From assembly GCA_015521765.1 (NCBI GenBank), contig WANO01000074.1, forward strand, positions 1-39,887: a DNA stretch of 39,887 nucleotides. Reading direction: 5' to 3'. A program made the position numbers and the translations under genes. A model generated the notes under the pieces. The model was not told where the DNA came from. It did not search any database and worked only from the letters and a program-made list of their open reading frames with translations. The stretch comes from Desulfurococcales archaeon. Its GTDB lineage: Archaea; Thermoproteota; Thermoprotei_A; Sulfolobales; AG1. Shown here one piece after another: positions 1 to 39,887 of this stretch. The stretch's first letter is position 1, and every line of letters begins with the position of its first letter.

Positions 1-2
1 GG

Positions 3-386
3 CCTGAGGTTCTTATGGCTCTTCTGGACTATATTAATGGTGAGCTCTCGCCCTCGATGGCGTATGAGAGGTATGGGGTTTCGAAGCATCAGCTTAGGGG
101 GTTTGTTCAGAGGATATATGAGAAGTCTGGGGACAGGAAGATAGCTGACGCCGTAATAAGGCTTGCTGTCCCGATAATTCTGTCGTCTGTGGATAGCCGT
201 GTTAAGAGGGATAGCAGGCCCGAGACCTGCGGGATCTGTGGGAAGAGACTCTACAATGTTTTCCCGGAGGACCACATCAAGAAGCATCATAGCGATATGC
301 TCAAGAAGGAGAATGAAAAGATGTATCAGGAGCTCAAGAAAGTTATAGAGTCTAAGAAGAAGGTGGTTAGTGTGAAAAACGTTTAA
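3..386 (+). CDS. HTH plus C2H2 zinc-finger protein, 5' end outside the window
   Basis: The reading frame is open back to the first base of the window. The ATG at 15 is therefore probably internal and the true start lies upstream. The visible part has a helix-turn-helix-like stretch (residues about 10-33 from that ATG: AYERYGVSKHQLRGFV). It continues with one zinc-finger pattern, C-x2-C-x11-H-x4-H, starting at CGICGKRL and ending at the HH of IKKHH. The C-terminal tail is lysine-rich and helical. This combination suggests a small DNA- or RNA-binding protein. I do not recognise a named family and assign no target. It ends 30 bases before tRNA-Arg on the same strand. Confidence 0.6.
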   Translation, partial: PEVLMALLDYINGELSPSMAYERYGVSKHQLRGFVQRIYEKSGDRKIADAVIRLAVPIILSSVDSRVKRDSRPETCGICGKRLYNVFPEDHIKKHHSDMLKKENEKMYQELKKVIESKKKVVSVKNV

Positions 387-416
387 TAGCTTAAACAGAA
401 TATTTGTTTATTGGTA

Positions 417-511
417 GGGCCCGTAGCTCAGCCTGGATAGAGCGCCGGCCTCCTAAAGGCTGGAACCCCCAGGGAAGCCGGATGTCCGGGGTTCAAATCC
501 CCGCGGGCCCG
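417..511 (+). tRNA. tRNA-Arg(CCT) with a 20-nt intron and encoded CCA
   Basis: The cloverleaf is complete. The 7-bp acceptor stem is 417-423 with 504-510. The D stem is GCTC/GAGC (426-429/440-443), the anticodon stem CCGGC/GCCGG (445-449/477-481), and the T stem CGGGG/CCCCG with loop TTCAAAT (487-503). The anticodon loop starts C450 T451 and carries CCT at 452-454, reading AGG, a common Arg codon in this window. The loop closes only if 20 nt are removed after position 37. Starts at 455, 456 or 457 give the same mature RNA. A relaxed bulge-helix-bulge forms with a central helix 451-454/471-474. The discriminator is G511, and bases 512-514 are CCA, so the CCA end is encoded. Mature length is 75 nt. 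Confidence 0.93.
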
Positions 512-536
512 CCACACCCCACCCCGCACTAACCCT

Positions 537-1460
537 CTATATCTTCTGTTTGGTAATCACAGATCTACCCTCCAGGTCCTTGAGCACCAGATTTTTAATG
601 GAGTCCTCTGCGGGCTCTCCGGGTAGGCGCGTTTTGATGATCTTTAGATCACCGCCTAAACGCTCCTTAGCCATAGAGTATAGATCATCAATCACCCCCT
701 CATCGGCAACAGCTATATAGGCGGGTCCATTACCGGATATGCCTGCAGCTATAGCCCCCCACCTCCTCAGCATCTCTATGGGCTTCCTATCGTATTTAAG
801 GGCCTCCGCAACGAGGTCCCCGTTGATGTTCATGGCCTCCCAGAGATCTCCGTTCAGAAGTGCCTCAACAGCCTTGCTGAAGTATCTAGAGCGTTTTCTG
901 AGCTCTATCTCGATTTCCTTAAACGTATACTTCCTCCTGTATCTAGGTATGATTATTAGTGCATGAAGCCTTCTTGGGGGCTCTATAATCTTAAGTATCC
1001 TACCCCTATAGTTATCGCTAACCACTATAGCCCCGGTTAGAGATGCTGCCGCATCATCCAAGGCCCCGGTGATCGAGAGCCCATACCTTTTCGAGATCTC
1101 GACATTGATTCCCAGAACCCTGATGGGGCCTATATCGAGACCCATGTACTTGGCGAGGGATATAATCAGCGTGTTTAGGTATGCGGAGCTTGTTTTCAGC
1201 CCGTAGCCATGTGGCACTGGTGAACTCACAGATACACAGATCTTCTCAAGATCGATAGCTCCATACCTTGCACCAGCAATCTCCGCAGCTATGCTGCTCA
1301 GAATCTCTCTATCCACGTCCTGTCTGCAGCTCCCAGTAGTGGATGTCGAGTACTCTATTCTAGACTCGAGATATATGGCTACAGCGAATGAGGACCCCAC
1401 ACCGGTCGGTATGGCGTTGAGTATGCTTCCCCCGATCCACGATCTCGATAACGCGATCAA
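537..1460 (-). CDS. aroK: Archaeal shikimate kinase (GHMP family)
   Basis: This enzyme phosphorylates shikimate at the 3-hydroxyl with ATP, the fifth step of the chorismate pathway. Archaea use a GHMP-kinase-fold enzyme unrelated to bacterial AroK. The 307-aa product has the N-terminal PTGVGSSFA segment (residues about 18-26). It also has the GHMP ATP-binding loop, GYGLKTSSAYLNT (about 86-98), and the C-terminal glycine motif GISGNGPAYIAV. The length is normal. The start is a TTG that directly follows the TAG stop of ksgA in the same frame, so translation is probably coupled. It is the last gene of the L21e-rpoF-DUF655-ksgA-aroK operon. No other aro genes are in the window. Confidence 0.9.
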   Translation of the reverse strand: MIALSRSWIGGSILNAIPTGVGSSFAVAIYLESRIEYSTSTTGSCRQDVDREILSSIAAEIAGARYGAIDLEKICVSVSSPVPHGYGLKTSSAYLNTLIISLAKYMGLDIGPIRVLGINVEISKRYGLSITGALDDAAASLTGAIVVSDNYRGRILKIIEPPRRLHALIIIPRYRRKYTFKEIEIELRKRSRYFSKAVEALLNGDLWEAMNINGDLVAEALKYDRKPIEMLRRWGAIAAGISGNGPAYIAVADEGVIDDLYSMAKERLGGDLKIIKTRLPGEPAEDSIKNLVLKDLEGRSVITKQKI

Positions 1461-2288
1461 CTATATACACCTACGAAATATATCGAGAATATCCTCTGGA
1501 GGGAGATGAAACACTCTCTTACTGCTGTCTAAAAAGCTATATATGTCTTCATCCACCCTCCTACAGCATCTGGCTAGAGCGTTTCTAAGGGTCTTTCTCC
1601 TATAGCTGAAGAGGCATTTAAGGAATTTCTCGTATTCCTCCATATTGTTGGGGACCTCTCTTACTCTAGTCATCTCCACCATTGCTGAGGAGACCTCCGG
1701 CTCTGGATAGAAATATTTTGGTGGGTACACGTTTACTTTATGGATCTTGAAGAATGTCTGCATCAGAACAGTTATAGATCCGTACCTTCTAGATCCATGT
1801 TTAGCCAGTAGCCTATCAACAACATCCTTCTGTAGAACTATAGCCACCTTCTCAGCTGTGCTCGAGGCTATTGCCCCAAGCAATGGCCCAGTTATGCTGT
1901 AGGGTACCGTGCCAGCAACTGTTTTTGGCTCTAGCTTGTGTAGAAGCTCTAGCGCGTCTCCGTGTATGATCTCTATATTGCTGTATCTTGATAGAAGCTT
2001 TCTTGAGAACTCATATAGCCTGGGGTCCTTCTCGATCGATATAACCCTTCTGCAGCATTTAGATAGTATATATGTGACTACACCCAGACCAGTACCTATC
2101 TCCACGCACCTGTCCCTAGATAGATTGCTGCATAGACCAGCGAAGTCCCTTAGTATTGCTGGATTCACCGTGAAGCTCTGGCCCAGTCTTCTAGATGGTT
2201 TCAAGCCTAGCTCTCTAAGCGTCCTTACCGTCCATATATATAGATTGGGCTCTACACCCAGTTCCTCAAGAAAAAACAACTCTACCAA
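1461..2288 (-). CDS. ksgA: 16S rRNA adenine dimethyltransferase KsgA/Dim1
   Basis: This SAM-dependent enzyme dimethylates the two adjacent adenines in the 3'-terminal helix of 16S rRNA during small-subunit assembly. The 275-aa product has the RRLGQSF signature (residues about 33-39) and the SAM motif I EIGTGLGVVT (about 63-72). The acidic post-II SIEKDP and the catalytic motif IV follow, the latter as GTVPYSITGP. Bacteria have NLPY there; the changed form is compatible with archaeal KsgA. The start is TTG at 2288, overlapping the end of the DUF655 gene by 7 nt; a later start would still keep all motifs. The C-terminal region is Arg- and Cys-rich, as expected for RNA contact. Confidence 0.93.
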   Translation of the reverse strand: MVELFFLEELGVEPNLYIWTVRTLRELGLKPSRRLGQSFTVNPAILRDFAGLCSNLSRDRCVEIGTGLGVVTYILSKCCRRVISIEKDPRLYEFSRKLLSRYSNIEIIHGDALELLHKLEPKTVAGTVPYSITGPLLGAIASSTAEKVAIVLQKDVVDRLLAKHGSRRYGSITVLMQTFFKIHKVNVYPPKYFYPEPEVSSAMVEMTRVREVPNNMEEYEKFLKCLFSYRRKTLRNALARCCRRVDEDIYSFLDSSKRVFHLPPEDILDIFRRCI

Positions 2289-2977
2289 AGCTCCCTATAG
2301 TTTACGTATGCATAGAGATAATCCAGCATCTTGAAAAATCTAGCCCCAGAGTCTCCCGGTGGAGGCTCCACAAATAGATAGTATTTCTCGCCGCCCATCA
2401 TTTCGGCGATTATTCTTTCAACAAGGATCTTCACGGGATCCTGGATCCTGACCCTCTCCTCAACATCCTTAAATGACTGAAACTTCCTCTTTCTCCTCTC
2501 ACTCAGTATGGCTTCAAGGCTCTTCTTACCTATACCTGGTAGAAGCTCGAGCATGTGGAGCCTTATATTTATTGGCGACGCCTGATTAAAGAACTCAACA
2601 AACACCTTCTCCTTCTCGAGGATTATTTCTCGGAGCGCTTTATTCAGGTTGTCTCTAGCTATCGGTGTTAGATCCTGCCACAGGAGCTGCTCCCCCAGCT
2701 TGTATGCCTGTTGCGCTTCCTGTGTTCCTGAGGTCTTCTCGTATATGGGCTCGATATACATTCTCTCCATGAGCTTGACCTGTGTATTCAGTGGGGGAAG
2801 GATCTCTACCAGGGTGAAGTATTTGGTTCCTACAGCCTGCGAGATAGGCATCGACCTGTGGTGGAGATGGCGATCGAAGGGGTTCCCGTTGGGCATGTAG
2901 TCTAAAATAATGTAGTATAGATCCCTAACCCGTGATCGAAACCCCCTAAACCTCCTGTATTGTGACACCTTTCCCAC
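2282..2977 (-). CDS. DUF655 family protein with helix-hairpin-helix
   Basis: This 231-aa protein matches the archaeal DUF655 family, which is conserved next to ksgA and rpoF. The N-terminal half contains a probable OB-like domain with many basic residues. A clear helix-hairpin-helix element follows at residues about 143-170, with the hairpin LLPGIGKKSLEAIL, typical of non-specific nucleic-acid binding. The biochemical role is not established. Conserved linkage to KsgA suggests work on rRNA or tRNA, which is inference. The start is GTG at 2977. The end overlaps ksgA by 7 nt, consistent with coupled translation. Confidence 0.85.
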   Translation of the reverse strand: MGKVSQYRRFRGFRSRVRDLYYIILDYMPNGNPFDRHLHHRSMPISQAVGTKYFTLVEILPPLNTQVKLMERMYIEPIYEKTSGTQEAQQAYKLGEQLLWQDLTPIARDNLNKALREIILEKEKVFVEFFNQASPINIRLHMLELLPGIGKKSLEAILSERRKRKFQSFKDVEERVRIQDPVKILVERIIAEMMGGEKYYLFVEPPPGDSGARFFKMLDYLYAYVNYRELW

Positions 2978-3013
2978 ACATCATTTTAGAATACCTATAA
3001 ACAAAAATTAACA

Positions 3014-3346
3014 TTAACACTCGCATGATTCTTTTAGGAGGTTCAGCACCCTATTCAAAACCTCCTCATCCGGGACCTCCTGCTCGAAATACAGTAGTGT
3101 TTTCAGCTCATCGATTGTTTTGGGGCATATATTGATTATCTGTGCGGAAGTTATCTCTCTAAACCCCATCTCAACAAGCTCGTTAAAGATTTTTTCCGAG
3201 AGGTCTGGAGGACACTTAGAGATCTGCTCGCTGTATTCCAGCACCCTCTTCTGGAGATCCCCGGCCTCCCCCTCGCTTATCCTGTCCCTAGTCAGTATCT
3301 TCCTTATAAGCGCTATGGGTATCTCCTTAAAGTTGATTATCTTCAT
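3014..3346 (-). CDS. rpoF: RNA polymerase subunit F (Rpo4/Rpb4)
   Basis: This is the 110-aa stalk subunit of archaeal RNA polymerase. It pairs with Rpo7 to form the stalk that helps promoter melting and holds nascent RNA. The whole length resembles the Rpb4 HRDC-like fold. The conserved features are the helical SEQISKCPPDLSEKIFNELV segment and the later EITSAQIINICPKTIDEL. The start ATG at 3346 has a GAGGAG Shine-Dalgarno sequence 6 nt upstream, inside the end of the L21e gene region. It lies between L21e and DUF655, the usual archaeal order. Confidence 0.92.
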   Translation of the reverse strand: MKIINFKEIPIALIRKILTRDRISEGEAGDLQKRVLEYSEQISKCPPDLSEKIFNELVEMGFREITSAQIINICPKTIDELKTLLYFEQEVPDEEVLNRVLNLLKESCEC

Positions 3347-3357
3347 AGCCGGCTCCT

Positions 3358-3750
3358 CTACTTAGCCCTGGCTATAATCTCTTTAGCCTCCTGGATCTTG
3401 CTCCTTACCTCCTCAATAAGCTTCTTCGACTCCGAGACAACCCTCTCCCAAACCTCAGGTGTCGGTTTCACATGCTCCTGCCTTGTATACAGTATCTTCT
3501 TCTTATCCCCCAGATACACCTCGACGACAAGGGATCTGCCTCTATACCCCACAACGGTTCCTGTTTTTCCCTGGAACCTCCTGTGGGGCATTCCCTTATG
3601 GATTGCTGGGTTTATATCTATATGAACCTTGTCTCCAACCCTATAATCGATCATGAGCAGACTCAGTGGAGGTACAGCACCCCTCTCCCTAACCCTTTTT
3701 CTCAGGAGCTTTCTTGTTCTATGCCTATAACCCTTTGGCGCCTTAACCAT
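3358..3750 (-). CDS. rpl21e: 50S ribosomal protein L21e
   Basis: This is a 130-aa archaeal/eukaryotic large-subunit protein. It begins MVKAPKGYRHRTRKLLRK and carries the SH3-like core with VGDKVHIDINPAIHKGMPHR and GKTGTVVGYRGRSLVVEV. The frame can be extended to 3774 through two earlier Met codons. The ATG at 3750 is preferred for two reasons: the family starts with this sequence, and the box A at about 3780-3788 would place transcription start near 3758. The C-terminal 40 residues form a charged helix beyond the core. It is the first gene of the operon that runs to aroK. Confidence 0.95.
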   Translation of the reverse strand: MVKAPKGYRHRTRKLLRKRVRERGAVPPLSLLMIDYRVGDKVHIDINPAIHKGMPHRRFQGKTGTVVGYRGRSLVVEVYLGDKKKILYTRQEHVKPTPEVWERVVSESKKLIEEVRSKIQEAKEIIARAK

Positions 3751-3779
3751 CCAGATTACACCACTAATCATCAAATAAT

Positions 3780-3797
3780 CTTTAAAAGTATTTAAAA
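3780..3797. promoter_or_regulatory. Divergent box A (TATA) promoters for L21e and pus10
   Basis: Two adjacent A/T boxes lie between the divergent genes: CTTTAAAAG (3780-3788) and TATTTAAAA (3789-3797). With the usual 25-27 nt from box centre to start, the first fits a minus-strand start near 3758, just before the L21e ATG at 3750. The second fits a plus-strand start near 3819, at the pus10 start. This is seen in sequence only and has not been measured. Confidence 0.6.
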
Positions 3798-3816
3798 TTA
3801 GAATTAGGATACATCA

Positions 3817-5115
3817 TTGTGGCTGATGCTTTTGGGTAGCGGTATTCTGGATCAGGCTGTTGAGGTGATTAAAAACTACCCGCTCTGCGACCGTTGCCTA
3901 GGTAGGCTGTTCGCTAGTTTAGGGACCGGACTAACCAATGTTGAGAGGGGGTTGTCTCTCAAGATTCTTATAGCTATGCATATCCACAGCAGGATTGTGG
4001 CTGGTGAGGACGCCTATATGGATCTGCTTAAGCAGCTATCTATAAATGCTGGGGGTCCCTTCCTTAAGCTGTATAGGAAGCTCTCTAATGAGGAGGTGCC
4101 CGGTAGACTCACATGCTATATCTGTGGTGATCGGTTCAGTGATGTTGTTGAGGAGTATGTGGAGAAGGTTGCCAAGATCCTGAGGTCCTACGATGTGGAG
4201 ACTTTTCTTATTGGGTTCCGAGACCCCGTGGAGATGGAGGAGGCTCAGCAGGAGATTGTTGATAGGTTCAGGCTTGAGCATTGGGAGAAGGTTAAAGAGG
4301 AGCTTAAGAGGGAGATCGGTAAAGCTGTAATGTCTAGATATGGCTACAGGGCTAAGTATGAGGATCCCGATGTTGTTGTTGAGATAGATCCTGTTAGGGA
4401 TGAGGTTAGAGCGGTATTCCCCTCTGAAATATATGTCGCTAGGCTCAGGAAGTACGCTAGGGATCTTCATATAGACTCCAAGGCCCTCTACGGCAACTCC
4501 ATTGAGTCTGTATTGTCTGAGAAGGCGTCGGGTGTTTTTGAGGCTGAGTACATATCTATTAAACCATCTGCAAGGATCTATCCGGGGTATAGAGTTATAG
4601 GCTCGGGCCTTTCCGTGTCTGTTGAGATACACAGCCCAAAGCGAAGGTTTCGTGATGTGAAGTCTGTTGAGGATGCCCTAAATATAGATCCTGAAAGGTA
4701 TTCTCTCGAGATCATTTCTAGAGTTAGAAGAAGAAATATCGGTGAGCTAGGCGGCTATATCAGGAGGATAGTGTATAGGGTTCTAGTGCATTTCGATTCT
4801 GAATGCATTAGGGATAAAGCGGTGGAGGATGTGGCGGAAAAAATATATGGGTTGAGCTCGGAGGTTATTGCCCAGAGGACCCCCAGCAGGATGCTTAGAT
4901 GGAAGTATGATTATACGAGGTATGGCAGGGTGAAGGTGGTAGACGTTCTTGGCGTCTCCAGGGGTCTTTTTGAGGTTGTTTTGGTTTCCGATAAGAACCT
5001 ATATATCGAGGAGGTTGTGTCTGGCGACTATGGCAGGACGGATCCGAGTGTTTCCAGCGTTGTTGGTTGTGGGGCTACGCCTGTTAAGATAGATGTCTTG
5101 GGTGCTGAGCACTAG
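3817..5115 (+). CDS. pus10: Pus10-family tRNA pseudouridine synthase homologue with a degenerate active site
   Basis: Archaeal Pus10 makes pseudouridine 55, and in some species 54, in tRNA. The 432-aa product is full length. It has the N-terminal cysteine cluster (YPLCDRCLGRLFA plus CYICGD) of the accessory THUMP-containing domain, the KYARDL segment, and the C-terminal RTPSRMLRWK and VSGDYGRTDPSV motifs. The catalytic motif, normally GREDxDxRxLGxGRPF, aligns without gaps with ARIYPGYRVIGSGLSV (residues about 252-267). The motif's two aspartates become Tyr255 and Gly257, and RPF is lost. The fold and RNA-binding parts look intact but catalysis as known looks impossible. The start is TTG at 3817 or ATG at 3826; the box A favours a leaderless or near-leaderless start at either. 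Confidence 0.85.
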   Translation: MWLMLLGSGILDQAVEVIKNYPLCDRCLGRLFASLGTGLTNVERGLSLKILIAMHIHSRIVAGEDAYMDLLKQLSINAGGPFLKLYRKLSNEEVPGRLTCYICGDRFSDVVEEYVEKVAKILRSYDVETFLIGFRDPVEMEEAQQEIVDRFRLEHWEKVKEELKREIGKAVMSRYGYRAKYEDPDVVVEIDPVRDEVRAVFPSEIYVARLRKYARDLHIDSKALYGNSIESVLSEKASGVFEAEYISIKPSARIYPGYRVIGSGLSVSVEIHSPKRRFRDVKSVEDALNIDPERYSLEIISRVRRRNIGELGGYIRRIVYRVLVHFDSECIRDKAVEDVAEKIYGLSSEVIAQRTPSRMLRWKYDYTRYGRVKVVDVLGVSRGLFEVVLVSDKNLYIEEVVSGDYGRTDPSVSSVVGCGATPVKIDVLGAEH

Positions 5116-5149
5116 CTAATGTGTAGTCTCGCCTCTCTGTTGCGGCATC

Positions 5150-5162
5150 TAATATATTTAAC
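5150..5162 (+). promoter_or_regulatory. Box A promoter for eIF5A-srp54
   Basis: The A/T box TAATATATTTAAC lies about 45 bases before the eIF5A ATG at 5197. Starting about 26 bases downstream, a short leader would contain the purine-rich GGTGGTGG just before the start codon, which can act as a ribosome binding site. Confidence 0.5.
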
Positions 5163-5196
5163 TTGATTTAATCAATATTTCTTTAGGTGGTGGTTA

Positions 5197-5595
5197 ATGA
5201 GCAAGACATATGCTGAACTCGGTAGCTTGAGGACGGGTAGCTTCATAATTATTGATGGTGAGCCATGCAGGATTGTTGAGATTTCGAAGGCTAAGACCGG
5301 TAAGCACGGCTCCGCTAAAGCCCATGTTGTGGCTATGTCGCTTCTGTCTGGAGCCAAAAAGACGCTTGTTGCCCCTGTAGACACCAGGGTTGAGGTGCCT
5401 ATTGTTGATAAGAGAACTGCCCAGGTTATCTCCGTTATGGGCGATACAGTGCAGATTATGGATATGGAGACCTTCGAGACCTTCGAGGTTGAGATACCTA
5501 AGGATGAGGAGCTCGCCAAAAGGCTGGAGCAGGGCAAGGAGGTCGAGTACTGGGTTATTATGGATAAGAGAGTTATCATGAATGTTAGGGGCTAG
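5197..5595 (+). CDS. eif5a: Translation initiation factor 5A (aIF5A, hypusine-containing)
   Basis: This factor stimulates peptide-bond formation at difficult sites and requires hypusine on one lysine. The 132-aa product has the N-terminal KOW-like domain and a C-terminal OB fold. The hypusination loop is [14 protein letters not shown], so the modified residue should be Lys36. The length is usual for archaea. The ATG at 5197 follows a GGTGGTGG leader. The gene ends 2 nt before the srp54 start, so both are likely on one transcript. Confidence 0.96.
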
Positions 5596-5597
5596 TT

Positions 5598-6953
5598 TTG
5601 AGGGGTTTCGAGAGCGTTAGGGAGGCTATAGCTAGGTTTATAAAGGGTTCTGATCCTTTTAACCAGGCTATTGAGAACCTCGTTAAGGATCTTCAGAAAG
5701 CACTGATTAAGGCGGATGTTAATGTTAGGATAGTTTTTGATCTTACCAGAAAGATTAGGGAGGACGCCAGAAAGAGCCAGCCTCCACCTGGTATATCTAG
5801 AAAGGACTGGTTCATCAAGATAGTTTACGATCGCCTAGCCGAGCTCTTCGGGGGCGATGTCCAGCCCTCTGTAGCTCCTCCAAAGCAGCCTTATGTAATA
5901 TTGATGGTGGGTGTCCAGGGATCTGGCAAGACAACGACATGCGGCAAGCTTGCCTACTTCTATAAGAAGATGGGGTATAGCCCATGCCTTATTGCTGCAG
6001 ATACCTATAGGCCTGGTGCGTATGATCAGCTGAAGCAGATCGCTGAGCGTGTCGGGGTCCCTATATATGGTGATCCTGGTGAGAAGGATCCTGTGAAGAT
6101 CGTTGAGAAGGGCATGAGGACCCTCACAGAGAACAATAGGTGTAATATAATAATCATCGATACCGCAGGTAGACACGGCTATGGCTCCGAAGAGTCTCTA
6201 CTTAAGGAGATGAGGGAGATAGCAGATCGATCTAACCCCGACGAGGTCATGCTTGTTATAGACGCGTCTATAGGCCAAAAAGCATATGATCTGGCTAAGA
6301 GGTTCCATGAAGCCACACCGATAGGCTCTATAATAGTAACCAAGCTGGATGGCTCGGCTAAGGGTGGCGGGGCGTTATCCGCTGTGGCGGCTACTGGGGC
6401 CAGAATAAAGTTTATTGGTGTTGGCGAGAAGATCGATGAGCTCGAGGTCTTTAACCCACGCAGGTTTGTGGGTAGATTGCTTGGGCTGGGAGATATTGAG
6501 GGTTTGATTGAGAAGTTCAAGTCTCTTGAGGAGCGTGAGGAGCTTGAGCGTATGATGAGGAAGGCTTTAGCTACTGGCAAGATCACTATGGTGGATCTGT
6601 ATCACCAGATCAAAAGCATAACTAAGCTGGGGCCGTTAAGCAGGATCCTCCAGATGATACCTGGTTTATCCGCGCTACCCATAATGGAGGATCAGGTTAA
6701 GCTTAGCGAGAAGAAGATGCGTAGGTGGCTCAATATAATGGATTCTATGACCTATGACGAGCTTAAGAATCCAAAGATAATTACCAGGAGCAGGATCGTG
6801 AGGATAGCTAGGGGGTCCGGCAGCTCTATAGATGAGGTTAAGGAGCTTCTGAGATACTATGAGAACATCAATAGATTCATGAGGGATGCACGTAGAAAGC
6901 GTAAGCTCCTCGAGAGGCTTAAGGGCTTAGAGGATCTTCCCGAATTTAGCTAG
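5598..6953 (+). CDS. srp54: Signal recognition particle GTPase SRP54 (Ffh)
   Basis: This SRP subunit binds hydrophobic signal sequences and SRP RNA helix 8 and docks to FtsY by a GTPase cycle. The 451-aa product has an N-terminal helical N domain. The G domain carries the P-loop VGVQGSGKTTTCGK, DTYRPGAYDQLKQ, DTAGRHG and TKLDGSAKGGGALS. The methionine-rich M domain contains GPLSRILQMIPGL and the RNA-binding SRIVRIARGSGSS. The start is TTG at 5598, 2 nt after the eIF5A stop. The SRP RNA gene is in this window at 23599-23907. Confidence 0.97.
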   Translation: MRGFESVREAIARFIKGSDPFNQAIENLVKDLQKALIKADVNVRIVFDLTRKIREDARKSQPPPGISRKDWFIKIVYDRLAELFGGDVQPSVAPPKQPYVILMVGVQGSGKTTTCGKLAYFYKKMGYSPCLIAADTYRPGAYDQLKQIAERVGVPIYGDPGEKDPVKIVEKGMRTLTENNRCNIIIIDTAGRHGYGSEESLLKEMREIADRSNPDEVMLVIDASIGQKAYDLAKRFHEATPIGSIIVTKLDGSAKGGGALSAVAATGARIKFIGVGEKIDELEVFNPRRFVGRLLGLGDIEGLIEKFKSLEEREELERMMRKALATGKITMVDLYHQIKSITKLGPLSRILQMIPGLSALPIMEDQVKLSEKKMRRWLNIMDSMTYDELKNPKIITRSRIVRIARGSGSSIDEVKELLRYYENINRFMRDARRKRKLLERLKGLEDLPEFS

Positions 6954-6991
6954 CCTAGAATTCTGTTTATTGCGGAACATGATCTTGCTGG

Positions 6992-7717
6992 GTGGAGCAT
7001 ATAGCTCGAGATAGAAGGCTTAGGCTCGTGATCGTGGGTATTGAGGGAGCCATAAACCTCGGCTTCATAATCAGATTGGCATATAACTTTGATGTGGACG
7101 ATCTCTATCTAGTAGACCCCAAGGTGGATGTATCAGACGATGAGGTGAGGAGGTTCGCTGCTAGAGGGAAGGAGTATATAGGGAATGTGAGGGTTGCGGC
7201 CTCGATGGATGATGCTATCGAAGGTATGGATCTTGTTGCATGCACCTCGGCTATTGTCCCCAGCAGAAGAGATCCGCTACGCCAAGCCATCGAGCTAAGG
7301 GATTTCGTTGATGTAGCTAGAAAATATAGGTCGCTTGCCCTTGTTTTCGGTAGAGAGAGCACGGGGCTTACGAGGAGAGAGCTTGAGAAATGCAACCTGT
7401 ATATCCACATAAGGGCTGGCAGGAGATACCCTGTACTTAATCTCTCGCATGCTGTTGCTGTTGCCTTATATGAGCTCTATGATCTATATAGAGGCGACAG
7501 CAGTTTTGAGGGTGTGTATATAGATAGAGATATATTAGGGAGGGTTATGCAGAAGGTTAGTGAGATCGTTGGGCTTCTTCAGGTTAGTGGTGATAGGGCT
7601 GAATGGATCCTTAAAAGCATCGAGAGGATATTATATACATCGAAAGGTTCGAGTAATGATTTTATGAGCTTGCTGTTCTTTATGAACAGGATTCTGTCTA
7701 GAATTAAAAGATCCTAG
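6992..7717 (+). CDS. SPOUT/TrmH-family tRNA 2'-O-methyltransferase, TrmJ-like
   Basis: This is a SAM-dependent ribose methylase with a trefoil-knot fold. The 241-aa product has the three SpoU motifs. Motif 1 is around EGAINLGFIIRLAYNF with the N and R expected for catalysis. Motif 2 is LVFGRESTGLT, and motif 3 is YPVLNLSHAVAVALYELY. The C-terminal helical extension resembles TrmJ, which in archaea methylates C32 of tRNA. The target is inferred. The start is GTG at 6992, 38 bases after srp54. Confidence 0.82.
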   Translation: MEHIARDRRLRLVIVGIEGAINLGFIIRLAYNFDVDDLYLVDPKVDVSDDEVRRFAARGKEYIGNVRVAASMDDAIEGMDLVACTSAIVPSRRDPLRQAIELRDFVDVARKYRSLALVFGRESTGLTRRELEKCNLYIHIRAGRRYPVLNLSHAVAVALYELYDLYRGDSSFEGVYIDRDILGRVMQKVSEIVGLLQVSGDRAEWILKSIERILYTSKGSSNDFMSLLFFMNRILSRIKRS

Positions 7718-7731
7718 ATCTGGTCTGTAGA

Positions 7732-8244
7732 TCACTTTCTGATCTCACGTATAACAATCCTGTATCTTTCAGGTAGTTTTGTCCCAGCCCTTCTTAAAGC
7801 CTCCTTAGCCTGATCCAAGTCCTTCTCATCAGATATATATATATCGATAATAACGTCTCCAGGGTTGATTATGGCGGCTGTACCAACTGGTTTGCCGAAA
7901 GCGAGCCTCATACCGTCTTGAAGCCTGTCGGCTCCAGCAAATGCAAGCATCTTGTTTTCTCTTAGAACGTGGTGCGGGTACTTCCTAACAACCATGAAGT
8001 ATTTCTGCTCACCAAGCACGGTGCTCAGGTATCTCTGGGCCATCAGCCTTGCCGCCTCAAGGGCGTTGTGTCTAACTATACATCTTTTTTCGGCGATCAG
8101 CTGTGCTACCCATCTAGCCTCGATATAGGGGTTTCCGGTAGTGTATTTGCTTATCTTGGGTGGGGGGACCCCCTGTATATACTCTCTCCTTGTATATGGT
8201 GGTTTATCCTGGTTTGTGTAGCATCTAGCCGGTCTAAGCGGCAT
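7732..8244 (-). CDS. rpl10e: 50S ribosomal protein uL16 (L10e)
   Basis: This large-subunit protein sits near the tRNA elbow and peptidyl-transferase entrance. The 170-aa product starts MPLRPARCYTNQDKPPYTRR, the archaeal L10e N-terminus. It continues with YIQGVPPPKISKY, KYPHHVLRENKML and the DRLQDGMRLAFGKPVGTA loop. A GTG at 8253 is in frame, but it lies inside the GGTGAG Shine-Dalgarno sequence of the ATG at 8244, so the ATG is preferred. It converges with the TrmJ-like gene, 14 bases away. Confidence 0.96.
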   Translation of the reverse strand: MPLRPARCYTNQDKPPYTRREYIQGVPPPKISKYTTGNPYIEARWVAQLIAEKRCIVRHNALEAARLMAQRYLSTVLGEQKYFMVVRKYPHHVLRENKMLAFAGADRLQDGMRLAFGKPVGTAAIINPGDVIIDIYISDEKDLDQAKEALRRAGTKLPERYRIVIREIRK

Positions 8245-8411
8245 AATGCTCACCCTATACTGGTGATTCGCTAGGGGATATATATCTGTATTCCTTGCCG
8301 GATCTATTTTAATACAGCGGGGCTATATAGCCATGGATATGGCTAGGAAGATCTTCAGCCCTCCAAATAAAATATGTTTTAAGGTAAATACTAAAGATAT
8401 GGTGCACCTAA

Positions 8412-10109
8412 TTAGCTGAGGACCTCAATGTAGTAGGGCTGCTCGAGCTTCTGGGGATAGGTGGAGTTATAGCAATTATAGTTAGGAGGCTTGGATTCAA
8501 CACTATTGTCGGCTACGTTATTGGCGGCACAATATGGTCCCTTCTAAGGTTTCTTCAGCCCATAGATAGCTCCCTAATCAATTTCCTGGCCCTCCTTGGG
8601 CTGATTCTTTTAGGTTTCGAGATTGGTAGCGAGATAAGGGTTCAGGAGATCCCGTCGATAATTAGGCGTGTGGCTCCCGTAGAATTAACGGCGATGACAT
8701 TTATATGGGTTCTCTGGAGCATCCCGGTACAGCTTCTGAATCTATCCCTGCTGGAGCACTTCCTCCTTTTCCTGATAACGATCAACACATCCACGGGCAT
8801 GCTGTATAAGATTATCAGGGAGTATGAAAGGATTACCGAGTCGGAGGGTAAACTATTGACCTCCATGGCAACCTTCGAGGATCTTGTTGTGTATATAGGT
8901 CTATCTATATTTCTGACATTCACATTCGACCAGGTTGATGCTTTGGATATTTTCGTTAAGGTGTCTCAGGTTATCGTGCTTGCTGTTGTTCTAGTGTCTT
9001 CAGGTATGGTGCTGTTTAGGTTTATATTTAGAAGGCAGCTCGCTGAAGGAGATCTATTTACAATCATCATACTCGTTATAGCCATACTGTACGCCACCAT
9101 ATCTTCAAGCTTTGGTTTCTCGCCGTTCTTTGGTTCTTTTCTCGCTGGCGTTGCTTTGGCGTCTTCTATAGATGTTAAGCCTATTATCAGACAGCTATCG
9201 GGGTTGAAGGAGCTTGGCTTACTGCTGTATTTCACCTCAGTTGGTGCGTTGATTCCTAGAATAGGTTTTGGTGATGTGAGCTTTATACTTCCGATCATTA
9301 TCGCAGCTCTGGGTGTGGTTGGGATAAAGTTTTTCTCGCTGTCTATAGCATCGTGGATCTCTGGGAACCCGATTAAAGAGAGTTTCAGGCTTGGCATATA
9401 TATGATGCCTATAAGCGAGTTCGGGGTCATTATAACGTCTGAGGCTCTGGCTAGGGATCTGGCTGAGTCTATATATCTTACTCTAGCTATCTATATACTC
9501 CTGATCTCATCTATAATGGGCTCTATCCTGGCTAGATACGATCTTGCTGTAGCATCGTTTTTCGACAGGATTGTCCCTGTTTACGTTAAGATCGCTGTTG
9601 AGAGGTCGGTTAATAGCTTGAGGCAGACCAGCTTAAGCTATGCGTTCGAGATACTATGGATCTTTATGAAGGGGTTGGGGCTGATAATAGTTGTCTCAAC
9701 AATAATCTCGTGGTCCATACCATATATGTCGTCTATATTGCCGGCCTATGTGCAGCCATACATAACTATAGTTATACTTTCTATGGGTATTGGTGCTTTC
9801 TCTATCTCTATTCTCAGTACTTGGCACAGCTATATTGATCTGTTTAGAAGAATACTTGAGCTCAGGATAGCTGCGTCAGTGATTATAATCTCAACCATAA
9901 TAGTGGCTATACTGACTCTAATATCCTCGATGCTGTTTGTATATATATTGTTCTACTCAGCGTTCCCATATCTCCAGGAATATATAGGTGGATCAACTCT
10001 AACCCTACTAGCCCTCACAGGACTGGCGCTGGTGTTTATAGCTGTATTCGCTAGATTGAGAAGCAATTTCGAGCGTGCTTTCAGGGCTCTATTCTATGGC
10101 TTTGAATAG
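8412..10109 (+). CDS. CPA2-type cation:proton antiporter (KefB-like), start unclear or frameshifted
   Basis: This is a polytopic inner-membrane cation/proton antiporter-like protein of about 565 aa with 12 or more predicted hydrophobic segments. The family features visible are the N-terminal helix pair ending VRRLGFNTIVGYVIGGTIW, the ATFEDLVVY segment with its buried acidic pair, SPFFGSFLAGVALAS and LLLYFTSVGALIPR. The frame is open from 8412, just after a TAA, but contains no ATG, GTG or TTG until GTG at 8670, which would delete the first two or three helices. An A/T-rich box near 8374-8383 would place transcription start near 8400. There an ATG (8399) opens a different frame that reads six codons to TGA. 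The gene is frameshifted, recoded, initiated at a non-standard codon, or has a sequence error. The transported ion is unknown. Confidence 0.75.
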   Translation, partial: LAEDLNVVGLLELLGIGGVIAIIVRRLGFNTIVGYVIGGTIWSLLRFLQPIDSSLINFLALLGLILLGFEIGSEIRVQEIPSIIRRVAPVELTAMTFIWVLWSIPVQLLNLSLLEHFLLFLITINTSTGMLYKIIREYERITESEGKLLTSMATFEDLVVYIGLSIFLTFTFDQVDALDIFVKVSQVIVLAVVLVSSGMVLFRFIFRRQLAEGDLFTIIILVIAILYATISSSFGFSPFFGSFLAGVALASSIDVKPIIRQLSGLKELGLLLYFTSVGALIPRIGFGDVSFILPIIIAALGVVGIKFFSLSIASWISGNPIKESFRLGIYMMPISEFGVIITSEALARDLAESIYLTLAIYILLISSIMGSILARYDLAVASFFDRIVPVYVKIAVERSVNSLRQTSLSYAFEILWIFMKGLGLIIVVSTIISWSIPYMSSILPAYVQPYITIVILSMGIGAFSISILSTWHSYIDLFRRILELRIAASVIIISTIIVAILTLISSMLFVYILFYSAFPYLQEYIGGSTLTLLALTGLALVFIAVFARLRSNFERAFRALFYGFE

Positions 10110-10253
10110 GCTTTTATGTATTTATGCAGGCTTATTGTAGCGCTTATCCCCTTAGGAGGGACCCCCGCATCTCAAGGAGGCTAATGCCTGCTATCGCTAT
10201 TCCTGATGGGTTTAGTACTTGGCCATAGCTTAGTGGTTTGCTAGCCAGATTTA

Positions 10254-10270
10254 TCTTAATTATTTATTAT
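10254..10270 (+). promoter_or_regulatory. Box A promoter for the MDR oxidoreductase
   Basis: The A/T stretch CTTAATTATTTATTAT at about 10254-10269 is the best promoter candidate in the 160-base gap after the antiporter. It would give a start near 10285, downstream of the GTG at 10273 and upstream of the TTG at 10303, and so supports the later start of the next gene. I see no other feature in this gap. Confidence 0.4.
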
Positions 10271-10302
10271 AGGTGTTCCCTGATAATAATACAGGGTATT
10301 TA

Positions 10303-11334
10303 TTGAGAGCTATAATCCAGACGGCTGTAGGAGGTCCCGAGGTTCTTGTCGAGAAGGATGTTGATACACCCGAAATATCTAATCCGTACGATGTGCTGAT
10401 CAGGGTTGTTGGATGCGGTATATGTTATAGGGACACGCTAGTTAGACGGGGCTTTATGAGGGCTAGGCTCCCCGTTATTCCGGGGCATGAGGTTGTTGGT
10501 GAGGTAGTTGAATATGGTGATGGGGTCCCTGGCTTAAGAAAGGGTGATGTTGTTGCTTCCTTAATATATATATATGATCATCAGAAGGGCAAGTGTGAGA
10601 GCGGGTACGAGAATATCTGTAGGGGGAATCTATCTATAGGCGAGGATATCAATGGCTGCTACGCCGAGTATGTGAAGCTTCCCTACTGGGTTGTTTCGAG
10701 GATTGGGGACTCGGCTGGGAATATTGAGGGCTACAGCATCTCTGCGTGTGTTATTGGTACGGCTGTGAGAGGGATCAAGTACATTGGCCAGGCTCGAAAG
10801 GACGAAAGCATTCTTATTACTGGTGCGGGCGGGGGTGTTGGGATCCACGCGATACAGGTGGCTAAAGCTCTAGGCCTTAGAGTTATTGCCGTGACTAGGA
10901 GCGAATCTAAAGTTGATGCTATAAGAAAGGCCGGGGCTGATGAGGTAGTTCTATATAGCGGTGGTTTCGTTGATGAGGTCAGGAAGCTTACTGATGGCGA
11001 GGGTGTTGATATCGTATACGAGTCTGTTGGGGGTCCCACGTTGGAGCAGAGTGTTAGGAGTTTAAGGAAGGGTGGTAGGGTTCTTCTTGTTGGTAATGTG
11101 GATCCTAGGCCTCAATCTATGCTTCTGGGTCTAGTGATCTTGAAGGAGATCAAAATACTAGGAGTGCTAAACGCCACCCCGAGAGAACTCAGGGAGGCTA
11201 TAAACCTAATAAGAGGCGGTAGGGTCAAGCCTGTTTATACGAAGATAAATTTTGATCTAGATGAAGTAAGAAATGCACATAGGCTTTTAGAGCAAGGTAA
11301 GGCCTCAGGCAGGTATGTTATATCGTTCAGGTGA
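10303..11334 (+). CDS. Zinc-type MDR oxidoreductase, acryloyl-CoA reductase-like
   Basis: This is a medium-chain dehydrogenase/reductase of 343 aa from TTG 10303, or 353 aa from GTG 10273. The family N-terminus (MRAIIQTAVGG) supports the later start. Catalytic zinc ligands are present: Cys of GICYRD and His-Glu of PGHEVVG. The NAD(P) fold has GAGGGVGIHAIQVAKALG. The structural-zinc lobe keeps only two of the usual four cysteines (GKCESGYENICRG), so that site is probably absent. The CYRD, VGIHAIQ and GNVDP segments resemble, from memory, the acryloyl-CoA reductase branch of Metallosphaera and Sulfolobus. The substrate is inferred weakly; an alcohol dehydrogenase or quinone reductase is possible. 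Confidence 0.8.
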   Translation: MRAIIQTAVGGPEVLVEKDVDTPEISNPYDVLIRVVGCGICYRDTLVRRGFMRARLPVIPGHEVVGEVVEYGDGVPGLRKGDVVASLIYIYDHQKGKCESGYENICRGNLSIGEDINGCYAEYVKLPYWVVSRIGDSAGNIEGYSISACVIGTAVRGIKYIGQARKDESILITGAGGGVGIHAIQVAKALGLRVIAVTRSESKVDAIRKAGADEVVLYSGGFVDEVRKLTDGEGVDIVYESVGGPTLEQSVRSLRKGGRVLLVGNVDPRPQSMLLGLVILKEIKILGVLNATPRELREAINLIRGGRVKPVYTKINFDLDEVRNAHRLLEQGKASGRYVISFR

Positions 11335-11354
11335 TATAGTGGGTATTGCTTGAT

Positions 11355-11762
11355 CTATTGCCTAAATGGGCAATCACGCCAGTAGTGTTCGCATAGCTTG
11401 GCCTCGTATTTTGTTAGGTATCTTTTTAGGATTTCACATCTGGCCACTATAATTCCTGAAGATCTCTTCTCAAGCCTATAGTACTGGCACTCGGAGTGGA
11501 TTGGCATAGGTAGGAAGTTTATGAGCGGATATATCCCTCTGTTGTCTCTCGGCTCGGTTATGTTGCCGGTATTCTTGCTGGTGCCCTGATCGTTTTTCTC
11601 CAGCGTGTTTAGATTTCTCGACTCTTCAGGAGGTATATACATGGCGCATGTTACATAGATCTCTGGTCCACCATTGCATCTAACTGGGTTCACGAATTCA
11701 TCTGTTGGCTGATCCAGTTTAGGAGAGTTGCACATTCCGTATTTATAGTAGGGGCATGGCAA
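11355..11762 (-). CDS. Cys-rich conserved protein of unknown function
   Basis: This 135-aa protein contains two cysteine clusters separated by a variable, polar middle (residues about 50-80). The first is CPYYKYGMC, then RC and TC. The second is CQYY, RCEILKRYLTKYEAKLC and DC near the end. Eight cysteines in two groups of four suggest two metal sites, either zinc or Fe-S. There is no signal peptide or membrane segment. I do not recognise a named family. It lies convergent to the MDR gene and downstream of aIF6 on the same strand, so it may be the last gene of that ribosomal operon. Confidence 0.6.
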   Translation of the reverse strand: MPCPYYKYGMCNSPKLDQPTDEFVNPVRCNGGPEIYVTCAMYIPPEESRNLNTLEKNDQGTSKNTGNITEPRDNRGIYPLINFLPMPIHSECQYYRLEKRSSGIIVARCEILKRYLTKYEAKLCEHYWRDCPFRQ

Positions 11763-11852
11763 CTCTAGATTCCACTATATATGTTTATTCCATACTTAAT
11801 GTTTAAGAGGCTTAGGTATCTTACTGGTTTCTGGCTACTGGTAGTATTATTA

Positions 11853-12545
11853 TTACTTTAATAGCATCTGGGCTATCCTCATTATTTCCGGACCTGTGGT
11901 TTCTGTTCCGACAACGGCTCCATGATCGTTTGCTATCAATCCGGATCTAATAAATCCCACACCAAAATTCACCGTTCCAACATCTACAGGGACGCGAAAT
12001 ATATTGGATAACTCCTCCAACTCTTCATCTGTGGTTTCTGGATGTGTTAATCCTCCTTTGTTGTTCACTACAACAACTGATCCTACAGTAGGTATCTTGG
12101 CCACAGATTTTCTGGCTACTGTATCTATCTCAAGCACCTCTTTTATAAGCCTTATATGCTCATCGTCCAATTCGATGTGGGTTACTGCACCGTGGTTGTT
12201 GCAGGCTACCATGTTTCCTACGGCATTATATATTGATTTAAGTATTCCTATGTTGCCGTCGAATTCTTTTTTGATCACGTTATATTCATCGCTACGTATA
12301 GTTCTAGGGAGTAGGAGTCCTTTATCGTTCCCTGCAACTAGGACGCCAACTATGTTCATTCCGCTTATTGTTGTATATATTATATTTTCTACCCTTAGGG
12401 TGTCGGCTATTATGTCGATTGCTTTTTTCTCTATTGATGGTGGAGCTATAATGATCCTGTTGTTAGCGTATACATAGATACCTATATTTGGGTTGCCCCA
12501 TATACTTAGTTTCTCTATGTTTACGCTTTTAGAGTCTATACCCAA
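11853..12545 (-). CDS. eif6: Translation initiation factor 6 (aIF6)
   Basis: This ribosome anti-association factor binds uL14 on the large subunit and blocks joining with the small subunit. The 230-aa product shows the five-fold pseudo-symmetric pentein repeats, with LSIWGNPNIGIYVYANN, VACNNHGAVTH, VVVVNNKGGLTHPETT and LIANDHGAVVG. The start is TTG at 12545, the only reasonable one before the conserved LSIWGNPNIG. It follows L31e with a 35-base gap in the S19e-PDCD5-L39e-L31e-aIF6 cluster, an order common in archaea. The L18a/LX gene often found next is absent here. Confidence 0.95.
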   Translation of the reverse strand: MGIDSKSVNIEKLSIWGNPNIGIYVYANNRIIIAPPSIEKKAIDIIADTLRVENIIYTTISGMNIVGVLVAGNDKGLLLPRTIRSDEYNVIKKEFDGNIGILKSIYNAVGNMVACNNHGAVTHIELDDEHIRLIKEVLEIDTVARKSVAKIPTVGSVVVVNNKGGLTHPETTDEELEELSNIFRVPVDVGTVNFGVGFIRSGLIANDHGAVVGTETTGPEIMRIAQMLLK

Positions 12546-12580
12546 TGCAAAAAACCAGGTTTAATGTTTTCTGTTTAAAA

Positions 12581-12847
12581 CTAAACTTCTAGGGCCAGCG
12601 AGGCCTTATATATGTTCTCCTCCAATCTCTTGACCCTCACAACTATCCTTCTAGGCGGCTTCTCCAGCTTGAATGAATGTATATACTCGTTTATTGATGA
12701 ATCTATTATTACCTTTTCAGCGTTGAAGTGTCTAGCTATAAAATCCCTAATGTACTTTATTGCCCTTCTACCCCTGGTTCTCCTGCTTCCTCCCCAGTAT
12801 ATTCTTTTTAGAGGAATAACGTAGATACCCTCACTCTTCGATTTCAT
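12581..12847 (-). CDS. rpl31e: 50S ribosomal protein L31e
   Basis: This 88-aa large-subunit protein sits near the exit tunnel. The conserved features are IYVIPLKRIYWGGSRRTRGRRA at the N-terminus (residues 8-29), then RAIKYIRDFIARHF and the IVVRVKRLEENIY strand. The start ATG at 12847 is unambiguous. It lies between L39e and aIF6, as usual. Confidence 0.95.
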   Translation of the reverse strand: MKSKSEGIYVIPLKRIYWGGSRRTRGRRAIKYIRDFIARHFNAEKVIIDSSINEYIHSFKLEKPPRRIVVRVKRLEENIYKASLALEV

Positions 12848-12926
12848 CTTTATTCACCCCTATATAAACCAGTTCTACCTATATAATTTGATTATCCTAG
12901 ACTTATAGAATATCTGGATGCTACCC

Positions 12927-13085
12927 TTATATATCTTTTAGCTTGCTCCTCCTCCAGTGCCTTAATCTCGGTCTATACTGTATCTTTCTGAGTGTTTTAG
13001 CTACAACCCACACTGGTATTGGTGAATTTGACTTCTCTCTTCTTATGAGCCTCAGCTTCTTGGCTAGTGGTTTATTTCTCGCCAG
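12927..13085 (-). CDS. rpl39e: 50S ribosomal protein L39e, apparent CTG start
   Basis: This 52-aa, very basic protein lines the ribosome exit tunnel. The translation (L/M)[18 protein letters not shown], then [17 protein letters not shown] and [11 protein letters not shown], matches archaeal L39e over its whole length. The only codon in the right place is CTG at 13085-13083, directly followed by the conserved ARNK. Upstream in frame are AAG and then the TAG stop of PDCD5, and no ATG, GTG or TTG occurs until GTG deep in the core. A GGTGG Shine-Dalgarno-like element sits about 6 bases before the CTG, spanning the PDCD5 stop. The gene sits in its standard place between PDCD5 and L31e. A scan for standard starts misses it. 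Confidence 0.9.
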
Positions 13086-13088
13086 CTT

Positions 13089-13460
13089 CTACCACCCTTT
13101 CTCTCTAATCCTGATCTTTGTCTCCCTCCTATTCTTTTCGTATAGCTGGTATAATATTTCTTTAAGAACATCATCTGTGATCGGGACCCCAACCCTTCCG
13201 CTCTGAGCCAGCATTATTAGCTGTGCCTCGAGTGCTTTAACAAGATCTGGCTTGACCAGCTTTAGATTGGCCAGCCTCTCCCTCGCCTCAGGTGTTAGTA
13301 TCTGCCTCAGTAGCTCTTGCCTTATAAGCTCCTCCTGCTGCTCCTTCTCCCTCCTTATTCTCTCTTCCTCTGCTTTCCTATAGAGTTCCTCGAGCTTGCG
13401 TCTTTTAATTAGCTCGAGCTCCTCATCATATCCTCCTGTATCGTATGTGTCATAGCTCAA
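13089..13460 (-). CDS. PDCD5/TFAR19-family DNA-binding protein
   Basis: This 123-aa homologue of eukaryotic PDCD5 is a small three-helix-bundle protein conserved across archaea. The exact role is unsettled; DNA binding has been shown for some members. After a short acidic Tyr-rich start (residues 1-15) there is a long charged helix ([18 protein letters not shown]). The core follows: [19 protein letters not shown], then [16 protein letters not shown]. The start is TTG at 13460. The stop is followed after one codon, in the same frame, by the L39e start, so the two are tightly coupled. Confidence 0.9.
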
Positions 13461-13605
13461 CCCACTATCACCTGGCCTCTATTTTTATTTCGCATTACTA
13501 TAATAAATTTGAGTAAGGAAGTATAAATATGGATACAGACCATAGAAGGTGTATTTTGCTGCTTCTCTAGCTTTATGCTTTTTAGGGTTTTGGTTTTGAA
13601 GCTGT

Positions 13606-14067
13606 CTATGCGTATTTCTTCAGCTCTGGTATTTTATCTGTGAGTTCTTTGAAGATCTCGTAGGCTACATGATCCATATATGATCTGGCTTTCGGAGTTA
13701 GAACCCTACCTCTCCTGGTTTTTCTAACGAAGCCCGCTCTCTCCAGTTGCTTCAAAATGTTTCTTATAATAGATCCCCCACTCCTCCTGAAGTGCGGGGG
13801 TGCAACACCCCTTCTCTGTAGCCCACCATATATGTTTCTAAACTTATTCAGCCCTATCGGCTCCCCCGATATATAGAGCTTTCTGAGTATCGATGCGGCC
13901 CTAAAGTACCACCAATCGGGATTCTCGGGAGGCTTATCCTTCGATGGCGAGGTCTTCACGTATAGTGCCCACTCTGGAGGATGAATCCGATCTCCATACT
14001 CTCTCTTCAGACTATCAGCCAGTCTCTCTATGAAAATATCGGCAGGAACATCTTTAACCCCAACCAT
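13606..14067 (-). CDS. rps19e: 30S ribosomal protein S19e
   Basis: This 153-aa winged-helix small-subunit protein of archaea and eukaryotes is needed for 18S/16S maturation in the families studied. The conserved parts are WALYVKTS, the PDWWYFRAASILRKLYI segment, RNIYGGLQRRGVAPPHF, and the recognition region ILKQLERAGFVRKTRRGRVLT. The ATG at 14067 has GGTGAATCG upstream as a binding site and an A/T box (TATTTAATATA) near 14097-14107. It begins the ribosomal cluster reading leftward. Confidence 0.95.
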   Translation of the reverse strand: MVGVKDVPADIFIERLADSLKREYGDRIHPPEWALYVKTSPSKDKPPENPDWWYFRAASILRKLYISGEPIGLNKFRNIYGGLQRRGVAPPHFRRSGGSIIRNILKQLERAGFVRKTRRGRVLTPKARSYMDHVAYEIFKELTDKIPELKKYA

Positions 14068-14114
14068 CTTCTCGATTCACCATGATGAATTACTTGACTA
14101 TATTAAATATAAAT

Positions 14115-15092
14115 TTAAATCTCCATCCCCATACCCTTAAGAAAGCTTATAGCCTCACTAAATGTTGGTATCCCTTCCTGAGCCCCTCTGTGCCTTATTT
14201 TGATTGCTGCTGCAGCCGAAGCTATTAGTGCTGAGCTATATAGACTGTACCCCTCAGCTAGGGCGTATGTTAGTGTTGCTGTATATACATCACCCGCTCC
14301 TGTTGTATCCACCACATCGGCTGTTTTGACTGGTTCTACATGGATGGTTCCTTCTGAATCACTATATATTACCGATCCCTCTGAACCTATAGTTATAACA
14401 ACATTCTTGACCCCTCTAGAATTAATGATCTCAGCAAGCACCTCGGCAGCTTTTCTAGTGGAGCTGAGATCTAGGGCTCTACTATCTACTCCGGCAACGA
14501 TCTGCGCTTCCAGGAGGTTGGCTATCAGGATATCTATGTTTCTCAATATGTATTCAGGTAGCTCCTTAGGTGGTGATGCGGTTAGGGTTACCGATATTCC
14601 CTTGCTTTTTAGTCTACCTAGTATCTTGCCTAGTGTATCGATATCGATCTCGATCTGTATGAGCGAGGCGTTTATTTCGGTATCTGTGTTTTGCAGGAAT
14701 GCATCTACATGCTCTGGCTTTATATCCTTGTTTGCTCCTGGGGCTACAGCTATCACTTTGTTACCTTCTGAGTCTACTATTATAAGTGCTGTCCCAGTAT
14801 GCTTATTTGATCTGCATATGTAACTAGTTACGACACCTTTCCTTTCGAGGGCTTCTATAGCGAGGTTCGCTAAATGATCATTGCCTACACAGCCGATCAT
14901 GTAAGGAAGACCACCAAGCCTAGATATCGCTACAGCCTGGTTCGCGCCTTTACCGCCTATATGTATGTCTAGCTCTCCGCCGGAGACAACCTCATCGACT
15001 CTAGGTAGCTTCTTTACGTATACCACATGATCCACATTTATATTGCCTATAACCACAAATTTCTTTCTTCTATCTTTAGCTTGGGTGGTCAT
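14115..15092 (-). CDS. PfkB/ribokinase-family sugar kinase
   Basis: This cytosolic ATP-dependent kinase has 325 aa. The first family signature is GGKGANQAVAISRLGG (residues about 47-62). The second is DTTGAGDVYTATLTYAL with the catalytic Asp and anion hole (about 265-281). The N-terminal GNINVDHV matches ribokinase-type enzymes. The best guess is ribokinase, but nucleoside or other sugar kinases of this family look the same at this level. It lies between S19e and glycerol-1-phosphate dehydrogenase, without sequence overlap. Confidence 0.82.
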   Translation of the reverse strand: MTTQAKDRRKKFVVIGNINVDHVVYVKKLPRVDEVVSGGELDIHIGGKGANQAVAISRLGGLPYMIGCVGNDHLANLAIEALERKGVVTSYICRSNKHTGTALIIVDSEGNKVIAVAPGANKDIKPEHVDAFLQNTDTEINASLIQIEIDIDTLGKILGRLKSKGISVTLTASPPKELPEYILRNIDILIANLLEAQIVAGVDSRALDLSSTRKAAEVLAEIINSRGVKNVVITIGSEGSVIYSDSEGTIHVEPVKTADVVDTTGAGDVYTATLTYALAEGYSLYSSALIASAAAAIKIRHRGAQEGIPTFSEAISFLKGMGMEI

Positions 15093-15134
15093 TTGATAAT
15101 AAAGTCTGTATTGGGATTTATTAATGTTTGATAC

Positions 15135-16202
15135 CTACTCGATAACGTATGAGGATCTCGCTAGATTCTCCGCAGCCTCCCATGTTAGCCCATCTTTACC
15201 CAGTATAGTGTATCTTTCAGGCCTTATTTTATGGGCCATAACCAGGGCTTTAATGATGTCTTTGTCTGAAACACCAAGGTCTCTAGCTGTTGTTGGGGCA
15301 TCAAGCTCCTTCAACACTTTTCTGATATACCTCCAGTTCTTTCCATGTAGATAGGCCATCATGATTGTTCCAACACCAACCTGTTCTCCGTGGAGAGCTG
15401 GATAATTGGCTATTAGGTCTAGTGCGTGGCTAAATAGGTGCTCGGATCCGCTTGCCGGCCTTGTAGATCCAGCTATACACATGGCCACACCGCTACTTAT
15501 TAGGCCTTCCAGAACTATTCTTATACCCTCCACATTACCGGATTTTATCTTTTCCCACGACGATAAAACATGCTTAGCGCTATGTATGGCTAGTGATGCC
15601 GCGTATTCTGCATAGTACTCGTTGTGTAGCATGTGTGATAGTCTCCAATCCAATACGGAGGTGAACTTGGCTACTAGATCCCCCACACCAGCTATTAATA
15701 ATCTTTTCGGCGCCTTCGCTATTATATCTAGATCGGCAAGTATAGCTACAGGTGTTTTTGTCTCTATAGACGTTATTGTCGGAAGCCCCTTCAAAGATGC
15801 GAAAGGCGAAGCTATACCGTCGTGAGACAAGGCTGTTGGGATACTTATGAAATCTATCTCGGAGCTGAATGCGGAGTATTTCGCTATATCTATTGCTTTT
15901 CCTCCACCAACACCTAGCACGGCTGAGGGTTTAATATCTTTTATCGTGTTTATAACTCTTTTTGCTGAATCAACATCTGGGGTGGCTACAGCTTCGATCC
16001 ATGTATCATATCTTCTTGCCGATAAAATATCCGAGATCTCTGCCGCATACGTCTTGGTCGAGTCGCTTCCACTAACTATAACTATCCTGCTACCTATGCC
16101 AAGCTCTTTTAGGAGGCTAGGTAGCTTGTATCGGACTCCATGACCGATCACTATCTTTTTCGGCAGATCTATTATATGGTGCTGCTTCTTGTTGTTTAGC
16201 AT
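15135..16202 (-). CDS. egsA: sn-Glycerol-1-phosphate dehydrogenase
   Basis: This enzyme reduces dihydroxyacetone phosphate to sn-glycerol-1-phosphate, the step that sets archaeal membrane-lipid stereochemistry. The 355-aa product has the Rossmann-like N-terminal part with SGSDSTKTYA and GVGGGKAIDIAKY (about residues 97-109). The ISIPTALSHDGIASPFASL motif includes the region near the zinc site. GVGDLVAKFTSVLDWRL carries the metal-binding Asp, and SEHLFSHAL and HGEQVGVGT carry the metal-binding His residues. The length is normal. The start is ATG at 16202, divergent from the FKBP gene. Confidence 0.95.
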   Translation of the reverse strand: MLNNKKQHHIIDLPKKIVIGHGVRYKLPSLLKELGIGSRIVIVSGSDSTKTYAAEISDILSARRYDTWIEAVATPDVDSAKRVINTIKDIKPSAVLGVGGGKAIDIAKYSAFSSEIDFISIPTALSHDGIASPFASLKGLPTITSIETKTPVAILADLDIIAKAPKRLLIAGVGDLVAKFTSVLDWRLSHMLHNEYYAEYAASLAIHSAKHVLSSWEKIKSGNVEGIRIVLEGLISSGVAMCIAGSTRPASGSEHLFSHALDLIANYPALHGEQVGVGTIMMAYLHGKNWRYIRKVLKELDAPTTARDLGVSDKDIIKALVMAHKIRPERYTILGKDGLTWEAAENLARSSYVIE

Positions 16203-16274
16203 GGAAGCATCAATAATAGTTTTTTGTTCAAGATTATATAGTTTTATTACGGATTTAGCTCGATGCTATAGAGA

Positions 16275-16322
16275 CCTTATTAAATTTTTAGGGTACTTTA
16301 ATAATAACCAATATGTGGTGAT
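16275..16322 (+). promoter_or_regulatory. Promoter and ribosome binding site of the FKBP gene
   Basis: An A/T box (CCTTATTAAATTTTTA, 16275-16290) lies about 47 bases before the FKBP ATG. A GGTGAT ribosome binding site at 16317-16322 is 7 nt from the ATG at 16330, a typical spacing. Confidence 0.5.
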
Positions 16323-16329
16323 ATACTAG

Positions 16330-17025
16330 ATGCCGCTAAAAAACAATGATTTTGTCTTGGTGGACTATACAGTTAAGATTAAGGAGACCAATGAAGTTAT
16401 CGAGACAACGAGGGAGGATGTCGCCAAGGAGAACAAACTATATCGAGAGGATGAGGTATATAAACCCAAGCTGATGATTATCGGCGAGGGCAGGTTTGTG
16501 AAGGGCTTTGAGGAGGCAGTGGCGTCATCAGAGGTTGGCGAATCAAAGGTGGTTGAGGTTGAGCCGAAGAAAGCGTATGGTGAGAGGGACCCCAACAAAG
16601 TAAAGGTTTTGAGCTTAAGAGAGCTTGCTCGAAACAATATTGTTCCTGAACCAGGAAAGTTTATAGAGATTGGTGGTGTTGTTGGTCTGGTCAAGAGCGT
16701 CTCTGGAGGTAGGGTTGTTGTTGATTTTAATCACCCGTTAGCTGGGAAGGTGCTTGTATTCGAATTTAAGGTGGTTAAGAAGATAGATGATCCCGTTGAA
16801 AAGATCAAGCATCTTATACTTAGAAGATCTAAAAGGATCTCTGAGGAGAACCTCAACGTTAAATATCTTCCTGATGAGGCAAGAGTGGAGATTGAAACTC
16901 CAGAGGACATACTTCTTGCCGAGGATCTTCAAATATTCAAGAATGCAGTAGCCAATGACATATTCAAGTATTTCGAAGAGATAAAGCAGGTTACGTTTCT
17001 AGATCACTTCTTTAAGAAGGAGTAG
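16330..17025 (+). CDS. FKBP-type peptidyl-prolyl cis-trans isomerase (SlyD-like, long form)
   Basis: This is a cytosolic prolyl isomerase and chaperone. The 231-aa product starts with the FKBP strand FVLVDYTVKIKETNEVIETT. It has the short loop seen in SlyD proteins rather than the full FK506 pocket, then EGRFVKGFEEAV and EPKKAYGERDP. An insert-in-flap domain follows (about residues 90-130, ending DFNHPLAGK). The FEFKVVKKID strand ends the catalytic core at about 155. About 75 C-terminal residues form an extra charged domain (LRRSKRISEENLNVKYL), characteristic of long archaeal FKBPs. The start ATG has a GGTGAT binding site. Confidence 0.92.
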   Translation: MPLKNNDFVLVDYTVKIKETNEVIETTREDVAKENKLYREDEVYKPKLMIIGEGRFVKGFEEAVASSEVGESKVVEVEPKKAYGERDPNKVKVLSLRELARNNIVPEPGKFIEIGGVVGLVKSVSGGRVVVDFNHPLAGKVLVFEFKVVKKIDDPVEKIKHLILRRSKRISEENLNVKYLPDEARVEIETPEDILLAEDLQIFKNAVANDIFKYFEEIKQVTFLDHFFKKE

Positions 17026-17076
17026 AGCGCTATAGATATTAATTCGGAGCGCTACTCTATTATCTATTTCTTTTTT
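17026..17076 (+). terminator. Hairpin and T-run after the FKBP gene
   Basis: The 6-base palindrome AGCGCT occurs at 17026-17031 and again at 17048-17053 and can pair across a 16-base loop. A pyrimidine-rich tract (TTTCTTTTTT, 17067-17076) follows. Archaeal termination mainly needs the T-tract, so the tract is the more reliable part. The rest of the gap to 17249 is A/T-rich with no gene that I can see. Confidence 0.4.
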
Positions 17077-17215
17077 GGCCCCTATCTTCACATTTTTTAT
17101 AATATATATGATGAATTTAACTATTAATAGTTAAATAATATATATTCTAACACTGTTAATGATTATAGCTTAATAGGGCATCTCTGTTAATGTTATAACA
17201 TATACATTGGGTTTA

Positions 17216-17239
17216 GCCCTAGAGATGGCCCTAGAGATG
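17216..17239. repeat. 12-base tandem duplication GCCCTAGAGATG x2
   Basis: The same 12 bases occur twice head to tail in the leader before the DHH gene (17216-17227 and 17228-17239). They do not overlap the ribosome binding site. This is likely a recent slippage event; a regulatory role cannot be judged. Confidence 0.6.
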
Positions 17240-17249
17240 TAAGATAGAT

Positions 17250-17256
17250 GGAGGTG
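17250..17256 (+). promoter_or_regulatory. Strong Shine-Dalgarno sequence of the DHH gene
   Basis: GGAGGTG is a full match to the archaeal anti-Shine-Dalgarno sequence and sits 7 nt before the ATG at 17264, so it fixes that start. Confidence 0.8.
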
Positions 17257-17263
17257 TATTTAG

Positions 17264-18220
17264 ATGCGGCACACGGTTATAGCCCATGGAGATTGTGATG
17301 GTGTGATATCTGCGGCTATATATATTAAGCATTATCTCAAGGATCTTTATCCAAGCTACGTTACTGTAGGATTTACGCAGCCCTGGCGAGCTTCTAACGA
17401 GATCAGAAGGCTTTGTGACGATCAATGCACTTCTCTCACGATTCTTGATATAGCTATCGATAAGGAGATATTTTCCTCGCTTATAGATCTTGTGATGAGA
17501 GGTGTTGATGTATATATAATAGATCATCACGCAACCACAAAGCCATGGATAGAGAAGCTGAGAGAGCTTGGAGTGAAGGTTTTATGGAATAAGGCGACAT
17601 CGACACCAAGGCTTATGGCAGAGAATCTAAGTCTAACATTAAACATGTATGAGAAGATGCTGATAAAGGTTGCTGACAGCTGTGAGGGATCCGAGGCTGA
17701 TGAGGAGATTATAACCAATATAGCTGATAGCATAAAGCTTGCTATCTCGAGGGATCCTAGTGATCTTAAATTCCTTAAGGAGTTCCTCGATCTTATGGTT
17801 AAAGCTAAGAGCGTTGAAGACCTGGAGAAGCTCAAGAGAAAAGCCTATATAGGTAAGCTTCTCTTGAAGAAGCTGATCGAGAAGATCATTAGCAATGGTG
17901 AGATAAAGGGTAACACCCTAATTGTATCAATGAAAGCTGCCGAATCAAGGCTCTTTGCTGGGCTATTCGGTATAGCAGCCACTGAAGTCAATAAGATGCT
18001 GAAGAAGGATATAGTTATAGTTAGGGATGAGGAAACAAAGATCGTAGTTACAGTCCGCTCCCTCGTTGGTAGCGCTCTAAAGCACTGCGAAAACATAGTT
18101 AAGGTACTCGGTGGGAAATATGGAGGCCATAACGAAGCGGCTTCGGCAACTATAACTGGCTATAGTATTGATAAAGTAGTTAAGATTGTGAGGGAGATAA
18201 TTGAGAAGGGATCAGAGTAA
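17264..18220 (+). CDS. DHH/DHHA1-family phosphoesterase
   Basis: This is a 318-aa metal-dependent phosphoesterase of the RecJ/NrnA superfamily. The DHH domain keeps the metal-binding motifs: HGDCDGVISA (about residues 8-17), the ILDIAID acidic motif and IIDHHATT (the DHH triad). The C-terminal DHHA1 substrate-binding domain has GGKYGGHNEAASATI. All catalytic residues are present, so it is likely active, unlike the Cdc45-type RecJ homologues of crenarchaeotes. Candidates are an exonuclease or a nano-RNA/cyclic-dinucleotide phosphodiesterase. It overlaps nucS by 20 nt, which points to DNA repair. Confidence 0.85.
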   Translation: MRHTVIAHGDCDGVISAAIYIKHYLKDLYPSYVTVGFTQPWRASNEIRRLCDDQCTSLTILDIAIDKEIFSSLIDLVMRGVDVYIIDHHATTKPWIEKLRELGVKVLWNKATSTPRLMAENLSLTLNMYEKMLIKVADSCEGSEADEEIITNIADSIKLAISRDPSDLKFLKEFLDLMVKAKSVEDLEKLKRKAYIGKLLLKKLIEKIISNGEIKGNTLIVSMKAAESRLFAGLFGIAATEVNKMLKKDIVIVRDEETKIVVTVRSLVGSALKHCENIVKVLGGKYGGHNEAASATITGYSIDKVVKIVREIIEKGSE

Positions 18221-18989
18221 CTTTGATGTGTATGGGGCTATTACTGATTTCAGCGATATCAACGATCTATCCAGTCTGATTAATGATCTTATAAAGACCA
18301 GGACACTCATTATTGTGGCTAGATGCAGGGTAATTTACCACGGTCGAGCGTCATCTATAGGAGATCCTGCGGTACGGCTCATAATAATTAAGCCTGACGG
18401 ATCATTAATAATCCACGAGGGAACAGGACGTGAACCGGTAAATTGGCAGCCACCAGGATCTGTGTGTACAGCTAGCATCGATGACTCCTCTATAGCCTTG
18501 AGGTGTGTGAGGAAGAAGTATGGTGAAGAGGTAAAGATCTATATTGAAGATCTCCAGATCCTGGCATACGCGAAGCTAGATAATATAGGGATCAAGATAT
18601 TTGGTAGGGAGAAGGATCTAAGGGATCTCGTAGCATCAAATCCATCGTACATAGCTAAAGATGCAAGCCTGATTGGCGTTGAGTGGTCCACGCCTTATGG
18701 AACTATAGATATTGTTTTGAAGGATTCAAACAACAACATATATATTGTTGAGATTAAAAACGAGAAGGCGGATGTTTCAGCTATTATGCAGCTTAAGAGA
18801 TACGTTGAGTACTTTAGTAAGTCTAGATTTAGGGAAAGGAACTTCAGAAATATTATTGGGGTTATTATAGCTCCTGAGCTGACGGAAAGAGCTAAACATA
18901 TACTTAATCAAGAGAAATTCATATATATCGACTCAAAAAAGTTTAGAGACGCGAAGCGTAGCGATCTTCTTAAATACACGATCAAGTAG
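18201..18989 (+). CDS. nucS: Endonuclease NucS/EndoMS
   Basis: NucS cleaves mismatched or branched DNA and is the mismatch-specific nuclease of many archaea and actinobacteria. The 262-aa product has the N-terminal DNA-binding and dimerisation domain with GTGREPVNWQPPGS (about residues 75-88). The C-terminal RecB-like nuclease domain has VEWSTPYGTIDIVLKD and VEIKNEKAD, giving the D-(E)IK catalytic set, then QLKRYVEYF. The start is TTG at 18201, inside the DHH gene, or GTG at 18228 just after it. I cannot decide, but the motifs are unaffected. The 3' end overlaps trm1 by 8 nt, convergent. Confidence 0.93.
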   Translation: MRRDQSNFDVYGAITDFSDINDLSSLINDLIKTRTLIIVARCRVIYHGRASSIGDPAVRLIIIKPDGSLIIHEGTGREPVNWQPPGSVCTASIDDSSIALRCVRKKYGEEVKIYIEDLQILAYAKLDNIGIKIFGREKDLRDLVASNPSYIAKDASLIGVEWSTPYGTIDIVLKDSNNNIYIVEIKNEKADVSAIMQLKRYVEYFSKSRFRERNFRNIIGVIIAPELTERAKHILNQEKFIYIDSKKFRDAKRSDLLKYTIK

Positions 18990-20241
18990 AGCATTCAGTT
19001 ATACACTTCCGTAGCTCCTGATATGGCGCGTCTGTCTTCACCCCTTTAGGGTCCATATGTGTTCTCTGTGCATTGAAACCTTTAGAGTTTAGGCATTCTA
19101 TAATTCTATGTATTTTAGGCGGGTTCGTTTTCAGAGTGCTTGATACATGATCAAGATGGTAGTAGTATGGTACGTTGATGCTGTGTTCATCTATGACTAG
19201 TTTGCTTAGCTTTTTTATTCTTCTAGATGATTTAATCCACTCATATTTTTCTGTTATTTCATGGAGTTTAGAAACTATGTTGTGTCTGGCTGTTTCTCTG
19301 ATCCAGAGGGGTCCTACGATCCTCATAGGCGATCCACATATATCACACACTAAATAGTTTTTTATGGTGTTGGAATCGAAGTAGTCCTTGAACGCTACAT
19401 GGCGCCTATTCAGGCATCTCTCGCAGTATAGTATGTATCCGAATCCGTTGTTTATTTTTTCTACTATGCCTTTGGATGATTTGGTCCTTCTCAAATATAC
19501 TCTATAGTAGTGATCTGAGTAATAGCTAAATAATATGTCATAATCTATATCATGCTCGAATGCTTTGTTGAGTATATTATAGATCAGGATCCTTAAGCCA
19601 AGCTCTTTCGAGAAGTCGTTTTTAGCTATATGTGCATGGTATCTTTTTAGGGTTTTCCACGGATGCGAGCCTGTTAGTGGGGCTAGATCTGTAGCGGTAA
19701 AACCTATAACACCATTTATCTTTGGCACGCTTAATGCTGGCTCTATAAACGGCATGGGTGATCCGTAGGGATCTATATCAACATAATCCATATGGGTACC
19801 AGATTTCACTAGCTCATAGGATAGAGCTCTAGCGTCTCTACATGAAACAGTGGATGAAGAAGCTAAATTGTTTATCTTGATATTAACGCCCATCACTCTA
19901 CACGCTAGTGGGGACACATCATTTAATATTATATCGGTTATGCCTGGAGTCTCAATCCCTATCCTTATCCCTCTTATTCCTGTTGCCGATAAAAGATCTA
20001 TAATGCTCCTAGTCTTAACGCCCTCATACTCAAGGGTGTAGAGCAGAAGGATATTTATATCTCTATTCATAACCATGGCTGGATTATAGAATACGGGCGC
20101 CCATGAAGGCTCATAGACCCCATCGCTCCTTCTATAAAGCTCGAGTTTCGGTGCGTATATTCTAGCTAATCCTTCCTTGATCAGTTCGAAACCTTCTAGC
20201 ATCTTTCTATCGATACGCTCCATAGCCAGTTCCACTTTCAC
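18982..20241 (-). CDS. trm1: tRNA (guanine-26) N2,N2-dimethyltransferase Trm1
   Basis: This enzyme dimethylates G26 at the D-arm/anticodon-arm junction of tRNA using SAM. The 419-aa product has FYNPAMVMNRDI, the SAM-binding DLLSATGIRGIRIG (about residues 82-95), the catalytic DIDPYGSPMPFI, and TDLAPLTGSHP. The C-terminal region holds a zinc site from CERC and CDICG (about residues 280-318). The length is normal. The start is GTG at 20241 with alternative in-frame starts at 20235 (GTG) and 20223 (ATG). Confidence 0.94.
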   Translation of the reverse strand: MKVELAMERIDRKMLEGFELIKEGLARIYAPKLELYRRSDGVYEPSWAPVFYNPAMVMNRDINILLLYTLEYEGVKTRSIIDLLSATGIRGIRIGIETPGITDIILNDVSPLACRVMGVNIKINNLASSSTVSCRDARALSYELVKSGTHMDYVDIDPYGSPMPFIEPALSVPKINGVIGFTATDLAPLTGSHPWKTLKRYHAHIAKNDFSKELGLRILIYNILNKAFEHDIDYDILFSYYSDHYYRVYLRRTKSSKGIVEKINNGFGYILYCERCLNRRHVAFKDYFDSNTIKNYLVCDICGSPMRIVGPLWIRETARHNIVSKLHEITEKYEWIKSSRRIKKLSKLVIDEHSINVPYYYHLDHVSSTLKTNPPKIHRIIECLNSKGFNAQRTHMDPKGVKTDAPYQELRKCITECST

Positions 20242-20399
20242 CTATGCTGTATGTATAGAGCGTATAGGTGGTGGGAGATGATAGGTACCAAGATCGCTAG
20301 ACGCTTTATAGCTTAGAGTTTTCAGTGTCGAATCCAGCAAAAATATAGCTGGAGCCCGAATTATAGTTAGCTATATGTGCTTTATACTAGATACTAGAT

Positions 20400-21053
20400 C
20401 TATGTTTTCCTCGCTATCGCTGTATTGATCTGGACAGTATCCTCAGTAATCATGTTTCCTCTAACAAACTTTCGTCGCCTCTCACCCTTAAGCCTGGGAT
20501 GAAACCCTGGAGGGCCAGATAACAATACGTATTTCTTTACACCGCCATGAATGAATGGGAGCATTGGAGCCCCGGCCCTATCGCTTCCTCCAGTAATCTT
20601 TAACACGTAGCCTGGCAAGCCTATTATTGATGCATCCACATAGTCACCTATTCTACGCCCTAAAAGCTGGGAGGCTCTCTCGCCAGAAACAACGATCTGG
20701 AAACTTGGCGCCCTTGCAATCTCTCCCAGCACCCTCTCGGATCCAACCTTATCTTGGAGAAAGCTCAATGGGGCCTTGACTATACCCACCTCCAGCGAGT
20801 CATCTTTTTCTACTTGGGCTATAAAGTTAACTTTCTCTTTATTCTCAAAGGATTTCCATAGCCTTACAGCTACAATACCGAGCTTGGGGTTCAAAATATC
20901 ATGTAGTCTACTAGATATCTTTACTTTCATAAATCGCTTCTGGTTCTTTTCCTCATCTCCATACTGGAGGTTTTCGTCGCCTACCACAATAACTTTAACC
21001 CACTTCTGCTCCTTTACCTCTGTATCGGAGACTACTAGCTTAAACTCAGGCAT
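20400..21053 (-). CDS. rps6e: 30S ribosomal protein S6e (long crenarchaeal form)
   Basis: This small-subunit protein has 217 aa. The conserved S6e core is in the C-terminal half: IGLPGYVLKITGGSDRAG, LLSGPPGFHPRLKGERRRK and VRGNMITEDTVQIN. The N-terminal about 85 residues are an insertion or extension relative to the roughly 130-aa euryarchaeal form. Sulfolobus has a similar long version, so this is a lineage trait and not a fusion. The start ATG at 21053 begins MPEFKLVVSD. The gap to trm1 (20242-20399) shows no gene. Confidence 0.94.
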   Translation of the reverse strand: MPEFKLVVSDTEVKEQKWVKVIVVGDENLQYGDEEKNQKRFMKVKISSRLHDILNPKLGIVAVRLWKSFENKEKVNFIAQVEKDDSLEVGIVKAPLSFLQDKVGSERVLGEIARAPSFQIVVSGERASQLLGRRIGDYVDASIIGLPGYVLKITGGSDRAGAPMLPFIHGGVKKYVLLSGPPGFHPRLKGERRRKFVRGNMITEDTVQINTAIARKT

Positions 21054-21156
21054 CCGCTACTCACCTATCGCACTATACACAATTATTCTTATAGTTAATT
21101 TAAATATTGCCACTAAACGAAGGACTGATATTTGATCTATTAGCTGTAGAAAGCCT

Positions 21157-22230
21157 CTATTTAGTTACTAAAGTACCGTACAGGCTAGAACTATCTTGCT
21201 CATACTCATCGAAGCCCTCATAGTCAGGATCCCACCACGAGATCTTTGCATTGCCGTGGCGTATAAGCGGCTTATCTAAGAGAGACAGAAGCGCAACCCT
21301 AGATGGCTTGTTTTCAGAAACAAACATGTATCCAGTTTCATCAGCTAGCTTCTTAGCGAAATCAACAACCTCACTGTGGCTCGGCATGTTTTCCCTGGTT
21401 AACCTATTTGTTGATGCCCCAACATGCATGTAGGCCTTTATCTCTATGAATGTTGGTTGTGCAAGCTCGATCAGCTTAGCGAATCCCTTAACTGCGTTGG
21501 TATCCATATTCCAGTTCTTTATTGCTGTTATCCTAAATACCGTTGGACATGTGAAGCTTGGTAGCATTTCAAGTGTTTCAAGGGTTAGTTGCCATGCGTT
21601 AGCAACCAATGGCACTGTGAAGTATTCGTATCCCTCCTCGTCGTATGTCTCTAGAGATATATATAGCTGTGAGGGCTCCTCATCCAAGTTGGCCAATATA
21701 TCTGGCCTGATGGCTCTAGTAACTAGAAATGTGGTTATTCCCTGCCTATGATATTCCCTGATTAGCTCTCCCAGCCTAGGGTATAGAGTGTTTTCGCCAG
21801 TTAAGCTTATAGCCACATGCTTGGGGTTCATAGCTTCTCTGATAACCTCGTCGGGGGCTCCAAGGGATTTGTATCCAGATACTGTTCTTCTATGCTCTAT
21901 TATACTCATCTCAACGATAAACTTTGGATCATCGATCGATATAGGCCCCTTATCGTCCCACTGCTCCTCGAGGTCCGTAGGCCTTAATCTCCAGCAGTGG
22001 AGACAGGCGTTCCAGCACCACTGTGTCGAAACTGATGACTGTATACATCTGTGGCTCTCTATCCCATAGAACTTTCCTTTATAGCAGTACATATTATCCA
22101 TTATGGCTTTATGCGTCCAGAGACACTTCTTAACTGCTGAGTGCGCTCCGATCAAGTGGTATTTCTGCTTCCTCAGCTTCTCATTTATCTCAGTGTACGG
22201 ATCCTTCAGATCGAGCAGCCTTATCGTCAT
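21157..22230 (-). CDS. taw1: 4-Demethylwyosine synthase Tyw1 (radical SAM)
   Basis: This two-cluster radical SAM enzyme joins pyruvate carbons to m1G37 of tRNA-Phe, forming the tricyclic base of wyosine derivatives. The 357-aa product has the extra cluster cysteines Cys36, Cys49 and Cys62 at 13-residue spacing. The SAM cluster is Cys72-x3-Cys76-x2-Cys79 in WCWNACLHCWRLRP. The SHRCIQ, FYGIESH and SLTGENTLYPRL segments are family typical. The ATG at 22230 is the only good start. No other wyosine genes are in the window. Confidence 0.95.
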   Translation of the reverse strand: MTIRLLDLKDPYTEINEKLRKQKYHLIGAHSAVKKCLWTHKAIMDNMYCYKGKFYGIESHRCIQSSVSTQWCWNACLHCWRLRPTDLEEQWDDKGPISIDDPKFIVEMSIIEHRRTVSGYKSLGAPDEVIREAMNPKHVAISLTGENTLYPRLGELIREYHRQGITTFLVTRAIRPDILANLDEEPSQLYISLETYDEEGYEYFTVPLVANAWQLTLETLEMLPSFTCPTVFRITAIKNWNMDTNAVKGFAKLIELAQPTFIEIKAYMHVGASTNRLTRENMPSHSEVVDFAKKLADETGYMFVSENKPSRVALLSLLDKPLIRHGNAKISWWDPDYEGFDEYEQDSSSLYGTLVTK

Positions 22231-22299
22231 TATGGACTTACCTAAATAAAATTATTTAATACTGGGTTTATATATTGAGGTGATCTATGGTCTACAGAT

Positions 22300-23547
22300 C
22301 TATTCCAAGATTTCATAGCCGTGTTCCTTAAGTTTCCTTATATCGCTGACGATCCTGTCTCTAACATCTACAGAAGGTATCTCGATCAGTAGCTCAACAA
22401 CGGAGTATCCAACATCTATATCTTCACCTATCCTTCTATGGATTATATCAACTATATTTCCGCTATATCTATACACTATATCGAGTATGCGCTTCAGTCT
22501 GCCGGGCGCGTCAAGCATCTTTATGTTGATGTTTATTAGTCTCCCCTCCGAGCTTAGACCCCTTATAATTATTCTATATAAGTTTGTGAGATCCACGTTA
22601 CCCCCACTAATCAGTATAAGAACCCTCTTACCCTCCAGATCTACAGGTAGCTTATCCTCTAAAACAGCAGCAAGACCTATGGCTCCCGCCCCTTCAGAAA
22701 CGATCTTGTTACGCTCCATAAGATAGTAAACAGCCCTAGCTATATAGTCCTCGCTAACCGCAACAACATCATCCACGTACTCTCTAACGATCTCGAATGT
22801 GAGATCTCCAGGCCTTTTAGCTAGGAGGCCATCCGCTATAGAGGGCTTGATATCAACATCAATAATTCTGCCCGCCGCTAGAGACCTAATGAACTTGGGG
22901 GCTCTTTCAGGCTCTACACCTATAATTTTTACTCTAGGCATATGCTTTTTGAGGACCACAGCTATTCCAGAGATAAGCCCCCCTCCACCAACAGGGATAA
23001 GAACTATATCTACGTTACCCAACTGCTTAAGTATCTCATGCCCTATAGTTCCTTGACCCGCTATTATGTCCGGATCGTTGAACGGATGAACAAAATCAAG
23101 ATTCCTCTCCTCAGCAAACTCTAACGCTTTCCTATATGCCTCATCGAAATAGTCCCCATAGATTATCACTTCTGCACCGTAGCTTCTAACAGCATTAACC
23201 TTTGATGCTGGAGTCACCTTCGGCATGAATATATATGATTTTATGTTATAGATGCTCGATGCATAGGCAACGCCCTGGGCGTGGTTTCCTGAAGATGCGG
23301 CAACTATTCCGGAGGTTCCTTTTCTGGCTAGCTTATAGATCTTGTATAGGGCGCCTCTGGCTTTAAACGACCCCGTCTTCTGTAGATTTTCATATTTAAG
23401 GAACATGCTACATCTATATATTTTAGATAGTGTTGAGCTAAGATCGATAGGTGTTTCATGAATATAATCTCTGATAATATCTAGAGCCTCAACAGACCTA
23501 GCATATATATCGCTAACCACAGAATCTATACCCAAAACGCCACCCAT
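22300..23547 (-). CDS. ilvA: Threonine ammonia-lyase with C-terminal ACT-like domain
   Basis: This PLP enzyme converts threonine to 2-oxobutyrate and ammonia, feeding isoleucine synthesis. The 415-aa product has the PLP lysine motif ENLQKTGSFKARGAL with Lys62. It continues with VAASSGNHAQGVAYAS, the phosphate-binding PVGGGGLISGIA, and GAGAIGLAA. Residues about 330-415 form a regulatory ACT-like domain (NINIKMLDAPGRLKRILDIV), which in this family senses branched-chain amino acids or serine. Catabolic TdcB-type function is possible; serine or threonine preference cannot be read. It is divergent from the SRP RNA gene. Confidence 0.92.
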   Translation of the reverse strand: MGGVLGIDSVVSDIYARSVEALDIIRDYIHETPIDLSSTLSKIYRCSMFLKYENLQKTGSFKARGALYKIYKLARKGTSGIVAASSGNHAQGVAYASSIYNIKSYIFMPKVTPASKVNAVRSYGAEVIIYGDYFDEAYRKALEFAEERNLDFVHPFNDPDIIAGQGTIGHEILKQLGNVDIVLIPVGGGGLISGIAVVLKKHMPRVKIIGVEPERAPKFIRSLAAGRIIDVDIKPSIADGLLAKRPGDLTFEIVREYVDDVVAVSEDYIARAVYYLMERNKIVSEGAGAIGLAAVLEDKLPVDLEGKRVLILISGGNVDLTNLYRIIIRGLSSEGRLININIKMLDAPGRLKRILDIVYRYSGNIVDIIHRRIGEDIDVGYSVVELLIEIPSVDVRDRIVSDIRKLKEHGYEILE

Positions 23548-23568
23548 ACAATATACTCAACACATGTT

Positions 23569-23581
23569 TTTTATTAAAAAT
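23569..23581 (+). promoter_or_regulatory. Box A promoter of the SRP RNA
   Basis: TTTATTAAAAAT is centred about 25 bases before the inferred 5' end of the SRP RNA at 23599. The spacing is what an archaeal stable-RNA promoter should show. Confidence 0.65.
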
Positions 23582-23598
23582 AACACAAATAATAACAT

Positions 23599-23907
23599 GG
23601 CGGGTAGGGCCGGGGGACCCGCCCACCCCCAAACCCGAATAGGGCGTAAAGCGGGGGCCAGTAACCACCTCTGTTGGTGTGGCCAAACAATAAGCGCCCG
23701 CCACAGCAATGAAGCCCGCCCTGTGGGGTCGGCGGTGGCGGAGGTCCCTCCGGAAGGAGGGGCTTAACCGCCTTAGCGGAGGGAACCAGGCCAGGCCCGG
23801 AAGGGAGCAACCTAACCTCCGCCGTCGACGTTCACAGGTCACCGGGTGGAGTCTTGTGGCGGGGTAACGCTTATTGTTTGGCCACACCAACAGAGGTGGG
23901 GCCGCCG
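23599..23907 (+). ncRNA. Archaeal signal recognition particle (7S) RNA
   Basis: The ends pair to form helix 1 (GGCGG 23599-23603 with CCGCC 23902-23906). An Alu-like domain with helices 2-4 follows to about 23664. Helix 5 is built from 23665-23696 with 23868-23899, 32 perfect base pairs, continuing through CCCGCCACA and TGTGGCGGG. Helix 6 is the CCTCC-GGAA-GGAGG hairpin near 23747-23760, the SRP19 site. Helix 8 has the stem 23776-23782/23816-23822. It carries the symmetric-loop signature CCAGGCC and a GGAA tetraloop (23796-23805, then GAGCAACC), the SRP54 binding site. Several spurious open frames cross this region on both strands and are not genes. The length of about 309 nt is typical. Confidence 0.95.
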
Positions 23908-24050
23908 TTATATGTGATTTAAGTTACATGATTACATGCATAGTGATGATGGATAGAATAGGGGCTCAACTATATGATCAATGCCCAGGATCTTAAGGAG
24001 AACATCAATAGAAGGGGATTGGGTTTATAGCTTTGGTTAGGATGTGTTCT

Positions 24051-24494
24051 TCATGGTTTTCTTAGTATATTATAGCTCTTTATAATATCCGCGCTATATG
24101 TGAGTAAAAATTCACTTAATTTGCTGCAGTTTAATGGAGTTACTGTTGATGATTTTCCGCATGTGAATAGGAGATCGCATGTGAAGCAGGGTATGCTCCA
24201 CATATTGTCTAGGGATACATAGATGTTTATTTTCTGGTTATTGTTGGTTACTGCATTAAGCATGTATGTCTGCTTTCCTTCATAGCTGATCTTCTTTCTA
24301 GTGATAAGCCCCCTTTTTATTAGTCGTAAAACTATCTTCGAGCCCTCTCTACTGTCGACTCCAAGCATTTTCCACAGCATTGACTGTATTATCCCTCCAT
24401 TACTACTGCTTTTGAGAATGATTTCATACGCCTTTCTATCTAGTGGATCCATTGATTCCTCGTCAAGTATATCTATATACTTTTTAGTCATCAT
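24051..24494 (-). CDS. Transcription factor TFE beta subunit (RPC39-like, Fe-S)
   Basis: TFE-beta pairs with TFE-alpha and aids promoter opening by RNA polymerase. It is related to eukaryotic RPC39. The 147-aa product starts with a winged-helix domain (residues about 17-70: LDRKAYEIILKSS, then LWKMLGVDSREGSKIVLRLI). The C-terminal part has four cysteines in IPCFTCDLLFTCGK and PLNCSKLSEFLL, matching the cubane Fe-S site reported for the Sulfolobus protein. The length is right. The start ATG ATG at 24494 is preceded by GGTGAG. An A/T-rich promoter region near 24535-24545 serves this gene, divergent from the next. Confidence 0.85.
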   Translation of the reverse strand: MMTKKYIDILDEESMDPLDRKAYEIILKSSSNGGIIQSMLWKMLGVDSREGSKIVLRLIKRGLITRKKISYEGKQTYMLNAVTNNNQKINIYVSLDNMWSIPCFTCDLLFTCGKSSTVTPLNCSKLSEFLLTYSADIIKSYNILRKP

Positions 24495-24593
24495 CGCTCA
24501 CCATTCAGACCAAGTATTTTATCGTTTTAAACGTTTTATATTTAAAACAACACTATAAACGTTCCCAAATTCGCCCTAAATTTATCTATCGGA

Positions 24594-24606
24594 TTAAAAT
24601 ATTTTA
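24594..24606 (+). promoter_or_regulatory. Box A promoter of the 24629 gene
   Basis: ATTAAAATATTTTAGG is centred about 26 bases before the ATG at 24629, predicting a leaderless message and supporting that this short frame is a real gene. Confidence 0.5.
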
Positions 24607-24628
24607 GGTTGATAAATGATATTATTGG

Positions 24629-24979
24629 ATGCCGCATATGTGTATCTATGAAGTTAAGGCCGTGCTCATGTTTAATATGGCTACTGAATACACAGGCTTT
24701 ATAGCTAGGGTTTCGTCCGAATTCTTATCGAGGCATTCAGGATCTATATATAATGGTTCGTCATACCTACTGTGGGGTGATGGCGATTCTCTCATAAAGA
24801 TTGTTGTTGATATAGATAATAGATCGGAAACCTATACAGCTATATATACCCAACGCGACCTAAAAACTCTAAAGGCTAACTTGACTGTAAGTTGCTATAA
24901 GCCATCGAAATGTATAGATCTCTATAGAGATATTGTTGAGATAGCTAAATCCAGCGGTATAGCGGTAAGGCCTTACTGA
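24629..24979 (+). CDS. Small protein of unknown function
   Basis: This 116-aa protein has no motif I can assign. It has a beta-rich look with alternating hydrophobics (LIKIVVDIDN, YTAIYTQRDL) and a C-terminal helix (CIDLYRDIVEIAKSSG). There is no signal peptide and no membrane segment, and the three cysteines are not clustered. It has a well-placed promoter and lies between TFE-beta (divergent) and THEP1 (convergent, 7-nt overlap at the 3' ends). I considered a KEOPS Pcc1-like protein because of size and strand/helix pattern, but the Pcc1 sequence signature is absent. Confidence 0.5.
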   Translation: MPHMCIYEVKAVLMFNMATEYTGFIARVSSEFLSRHSGSIYNGSSYLLWGDGDSLIKIVVDIDNRSETYTAIYTQRDLKTLKANLTVSCYKPSKCIDLYRDIVEIAKSSGIAVRPY

Positions 24980-25530
24980 TCTTTACTTTGGATTATGTTT
25001 AGGTCTTTAAGGATCTTTTTATGTAGATGGTTTCTATTTAAATGATCGACCCTATACACCTTAACATCTCTCCCCAAGGATTTGAGCTGATAGGCTATGG
25101 AATCAACAATATTTCTATGAACTATAAGAAGTAGGGGTTTACCGCTATTGAATACTTTATCTAGATATATCTTAAAGTCCCTGGATTTAAACTCCATAGG
25201 CCCTACCTCATCTATGCATATAATATCGGATCCCTCAACATGCTTCATAGATTCATTAACTATCTCTTTTACCCCATCCACATCTATACAGTAGCGCCCG
25301 AACTCAACCCTGCATTCTCCGTCAGCAAGTTTTTTTAGCTTGGCTAGCCATCTCCACGATCCTGTTGATAGATCTATAATCTTGAACCCTATTCTCCCCC
25401 TATCACCCCTTACATCTGGGCACACTATGCCCGAGATCTTTATAGATCGCTTTTTAAGGTCATCGATCACCTTCATAAAAATAGTTGTTTTCCCTATTCC
25501 GGGAGGTCCCGTAATTATTATAGAGATCAT
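24973..25530 (-). CDS. THEP1-family nucleoside triphosphatase
   Basis: This 185-aa P-loop NTPase is of the THEP1 family, whose members hydrolyse nucleoside triphosphates broadly. The physiological role is unclear. Visible are Walker A GPPGIGKTT (residues 8-16) and the GIVCPDVRGDRGRIGFKIIDL segment diagnostic of the family. Walker B with its signature is IICIDEVGPMEF. The start ATG at 25530 gives MISIIITG directly before the P-loop, as in the family. It lies downstream of the COG1395 regulator on the same strand, 47 bases apart, so they may be co-transcribed. Confidence 0.92.
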   Translation of the reverse strand: MISIIITGPPGIGKTTIFMKVIDDLKKRSIKISGIVCPDVRGDRGRIGFKIIDLSTGSWRWLAKLKKLADGECRVEFGRYCIDVDGVKEIVNESMKHVEGSDIICIDEVGPMEFKSRDFKIYLDKVFNSGKPLLLIVHRNIVDSIAYQLKSLGRDVKVYRVDHLNRNHLHKKILKDLNIIQSKDQ

Positions 25531-25577
25531 CTATGTATAAACCCTCACACATGACTCAAGCAAAGTTATTATTATTT

Positions 25578-26558
25578 CTAATCTATGTGTTTAAAATACT
25601 CCGATATCGAGTCAAGCTCCACAGCATCTATATCGAATTCCTTCTCAATAACTTTTCTGCGCCTGCTATTAATGGTTACCAGAAGAAGCCCGCATTTTAT
25701 GAATCTCTCAAACTTTCTAGACTCCTCTATTTTTCTTTCCAGCTCATCGATCTCAACATTTTCATTGTCTCTAACTATAAGCACCTTGTTCTCGTTTATT
25801 CTACTCACTATATCAGGCGCTGTATTATTTAGCTTCACAGCCTCACCACCGGTTTTCGTAATCTCTTTTACAATGGGATCAGATATACTTGAAGTTATAG
25901 CTTGCCTAATTATGTGTTTCCTTATCCTGCCCAAAGTATTTTCGTCAGGAATATCGTATGAGTCGATTATCTCCTCTCCAAAAACATCGAGAAGTTTCTC
26001 GGCTATATCTACAGACGGATCCATAAGGCCTTTCTCATACTCATATACAGACTTCCTGCTAACCCCTAGTATGTTGGCTAAATCACCTAGACTCATACCC
26101 CTCTCCCTCCTATACCTCTCCAGCATCTTACCGTTTATTCTAACATAGAACATTCCTTTTCTCGAGTAGATAGATACCTTCTCGCCTGAAAGATACATAT
26201 CGAGTGTTTCAGGATCAATTACATCTATATCATTCTTCTCGAAAACTATTCCAGACTCTATTTTGTCATCAGTAAAGTACTCGGAAACGATTAGTGGAAA
26301 GCTATTCAATATATATGCAGCAGCCTTAAGCTCGTTAATTTCCCTCTTGCTTATGTCCATAAGCTTTTTAGATATTTTTATCATTAACTTGGTTGATGTT
26401 ATGAGGTCTACTGATCTTTCTCCTTGGTATGGGTATCTAAGTATATCTACATCAATGCTGTGTGAAGATAGAATGCTAGCTACCTTTTTAACTAGCTCCT
26501 CTGAACCTTTTCTGTGATCCTCTATATTTCCCTCCCTATACGGGACCACAACTATCAC
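25578..26558 (-). CDS. Archaeal HTH-type transcriptional regulator (COG1395)
   Basis: This is a 326-aa conserved archaeal DNA-binding protein. The N-terminal domain (about 1-125) is restriction-endonuclease-like in overall pattern but its function is unknown. A Cro/XRE-type helix-turn-helix follows at residues about 150-195 (LERYRRERGMSLGDLANILG, VSRKSVYEYEKGLMDPSV). The C-terminal domain repeats a mixed alpha/beta pattern. The start is GTG at 26558. The gap upstream (26559-26736) is A/T-rich and holds no gene I can see. Targets are unknown. Confidence 0.85.
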   Translation of the reverse strand: MIVVVPYREGNIEDHRKGSEELVKKVASILSSHSIDVDILRYPYQGERSVDLITSTKLMIKISKKLMDISKREINELKAAAYILNSFPLIVSEYFTDDKIESGIVFEKNDIDVIDPETLDMYLSGEKVSIYSRKGMFYVRINGKMLERYRRERGMSLGDLANILGVSRKSVYEYEKGLMDPSVDIAEKLLDVFGEEIIDSYDIPDENTLGRIRKHIIRQAITSSISDPIVKEITKTGGEAVKLNNTAPDIVSRINENKVLIVRDNENVEIDELERKIEESRKFERFIKCGLLLVTINSRRRKVIEKEFDIDAVELDSISEYFKHID

Positions 26559-26702
26559 TATATTTTATCTAGCTAATATATGTTACATCTCCAAAAATAT
26601 TAATATTATATTTCTCGACAAAAATAATGAATTAAGTGGCTTCAATTTAGAGGATAATATTGGGCTATATAAAATTAATTTCGATAGCTAAAGCGAGAAA
26701 AT

Positions 26703-26715
26703 TTAAATATTCATA
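26703..26715 (+). promoter_or_regulatory. Box A promoter of the 26737 gene
   Basis: TTTAAATATTC at about 26703-26712 lies about 25-30 bases before the GTG at 26737, consistent with a very short leader. Confidence 0.45.
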
Positions 26716-26736
26716 AGGGACTTAGCCATTTTTCAG

Positions 26737-27282
26737 GTGCATCAAGCCATGTCTGGCTCTGCTGGAGCTGTAGACACAGGTAAGGCTCACCCCCATGAAA
26801 TATCGGCTGATCACACATTTACTGGGCATCAAGAACCTATATCCGGTCTGGATGATTATAGGTTTACTGATGCTCACGTGATCAAGTTTCGCGATCTAGC
26901 CCTATATAAATCTATGCTATCTATAGCTGGTTTATCTGATCCTGTTATAGATCGTTCAATAAGAGACGTGCTGCTAATGTGGTCCGAAAACCTTAGGAGG
27001 AGAGGAATAGACCTAGACGTTGATTTAGCTAGCAAGGTATGGGACGGTAGCTCCATAAACATATTTATGGATCCCGACACACTCGATTTAGCTCTCTATA
27101 TAGCGGATAGATTATCAAGCAGAGATAGAGAGGGTATAGGCGAACTCTATCCGTATATAGAGAGGCTGATAGATAGGCTTAATTTAAAGATCGAATTAAA
27201 AGATCTCGGAGAAAACCCCGAACAGAAAATACACGCACTCATATATGCCGCCCTATGCAGGTTTCTAGCTACAGAGGACTAG
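26737..27282 (+). CDS. Protein of unknown function
   Basis: This protein has 181 aa from GTG 26737, or 177 aa from ATG 26749. The first 40 residues are polar and probably disordered, with several His. The rest is helical and acidic: VIDRSIRDVLLMWSENLRRR, then LDLALYIADRLSSRD, and a C-terminal helix ALIYAALCRFLATED. It has no membrane segment, no catalytic motif and a single cysteine. I do not recognise the family. It stands alone, with its own promoter, before tRNA-Cys. The codon use and base composition look like those of its neighbours. Confidence 0.55.
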   Translation: MHQAMSGSAGAVDTGKAHPHEISADHTFTGHQEPISGLDDYRFTDAHVIKFRDLALYKSMLSIAGLSDPVIDRSIRDVLLMWSENLRRRGIDLDVDLASKVWDGSSINIFMDPDTLDLALYIADRLSSRDREGIGELYPYIERLIDRLNLKIELKDLGENPEQKIHALIYAALCRFLATED

Positions 27283-27424
27283 ATACTACCTGAATGCACA
27301 CTTCTTTAATTAAAAATTAAATTAGGATCCATGATGCACCACTGATAGCGGGAAATAGATATTTTCCCTGAATAATAAGATAAAAATAGGTAACCCGTAC
27401 CACATAACATAAGCGTGATCCACA

Positions 27425-27525
27425 GCCGGGGTGGCCGAGTGGACTAAGGCGGCGGGCTGCAGTGGGACAGTGGTATACCGCCCGTGTAGACCCGTTGTTC
27501 GCGGGTTCGAATCCCGCCCCCGGCT
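27425..27525 (+). tRNA. tRNA-Cys(GCA) with a 27-nt intron
   Basis: The acceptor stem is GCCGGGG/CCCCGGC (27425-27431/27518-27524) with discriminator T27525, the identity base of tRNA-Cys. The D stem is GCC/GGC. The T arm is GCGGG-TTCGAAT-CCCGC (27501-27517). The anticodon stem GCGGG/CCCGT (27452-27456/27491-27495) and loop CTGCAGA form only if 27463-27489 is removed. A bulge-helix-bulge fits well: a 3-nt bulge 27461-27463, a weak central helix (27458-27460 with 27484-27486, two of the pairs G-U), a 3-nt bulge 27488-27490, and an inner helix GGG/CCC. The mature tRNA is 74 nt. No CCA is encoded. Confidence 0.93.
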
Positions 27526-27577
27526 CTTCATCACTTGCTTGTGATATTTATATCAGTAGTTAGCTAATTTTATCTTG

Positions 27578-28843
27578 ATGTCTGGAATGGCGGCTACTAC
27601 AGCTACTGTTGGCACCCGAGATAAGGTTTATCTATTTGAGCATCTTCTTGGTGTGTTTGTTTTTAGCGGTGATGGCGATCTAATATATTCAGGTTCGAGA
27701 AAAGGCGACGAAGTCAATATAGCGGAAAACATATGGAGAAGAATCAATGAGGGGCATGACAGCCTGGTGGATGACGCATTAAGGGAGATCGAGTCCAGAT
27801 TCGGCAAAAACAATGTACAGATTGTTGTTGAGGACGATGCTGTCGCTAGATATGTAGCTAGCAAGGGATTTGATGTTAGAGTGGAGAGTGATGGGGTATT
27901 CAGAAGCTTCAGGAGTCGGGTGCCGGAGCTATATGTTTCGCAGGGTATAATTGAGGGTAGAGACAAGTATGTAGCGATGTCTCATAGGATAGCGCTTGAG
28001 GTCGCTAGAAGGGAGCTAAGGAAGTATGCTGGCAAAAGGGATCTATTGGCTATCCAGAGCATTAGAGCTATAGATGATATAGATAAAACACTCAACCTAT
28101 TTGCAGCGAGGCTGAGGGAGTGGTACAGCATACACTTTCCAGAGCTGGATGAGCTTATAGATGATCATATCAGGTATGCTAGAATAGTCAGTGAGCTTGG
28201 CACAAGGGATAACTATAGCATACAGTCCCTCCGTAAGATAGGACTTGGCGAGAATCTAGCTAAAAGAGTTACCGAGGCAGCCATGAAGAGTATGGGGGCG
28301 GACCTCTCGGAATTCGACATAAAGCCAATACAGACGTTAGCAAGGATAATGCTGCAGCTCCACGAGCTTAGAAGCTATCTCACGAACTATACATCCAACG
28401 TGGTTAAAGAGGTAGCTCCAAACGTAAACGAGCTTGTAGGACCGCTCCTTGCCGCTAGATTATTAAGCCTGGCCGGTAGCTTAGAGGAGCTGGCTAAGCT
28501 CCCGGCTAGCACAATACAGGTTCTTGGTGCCGAGAAAGCTCTCTTTAGAGCTCTAAGAACTGGTGGTAGGCCTCCTAAGCATGGGATCATATTTCAGTTT
28601 CCAGAGATACATAGATCCCCAAGGTGGCAGCGCGGCAAGATAGCTAGGGCTTTGGCTACGAAGCTGGCTATAGCGGCTAGAATCGACTTCTTTACGGGTA
28701 GATTTCTGGGTGATAGGTTAAAGAAGTCTTTGATGGAGAGGATTGAAGAGATCAAGAAGCTGTATCCAAAGCCTCCAAAGAGGGAAAGGGAGGAGAGAGG
28801 AAGGAGATTTCCGCGGAGAAAGAAGAAGGGTCATAGAAAGTAG
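27578..28843 (+). CDS. nop5: C/D-box RNP core protein Nop5 (Nop56/58)
   Basis: This scaffold of the box C/D 2'-O-methylation complex binds L7Ae-sRNA and fibrillarin. The 421-aa product has an N-terminal fibrillarin-binding domain, a long coiled-coil middle (about 130-250), and the C-terminal NOP domain (PPKHGIIFQFPEIH, RWQRGKIARALATKLAIAARID). A basic tail (RRFPRRKKKGHRK) ends the protein. ATG 27578 is preferred over the TTG three bases earlier; box A near 27544-27552 fits a leaderless start. It is followed by fibrillarin, its partner. Confidence 0.95.
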   Translation: MSGMAATTATVGTRDKVYLFEHLLGVFVFSGDGDLIYSGSRKGDEVNIAENIWRRINEGHDSLVDDALREIESRFGKNNVQIVVEDDAVARYVASKGFDVRVESDGVFRSFRSRVPELYVSQGIIEGRDKYVAMSHRIALEVARRELRKYAGKRDLLAIQSIRAIDDIDKTLNLFAARLREWYSIHFPELDELIDDHIRYARIVSELGTRDNYSIQSLRKIGLGENLAKRVTEAAMKSMGADLSEFDIKPIQTLARIMLQLHELRSYLTNYTSNVVKEVAPNVNELVGPLLAARLLSLAGSLEELAKLPASTIQVLGAEKALFRALRTGGRPPKHGIIFQFPEIHRSPRWQRGKIARALATKLAIAARIDFFTGRFLGDRLKKSLMERIEEIKKLYPKPPKREREERGRRFPRRKKKGHRK

Positions 28844-28920
28844 CGGGGTCCTGCAATGAATATTTATTTTATAATAATTCAAATACCTAAAATAAGTACA
28901 GAGGTAAAGGCGTCGTCTAG

Positions 28921-29631
28921 GTGATTGCGATTTCTGAACCCGTAAAGATAACTGAACACGAAACATATAAAAATGTGTATATAGTTGAGATGGAGGATGG
29001 AACCAGCAAGCTTGCAACGGTGAATCTAGCACCAGGCATAAGGGTCTATGGTGAGAGGCTATTCAAGTGGAACAATCTCGAGTTGAGGGAGTGGAATGCG
29101 TACAGAAGCAAGCTTGCTGGAGCGCTTCTGAAAGGCATAAAGGAGCTCCCGATAAGCAAGGGTGACAAGATACTATATCTGGGTGCAGGATCCGGTACGA
29201 CGCCGAGCCATGTATCGGATATAATAGGTAGCGAGGGAGTTGTGTATGCAGTTGAATTTGCGCCAAGGGTATTTAGGGAGCTTCTGATAGTTGCTGAATC
29301 CAGAAGCAATCTAATTCCTATTCTGGGTGATGCGAGAAAGCCCTATCAGTACCGCTTCTTCATAGACCTTGTAGACGGTATATATGCAGATGTGGCTCAG
29401 CCAGATCAGGCGGATATAGTTGCGGACAACGCGGAGTTCTTTCTAAAGGAGAACGGCTATCTGCTCATAGCTATTAAGGCTAGGAGCGTTGATGTTACTC
29501 TTGAGCCAAGCGAGGTTTACGAGATGGAGATCAAGACCCTAGAGTCTAGGGGCTTTGAGATAGTTGATGTTGTTCATCTAGAGCCTTTCGATAAGGATCA
29601 TGCTATGATATATGCTAGATATAGGAGATAG
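28921..29631 (+). CDS. flpA: Fibrillarin-like rRNA/tRNA 2'-O-methyltransferase
   Basis: This is the SAM-dependent catalytic subunit of the C/D-box RNP. The 236-aa product has the N-terminal Nop5-contact domain with KLATVNLAPG and WNAYRSKLAGALLKGI. The SAM-binding ILYLGAGSGTTPSHVSDI and VYAVEFAPR follow. DVAQPDQADI and LLIAIKARSVDVT supply the catalytic Asp and Lys. The start is GTG at 28921, 77 bases after nop5. The 3 bases to the next gene suggest one transcript. Confidence 0.96.
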   Translation: MIAISEPVKITEHETYKNVYIVEMEDGTSKLATVNLAPGIRVYGERLFKWNNLELREWNAYRSKLAGALLKGIKELPISKGDKILYLGAGSGTTPSHVSDIIGSEGVVYAVEFAPRVFRELLIVAESRSNLIPILGDARKPYQYRFFIDLVDGIYADVAQPDQADIVADNAEFFLKENGYLLIAIKARSVDVTLEPSEVYEMEIKTLESRGFEIVDVVHLEPFDKDHAMIYARYRR

Positions 29632-29633
29632 CT

Positions 29634-30071
29634 GTGGATAATCAGAAAGGAGAGGACAGACTGGAGAAGGCGGTATATACCTACTACAACTATCTAATTA
29701 GATCTCTAAGAAGCTCTCTTCCAGCGGAAAGAAGAAGCATAAGAGAGATGCTTGAGTCGAAGAACTATAGTGTAAGGCTCCAAGATGGAAGCCTACATAC
29801 AATAGATCCCGACGAGCTTAAGCTAGCCGTATCAATAATTCCAAGATACATGGTTGATAGGGTTAGGTTGCCTTTGGTTATAGGCAAGGTCTCCGGATCA
29901 GTATACTTTAGGTTGATTAACTGTAGCAAGGAGGAATATGAATTCATACTTAGACTAGCTGGAAGGAGCAGTGTAGAATATACCGAGCCATGCACTATAT
30001 ATATAGATGAATTCGAGGAGATAATAAAAAAGTTCAGAACTCTCGTCATACAGACCATAGAGATAACATGA
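29634..30071 (+). CDS. DUF61/UPF0216 family protein
   Basis: This 145-aa archaeal protein belongs to the DUF61/UPF0216 family. It is identified by LIRSLRSSLPAERRSIREML, the VRLQDGSLHTIDPDELKL segment, and VRLPLVIGKVSGSVYFRL. The function is unknown. It starts with GTG at 29634, directly after fibrillarin, so it is likely translated from the nop5-flpA message; a link to RNA modification is inference. The 3' end faces the nucleotidyltransferase on the other strand. Confidence 0.8.
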   Translation: MDNQKGEDRLEKAVYTYYNYLIRSLRSSLPAERRSIREMLESKNYSVRLQDGSLHTIDPDELKLAVSIIPRYMVDRVRLPLVIGKVSGSVYFRLINCSKEEYEFILRLAGRSSVEYTEPCTIYIDEFEEIIKKFRTLVIQTIEIT

Positions 30072-30092
30072 TTAACATGATGCTTGCGGCTT

Positions 30093-31202
30093 CTAAAGTA
30101 TTATTCTTCCTGTTTTAGAGCATAGATCGTCGTAGATCTCTTTGAAAGGAAGAACAATAGTTCTTTCACCAATACAGCTTTTATCACCAATAACCACGCC
30201 GTCACCGATTATAGTTCCTTTGGAGATTCGCGACCACGACCCTATATAGCTTCTGAAGCCGATGATTGATTCCCTAACAACAGTGTGGTTAGAGATTCTA
30301 GTGTCAGGCATCAGAAGACTGTTTTCGATGAGTGCTCCAAGACCTACAGAGGTGCCTCTCATGATAACTGTATATGGCCCAATACTGCTGTGGCTAGATA
30401 TATTCACGCCGCTACCTATATATATGGGTTCTTTAACCTCAACATCCTTATCTATCTCTGCATTGTTGCTGATTACCACTCCCTCGCTACTTAACTGGTA
30501 GATCGCCTGTATATTGGCTTCCAGATAGTCGCTTGGTGTTCCAATATCGTTCCACACACCGCTGTATCTATAGACATATATGTCGCCCCTATCTATAGCC
30601 TTAGGAATTATATCCCTTGCCATATTCTGTTTCTTGCCCGGCTCTATCAAATCTATTATCTCCTCCTCAACGACATACACCCCAGCATTAACATACCCCG
30701 ACTCCTTGCCTGCCGTTTTGGGTTTCTCGATCAGTCTTATAAGCCTATTATCGTCACCGAATTTCAATACCCCGAACCTTGATACATCCTCCACTACTGT
30801 GGCAACGATCGTTGCTATACCACCCATCTTCTTGTGGTACTCCATCACCTGTCTATAATTGATCTTGCTGAATATGTCCCCATACGTAATAAGTATAGGG
30901 AAGGATACGCCATTACTCATAGCTATCTCTCTAATAGAGCCCGCATCTCCTAGGGGTAGCGATTCAACATGGTAATTGATCAGGGGACCTAAACCTCTCC
31001 AGCTACTTGACACATGATCAACTATCTTATCATACATATGGTAGAGCACTAGAGTAATGTTTTTTAGTCCTGAATCAACAAGATCCGATATAAGCCAGTC
31101 TATCAACGGCTTATCAAGTATAGGTAGCAGAGCCTTCGGGCGTGTAAGGGTTAAGGGTCTTAATCTAGTGGCGAACCCACCAGCCATTATGAGTGCATTC
31201 AT
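30093..31202 (-). CDS. Sugar-1-phosphate nucleotidyltransferase with left-handed beta-helix domain
   Basis: This protein activates a sugar phosphate to an NDP-sugar for glycans or lipids. The 369-aa product has the N-terminal NTP-binding IMAGGFATRLRPLTLTRPKALLP (residues 5-27), ILITYGDIFS with the metal-binding Asp, and NAGVYVVEEEII. The C-terminal part (about 245-360) has hexapeptide repeats such as IGSGVNISSHSSIGPYT and IGDGVVIGDKSCIG, a beta-helix typical of mannose-1-phosphate guanylyltransferase or bifunctional glucosamine enzymes. The exact sugar and nucleotide cannot be read from sequence. Confidence 0.85.
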   Translation of the reverse strand: MNALIMAGGFATRLRPLTLTRPKALLPILDKPLIDWLISDLVDSGLKNITLVLYHMYDKIVDHVSSSWRGLGPLINYHVESLPLGDAGSIREIAMSNGVSFPILITYGDIFSKINYRQVMEYHKKMGGIATIVATVVEDVSRFGVLKFGDDNRLIRLIEKPKTAGKESGYVNAGVYVVEEEIIDLIEPGKKQNMARDIIPKAIDRGDIYVYRYSGVWNDIGTPSDYLEANIQAIYQLSSEGVVISNNAEIDKDVEVKEPIYIGSGVNISSHSSIGPYTVIMRGTSVGLGALIENSLLMPDTRISNHTVVRESIIGFRSYIGSWSRISKGTIIGDGVVIGDKSCIGERTIVLPFKEIYDDLCSKTGRIIL

Positions 31203-31254
31203 TATTACACCATGCCGAACTTCATTAGTAGTTTAGCTGTATCAAATATATAAG

Positions 31255-32109
31255 CTAAATGTTTATGTTTGCTATAAGCGGTATTCTTGATCTTGTTCTA
31301 GATAACTTGTAGTAGTTTCTGAAGCCGCAGGAGTGGCACTCGCCGTTTTCACCGCTACCCAAAGGTTTAACTATTACATTATGTATTCTTTTCCCTACAA
31401 CCTTCCCGCATGATCTACAGTACACGTGTTCGGGGTATATATATAGGTTCTCCTCAAGTATATAGCAGGTGTTTCTGCATGTGTCTTTCACGATCTTCTT
31501 TATAAGCATGAGATATTCTTCCCTGATCCCAACCCCATATATGTTTATAGGGATGGCTGGCTCCAGAGCCTTTATTCCATCGATCACATCTCTAAGTTTC
31601 CTCGATAGCTCTAGTTCAGGTTTTAGATCCACTAAGGCGATCTCCATATAGATACCCTCATCTACAATACTCTGAATATTTCTGAAAACACGATCTCCAT
31701 GATCGTCGGAAAAGATAGATACTTCACCAACAACACCTGATATGTGATCCCTAGCAGAAAGGATCTTTTCTACAGGTTTCGACATGCGATGCTTAACAAC
31801 TAGATCGAATCCCCGTGAAGCTATATACATAGATACATCTTTAGCACCACCCAAATCCACGTAGTCACCGCCATGGAAAACTATATTGGTTAGCTTCCTC
31901 CTTTCAGCTATTTTAAGGATTCTATCTACCTCGACATACCTCTGACTAAGGGACCTCTCAGGATCATACGCATATCGCCACGGACAAATGCTACAGTGAT
32001 CCCCCAAACCCCTAATCCAGACAACCACAGCTAGAGATCCAGGATCATAATATGTTAGGGGAACAAGCTCTGTATTAGCTATCTGCAGACCTAGAACCCT
32101 AATGATCAA
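31255..32109 (-). CDS. Radical-SAM-like protein (PflA/AmrS-related) missing the first cluster cysteine
   Basis: This 284-aa protein resembles glycyl-radical-activase or AmrS type radical SAM proteins: TYYDPGSLAVVVWIRG strand, IVFHGGDYVDL (the GGE-like SAM motif), and a C-terminal zinc ribbon (VYCRSCGKVVG and GECHSCGF). The 4Fe-4S motif should be C-x3-C-x2-C. Here it reads LGDHCSICPW, so the first Cys is Leu while the other two remain. The start is ATG at 32109. It sits between PRPP synthetase (17 bases) and the nucleotidyltransferase. Function unknown; a pseudo-enzyme or an altered cluster ligand is possible. Confidence 0.65.
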   Translation of the reverse strand: MIIRVLGLQIANTELVPLTYYDPGSLAVVVWIRGLGDHCSICPWRYAYDPERSLSQRYVEVDRILKIAERRKLTNIVFHGGDYVDLGGAKDVSMYIASRGFDLVVKHRMSKPVEKILSARDHISGVVGEVSIFSDDHGDRVFRNIQSIVDEGIYMEIALVDLKPELELSRKLRDVIDGIKALEPAIPINIYGVGIREEYLMLIKKIVKDTCRNTCYILEENLYIYPEHVYCRSCGKVVGKRIHNVIVKPLGSGENGECHSCGFRNYYKLSRTRSRIPLIANINI

Positions 32110-32125
32110 GACGGTTCACTTGCGG

Positions 32126-33004
32126 CTATCCGAAAATAGATCTAGCTATATAGCTAGATAAATCAACATACTCGACACCATCAAGCTTTTTGACAACGGT
32201 CCTTCCACAAACAACCTTGTCTATCCCAGCACCCTTAATCCTCTTGAATGCGTTCCCAACAAATAGCGGGTGTGCACACGCTACATGTATGCTGGATGCA
32301 CCGAGGCTGAGTAGCTTTCTAGATGCCTCAGCCAGTGTTCCTCCCGTGCTCACTATATCGTCTACGATAACTACATGGCTATTCTTGACTTTATCTGCGT
32401 CACTCTCCGCAATTTCCGAGGATACCTTCCCGGTGTATCTATCCCTTTTCTTAACCATATATATTAGATCTGAACCTTTAATCAAGCTATAGAACCTTCT
32501 AGCCCTCTCAACACCCCCCTTGTCTGGCGCAACAACAAGGATTCCATCTAGATCTCTAAATCTCTCGGCTAACGGCGATACACCATCGATCGCGATGAAC
32601 CTATCTCTCCACACAACATGGGGCTCAACAACATATAGCTTATCTATATTCCCTATAGAAGAGATTGTCCTTAGCACCACATCCAGGGAGACAGGCTCAC
32701 CCTTAAGAAACACCTTATCCTGCCTCATATAGGCTAAATACGTGAACAGCACACTGATACTTGCCGCACCAAGCCTGCTTACTGCATCTATAGCTAACAG
32801 CACCTCCATCAGCTTTGAATCCTGATCTGGATAGGTTGACTGGACTATAAGAACGTCTCTACCCCTAAGATCATGGTCTATTCTAATATAGATCTCGCCA
32901 TCAGGAAACCTCTTTATGGTTGGCGTAACGAGAGTGCTGCCAGAATATCTAGCTATACCAGCGGAAACTCCGGGGTCCCCCGACAGCGAGATAATAATCA
33001 GCAT
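32126..33004 (-). CDS. prs: Ribose-phosphate pyrophosphokinase (PRPP synthetase)
   Basis: This enzyme makes PRPP from ribose-5-phosphate and ATP for nucleotide, His and Trp synthesis. The 292-aa product is slightly short, as in archaea. It has KRFPDGEIYIRI, the flexible-loop region YLAYMRQDKVFLKGEPVS, and VVAPDKGGVERAR. The PRPP-binding motif VVIVDDIVSTGGTLAEAS is near residues 210-227. The ATG at 33004 is right at the N-terminus of the family fold. It follows a nucleotidyltransferase by 8 bases, so they are co-transcribed. Confidence 0.95.
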   Translation of the reverse strand: MLIIISLSGDPGVSAGIARYSGSTLVTPTIKRFPDGEIYIRIDHDLRGRDVLIVQSTYPDQDSKLMEVLLAIDAVSRLGAASISVLFTYLAYMRQDKVFLKGEPVSLDVVLRTISSIGNIDKLYVVEPHVVWRDRFIAIDGVSPLAERFRDLDGILVVAPDKGGVERARRFYSLIKGSDLIYMVKKRDRYTGKVSSEIAESDADKVKNSHVVIVDDIVSTGGTLAEASRKLLSLGASSIHVACAHPLFVGNAFKRIKGAGIDKVVCGRTVVKKLDGVEYVDLSSYIARSIFG

Positions 33005-33012
33005 ATATCACC

Positions 33013-33720
33013 TTAGGCGATATTCTTGAAGACTTCCCTAATCTCTTTACCTGCTTCCTCAAGATCCTTAATACTGTCTATAGATCTCCAGTACACATCG
33101 CTATAGGTTACAGCTTTCAGCCTCCTCTCTCTAGCTAGTTGAGGAAAAACGAGCTTCTCAAGGTCACCGGATCTAGGCAGGTACCTAAATATCTCAGGTT
33201 TGAAGGCGTATACACCAGCATTAATCATGTAGTCCTTAATCAAGGGCTTCTCAGCGAAATCAATTATGTAGCTACCTTCATCGATCTTAAGTATCCCGTA
33301 GGGGCTTCTCAGGGGCACGGAGGCTATAACTCCTATGAGACCGTCTCCCCTATTGAGCTCCTCGATCAGCCTTCTCGGATCGAGATTCGTGATTATATCA
33401 CCATTAACAACTATAAAGAAATCCTCCTTCTTCAGGACGTGCTCAGCATTCTTTATAGCTCCACCCGTGCCGAGGAGCTCCTCTTCAACTATATAGGATA
33501 TCTTTACGCCGTATCTCATTCCGGAGCCTATCTCATCTATTATCTTCTCTTTCTTGTATCCAGCGAGTATTATGAATTCATCAAATCCAAAGCTGCTGAA
33601 CCACTTCATCTGCCATACTATTATTGGTTTCTCCCCGATCTTGATGAGGGGTTTAGGGACTTCCTCGGTTAGGGGTCTCAGCCTTTTACCGTAGCCTCCA
33701 GCAAGTATAACTATCTTCAT
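33013..33720 (-). CDS. Short sugar-phosphate nucleotidyltransferase
   Basis: This 235-aa nucleotidyltransferase has only the catalytic domain. Visible are ILAGGYGKRLRPLTEEVPKP (residues 5-24), GTGGAIKNAEHVL, FIVVNGDIITN with the catalytic Asp, FAEKPLIKDYMINAGVYAF, and the C-terminal YWRSIDSIKDLEEA. There is no beta-helix, unlike the paralogue at 30093-31202. Mannose-1-phosphate guanylyltransferase or glucose-1-phosphate thymidylyltransferase are candidates. It is first in a minus-strand run that continues through prs. Confidence 0.85.
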   Translation of the reverse strand: MKIVILAGGYGKRLRPLTEEVPKPLIKIGEKPIIVWQMKWFSSFGFDEFIILAGYKKEKIIDEIGSGMRYGVKISYIVEEELLGTGGAIKNAEHVLKKEDFFIVVNGDIITNLDPRRLIEELNRGDGLIGVIASVPLRSPYGILKIDEGSYIIDFAEKPLIKDYMINAGVYAFKPEIFRYLPRSGDLEKLVFPQLARERRLKAVTYSDVYWRSIDSIKDLEEAGKEIREVFKNIA

Positions 33721-33850
33721 ACCGCATATCCACCTAAGCTACTTCTATGTTTCATGATGTGTAGAAAATATATATGGTTAAAACTATAGTATGCATGATT
33801 AATAGTGCTCCATATCTAAATAAGCTTTTATTGCTAATTTAAAGTAGGTT

Positions 33851-34621
33851 ATGATTATGCAGAGCATCAAGAAGTACCTTGGATATATAATAATGCAGAT
33901 CATGATCCTCTTCTACGCCTACGTGATCACCTATTTCCCGGAGCACTACGGGATCGTTATAACAGTCTTCTTCATAAGCTATTTCGCTATATTTTTTCTC
34001 ATAAGCTATAGAAGCATGAGGGGATCACTAAGAGGAAAGGAGGCGGAGGAAGTTAAGAGAGGCAGAGTCATACTTAAGGCTACTCCAGAAAAGGTTATGC
34101 AGCTCATACAGAGAGATACCGAGTTCAATAACGAGTGGAAGGCGCAGATGAAGTTTACTTTGATGCCCATGGCCTATCTGCCCCTGATCTTTATAATATT
34201 CTATGTGTTCAACACCTTCATAATACCCACATACATGAGCGAGACCCAGGTTCAGAGGTTCATAGGGTCTATCATAATGTTCGAGGCTGTATTCATGATA
34301 CCTACCGTGATTAACAGAATGTACTTTAAAAAGAAAAGCATCAAGATGATGCAGAGCGTGTTTTCCTATACAATAACCGATAAAGGCATACATGGTCCAG
34401 GGATATTGGTTAAGTTCCCTGTAGATCATGAGCAATTCGATGTTGTATGCAACAGAAAACGGGGGTTTATAGAGTTCGTTAGAAAGAGCAAGGGAGGGGG
34501 ATCACTGATGATGGGAGGTGGAGCCAGGATAGCCTTTAGATTCTATATCGAGAAGATAAGCTTCGATAAGGTTCTGGATGCTCTTAAAAAGTATGGCAAG
34601 GTTAAGGTTGAATGCACATAA
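33851..34621 (+). CDS. DUF2208-family membrane protein
   Basis: This 256-aa protein has four likely membrane segments in two pairs: about residues 10-28 and 33-53, then 104-128 and 138-156. The region between the pairs (60-100) is charged (KRGRVILKATPEKVMQLI). The C-terminal about 85 residues form a soluble domain ending KVKVECT. It matches the crenarchaeal DUF2208 pattern, function unknown. It begins the riboflavin operon, overlapping the next gene by 10 nt. The start is ATG at 33851, with a second ATG at 33857. Confidence 0.7.
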   Translation: MIMQSIKKYLGYIIMQIMILFYAYVITYFPEHYGIVITVFFISYFAIFFLISYRSMRGSLRGKEAEEVKRGRVILKATPEKVMQLIQRDTEFNNEWKAQMKFTLMPMAYLPLIFIIFYVFNTFIIPTYMSETQVQRFIGSIIMFEAVFMIPTVINRMYFKKKSIKMMQSVFSYTITDKGIHGPGILVKFPVDHEQFDVVCNRKRGFIEFVRKSKGGGSLMMGGGARIAFRFYIEKISFDKVLDALKKYGKVKVECT

Positions 34622-34983
34622 TACTGTATGGGGCCCTTATTTACCTAGCAGTTTTTGTGGTTGCTATAGGTCCTGTCGATGCTGATCCGCTGAATATGCA
34701 GGCCTATACAGGTGTTGATGCGAAGCCAGATGAAAACGTTTCTGAGACTAGGGGCTATATAAGGGTTACTTCGACGGGGTCTGTAGATGGGGATCAATAT
34801 AATGTACCGTTTGGCGACTCCCAGGGTTCGTCGATCAGTGATTTAGCGTCTGCGCTTATCGAGGACAGCCTGGATGTTATAGTTATTTTATTTGTAGGCT
34901 TATCTATGTTGATAGCGGGATTTATATTAAGTAGGAAGCACTATAGAGGCCGATACCAGCTTGAGGGGTATGGATCGGTATGA
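34612..34983 (+). CDS. Small bitopic membrane or secreted protein, unknown
   Basis: This 123-aa protein has an N-terminal hydrophobic segment (residues 3-20) that could be a signal peptide ending near DADP, or an anchor. A polar, Ser/Gly/Asp-rich external stretch spans about 22-85. A clear C-terminal membrane segment (about 88-108, VIVILFVGLSMLIAGFIL) precedes a short basic tail. It overlaps the DUF2208 gene by 10 nt and ribB by 4 nt (ATGA), so the three are translationally coupled. No family recognised. Confidence 0.65.
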   Translation: MHIILYGALIYLAVFVVAIGPVDADPLNMQAYTGVDAKPDENVSETRGYIRVTSTGSVDGDQYNVPFGDSQGSSISDLASALIEDSLDVIVILFVGLSMLIAGFILSRKHYRGRYQLEGYGSV

Positions 34984-35645
34984 TTGATTGGGATAGGGTT
35001 AGGTCAGATCTGATCTCCGGAAAGCCTATACTTATATACGATCTCCACGGGAGAGAGGAGGAGGTCGATATGGTTTTTTATGCAGGCTCGATAACCTATA
35101 GAAGCATAAGGAAACTCAGGATGGAGGCTGGGGGGCAGATATGCTATGTTATGCCTCTTCAATACGCCAAAAAGCTTGAGCTCCCATACATAGTGGATCT
35201 ATTAGGTAGCTACACCTCACTCAGGCCCCTAATATCTAAGAAACCCAGATACGGCGACTTCCCGCCGTACTCCATAAGCGTTAACCATATTTCGGTTAAG
35301 ACAGGCATATCGGATATAGATAGGGAGAAAACCATAAGGGTTCTCCACAGCGTTGTCGAACTGATCCATAATGGGCGATCCGATGAGGCAAGGGCAAAGT
35401 TCTATTCAGAGTTCTTTTCACCCGGCCACGTCCCGATACTCCTTGGAAGGGACCTCCGGGAGAGGAAGGGCCACACCGAGCTGAGCCTTGCTGTATCGCG
35501 GGTTGTTAATCTCGTACCCAGCATGGTTATAGCTGAGATGCTTGATGAGGGGACCTCCCTAAGCATAGATAAAGCTAGAAAATACGCTCTTCAGCACGGG
35601 TATCAATTCTTAATGGGTGAAGAAATCATTAAGTTGGTGTTGTAG
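34980..35645 (+). CDS. ribB: 3,4-Dihydroxy-2-butanone-4-phosphate synthase
   Basis: This enzyme converts ribulose-5-phosphate to the four-carbon riboflavin precursor and formate. The 221-aa product has the acidic metal-site loop HGREEEVDMVFYAG (residues about 24-37), SVNHISVKTGISDIDR, the FFSPGHVPIL segment, and the GHTELSLAVSR motif. Its start ATG overlaps the preceding stop as ATGA. It is the first of three consecutive riboflavin genes. The GTP-derived branch (archaeal GTP cyclohydrolase III and the reductase) is not in the window. Confidence 0.93.
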   Translation: MIDWDRVRSDLISGKPILIYDLHGREEEVDMVFYAGSITYRSIRKLRMEAGGQICYVMPLQYAKKLELPYIVDLLGSYTSLRPLISKKPRYGDFPPYSISVNHISVKTGISDIDREKTIRVLHSVVELIHNGRSDEARAKFYSEFFSPGHVPILLGRDLRERKGHTELSLAVSRVVNLVPSMVIAEMLDEGTSLSIDKARKYALQHGYQFLMGEEIIKLVL

Positions 35646-35649
35646 GGGC

Positions 35650-36120
35650 ATGCCCAAGATCGGGATTGTAGACACGACTTTTTCAAGGGTTGATATGGCT
35701 AAACACGCTATAGATACCATCAGGTCGCTGGCTAGTGATGTTGAGATTGTTAGGTATACTGTTCCAGGGATCAAGGACATACCTGTAGCTGCCAAGAAGC
35801 TTATAGATGAGGAGGGTTGCGACATAGTTGTGACCTTTGGGTGGGTTGGGAAGGAGCAGGTAGATAAATACAGTTATCTAGCCATGAGCATTGGCTTGAC
35901 CATGGTGCAGATTCTAACTAACAGGCATGTTATAGATGTAACCGTCCACGAGGACGAGGCAGAGGACGAGAGGAAGCTATACTATATAGCTGTTGATAGG
36001 GCAAGGAAGCATGCTAGAAACGCTGTGGAGCTCTTATTTAAAGGCGGCCTAGCCTTACGTAAATATGCTGGTAAGGGATTGAGGCAGGGGTATAGGGATG
36101 TCGGGCCAATCAGAGAGTAG
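35650..36120 (+). CDS. ribC: Riboflavin synthase, archaeal type
   Basis: This enzyme dismutates two 6,7-dimethyl-8-ribityllumazines to riboflavin plus the pyrimidine precursor. The archaeal enzyme is related to lumazine synthase rather than to bacterial RibE. The 156-aa product begins [18 protein letters not shown], has [14 protein letters not shown] and [10 protein letters not shown], and ends in a basic tail. An in-frame TTG-type extension to 35617 lies inside ribB; the ATG at 35650, 4 bases after the ribB stop, is preferred. It overlaps ribH by 23 nt. Confidence 0.93.
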
Positions 36121-36553
36121 ATCCCAGGAGATAAATATAGCTGTAGTCGTGTCTGAGTTCAATTATGACGTGACCAACATCATGCTTCTTAAGGCGTTAG
36201 AGCACATAGAGTTTCTGGGGGCAAAAGCCGTTAAAACCATTAAGGTTCCCGGCACGTTCGATATACCTATAGCTGTGAAGCATGTTCTCGAAAAGCTAAA
36301 GGATGTGGATGCGGTAGTGGCTCTTGGAGCCGTGCTTGAGGGTGAGACGGAGCATGATGAAGTTGTGGCTCACCAGTCCGCTAGGAAGATAATGGATCTA
36401 AGTGTGGAGTACGGTAAGCCAGTCACCTTAGGCATTATTGGTCCTGGAGCGACCAGGCTTCAGGCCCTTGAGAGGGCTGAGGAATATGCTAGAAGGGCTG
36501 TTGAGGCTGCGGTTAAGCTTGTTAGGAGGCTTAGGGAGTTGGACAATGTATAG
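36098..36553 (+). CDS. ribH: 6,7-Dimethyl-8-ribityllumazine synthase
   Basis: This enzyme condenses the ribB product with 5-amino-6-ribitylaminouracil and forms 60-mer or pentameric shells in the family. The 151-aa product has [25 protein letters not shown], the catalytic-His loop [19 protein letters not shown] and [16 protein letters not shown]. All active-site features are visible. It overlaps ribC by 23 nt and ends the operon. Confidence 0.95.
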
Positions 36554-36566
36554 CTCTTGTTAAATC

Positions 36567-36579
36567 TTAATATATATTT
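36567..36579 (+). promoter_or_regulatory. Box A promoter of the 2-oxoacid dehydrogenase operon
   Basis: TTAATATATATTT lies about 26-30 bases before GTG 36603 and only 6-18 bases before the alternative TTG at 36585. It therefore supports GTG 36603 as the start, with a leaderless message. Confidence 0.6.
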
Positions 36580-36602
36580 TATATTTGCTATTTAGTTGTT
36601 GG

Positions 36603-37748
36603 GTGAACCTTATTTCCCAGGCTCTGGCTAAAGATCTGAATCTAGATAAGGCTCTCGGGATTTTTAGGGTTCTCGACGACCAGGGGATCCCTGACGAGTC
36701 GCTGGAGCCTAAATTGAGCAAGGATTTTCTATTGAAGATCTATGAGTACATGGTTAGAACCAGGATCCTTGACGAGTGGCTGCTGAAGCTCCAGAGAATG
36801 GGTAAGGTAGCTATACACGCACCCAATAAGGGTCAGGAAGCAACAATGATTGGCGCGGCGCTAGCCCTGAGAGAGCAGGACTGGATGTTCCCAAGCTATA
36901 GAGAGCTCGGGGCCCTTCTGGTTAGGGGCATGAGTGAGGAGGAGATTATTGATAGGGCTATGGCCAACGCCGACGACCCGCTTAAGGGGTCGGATTTCGC
37001 CATATATGGCTCTAGAGATAAGAAGATAGTTCCAGCCCCAGTACCCGTGGGCAACCAGATACCGCACGCCGTGGGGTTTGCTCTAGCGGCAAAGATAATG
37101 GGGGATAATATAGTTGTGTTAACGTTCTTTGGCGATGGAGCAACATCACGCGGCGATTTCCATTTCGGCCTGAACTTCGCTGGATTATTCAAGCCGCCAG
37201 TAGTGTTCGTTATACAGAACAACCAGTGGGCTATATCCCTCCCCGTTAGGAAGCAGACAGCCGCGCCAACGCTTGCTGTGAAGGGTGTCGCCTATGGGGT
37301 CCCCTCAATACGTGTTGATGGAAACGATGTTCTTGCTGTATACTCTATAGCTAAAGAGGCTGTCGATAAAGCAAGCTCTGGTGGGGGGCCTACACTTATC
37401 GAGTCCCTAACCTATAGGTTGGGACCCCATACAACGGCTGATGATCCTAAAAGGTATAGGAGTGACGAGGAGGTTAAGAGGTACGAGGCTAAAGATCCTA
37501 TACCCAGGTTCCGCAGATACCTCATGTATAGAGGTATACTTAACGAGGATCTAGATAGAGAGATTTGGGGCAGGTGGAGAGACTATATAGAGACTGTAGT
37601 TAGAAGGTGCCTAAGCAAGCCCGAGCTCCCCGAGGAGGTTATATTCGAGGATGTATACTCCGAAATGCCATGGAACCTCAGAGAGCAGCTCGAGGAATTC
37701 AGAGAGTCTCTTAAGATTATGAAATCTCTCGGCTTGAAGGTGGAATAG
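36603..37748 (+). CDS. 2-Oxoacid dehydrogenase E1 component, alpha subunit
   Basis: This is the thiamine-diphosphate subunit of a pyruvate or branched-chain 2-oxoacid dehydrogenase. It decarboxylates the oxoacid with the beta subunit. The 381-aa product has the TPP motif GDGATSRGDFHFGLNFA ending in NN of FVIQNNQWAIS. It also has SYRELGALLVRG and the conserved RLGPHTTADDPKRYR loop, which in the family contacts the lipoyl arm. The start is GTG at 36603; a longer frame from TTG 36585 is unlikely by promoter position. The substrate cannot be fixed; Thermoplasma-type branched-chain activity is as likely as pyruvate. Confidence 0.92.
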   Translation: MNLISQALAKDLNLDKALGIFRVLDDQGIPDESLEPKLSKDFLLKIYEYMVRTRILDEWLLKLQRMGKVAIHAPNKGQEATMIGAALALREQDWMFPSYRELGALLVRGMSEEEIIDRAMANADDPLKGSDFAIYGSRDKKIVPAPVPVGNQIPHAVGFALAAKIMGDNIVVLTFFGDGATSRGDFHFGLNFAGLFKPPVVFVIQNNQWAISLPVRKQTAAPTLAVKGVAYGVPSIRVDGNDVLAVYSIAKEAVDKASSGGGPTLIESLTYRLGPHTTADDPKRYRSDEEVKRYEAKDPIPRFRRYLMYRGILNEDLDREIWGRWRDYIETVVRRCLSKPELPEEVIFEDVYSEMPWNLREQLEEFRESLKIMKSLGLKVE

Positions 37749-37750
37749 CC

Positions 37751-38728
37751 ATGCCAATCATGAATATGGTTCAGGCCCTTAACCAGGCTTTAAGAGAAGA
37801 GATGAGGAGGGACCCCAGGGTTGTTGTTCTAGGCGAGGATGTGGGTTATAGGGGAGGCGTCTTCCTAGTTACCGAGAAGCTCATAGACGAGTTCGGTGAG
37901 CTGAGGGTTATCGATACCCCTCTAACCGAAGGAGGTATTGTTGGGATAGCTGTTGGCATGGCTATGTATGGGCTTAGACCTGTTGCCGAGATCCAGTTTA
38001 TCGATTTTGTGTACGAGGCATTCGATCAGATTGTTAGTAACGTTGCGAAGATCAGGTATAGAAGTGGGGGACAGTTCTCTGTACCTCTAGTAATTAGATC
38101 ACCCTGCTGCGGAGGCGTAAGGGGAGGCATGCACCATAGCCAGAGCCCCGAAAGCTACTTTATCCACACAGCCGGACTTATAACTATCATGCCCTCAACA
38201 CCGTACGATGCTAAAGGACTCCTCAAGGCCTCTATAAGGATTGATGACCCGGTGATTTTCCTTGAGCCTAAATCAATATATAGAACAATAAGGGAGGAGG
38301 TCCCCGAAGAAGACTACATAGTGCCTATAGGCAAGGCTAGGTTGGTTAAGGAGGGTTCAGACGTAACTATAGTGACGTACGGAGCCATGGTGTATAAGTC
38401 TATTGAGGCATCCAAGCTTGTTGCGGAGAAGCATGGCTGGGATGTGGAGATAATAGATCTTAGAACCCTAATGCCATTCGATCGTGAGGCTGTGCTGAAG
38501 AGCATCGAGAAGACTGGCAGGCTGGTGATTGTTCACGAGGCACCCAAAACACTAGGGCTGGGTGCAGAGATCTCGGCGTATGTGGCTGAGAACGCTATAG
38601 AGCTTCTTAGGGGGCCTGTGGTTAGGGTAGCTGGTTACGATACGCCATTTCCACTTGCCCACGAGAAGCTCTACATGCCTAATGTGGCCAGGATATATAT
38701 GGCTATAAAAAAGGTAATGGAATACTAA
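37751..38728 (+). CDS. 2-Oxoacid dehydrogenase E1 component, beta subunit
   Basis: This 325-aa subunit forms the E1 heterotetramer. Visible are VVLGEDVGYRGGVFLVTE, DTPLTEGGIVGIAVGMA with the TPP-activating Glu, and QFIDFVYEAFDQI. The RSPCCGGVRGGMHHSQSPE region and the C-terminal transketolase-like domain (VTYGAMVYKSIEAS, RTLMPFDREAV) follow. The start ATG at 37751 is 2 bases after E1-alpha, so translation is coupled. The family length is normal. Confidence 0.94.
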   Translation: MPIMNMVQALNQALREEMRRDPRVVVLGEDVGYRGGVFLVTEKLIDEFGELRVIDTPLTEGGIVGIAVGMAMYGLRPVAEIQFIDFVYEAFDQIVSNVAKIRYRSGGQFSVPLVIRSPCCGGVRGGMHHSQSPESYFIHTAGLITIMPSTPYDAKGLLKASIRIDDPVIFLEPKSIYRTIREEVPEEDYIVPIGKARLVKEGSDVTIVTYGAMVYKSIEASKLVAEKHGWDVEIIDLRTLMPFDREAVLKSIEKTGRLVIVHEAPKTLGLGAEISAYVAENAIELLRGPVVRVAGYDTPFPLAHEKLYMPNVARIYMAIKKVMEY

Positions 38729-38745
38729 TTCTTGAGGTGCTGTTT

Positions 38746-39887
38746 TTGGCCAGGATTGAGAAGGTCAAGCTCCCAGATATAGGAGAGGGTATAGCTGAGG
38801 GGGAGATAGTTAGGTGGCTTGTGAAGGAGGGTGATAAAGTTAAGCAGTTTCAGCCCCTAGTCGAGGTTCTTACCGATAAAGCCAATGTCGAGATCCCCTC
38901 ACCTGTGTCGGGACGTGTGGTTAGATTTCTAGCTAGCGAGGGGGAGAGAGTTAGTGTTGGCTCACCTATAGTGGAGATAGAGCTTGAGGGAGAAGGTGAA
39001 AGCGGAGCTGTCGAGCCTGAGAAGAGTAGTGGCTCTGTGGAGGAGGTTAAGAAGGATGTTTCCCCTGAATTAGAGGAGAAGGTTGAGGCGAAGAAGGAGG
39101 AAAGAAGGATTGTTCGTGCCCCACCATCTGTTAGGAAGCTTGCTCGCGATCTCGGTATAGATCTAGCTAAAGTGAAGGGTACAGGACCTGGAGGGGTTAT
39201 TACTAGAGATGATGTATTGAGATATGCCCAGGCCCAGCAGGGGGCTCAGGCCCAGGCTGCAGCTAGAGCTGCTGAAGTTGAAAAAATCCAGGTGGAGGCT
39301 GTAGAGAAGCCCCAGACCCAGGCTGTGAAGGCCGAGACCGCAGAGCAAGCTGTTGAGAGGGTGCCTCTGAGGGGCATTAGGAAGATCATGGCTGAGAGGA
39401 TGGCCCTTGCCAAATCAAGGATCCCCCACGCATATATAGTTGAGGAGGTTGATGTCACGGACCTCTTATCGCTTAGGGATCATCTAGCTAAATATGCCGA
39501 GGGAAAGGGTATCAGGCTTACTATCCTACCGTTTATAGTTAAGGCTGTAGTTAAAGCCTTGAAAGAGTATCCGTTGCTCAACTCGTCGCTTGATGAGGAT
39601 AGAAACGAGATCGTGGTGAAGAAATACTACAATATCGGTATAGCTGTAGATACCGAGATGGGCCTTGTTGTTCCAAATATAAAGAACGCTGATCGCAAGG
39701 GGCTGTTTGAGATAGCTAGAGACATATCTATGCTGGCCAGCAAGGCCAGGAGCGGCAAGCTCGATCTGAGCGACGTTAGGGATGGAACGTTCACGATAAC
39801 CAACATAGGATCTATAGGAACGGTAATGGGCATGCCCGTGATCAACCCGCCCGAGGTAGCTATTCTAGGTGTGCATCGCGTGGTAGA
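38746..39887 (+). CDS. Dihydrolipoamide acyltransferase E2, 3' end outside the window
   Basis: This lipoate-carrying core of the complex transfers the acyl group to CoA. The frame is open to the window edge, with 380 complete codons visible. The lipoyl domain has EVLTDKANVEIPSPVSG, with Lys45 as the lipoylated residue. An acidic/charged linker (about 85-120) follows. The peripheral-subunit binding domain is APPSVRKLARDLGIDLAKV and TGPGGVITRDDVL (about 124-160). A Gln/Ala-rich linker (about 163-205) precedes the catalytic domain (MAERMALAKSRIPHAYIVEE). The HxxxD active site lies beyond the edge. TTG 38746 is the start, with GAGGTG 7 nt upstream. E3 is expected downstream. Confidence 0.93.
   Translation, partial: MARIEKVKLPDIGEGIAEGEIVRWLVKEGDKVKQFQPLVEVLTDKANVEIPSPVSGRVVRFLASEGERVSVGSPIVEIELEGEGESGAVEPEKSSGSVEEVKKDVSPELEEKVEAKKEERRIVRAPPSVRKLARDLGIDLAKVKGTGPGGVITRDDVLRYAQAQQGAQAQAAARAAEVEKIQVEAVEKPQTQAVKAETAEQAVERVPLRGIRKIMAERMALAKSRIPHAYIVEEVDVTDLLSLRDHLAKYAEGKGIRLTILPFIVKAVVKALKEYPLLNSSLDEDRNEIVVKKYYNIGIAVDTEMGLVVPNIKNADRKGLFEIARDISMLASKARSGKLDLSDVRDGTFTITNIGSIGTVMGMPVINPPEVAILGVHRVV

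Follow-up and report, generated by a model that had tools for sequence, protein, structure and literature searches.

P0001 is a 432 aa protein encoded on the forward strand (3817-5115, TTG start) of the window, the whole stretch of 39,887 nucleotides of Desulfurococcales DNA that was analysed. By its sequence, it is a homologue of Pus10. It scores 236.1 bits against the NCBIfam Pus10 model TIGR01213, for which the curated cut-off is 200, and in this collection it matches only Pus10-type pseudouridine synthase models. In Pfam, two regions are recognised: the archaeal Pus10 THUMP domain (Pus10_THUMP_arc, PF22023, 68.5 bits, residues 114-191; 4156-4389) and the Pus10_C region with the pseudouridine synthase fold (PF21238, 77.8 bits, residues 218-428; 4468-5100). 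Their order, THUMP and then Pus10_C, is that of the Pus10 family. Pfam matches are confined to Pus10 families, and TruB_N with its G-x-LDP signature is not among them. The sequence-only reading had described the Cys cluster and two C-terminal motifs as kept, and all of them are present. The Cys pairs C24-x-x-C27 (zinc-type, 3886-3897) and C100-x-x-C103 (4114-4125) are invariant in a 22-row alignment, and comparison with active Pus10s reveals RTPSRML (4876-4896) and SGDYGRTDPS (5020-5049), all on the forward strand.

In most families of the order, pus10 is part of the cluster aIF5A-SRP54-pus10-L21e-rpoF-DUF655-ksgA-TrmJ. The window contains these genes as well, locally rearranged, as determined by synteny. 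On the reverse strand lie the genes for ribosomal protein L21e, the ancestral pus10 neighbour (3358-3774), RNA polymerase subunit F (rpoF, 3014-3346), a DUF655 protein (2282-2977) and a ksgA/dimA-type rRNA dimethyltransferase (1461-2288). The forward strand carries aIF5A (5197-5595), SRP54 (5598-6953) and a TrmJ-like SPOUT methyltransferase (6992-7717). The dimethyltransferase and the TrmJ-like protein were named by recognition. Because the gene occupies the ancestral cluster, P0001 is the original Pus10 and not a paralogue. A tree of the N-terminal half, from which the degenerate domain was excluded, places f1, a GTDB-type family of six genomes including that of the window, beside the active enzymes of family f3 (98/91). 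Synteny and this tree led us to reject a degenerate paralogue beside an intact original. In the other f1 genera, pus10 is located elsewhere.

P0001 has the domain order, the Cys pairs, the THUMP domain, the C-terminal motifs and the neighbourhood in common with archaeal Pus10 (TIGR01213, COG1258), but differs from it in the loss of the GREDxD nucleophile, the GRP arginine and the SQxxW loop, and in the absence of the partner TrmY. Motif II of P0001 is degenerate: It has SARIYPGYRVIGSGLSV (4567-4617, forward strand) in place of AGREDxDxRxLGxGRP, as seen in alignments to active Pus10s, which in this order have (A)AGREDxDxRxLGxGRPx. The claim that the alignment runs through this block without gaps holds both for hhalign with the f1 family profile against active Pus10s (E 5.7e-96) and for hmmsearch against human PUS10 2v9k (E 6.4e-26). 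The three replacements named from the sequence were found as well. Tyr255 (4579-4581, forward strand) occupies in profile alignments the position of the nucleophilic Asp, which corresponds by alignment to Asp344 of human PUS10. Gly257 stands for the second Asp of GREDxD (D257G) and Leu265 for the Arg of GRP, so that GLS replaces GRP. In addition, the acidic neighbour of the nucleophile is gone (E254I), and the SQxxW loop preceding motif II is lost (S218H, W222K). Fifty-five residues are near-universal in active Pus10s, 16 in the zinc/THUMP half and 39 in the catalytic half. P0001 keeps 15 of the former and 23 of the latter. A newly conserved acidic residue near motif II was not found in f1; E270, E399 and D404 are conserved in this family, but they are common to active enzymes, too. 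An AlphaFold2 model of the catalytic domain, built from two sequences only, has a pLDDT of 31. To our knowledge, all pseudouridine synthase families require the Asp of motif II. With the nucleophilic Asp, its acidic neighbours, the GRP arginine and the SQxxW loop gone, P0001 should be unable to isomerise uridine, and we strongly infer that it is catalytically inactive.

A sister genome, G001, encodes the same gene with 96% identity, and its motif reads SARIYPEYRVIGPGLSV. G001 is a Desulfurococcales MAG (public contig JALXCO010000174.1) and the sole match in a scan of genome contigs. Since this independent MAG encodes the same motif, a read error, named from the outset as a possible refutation, is ruled out, and four further f1 members agree with it. 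The homologue has a full-length open frame in all six f1 genomes. Between the window and G001, dN/dS is 0.090 for the whole gene, 0.099 for residues 1-210 and 0.083 for residues 211-432, compared to 0 to 0.04 for the neighbour genes. This means that the pus10 homologue is less constrained than its neighbours, yet clearly under purifying selection, the catalytic half included. A pseudogene was rejected on the basis of the dN/dS of 0.09. As selection on the catalytic domain equals that on the N-terminal half, this domain does something specific beyond RNA binding by THUMP.

A Pus10 without nucleophile is found in 6/6 f1 genomes. The four further genomes, which belong to two other genera, have VRDTSRYRILG, IRDTSRYRILG, TRDSYRYRITD and ARDSRRYRILG, i.e. 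the nucleophile is replaced by Thr or Ser, and an Asp precedes it by one position; in the window's genus, this preceding Asp is lost, too. No second intact Pus10 was found in the window's genome, which is 63.6% complete. G001 (76% complete) as well as G002, G003 and G005 (94-97%) contain a single copy, which is dead. G004, also from f1, encodes a degenerate copy and an intact Pus10 with GREDIDARMLGTGRG. Phylogenetically, the intact copy is placed with family f5 (94/95); uniting it with the f1 copies in one clade is rejected (p-AU 0.036). On its contig, a single-copy NMD3-like gene adjoins the intact pus10. The best match of this gene is in G002 (51%), followed by other f1 genomes, and contamination as source of the intact copy was rejected because these best matches are all from f1. 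No remnant of an intact pus10 was found near NMD3 in G002 or G000. Lateral gain is the simplest reading for G004, since the intact copy groups with f5 and an f1 clade is rejected; judged by these trees, it looks like a local event.

A survey of 214 genomes from the order showed no intact motif in 31/31 genomes of f11, in 9/9 of two f5 genera and in 5/6 of f1, but it is nearly always present in the remaining families. By informal labels of our own, we take f11 to be Sulfolobaceae-like and the f5 genera to be Acidilobus-like and Caldisphaera-like. Read from the proteins, the nucleophile is lost in f1, f11, the two f5 genera and the phylum families f26, f16 and f20. The view of P0001 as something new for the Pus10 family, in the sense of a one-off, was therefore too narrow. 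Of the interpretation given in the sequence-only reading, the loss of catalysis and the retention of the tRNA-binding half stood, joined by purifying selection, while the one-off novelty and the use of another residue did not. Parsimony on the tree of the N-terminal half yields seven state changes. The hypothesis that f1, f11 and the f5 genera, the degenerate groups of the order, share one loss was rejected (p-AU 0.01), but f1 and f11 as one clade are not (p-AU 0.164). The data thus support at least two losses inside the order, and further losses beyond it, but no exact number. In f13, f41 and f45 (L157-L159, L162, L164), the motif is GGEDxxS instead of GREDxD, with the Asp kept and the Arg lost. 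Pus10 is absent, with only a Cbf5 cross-match, from G235 and G248 (f23) and probably from G338, G318, G365 and G374.

Like P0001, the divergent Sulfolobaceae-like Pus10s keep the N-terminal half and have lost the nucleophile, but their C-terminal domain is far more eroded, with 28 of the 39 universal residues lost and SGDxGRT absent. An example is the degenerate copy of G043, which we tentatively take to be S. acidocaldarius DSM 639. It directly adjoins SRP54 and is a positional orthologue located beside SRP54 and aIF5A. S. acidocaldarius has been described as devoid of Pus10, and the situation at position 54 in this species was termed perplexing (PMC7668247, PMC7912444). No description of degenerate crenarchaeal Pus10s was found in the literature on Pus10 evolution, which was covered in part, so that prior notice is possible.

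TrmY methylates pseudouridine 54 and, with this substrate, needs the product of Pus10. Within the order, TrmY occurs in 0/28 genomes with a dead and in 17/38 with an intact Pus10, and outside the order in 0/12 and 20/34, respectively, with Fisher tests on these counts ignoring relatedness. The cleanest contrast is provided by f5 (0/9 dead vs. 10/10 intact). G317 (f26), a TrmY-bearing genome in which the motif is ambiguous and the reading frame split, was excluded from the counts. As many intact lineages also lack TrmY, its absence can be called consistent with a loss of activity, and not more. Many genomes with an active Pus10 have, directly next to pus10, a short SPOUT-like gene of 160-217 aa with a weak PF04013 match, distinct from the main TrmY gene (G008:C5:22075, G018:C126:6611, G216:C6:369752, G230:C7:22276, G260:C1:286144, G335:C3:14180, G357:C27:2371, G397:C127:12601). 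Its product is a possible second partner of active Pus10.

Which enzyme makes pseudouridine 55 in such an organism had been asked from the sequence, and the question is a genuine one. In 351 kb of the window's genome, nine tRNAs are reported, and each of them has the T loop GGTTCRAA, i.e. U54-U55. ARAGORN assigns the tRNA genes at 417-514 and 27425-27526 of the window to tRNA-Pyl(cta) and tRNA-Cys(gca); both appear to contain an intron, and their anticodons appear to be misread. A search for TruB-type genes detected Cbf5/TruB_N in 23/23 genomes tested and no additional TruB-type gene in the same genomes. The catalytic motif GDPxVSG of the G000 Cbf5 is intact. In G000 and several relatives (L087 / G000:C48:2605-2919; L053, L058), cbf5 is interrupted just before the G-DPxVSG segment, presumably by the known crenarchaeal cbf5 intron, and the interrupted gene is reported by ORF finders as a gene of 260-280 aa. 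In the Caldisphaera-like genomes G053 and G069 (f5, g30; 99% complete), no TruD/Pus7 match was found, besides a dead Pus10. Cbf5, a TruB family member with a distant synthase fold and a weak score on the Pus10_C model, forms pseudouridine 55 guide-free in vitro (PMC6138745). In H. volcanii, pseudouridine 55 is formed mainly by an enzyme other than Cbf5 (PMC7912444). Pus10, which is essential in H. volcanii, is regarded as the genuine archaeal pseudouridine-55 enzyme (PMC7912444, PMC6138745). Cbf5 is a possible functional replacement; it is encoded by a separate gene and, unlike P0001, has its catalytic Asp intact. Most likely, it is Cbf5 that makes pseudouridine 55, if this is present, in the window's organism.

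With moderate confidence, we favour the reading that P0001 is a vertically inherited Pus10 turned RNA-binding pseudoenzyme, probably a factor that binds or folds the tRNA elbow. The vertical Pus10 of a Desulfurococcales-type lineage would have become a pseudoenzyme and would have retained its fold, composed of zinc module, THUMP and degenerate synthase domain. P0001 would still bind tRNA or a similar RNA, and it may bind or fold the tRNA elbow in a chaperone-like manner, as inactive TruB does in E. coli. Cbf5 with Nop10/Gar1 would most likely supply any pseudouridine 55 that is present. The putative chaperone role is based on analogy: Inactive TruB, a tRNA chaperone, rescues the fitness defect of truB (PMC11301382), and human PUS10 has a role in miRNA maturation independent of catalysis (PMC10439626). 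The tRNA chaperones TruB and TrmA and human PUS10 thus resemble the proposed P0001 in a catalysis-free function (PMC11301382, PMC10439626), but they keep their active sites, whereas that of P0001 was lost in nature.

The persistent association of the gene with ribosomal and translation genes, with L21e, aIF5A, SRP54 and KsgA as operon partners, and the selection on a catalytic domain whose active site is gone might also indicate that the dead Pus10 no longer serves tRNA and was recruited to another RNA or complex, e.g. in ribosome assembly or in a translation-factor function. However, active Pus10s have the same linkage, which therefore says nothing on a new role, and in other f1 genera the gene sits elsewhere. 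We consider such a recruitment rather unlikely. Less probable still is an intact Pus10 that was missed in the window's organism because of the incomplete assembly and accompanies the dead copy. The completeness of 63.6% and the presence of a dead and an intact copy in G004, on a genuine contig, would permit it, but the other four f1 relatives have one dead copy each, and the f5-type copy of G004 looks like a gain restricted to that genome.

That P0001 still isomerises uridine via another residue, as had also been suggested, is very improbable. The Pus10-specific C-terminal RTPxR and SGDxGRTxPS motifs remain, and the catalytic domain is under strong selection. However, the f1 family has acquired no conserved acidic residue near motif II that could support this suggestion, E254, D257 and R265 are gone together with the Asp, and, as far as we know, this Asp is needed by every synthase family. 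That the gene is a relic in decay or a product of faulty assembly is hardly credible: Many universal catalytic residues are lost, but the open frame in six genomes, the 96% identity in an independent MAG and the dN/dS of 0.09 refute this explanation.

The reading as an RNA-binding pseudoenzyme can be extended to a scenario for the Thermoproteota, which we put forward tentatively and with slightly more doubt than confidence. A dead but selected Pus10 may have arisen several times in this phylum, with Cbf5 making pseudouridine 55 without guide and with pseudouridine 54/m1-pseudouridine 54 abandoned; one f1 species would have laterally regained an active Pus10 and kept the dead one. The name 'tRNA pseudouridine(54/55) synthase' of the NCBIfam equivalog probably misdescribes the function of P0001, despite a score above the cut-off. 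For archaea with a dead Pus10, the prediction is that Cbf5 alone makes pseudouridine 55. The puzzling absence of Pus10 reported for S. acidocaldarius (PMC7668247) would be explained in part by the degenerate Sulfolobaceae-like Pus10. A Pus10 that is repeatedly dead yet conserved would separate binding from catalysis in nature.
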